A DNA stretch of 8,102 nucleotides from Chloroflexota bacterium. Its GTDB lineage: Bacteria; Chloroflexota; UBA6077; CF-72. The DNA lies in assembly GCA_019247135.1 (NCBI GenBank), contig JAFAPL010000351.1:1-8102 (forward strand), read 5' to 3'. Under the pieces are notes generated by a model. That model was given only the letters and a program-made list of their open reading frames with translations. It did not search any database and was not told where the DNA came from. Shown here one piece after another: positions 1 through 8,102 of this stretch (position 1 is the stretch's first letter; every line of letters begins with the position of its first letter). Both the position numbers and the translations under genes were made by a program.

Positions 1-1
1 G

Positions 2-478
2 AACAACACAGCAGTTTTCAGGAGCGCGTACGTTGCTTCGGACATTCGGCGCCTGATCTGGCCGGGGCTGGGCGCGGGAATGGCGTTTCTCGGTTTCGAG
101 ATCGTCGTCGGTGCGTTGACCGGCAGTCCGTGGAGTTTTCCGCAGGCCATTCCGCACGTCATTGGCGTGAGCGCGCCGACGCCCGCGTTCGAGCCTCTCT
201 CGACTGCGCTCGGTGTGGCTATACATCTGATGTTTTCGATCGGACTCGGCGTGCTGTTTGTCGCCCTGGCCGGGCGCCTGCGCATTCGAGGCAAGCGCCT
301 GATCGCCGCCGCCGTCCTGTTCATGTGGGCCGAGTCCGCCATCAGCATCTGGGCCGTGCTGCACACGTTCTTCCCAGATACATTGCCGATCCTGTTCTCT
401 GCCGTACCGTTCTGGGCCTCATTCGTCGGGCGAACTGGATTCGGGCTCGTCCTGGCCGCGCTCCACACAGACCGCTAG
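2..478 (+). CDS. Multi-pass membrane protein of unknown function, 5' partial
   Basis: I do not recognise the family. The frame is open from base 2 to the TAG at 476-478 (158 codons) and has no ATG, GTG or TTG before the ATG at 80. The residues encoded before that ATG (ending DIRRLIWPGLGAG) run straight into a hydrophobic stretch that continues past it, so the true start probably lies left of the window and Met80 is internal. Four hydrophobic segments are visible: around LIWPGLGAGMAFLGFEIVV, ALGVAIHLMFSIGLGVLFVA, LIAAAVLFMWAESAISIWAV and FWASFVGRTGFGLVLAAL. A basic loop (GRLRIRGKR) lies between the second and third and is probably cytoplasmic by the positive-inside rule. It ends 42 bp before the adaptor gene on the same strand, so it could be co-transcribed with it, but nothing seen ties their functions. 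If Met80 is used, the product is 132 aa. Confidence 0.65.
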   Translation, partial: NNTAVFRSAYVASDIRRLIWPGLGAGMAFLGFEIVVGALTGSPWSFPQAIPHVIGVSAPTPAFEPLSTALGVAIHLMFSIGLGVLFVALAGRLRIRGKRLIAAAVLFMWAESAISIWAVLHTFFPDTLPILFSAVPFWASFVGRTGFGLVLAALHTDR

Positions 479-520
479 CGCACTCAGCTTGTTCCAAGGT
501 TCGCTGCTCAGAATGCGCTC

Positions 521-3103
521 ATGGCAGTTTCCGCCCCAACGACACGGCCCTGGAGTCCCGGCCGCGTTCCAAATCGACTCCTCCTGCTTGGCCTGGCGCT
601 GGCCGTGGCGCTCGGGGGTTCGTACTTCGTGCTCGCGAAGCCGTTCACCTCGAACCAGCAACTGCCCACGTATCAGACGGCAGCCGTCGCTCAAGGCAAC
701 CTGCAGGTGACAGTCAGTGCAACTGGACCAATCACTAGCTCCAGCAGCGTGCCTCTGACGTTCAAGTCATCCGGTCAGTTGACCGAGATCGACGTCGCCG
801 TGGGCCAGCAGGTCCAGGCCGGCGACGTGCTGGCCAGAGAGAATACGTCCGATCTGCAAACCGCGGTGGATCAAGCTCAAGCCAACCTGAGCCAGCAGCA
901 AGCCAACCTGGCTAAACTGCAGGCAGGCGCGACACCGCAGGCCGTAGCAGCGGCCGAGGCGCAGGTCGCGGCGGCACAGACGACGCTCGACAACGCGCAA
1001 AAGAGCCTCGCGTCAGCAGAGGCCAACGCGAACACGAGCGTTCAGTCGTCCCAAGCCGACCTCAATACGGCTCAGGTGACCCTGGCCAACGATCAGCAGG
1101 CGCTCCAGAACGCGCAAGCGCAGGCACAGGCCGCGCTCCAGGCCGACCAGACCGCGCTGGCGAACGCGCAGCAGAGCTACCAGCAACAGCTGCAAACGTT
1201 CCAGGCGAACTGGGGACAGGTCCAGGCGCAACTGAATCAGGACCAGCTCGCGGTCCAGAACGCGCAGAAAGTTCTGGACGATGCCAACGCCTCGCTCGCC
1301 GCGAACCAGAAGTCGGTGGATCAGGCGAATCAGGCAGACGCGGTAACCGTCCAGAACGCACAAGATTCGCTGAACAACGCCCAGGCGGCGTTGTCAGCCG
1401 CGCAGCAAGGCAACACTGCTGGCATTCAGGCTGACCAGGTCGCTCTGCAGAACGCGAAGAACAATCTGGCCAACGCTCAGACTGCTCTGGCCAACGCGCA
1501 GGCGGTCGCGTCCGCGAGCAATAACGTCGCCTCCAAGCAGGTGTCGCAGGCCGAGCAGGGCCCCACATCGACTTCGGCCGGGGTCGGAACTGCCAAGGCG
1601 CAGCAAACCCTCACCCAGACACAGAATGATTCCTCGGTCGCGAGCGCTCAGGCCAACGTGACCACGGCTCAGAACGCGGTCAATACGGCGGAGGCGGCCC
1701 TCAACACGGACCAGGCCAAGAATCAGTCGAGCCTGGTGTCCGCGCAGTCGCAGGTGACGAGCGCGCAGAACACGCTCAAGACCGCGCAGGCACAACAGGC
1801 CTCGGATGCGGCCAAGAACCAGCAGAGCATCGTATCGGCGCAATCGCCGGTCACGACTGCTCAGAACAGCCTGGATGCAGCCAGGGCGACACTCGCGTCC
1901 GATCAGGCGAAGAACCAGCAAGGTCTCGATTCGGCCAAGGCGACGGTCGACCAGGCCAACAGCGCCGTGCTTACGGCTCAGGACACGTTGAACAACGACC
2001 AGACCAAACAGCAGGGCACCATTCAGCAGGCCCAGAGCCAGGTCGATCAGGCGCAGTCAGCGCTCGACAAGTCGAACGCGGCGCTCGCCAATACGCAGGC
2101 GCAGCAGCAGCAATCGATCCAGACAGCTCAGAATACGGTCGCCTCGTCGCAGGCCGCGCTGCAGAGCCAGCAGGCGACAGCCGCGCAAAACACGGCTCCT
2201 TCGACGCAGCAAGACATCGACGCCGCGGCTGCCCAGGTCGCGAACTCGCAAGCGGCGCTCCAGACGGCTCAGGCCAACCTGCAGGCGGCGTACCTCATCG
2301 CGCCCAGTGATGGCACGGTGGCCAGCATCAACGGTTCGGTGGGTCAATGGATCAACGGCGGTGCGACGAGCTCGACGTCTTCGACGAGCGCCAGCAGCTC
2401 CACCAGCACCACGTCTGCCAGCGGCTTCATCACGCTGACCGACCTCTCGACCCCGCAGGTGAGCGCAGCCGTGAGCGAAGCGGACATCGGCAAGGTGCAG
2501 CCTGGGCAGAAGGTGAACTTCACCGTGACCGCCTACCCGAGCCAGACATTCACCGGCACAGTCGCGGCGATCGTGCCCGCGGGAACCACGACCTCCAACG
2601 TGGTGACGTATACGGTCCTGATCACCGTCGATCCGACGAACGTGCAGCTCCTGCCGAGCATGACGGCAACCGTCACGATCATCACGGAGGAAGACGACAG
2701 CGCGGTCCTGGTGCCAAACTCGGCGATCTCGTACGCGCAGACGTCCGGTGGCTCGCAGGCAGCCAACGCCAGTGGCAGCTCGGTCTTCGTGATGCGCAAC
2801 GCGGCGCCGGTCCGCGTGCCAGTCCAGCTGGGCAGCACGGACGGGTCGGACACGGTGGTGCTGAGCGGGCTGAGGCCTGGTGATCAGGTGGTCACCGGCA
2901 TCAGCTCGAGCGCCAAGGGTTCATCGTCGTCGTCGTCGAGCGGATCGAGCATCTTCGGGTTCGGCGGTCCTGGTGGCGGCGGCGGCAACAACACCCGCAC
3001 CGGTGGGCAGCAGCAACAGCAGCAGAGCGGTCAGGCTCGGCAGACCGGTGGTGCTGCACCCGCGGGTGGTGCACCGGCCGGCGGTCCCGCTCCGGCGCCA
3101 TAA
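521..3103 (+). CDS. HlyD/MacA-like adaptor protein with a giant coiled-coil hairpin
   Basis: Membrane-anchored adaptor (membrane fusion protein) of an ABC exporter, probably working with the permease that follows 12 bp downstream. Visible order: short cytoplasmic N-terminus; one membrane anchor at about residues 20-39 (LLLLGLALAVALGGSYFVLA); first half of a lipoyl-like domain around 70-107 (GQLTEIDVAVGQQVQAGDVL); an Ala/Gln/Asn-rich coiled coil at about 109-592; second lipoyl half at about 591-614 (APSDGTVASINGSVGQWING); a Ser/Thr-only insert at about 616-634; beta-barrel at about 639-725; membrane-proximal domain with GLRPGDQVVTG; and a Ser/Gly/Gln/Pro low-complexity tail from about 798. At 860 aa it is more than twice the length of E. 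coli MacA (371 aa), and nearly all the excess is coiled coil. A Gly/Pro break at 347-356 sits at its midpoint. The ATG at 521 has only a weak ribosome-binding site. The family is clear; the exported substrate is not. Confidence 0.9.
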   Translation: MAVSAPTTRPWSPGRVPNRLLLLGLALAVALGGSYFVLAKPFTSNQQLPTYQTAAVAQGNLQVTVSATGPITSSSSVPLTFKSSGQLTEIDVAVGQQVQAGDVLARENTSDLQTAVDQAQANLSQQQANLAKLQAGATPQAVAAAEAQVAAAQTTLDNAQKSLASAEANANTSVQSSQADLNTAQVTLANDQQALQNAQAQAQAALQADQTALANAQQSYQQQLQTFQANWGQVQAQLNQDQLAVQNAQKVLDDANASLAANQKSVDQANQADAVTVQNAQDSLNNAQAALSAAQQGNTAGIQADQVALQNAKNNLANAQTALANAQAVASASNNVASKQVSQAEQGPTSTSAGVGTAKAQQTLTQTQNDSSVASAQANVTTAQNAVNTAEAALNTDQAKNQSSLVSAQSQVTSAQNTLKTAQAQQASDAAKNQQSIVSAQSPVTTAQNSLDAARATLASDQAKNQQGLDSAKATVDQANSAVLTAQDTLNNDQTKQQGTIQQAQSQVDQAQSALDKSNAALANTQAQQQQSIQTAQNTVASSQAALQSQQATAAQNTAPSTQQDIDAAAAQVANSQAALQTAQANLQAAYLIAPSDGTVASINGSVGQWINGGATSSTSSTSASSSTSTTSASGFITLTDLSTPQVSAAVSEADIGKVQPGQKVNFTVTAYPSQTFTGTVAAIVPAGTTTSNVVTYTVLITVDPTNVQLLPSMTATVTIITEEDDSAVLVPNSAISYAQTSGGSQAANASGSSVFVMRNAAPVRVPVQLGSTDGSDTVVLSGLRPGDQVVTGISSSAKGSSSSSSSGSSIFGFGGPGGGGGNNTRTGGQQQQQQSGQARQTGGAAPAGGAPAGGPAPAP
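1619..2194 (+). repeat. Six tandem 96-bp units coding for 32-residue coiled-coil repeats
   Basis: Within the adaptor gene, residues 367-558 divide into six consecutive 32-residue units with no gaps, starting at residues 367, 399, 431, 463, 495 and 527. Units 2-4 begin AKNQ, unit 5 TKQQ and unit 6 AQQQ. Each unit has hydrophobic residues at positions 7, 14, 21 and usually 28, with Ala mostly at 10 and 17. The core spacing is therefore 7-7-7-11, three heptads plus one hendecad, so 32 residues make nine helical turns. Unit 3 carries a proline (Pro443) where units 2 and 5 have Gln. The units are diverged at DNA level, so the expansion is probably old. Confidence 0.8.
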
Positions 3104-3109
3104 AGGAGG
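3104..3109 (+). promoter_or_regulatory. Strong Shine-Dalgarno of the permease gene
   Basis: AGGAGG lies immediately after, and shares an A-run with, the adaptor's TAA stop (3101-3103). Its 6-nt spacer to the GTG at 3116 supports that GTG as the permease start. The tight stop-SD-start arrangement indicates one adaptor-permease mRNA. Confidence 0.85.
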
Positions 3110-3115
3110 ACCGCA

Positions 3116-4459
3116 GTGAGCTCCCTCGCCGTTCAAGACGCACCAGTCGTCGCCGTGGCGCCCGTCGAAAGCGCACCAGCAGCTTCTGAGAACGATCCAT
3201 TCGGACTGCTAGCTCAGGTCCCGCCGCAAGGACGCGGCGGGCCGCGGGTTCTGCAGACCATCCCTTCCGCGCTCGGTGCGCTGCGCGCCAACAAGGGCCG
3301 CAGCCTCCTGACAACACTCGGCATCATCATCGGCGTCGCCGCCGTGATCGCGATCGTCGCGCTCGGTGAAGGCGCCAGCGCGTCGGTGAGCAATCAGCTC
3401 TCCGGACTCGGAACGAATCTTTTGACCATCAGTCCAGGCAGCACATCCTCAGGTGGCGCGAGGACCGGAGCCGGCAACGCCACGACGCTGAAAGCCGCCG
3501 ATGCGGACACGATCGCGCAGAAAGTGCCCGGATTGAGCGGAGTCAGCCCCGTCGTTGGAGGTAGCGCTCAGGTGATCGCCGGGAATCAGAACTGGTCTAC
3601 ACGTATCCAGGGCGTCACTCCACCGTACCTGACCATCGAGGACTGGACCATCGCCCAGGGGAGCGCCTTCACGACCCAGGACAACACGCAGTCCAACAAC
3701 GTGGCCGTACTGGGCACCACCGTGGTCAGCAACCTGTTCCCGAACGGCCAGTCGCCGATTGGGCAGACGATTCGCATTCGCAATGTGCCGTTCACCGTCA
3801 TCGGCGTGCTGCAGAGCAAAGGCAGCGGTCCAGGCGGCGACCAGGACGACACGGTGCTGGTCCCATTCCAGACTGCGCAGGTACGCCTGTTCGGCTCCAG
3901 CAATATCAGTCAGATCGTGGTTCAGGTGAGCGACGCCACCCAGATGGATTCGGCGACCACTCAGATCCAGACCCTGCTGCGCGAGCAGCACCGCTTGACC
4001 ACCAGGCAGGCAGACGATTTCACGATTCGCAACAACAACGACATCATCTCGCGTGTCTCCAGCGTGAGCACGACCATGACCATGCTGCTAGGTGGGGTCG
4101 CCGCGGTCTCACTGGTCGTCGGCGGCATCGGCATCATGAACATCATGCTCGTGTCCGTCACCGAACGGACGCGTGAGATCGGGATCCGCCTGGCGATTGG
4201 CGCTCAGCCGCGGGACGTGCTGGCGCAGTTTCTCGTGGAGGCGGTGGTGTTGTCGGTGCTGGGCGGAGTAGTCGGCATCATGGTCGGTTCGGGTGTGGCC
4301 CTGGTGTTGCCCATGGTTGCCGGCTGGGCGACGGTTGTGCCGTGGAATGCGATCGTCCTCTCGTTCGGAGTTTCGGCTGCGATCGGGATGTTCTTCGGCA
4401 TTTATCCCGCGCGCAAGGCCTCGCAGTTGGATCCGATCGTCGCCTTGAGGTACGAGTAA
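3116..4459 (+). CDS. MacB-type ABC transporter permease
   Basis: Inner-membrane subunit of a MacB/FtsX-like (type VII) ABC system. These proteins couple cytoplasmic ATP hydrolysis to movement of an extracytoplasmic domain, driving export or mechanotransmission rather than moving substrate through a membrane channel. Visible order in 447 aa: a Pro/Ala-rich N-terminal extension of about 50 residues; the family motif ALRANKGRSLLTTLGIIIGV (56-75) leading into TM1 (about 64-84); an extracytoplasmic MacB core domain (about 86-322); TM2 (about 323-347); the coupling segment VTERTREIGIRLAIGA (348-363); TM3 (about 375-399); TM4 (about 411-430); and the terminal motif YPARKASQLDPIVALRYE. It has no fused ATPase domain, unlike E. 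coli MacB, so it needs a separate ATPase; the gene at 6120-6932 is the obvious candidate. The GTG start is fixed by the preceding AGGAGG. Substrate unknown. Confidence 0.92.
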   Translation: MSSLAVQDAPVVAVAPVESAPAASENDPFGLLAQVPPQGRGGPRVLQTIPSALGALRANKGRSLLTTLGIIIGVAAVIAIVALGEGASASVSNQLSGLGTNLLTISPGSTSSGGARTGAGNATTLKAADADTIAQKVPGLSGVSPVVGGSAQVIAGNQNWSTRIQGVTPPYLTIEDWTIAQGSAFTTQDNTQSNNVAVLGTTVVSNLFPNGQSPIGQTIRIRNVPFTVIGVLQSKGSGPGGDQDDTVLVPFQTAQVRLFGSSNISQIVVQVSDATQMDSATTQIQTLLREQHRLTTRQADDFTIRNNNDIISRVSSVSTTMTMLLGGVAAVSLVVGGIGIMNIMLVSVTERTREIGIRLAIGAQPRDVLAQFLVEAVVLSVLGGVVGIMVGSGVALVLPMVAGWATVVPWNAIVLSFGVSAAIGMFFGIYPARKASQLDPIVALRYE

Positions 4460-4472
4460 GAGTCTTCGAGTC

Positions 4473-4901
4473 TTAGAAGATCACGCCTTTGACGAAGATC
4501 ACGCAGCCGTACGGGCGGGCCTCAGTGGTGGCCACCACCGCGAAGGCCCGCTTCGCACGCTCGTAGAATGCGAATCGCTCCACACGCTCAACCGCGATCG
4601 TGCGCGCTTCGATGCGCTGTGCGATCTCGAGCACGTCGCGCTGCACGTCGGGCACTTCCGACGGCTTGCCTACGACTTGCATTGCGGCGACAGGCTGTTC
4701 GACGAACGTATCCAGTGGCAGCAAGGACAGAATGGCCGAAGCGGCGGTGGGCAAATCGCAGCCTTCCAGTCGTACGAGTTTGTGCGCGGTGGACACGGCG
4801 GGAAAATTCGCATCCACCAGCGCTATCTCATCGCCATGCCCCATTTGCGCCAGCACGTACAGCAATTCAGGCGATAACAGGCGATTCAAGCCTTTCAGCA
4901 T
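4473..4901 (-). CDS. fucU: FucU/RbsD-family sugar mutarotase (probable L-fucose mutarotase)
   Basis: Cytoplasmic enzyme expected to interconvert the alpha and beta anomers of L-fucose (or a related sugar) ahead of catabolism. The 142-aa length is typical of FucU. Family features seen: N-terminal LLSPELLYVLAQMGHGDEIA with the conserved His22; DANFPA at 30-35; LLPLDTF in the middle; PVAAMQVV at 70-77; and a C-terminal FYERAKRAFAVVATTEARPY block with Tyr113, Arg116 and Tyr131. FucU is favoured over RbsD because of the VDANFPA and FYERAKRAF blocks. The ATG at 4901 overlaps the stop of the upstream dehydrogenase gene (ATGCTGA), so the two are translationally coupled. The same frame stays open upstream to 5057, but that part lies wholly inside the dehydrogenase gene. 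The gene ends 13 bp from the convergent permease stop. Confidence 0.87.
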   Translation of the reverse strand: MLKGLNRLLSPELLYVLAQMGHGDEIALVDANFPAVSTAHKLVRLEGCDLPTAASAILSLLPLDTFVEQPVAAMQVVGKPSEVPDVQRDVLEIAQRIEARTIAVERVERFAFYERAKRAFAVVATTEARPYGCVIFVKGVIF

Positions 4902-6025
4902 CCACGTACCGCCGTGCGATCGATTGCCGCCAGGGTCGGCAGTCCGAGCAACGCCTGGGCGCGGTCGATCTCGGCGCTCAGAATGGTCAGCGCGCGTTCG
5001 ACTCCAGGCTGCCCCGCCGCACCCAATCCATAGAGGTACGGGCGACCGATCATGCACGCCCGTGCACCCAGCGCGATCGCCTTCACCGCATCCGTTCCGC
5101 GTCGCACGCCGCCATCCAGGATCAATTCGACCCGACCCCCCACCGCGTCAGCGATTTCGGGCAGCACTTCAATTGCCGACGGCAATCCGTCCAACTGACG
5201 GCCTCCATGGTTCGAGACCACGAGACCGTCGACGCCGTAGTCCACGGCGCGGCACGCATCTTCGGTCGACATGATGCCTTTGAGCAGCAGGGGGCCAGAC
5301 CAGATCGAGCGGAACCACGCCAGGTCGTCCCAGCTGACTGTTGGATCAAATTGACTGTTGATGTACGGTCCGAGTGCGAGCGGTCCAGTTGGTTGTGAGG
5401 GTCGCGCGACGTTCACGAAATCGACGCGCGGATTCCGCAGCATGCCGGCCCACCAGCCGATCTTCTGGACCGTATTCAGCGCGTTGCGCACGGTGATTCG
5501 CGGTGGAATCGTGGCTCCGTTGCGCAGGTCGCGTTCGCGCTGGCCGAGTACGGGAACGTCAACGGTCAGGACCATGGCGCGATAACCGGCGGCCGACGCG
5601 CGTTCGACCAGTGAGCGGGTCAGCTCACGGTCACGCCAGACGTACAGCTGGAACCAGTGTGGGCCGGGCGCGTCGCGCATGACCTCTTCAATGGTCACCG
5701 CGGACATCGAGCTCAAGGTGAAGATGCTTCCACACGCGACCGCCGCTCGCGCGGCGAGCAGCTCCCCACGTGGCGCAGCCATACCGCACAGGCCCGTGGG
5801 GGCCAGAATCAGCGGCGTTTTCAGCGGCTGTCCAAGAACGGTGGTCGACTGATCGCGTTTGCCCGTGTCGACCAGGACGCGAGGGCGGAACGTGAGCCTC
5901 GCGAACGCAGCGTGATTGCGACGCAGGGTGTACTCGTCTTCGGCACCCCCGTCGATGAAGTCGAACACGGCGCGTGGGAGACGGCGGCGCGCGCGGCGTC
6001 GCAAGTCGTCGATGTTGATCAGCAT
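4895..6025 (-). CDS. lldD: FMN-dependent L-lactate/alpha-hydroxy-acid dehydrogenase
   Basis: Flavoenzyme of the LldD/glycolate-oxidase family, oxidising an L-2-hydroxy acid (probably L-lactate) to the 2-keto acid (pyruvate). Full length at 376 aa, a single TIM-barrel. Seen: LPRAVFDFIDGGAEDEYTLRRN near the N-terminus; LAPTGLCGM (74-82); WFQLYVW with Gln126 and Tyr128; LTVDVPVLGQRERD with Arg163; Lys249; the active-site block SNHGGRQLDG with catalytic His273 and Arg276; and the FMN-phosphate segment LDGGVRRGTD (303-312). The long membrane-binding loop insertion of E. coli LldD cannot be judged by eye. One substitution stands out: the substrate-contacting Tyr24 of spinach glycolate oxidase and E. 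coli LldD aligns with Phe23 here. Start ATG at 6025 has GAAGGG upstream with an 8-nt spacer. It is the first gene of a two-gene unit with fucU. Exact hydroxy-acid specificity is inferred. Confidence 0.9.
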   Translation of the reverse strand: MLINIDDLRRRARRRLPRAVFDFIDGGAEDEYTLRRNHAAFARLTFRPRVLVDTGKRDQSTTVLGQPLKTPLILAPTGLCGMAAPRGELLAARAAVACGSIFTLSSMSAVTIEEVMRDAPGPHWFQLYVWRDRELTRSLVERASAAGYRAMVLTVDVPVLGQRERDLRNGATIPPRITVRNALNTVQKIGWWAGMLRNPRVDFVNVARPSQPTGPLALGPYINSQFDPTVSWDDLAWFRSIWSGPLLLKGIMSTEDACRAVDYGVDGLVVSNHGGRQLDGLPSAIEVLPEIADAVGGRVELILDGGVRRGTDAVKAIALGARACMIGRPYLYGLGAAGQPGVERALTILSAEIDRAQALLGLPTLAAIDRTAVRGC

Positions 6026-6033
6026 GAGCGTGG

Positions 6034-6039
6034 CCCTTC
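6034..6039 (-). promoter_or_regulatory. Ribosome-binding site of the lldD-like gene
   Basis: On the minus strand this reads GAAGGG and lies 8 nt before the ATG at 6025. It supports that start over any internal one. Confidence 0.5.
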
Positions 6040-6090
6040 GCCAAAGCGTACGCGCCCCGTGAGCGACCGCGCCTTCTCAGGAGCCTCCAA

Positions 6091-6113
6091 GGTTCGAAGC
6101 ACATAGTTGAACC
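6091..6113. promoter_or_regulatory. Interrupted dyad in the divergent promoter region (candidate operator)
   Basis: In the 94-bp gap between the divergent dehydrogenase and ATPase genes, GGTTC at 6091-6095 is mirrored by GAACC at 6109-6113 around a 13-nt centre. It ends 6 bp before the ATPase ATG. The ATPase start has no Shine-Dalgarno, and CATAGT (6102-6107) matches four of six positions of a -10 box, so a leaderless transcript is possible. The short arms make the operator call weak, and no convincing -35 box was found for either gene. Confidence 0.25.
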
Positions 6114-6119
6114 AGACGC

Positions 6120-6932
6120 ATGAACAACCCACTCCAGCTTCGCACGAATGGACACGTACGCCGCACTCCGGAGACGGAGCACCCGGCCGTCATCCAGGTC
6201 ACTGACCTGGTCAAGGACTACAGTCGCGGCGACAATGTCGTGCACGCGCTGCGTTCGGTGTCGTTGCGCGTCAACAAAGGCGAGTTCGTCGCGGTCATGG
6301 GTCCGTCCGGGTCAGGCAAGTCCACCTTCATGAACCTGATCGGCTGTCTCGACCGTCCGACCAGCGGCTCGTACGCCCTGGACGGAGTCGAAGTGACGCG
6401 CCTGAACAATACCCGTCTCGCCGAGCTGCGTGGGACGAAGATCGGCTTCATCTTCCAGGGCTTTCTGCTGTTGCCGCGCATGAACGCTCTCGAGAACGTC
6501 ATGCTGCCGATGGTGTACGCCGGGGTCCCCGTCCAGATTCGGGAGCAGCGCGCCCGCGTGGCACTCGACGCGGTGGGACTTGGCCCGCGGGCCAACCACC
6601 GTCCCAACGAGCTGTCAGGTGGTCAGCAACAGCGCGTGGCGATCGCGCGTGCGCTGGTCAATGCACCGACGATGATCCTGGCGGATGAGCCGACGGGCAA
6701 CCTCGATTCTCGCACGAGTGTTGAAATCATGGCGATTCTGCAGAGACTCAATCAGGCGGGTGCGACAATCGTGCTCGTGACGCACGAGCCGGATATCGCC
6801 ACGTATTGCTCGCGCACCGTGGTCTTCAAAGACGGCGTTGTGCTCTCCGATGCTCAGAACCAGAAGGTCGTCTCGGCGGCCGCAACCCTCGCGGGCTGGC
6901 CACCAAGCGATGACGAAGAACAGGCCGCTTAA
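6120..6932 (+). CDS. ABC transporter ATPase, MacB/LolD type
   Basis: Cytoplasmic nucleotide-binding subunit that would power a MacB-type permease, most likely the one at 3116-4459. All ABC motifs are intact in 270 aa: Walker [10 protein letters not shown] (61-69), Q-loop Gln113 in [19 protein letters not shown], signature LSGGQ (165-169), Walker B MILADEP with catalytic Glu190, D-loop GNLDS (193-197) and switch His222. The Q-loop region ([11 protein letters not shown]) and the [12 protein letters not shown] segment are typical of the MacB/LolD/FtsE group. It has a non-conserved N-terminal extension of about 22 residues and a polar C-terminal tail of about 30 residues ending DDEEQAA. The ATG at 6120 has no recognisable Shine-Dalgarno, and no alternative in-frame start was seen nearby. 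Its stop lies 22 bp before the ATG of the secreted-protein gene, suggesting co-transcription. The family is certain; the permease partner is inferred. Confidence 0.93.
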
Positions 6933-6938
6933 CACTCC

Positions 6939-6943
6939 AGGAG
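6939..6943 (+). promoter_or_regulatory. Ribosome-binding site of the secreted-protein gene
   Basis: AGGAG lies 11 nt before the ATG at 6955. An in-frame TTG at 6949 has a 5-nt spacer and would add only Leu/Met-Ile to the front of the signal peptide, so either start gives the same mature protein. Confidence 0.6.
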
Positions 6944-6954
6944 ATCGATTGATT

Positions 6955-7701
6955 ATGAAACGCACTCTGTATAGCGCGGTCGCGGCGGTGCTGCTTGGCG
7001 CAGCGACGGTGGTTGTGCCCTCGATCGCAAACGCGCAAGACGACGACGGACGTGTCTTTGCGGACACCGGCTACAGCGTCAGCGACGACAATATCTGGTC
7101 GTACTTCAACCAGTTTGGTGGCGTGGCGACCTTCGGCGAGCCGATCTCGCGCGAGTTCACGCTGGCCGGCCGAAACGTGCAGGTGTTCCAGAACGCGGCA
7201 TTGGCCGTACAACCGGACGGCTCGGTCCAACCACTCCAACTGAGCGACCCGGGCCTGGTGCCCTACACGAAACTGAACGGCCTGACGCTGCCGGCGTCTG
7301 ATCAGGCCATCGCCTTCGTCGCGCCGAGTCCGGACCAGCCGAACTATGACGCGCGATTGCAGGTGTATGTGCAGGCCACCGTGCCGGATACGTGGAACGG
7401 CCAGCACGTCGGCTTCTACTCGACGTTCGTCAATGACGGCGGGGCGGCCGTGTGGGGCTTACCGGTTTCCACCCCGGCTGCTGATCCGAACAATCCGAGC
7501 TTCGTGTACCAGCGTTTTCAGAACGGGGTGCTGTTCTACGACGCCTCCTCCGGAACGACCCAGGCGCTCCCGCTCGGGCAGTACCTGAAAACCATCTTGA
7601 CGGGTCAGAACGTTCCTGCTGACCTCGCCTCTGAAGCTGCTGGTGCGTCGCTGTTCGGCCAGTACCAGCACGCCGACGCGTTCGTGCCCGACGCCTCCTG
7701 A
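6955..7701 (+). CDS. Secreted protein with two LGFP-like repeats
   Basis: Predicted exported protein of 248 aa; biochemical function unknown. A clear Sec signal peptide is visible: basic MKRT, a hydrophobic core to about residue 21, then SIANA followed by QDDDG, with likely cleavage after Ala27. The mature part has two related blocks. The first has GGVATFGEPIS (55-65) then VQVFQNAAL (75-83). The second has GGAAVWGLPVS (162-172) then YQRFQNGVL (185-193). This GG-x3-(F/W)-G-x-P-(I/V)-S plus Q-x-F-(Q/E) pattern resembles LGFP-type repeats and is frequent in Chloroflexota secreted proteins, where a cell-wall or surface role is suspected. There is no lipobox, sortase motif or C-terminal membrane anchor. 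The frame is open further upstream inside the ATPase gene, but the signal peptide and AGGAG fix the start near 6955. It sits 22 bp after the ATPase, so the exporter may act on or near it (inference). Confidence 0.82.
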   Translation: MKRTLYSAVAAVLLGAATVVVPSIANAQDDDGRVFADTGYSVSDDNIWSYFNQFGGVATFGEPISREFTLAGRNVQVFQNAALAVQPDGSVQPLQLSDPGLVPYTKLNGLTLPASDQAIAFVAPSPDQPNYDARLQVYVQATVPDTWNGQHVGFYSTFVNDGGAAVWGLPVSTPAADPNNPSFVYQRFQNGVLFYDASSGTTQALPLGQYLKTILTGQNVPADLASEAAGASLFGQYQHADAFVPDAS

Positions 7702-7728
7702 CGCAGACCCGTTTCGGCATGTCGCTGC

Positions 7729-7815
7729 CGCTGCGGCAACCCGGAGGGTTCCAGGGGGTACCACCCCCCTGGTACCCCTCGGACAGGTCGAGCGGCAGCG
7801 TGCCAATGAAACCTT
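7729..7815. repeat. Palindromic repeat unit 1 (subtype A)
   Basis: 87 bp. The main dyad has arms CCAGGGGG (7751-7758) and CCCCCTGG (7765-7772). The second dyad is GACAGGTC (7782-7789), flanked by CTCG/CGAG. The outer ends CGCTGC (7729-7734) and GCAGCG (7795-7800) are complementary, so the whole unit could fold into one long stem. Confidence 0.75.
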
Positions 7816-7904
7816 CGCTGCGGCACGCCGGGGGCTTCTCCAGGGGTACTACTCCCTGGGTACCCTACTGACATGTCGAGCGCCAACGTGCCAGTGAGAC
7901 CTTG
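7816..7904. repeat. Palindromic repeat unit 2 (subtype B)
   Basis: 89 bp, the most diverged copy. The main dyad at 7840-7859 has one bulge. The second dyad is a perfect GACATGTC (7870-7877), but the flanking CTCG arm of subtype A is changed to CTAC. The outer pairing shifts to GGCAC (7822-7826) with GTGCC (7888-7892). Confidence 0.7.
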
Positions 7905-7991
7905 CGCTAGGGCACACCGGGAGGGTTCCAGGGGTACTACCCCCTGGGTACCCTACTGACATGTCGAGCGCCAGCGTGCCAATCCAACCTT
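7905..7991. repeat. Palindromic repeat unit 3 (subtype B)
   Basis: 87 bp. The main dyad spans 7928-7947 with four G facing five C. GACATGTC is at 7958-7965. It shares the CCCTACTGACATGTCGAGCG block with unit 2. The outer pairing is again GGCAC (7911-7915) with GTGCC (7976-7980). Confidence 0.75.
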
Positions 7992-8078
7992 CGCTGCGGC
8001 AACCCGGAGGGTTCCAGGGGGTACTACCCCCTGGGTACCCCTCGGACAGGTCGAGCGGCAGCGCGCCAGTAAAACTCC
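7992..8078. repeat. Palindromic repeat unit 4 (subtype A)
   Basis: 87 bp. It carries the most perfect main dyad: ten-base arms CCAGGGGGTA (8014-8023) and TACCCCCTGG (8025-8034) around a single C, extendable by GGGT/ACCC outside a small internal loop. GACAGGTC is at 8045-8052, with CTCG/CGAG flanks as in unit 1. The right boundary is set by length, since the A-rich linker after 8068 differs from the other units. Confidence 0.75.
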
Positions 8079-8102
8079 TGGTGATGTGTTATTTGCTGTT
8101 CG

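Follow-up and report, generated by a model that had tools for sequence, protein, structure and literature searches.

The best match, in sequence and in fold, to the adaptor (membrane-fusion protein) encoded in the window, by which we mean the whole 8,102-nt stretch of Chloroflexota DNA analyzed here, was MacA of the Escherichia coli MacAB-TolC system (5nik, 9qgy, and 3fpp). The two share a lipoyl domain split by a hairpin, a barrel, a membrane-proximal domain, an N-terminal anchor, and an adjacent gene for a MacB-type permease, but the MacA hairpin measures 6.7 nm (PMC4158417) as against a predicted ~35 nm in the window's adaptor. Unlike MacAB-TolC, the window lacks the RLS tip motif and encodes its ATPase as a separate gene, and the MacA equivalog profile NF008606 scored 87.4 bits on the adaptor, below its cut-off of 342.

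MesE and ComB of Bacillota are about half the size of the window's adaptor and serve peptidase-type ABC exporters. They resemble it in carrying large hairpins without TolC, for a reason left unexplained in a review (PMC4446572), where large-hairpin adaptors in bacteria without an outer membrane are called difficult to rationalize. The YknWXYZ system of Bacillus, with its adaptor YknX, and the Spr0693-0695 system of Streptococcus pneumoniae are each a TolC-less exporter with a MacB-type permease and an adaptor of hairpin and barrel. Spr0693 forms a hexameric nanotube with a hairpin barrel of 5.6 nm, and the apex of the modelled assembly stands 15.4 nm from the membrane (PMC5768738), compared with the ~35 nm hairpin and ~44 nm reach predicted for the window's adaptor. 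EmrA of Aquifex (4tko) likewise has a long two-stranded hairpin with heptad breaks, termed exceptionally long at 168 residues and 12.7 nm (PMC4158417), but differs in its MFS partner and RLS tip (PMC13328181). No treatment of Chloroflexota long-hairpin adaptors was found among the literature titles listed, in a search that lay outside subscription journals and preprints.

In the window, the adaptor gene shares the forward strand with genes for a permease, an ATPase, and a secreted protein:

521..3103, forward strand: adaptor, 860 aa (TIGR01730 and HlyD_3 matches; nearest structures MacA)
578..631, forward strand: predicted N-terminal membrane anchor helix, residues 20-37 (AlphaFold2 at low-to-middling confidence; hydrophobic by eye)
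746..841, forward strand: first half of the lipoyl domain, residues ~76-107 (Biotin_lipoyl_2 below cut-off; AlphaFold2 strands)
2291..2905, forward strand: second lipoyl half, beta-barrel, and membrane-proximal strands, residues 591-795 (HlyD_3, HlyD_D23, AlphaFold2 strands, MacA alignment)
2912..3100, forward strand: C-terminal tail, residues 798-860, G/Q/P-rich and of low complexity (pLDDT below 50)
3116..4459, forward strand: MacB-type permease (MacB_PCD and FtsX), 447 aa (profile matches)
6120..6932, forward strand: ABC ATPase of MacB/LolD type, 270 aa (profile matches)
6955..7701, forward strand: secreted protein with two GGxxxxGxPxS motifs, a candidate cargo or partner (signal peptide by eye)

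The adaptor scored 112.2 bits on the TIGR01730 RND_mfp profile, above the curated cut-off of 94.9, and matched HlyD_3 at residues 638-704 (35.4 bits; cut-off 22.2). Biotin_lipoyl_2 fell just below its cut-off at residues 77-106 (27.7 bits; cut-off 29.8), as did HlyD_D23 below its own at residues 629-716 (27.4 bits; cut-off 30). Together, profiles, AlphaFold2, and structure comparison gave an architecture in which an alpha-hairpin lies inside the lipoyl domain and a beta-barrel follows, and the alignment to MacA, the closest solved structures, extended to residue 795. The permease gene has a GTG start behind AGGAGG, 12 bases past the adaptor stop, and its product scored 183.8 bits for MacB_PCD and 72.2 bits for FtsX; the same adaptor-permease gene order was found in the relative P0121. 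The ATPase gene begins 1.66 kb behind the permease, past an FMN dehydrogenase gene on the opposite strand, so that ATPase and permease are encoded by separate genes alongside the adaptor, as in YknWXYZ-type monoderm exporters. Profile searches gave no family match for the ORF at 2-478. In plasmid and phage collections no record covered 80% of the adaptor, the matches listed (the best 20 of 495, and 15 of 15) being to the C-terminal domains only.

Residues 109-592 of the adaptor (window positions 845-2296, about 482-484 aa) form an insert that splits the lipoyl domain. The first-pass annotation had described about 485 Ala/Gln-rich, nearly proline-free residues with heptad-like spacing, and the counts bore this out: the 484 aa include 121 Ala, 103 Gln, 9 Gly, and 4 Pro (139, 348, 443, and 560), and the hydrophobic residues (L/I/V/M/F/W/Y) were periodic beyond chance when judged against 1000 shuffles, with autocorrelation z scores of 12.5 at lag 32, 11.9 at lag 7, and 8.3 at lag 25. 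A spectral peak at 3.56-3.57 residues appeared in both arms; for the whole insert it reached 26.9 against 11.6 in the largest of 1000 shuffles, and the single-arm peaks (12.0 and 15.6) lay just under the largest of theirs (13.4 and 15.8). An AlphaFold2 monomer, the prediction that the annotation had proposed, placed helices at residues 110-135, 139-342, 359-556, and 563-588, making up two arms:

848..925, forward strand: N-arm stub helix, residues 110-135 (AlphaFold2)
935..1546, forward strand: N-arm shaft helix, residues 139-342, 204 aa (AlphaFold2; register with the C-arm)
1547..1594, forward strand: tip loop, residues 343-358, including GPTSTSAGVG (1559-1588), the site of a Cys pair in relatives (sequence, AlphaFold2, arm-length rule)
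1595..2188, forward strand: C-arm shaft helix, residues 359-556, 198 aa (AlphaFold2)
2207..2284, forward strand: C-arm stub helix, residues 563-588 (AlphaFold2)

Given these two long arms, disorder or a set of several short bundles, the outcome that the annotation had set against its own proposal, was rejected for the monomer. The Gly/Pro/Ser break that it had located at 347-356 is exact in position and falls within the AlphaFold2 break at 343-358. Its continuous hairpin of ~35 nm stood as regards the two long arms but not as regards one helix per arm, each arm being a 26-residue stub and a ~200-residue shaft whose breaks (136-138 and 557-562) lie at matching heights. Helix confidence by 10-residue blocks was mostly pLDDT 73-93, dropping to 57-70 beside the breaks; values below 50 were confined to residues 1-19, 32-34, and 36-46, the tip (342-359), the loop at 617-632, and the tail (798-860). 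Since the pTM was only 0.36, the packing of the arms rests on sequence register.

For comparison, we measured inserts in 225 family proteins, the remainder of 233 after dropping eight in which the two halves of the lipoyl domain were not located (P0002, P0006, P0009, P0121, P0123, P0124, P0135, and P0220). Insert lengths formed a graded series from 56 to 562 aa, with at least 400 in 24 of the 225, a series in which long inserts are over-represented because the search admitted only proteins of 473-1505 aa. Control adaptors were taken, with no size filter, from 80 MacB-type loci that a permease search of genome contigs returned from other phyla, none Chloroflexota by title; in the 74 measured, with lipoyl halves placed by profiles trained on the family of the window's adaptor, the insert had a median of 77, a maximum of 254, and no Cys. 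This agrees with the earlier statement that such hairpins are usually far shorter: the window's adaptor is of a known exporter type with a predicted hairpin several times the usual size. PF25990, which we take to be the YknX-like barrel family, is among the precomputed annotations of 113 relatives in a list of 120 and was not reported for the window's protein.

The Ala/Gln-rich, low-complexity sequence might suggest a misassembled or expanded repeat, as might relatives with 25-residue asymmetries that may be collapsed. We take this explanation as refuted within the reach of the analysis. TRF returned one weak match within the insert, whose 26-nt copies are only 69-85% alike and so form no tandem array at the DNA level, and codon-position GC of the adaptor resembles that of the neighboring genes. 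Length is kept in the independent relative P0009, which is 66% identical over the aligned part, with the whole C-arm free of gaps and three residues added in the covered part of the N-arm. The annotation had named homologues with normal hairpins as the sign of a misassembled repeat; the relatives instead form the graded series described above.

The hydrophobic residues of the two arms face each other at an offset of +3, anchored at the lipoyl base, in 47 of 69 long-insert clusters, compared with a mean of 1.25 and at most 4 of 69 when C-arms were rotated, the +3 offset tested against this null having been taken from the same data; another offset was best in the remaining 22. In the window's adaptor, too, +3 came out best: 26 pairs face each other, and the runner-up register has 21. 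This register (residue sum 696) led in the first third of the window's N-arm; in the middle third 728 did equally well, and in the last, toward the tip, 735 gained one more facing pair. Of the 69 controls, 30 had +3 and 28 had its heptad neighbors +10 and +17; five controls with inserts shorter than 60 were left out here and from the charge and RLS counts. The hairpin topology of the adaptor is well supported. Charged residues account for 9.8% of the window's insert, whereas the 69 controls average 25.7%; so low a charge might help a rod to avoid adhering to the wall.

Exactly two Cys occurred in the insert of 138 of the 225 family proteins, none in 81, and another number in 6. Both lay within 20 residues of the insert midpoint in 115 of the 138, where random placement expects 4.0. 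The lengths of the N-arm and C-arm change together (r = 0.98 over 53 sequence clusters), the former exceeding the latter by 6-10 residues in 47 of the 53; these correlations leave out eight two-Cys proteins in which more than 35 residues separate the Cys. Of the eight, all but P0172 and P0173 have arms of nearly the same length (P0134, P0139, P0141, P0193, P0201, and P0212). Arm differences deviate in 25 of the 130 Cys-pair proteins, many by about 25 or 50 residues, which may be real or reflect repeat collapse in assembly. A scheme that builds the arm steps from 7s and 11s was dropped, as most larger differences fit anyway and 3 of 13 gaps do not. Joints similar to those of the window are frequent in Cys-pair proteins with inserts of at least 200, with Pro/Gly at N-arm offset 31 in 56 of 116 and a C-arm Pro at 28 and 27 residues before the arm end in 43 and 33 of 116, respectively. 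In the AlphaFold2 model of P0125 (854 aa), the N-arm helix ends on Cys330 and the C-arm helix has Cys340 in its first turn; the pair is probably disulfide-bonded in the relatives. It is absent from the window's adaptor, where, as in the nearest tip-covering relative, a Ser/Thr-rich turn replaces it. Applied to the window's boundaries, the relatives' rule (N minus C = 7) gives Cys-equivalent positions that sum to 700, for instance 345 and 355.

The tip also bears on docking to TolC. The RLS pattern was searched as R-x3-L-x6-S/T at the hairpin tip, with spacing following PMC3391258, and was found in 48 of 69 controls compared with 3 of 143 family proteins with inserts of at least 230 (P0168, P0177, and P0215, near the midpoint). 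The same pattern search found no match in the window's insert, whose sole Arg, residue 455, is far from the tip; hence TolC docking was rejected, in line with the annotation's proposal that in a monoderm host without TolC the tip would need another partner. An ordinary diderm tripartite pump, whose tip would span a wide periplasm to meet a TolC-like channel, would accord with the adaptor family, with the three midpoint matches, and with tomograms in which two Chloroflexota look diderm-like although they are missing diderm marker genes (PMC13319060). We consider it very unlikely: RLS is missing from the other 140 of the 143, the window's protein included, and all nine measured Cys-pair proteins bearing a taxon name are Chloroflexota, reported to be without BAM and LPS genes (PMC13319060).

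Across the 130 pairs, anywhere from 5 to 32 residues separate the tip Cys. Such variation is unlike a conserved docking surface and would fit a mechanical lever or wall sensor, a rigid rod relaying ATP-driven permease strokes to something in or on the wall without a duct. FtsEX works in this way with coiled-coil hydrolase partners. The permease belongs to the FtsX superfamily, and structure comparison also yielded the coiled-coil wall proteins Cg1735 and the SteB-RipA complex, although long helices match much. However, the adaptor keeps the split lipoyl domain and the barrel from which the MacA tube is made, and the matched profiles are those of export adaptors; we regard a lever as unlikely. 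Still less probable is a display stalk, with transport secondary, in which the hairpin would hold the tip away from the cell as in enterococcal PrgA (6z9l), a ~40 nm coiled-coil stalk that carries a domain far from the Gram-positive wall; PrgA is not an adaptor, has a folded domain at its tip, and its SEC10/PgrA profile TIGR04320 scored 33.3 bits on the window's adaptor, below the cut-off of 70. In the structure comparison, long-helix proteins (SMC, Rad50, and chemoreceptors) score near the adaptors, and the adaptor and PrgA matches serve as comparison, not proof.

The gene for the secreted protein lies 22 bases behind that of the ATPase and its product, on which LGFP scored 20.1 bits (cut-off 22), is conserved. 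In P0009, a single reading frame holds adaptor sequence and then a homologue 60% identical to the window's secreted protein. This would be in keeping with a chamber outside the membrane in which exported polypeptides are held or fold, as a review proposed for the large hairpins of Gram-positive adaptors (PMC4446572). Such a chamber leaves the whole-arm register and the tip Cys pair unexplained, the secreted protein, at most a putative substrate, carries what looks by eye like a Sec-type signal peptide, and we judge the chamber as improbable as the stalk.

We favor, at about even chances, a MacAB/YknXYZ-like exporter in a monoderm member of the Chloroflexota, with an adaptor extending ~44 nm from the membrane and through the wall. 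Computation showed the family of the adaptor, its hairpin topology, the register common to the relatives, the coupling of the arm lengths, the lack of RLS, and the adjoining permease; to these the reading adds a putative hexamer, trans-wall duct, disulfide, monoderm host, and cargo. In the hairpin, two arms of ~225-230 helical residues each would run antiparallel as a nearly straight coiled coil, ~35 nm long, atop the usual adaptor base of ~10 nm. Six adaptors would probably align into a tube on the permease, as MacA and Spr0693 do, placing the tip ~44 nm from the membrane, level with or past the outer surface of a thick monoderm wall, and substrate would be released outside the peptidoglycan rather than into TolC. 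In many relatives, the Cys pair at the turn may lock the end of the rod. We know of no solved adaptor tube of 35 nm. The envelope of Tepidiforma, also of the Chloroflexota, has a 40 nm periplasm, a peptidoglycan layer of ~20 nm, and an S-layer (PMC10284905). Large hairpins also occur in Bacillota adaptors with no known trans-wall role (PMC4446572), an observation that speaks against a trans-wall reading.

More tentatively, and with somewhat less than even probability, these Chloroflexota-centered adaptors may be tubes or rods of up to ~42 nm (P0031, insert 562) that pass through the wall without an outer-membrane channel, coupled arm length acting as a wall ruler in each lineage and the Cys pair as a cap. 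Coupled arms and a base-anchored register offer a model-free hairpin test for low-complexity adaptor sequences, and in a family whose hairpins are graded in length, marked at the tip, and paired in one shared register, the reason for large hairpins becomes testable. If the trans-wall reading is true, the family would provide a TolC-free export route past thick peptidoglycan.

By sequence, the adaptor is a member of the RND/ABC membrane-fusion proteins. It scored 112.2 bits against profile TIGR01730 (cut-off, 94.9) and far under the cut-off of the MacA equivalog profile, and its domains run from an N-terminal anchor through a lipoyl domain and beta-barrel to membrane-proximal strands.

Features of the exporter locus.
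521-3103: export adaptor, 860 residues, from profile matches and AlphaFold2 strands
Start 12 bases past the adaptor stop: MacB-type permease gene, with AGGAGG ahead of the start
4895-6025, minus strand: FMN-dependent L-lactate dehydrogenase-like gene, flanked by the exporter's own permease and ATPase genes
6955-7701: secreted protein with two GGxxxxGxPxS motifs and a weak LGFP repeat match, under cut-off

The opposite-strand dehydrogenase gene parts the adaptor and permease from a MacB/LolD-type ATPase and the small secreted-protein gene. In P0121 (relatives of the adaptor are numbered P0001-P0232), adaptor and then permease sequence share a single reading frame, with the gene order of the window. 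The secreted protein is one of a conserved family (187 matches; Chloroflexota was the only taxon name among the 120 listed) that has no curated name, and in the P0009 frame adaptor sequence is followed by a homologue 60% identical to it. As cargo or tip partner it is a candidate and nothing beyond that. A small ORF 5' of the adaptor (2-478), hydrophobic by eye and truncated at the window start, had no family match in profile searches, and an 88-base tandem repeat occurs four times at 7729-8075, 3' of the secreted-protein gene.

The 484 residues at 109-592 match the insert described in the first-pass annotation, and show strong periodicity at 7 and 32 residues. The two long arms proposed there around a central break were recovered by AlphaFold2 (alignment of 36 sequences), with helices at 110-135 and 139-342, a break at 343-358, and helices at 359-556 and 563-588. 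Helices rise 0.15 nm per residue, from which the modeled arms would be about 35 nm long. Because pTM was 0.36 and the model came without coordinates or pairwise errors, three sequence tests independent of it were applied.

The family set comprised 233 proteins, the window adaptor and P0001-P0232, taken from the matches listed (120 of 924 in one source search); as only proteins 0.55-1.75x the query length were admitted, short adaptors are under-sampled. Inserts, measurable in 225, spanned 56-562 residues (median 276). Inserts of at least 400 residues were present in 24 of the 225, and only that of P0031 (562) was longer than the window adaptor's (482 residues). Controls were 74 adaptors, from many phyla by their titles, encoded at 71 of 80 MacB-type permease loci; their inserts were 29-254 residues long (median 77), with 64/74 on the series 63, 77, 91 ... 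147. Heptad lengthening in both helices is already described for adaptors (PMC4446572).

If the arms are antiparallel, hydrophobic residues i and j should face at constant i + j. With 696, the best sum for the window adaptor, facing pairs numbered 22 along the shafts, against 4.5 expected, and 25 over whole arms, where the runner-up register gave 21. In the first third of the N-arm 696 was the sole best sum, and in the second it shared the top count with 728; in the last third, 735 had one pair more. Counted from the lipoyl base, this register is offset +3, which was best in 47/69 clusters with inserts of at least 200 residues, another offset being best in 22. With C-arms rotated over 20 rounds, +3 was best in at most 4 clusters (mean 1.25, uncorrected for +3 having been picked from the same data among 91 offsets scanned); that choice is unlikely to account for 47 clusters. 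Among 69 controls, 30 had +3 and 28 the heptad neighbours +10 or +17. P0031, an 884-aa protein with the longest insert measured and no Cys, shares the window register of +3.

Exactly two insert Cys were found in 138 of the 225 measured proteins, none in 81, including the window adaptor, and another number in 6; no Cys occurred in the inserts of the 74 controls. Both lay within 20 residues of the insert midpoint in 115/138 (random expectation, 4.0). Clustering at 70% identity of the C-terminal domain gave 108 clusters, and over the 53 with a Cys pair N-arm length tracked C-arm length (r 0.98, slope 0.96). N-arms were 6-10 residues longer in 47/53 clusters and 105/130 unclustered proteins, and exactly 7 longer in 69/130. 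In the remaining 25/130 the difference lay between -50 and +71, in many cases some 25 or 50 residues from the common value, and is either real or due to collapsed repeats. In P0049, P0054, P0070, and P0089, one arm exceeds the other by roughly one unit of 25 residues or two, a real asymmetry or an assembly collapse. Applied to the window, the rule N minus C = 7 gives Cys-equivalent positions summing to 700, e.g., 345 + 355, and GPTSTSAGVG (347-356) sits at these tip positions. P0009, the closest compared relative covering the tip, aligns gap-free along the C-arm; since its tip lacks Cys too, the window adaptor seems from this alignment to lie within a Cys-less branch.

AlphaFold2 of the Cys-pair relative P0125 (854 aa; 35 sequences; mean pLDDT 76.6, pTM 0.35) gave helices at 113-138, 142-330, 338-525, and 530-555. 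Cys 330 is the final residue of one shaft and Cys 340 lies in the first turn of the other, both nearly invariant in alignment A2, whose author-chosen members are mostly Cys-pair proteins; the modeled positions fit a putative disulfide clamp at the turn. Spacing between tip Cys was 5-32 residues (130 pairs). In P0048, P0069, and P0097, the intervening 16-30 residues are Pro/Thr-rich and may form a loop that is exposed or glycosylated. In eight further two-Cys proteins, P0193 and P0212 among them, 37-138 residues separate the Cys, possibly a small tip domain, and the arms are near-equal in most.

The TolC-docking RLS motif, defined after PMC3391258, was found near the insert midpoint in 48/69 controls but in only 3/143 family proteins with inserts of at least 230 residues, the window not being among the three in this pattern search. 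A tip stretch of varied length, Pro/Thr-rich in some relatives, would be unlike a docking surface. Charged residues made up 9.8% of the window insert, whereas controls averaged 25.7% (minimum, 15.6%; n = 69).

All nine taxon-named, measured Cys-pair proteins are from Chloroflexota (P0012, P0025, P0037, P0040, P0060, P0065, P0067, P0106, and P0127). Taxon-named, measured proteins that lack it are P0171 (Anaerolineae), P0175 (Fodinisporobacter), P0185 (Nocardioides), P0207-P0209 (cyanobacteria), P0216 (Solirubrobacteraceae), and P0219 and P0223 (Arthrobacter). BAM and LPS genes are described as absent from Chloroflexota (PMC13319060; PMC8871954), diderm-like tomograms are reported for two members (PMC13319060), and the envelope type is called debated (PMC8871954).

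In the modeled assembly of Spr0693-0695, a Streptococcus pneumoniae exporter without TolC, the apex stands 15.4 nm from the membrane and the hairpin barrel measures 5.6 nm (PMC5768738), leaving a base of about 10 nm. Adding a hairpin of 34-35 nm would give the window adaptor a reach of about 44 nm, close to the scale of the Tepidiforma envelope, for which cryo-tomograms are described with an S-layer and a periplasm of 40 nm, the peptidoglycan layer in it being ~20 nm thick (PMC10284905). The hairpin might instead serve as a lever, a stalk, or a folding cage, and not as a trans-wall duct; since the estimated reach approximates this envelope scale, the trans-wall reading is favored. Hence, with about even confidence, we infer that the hairpin extends a MacB-like exporter across the wall as a duct or rod; the low insert charge would suit such a passage.
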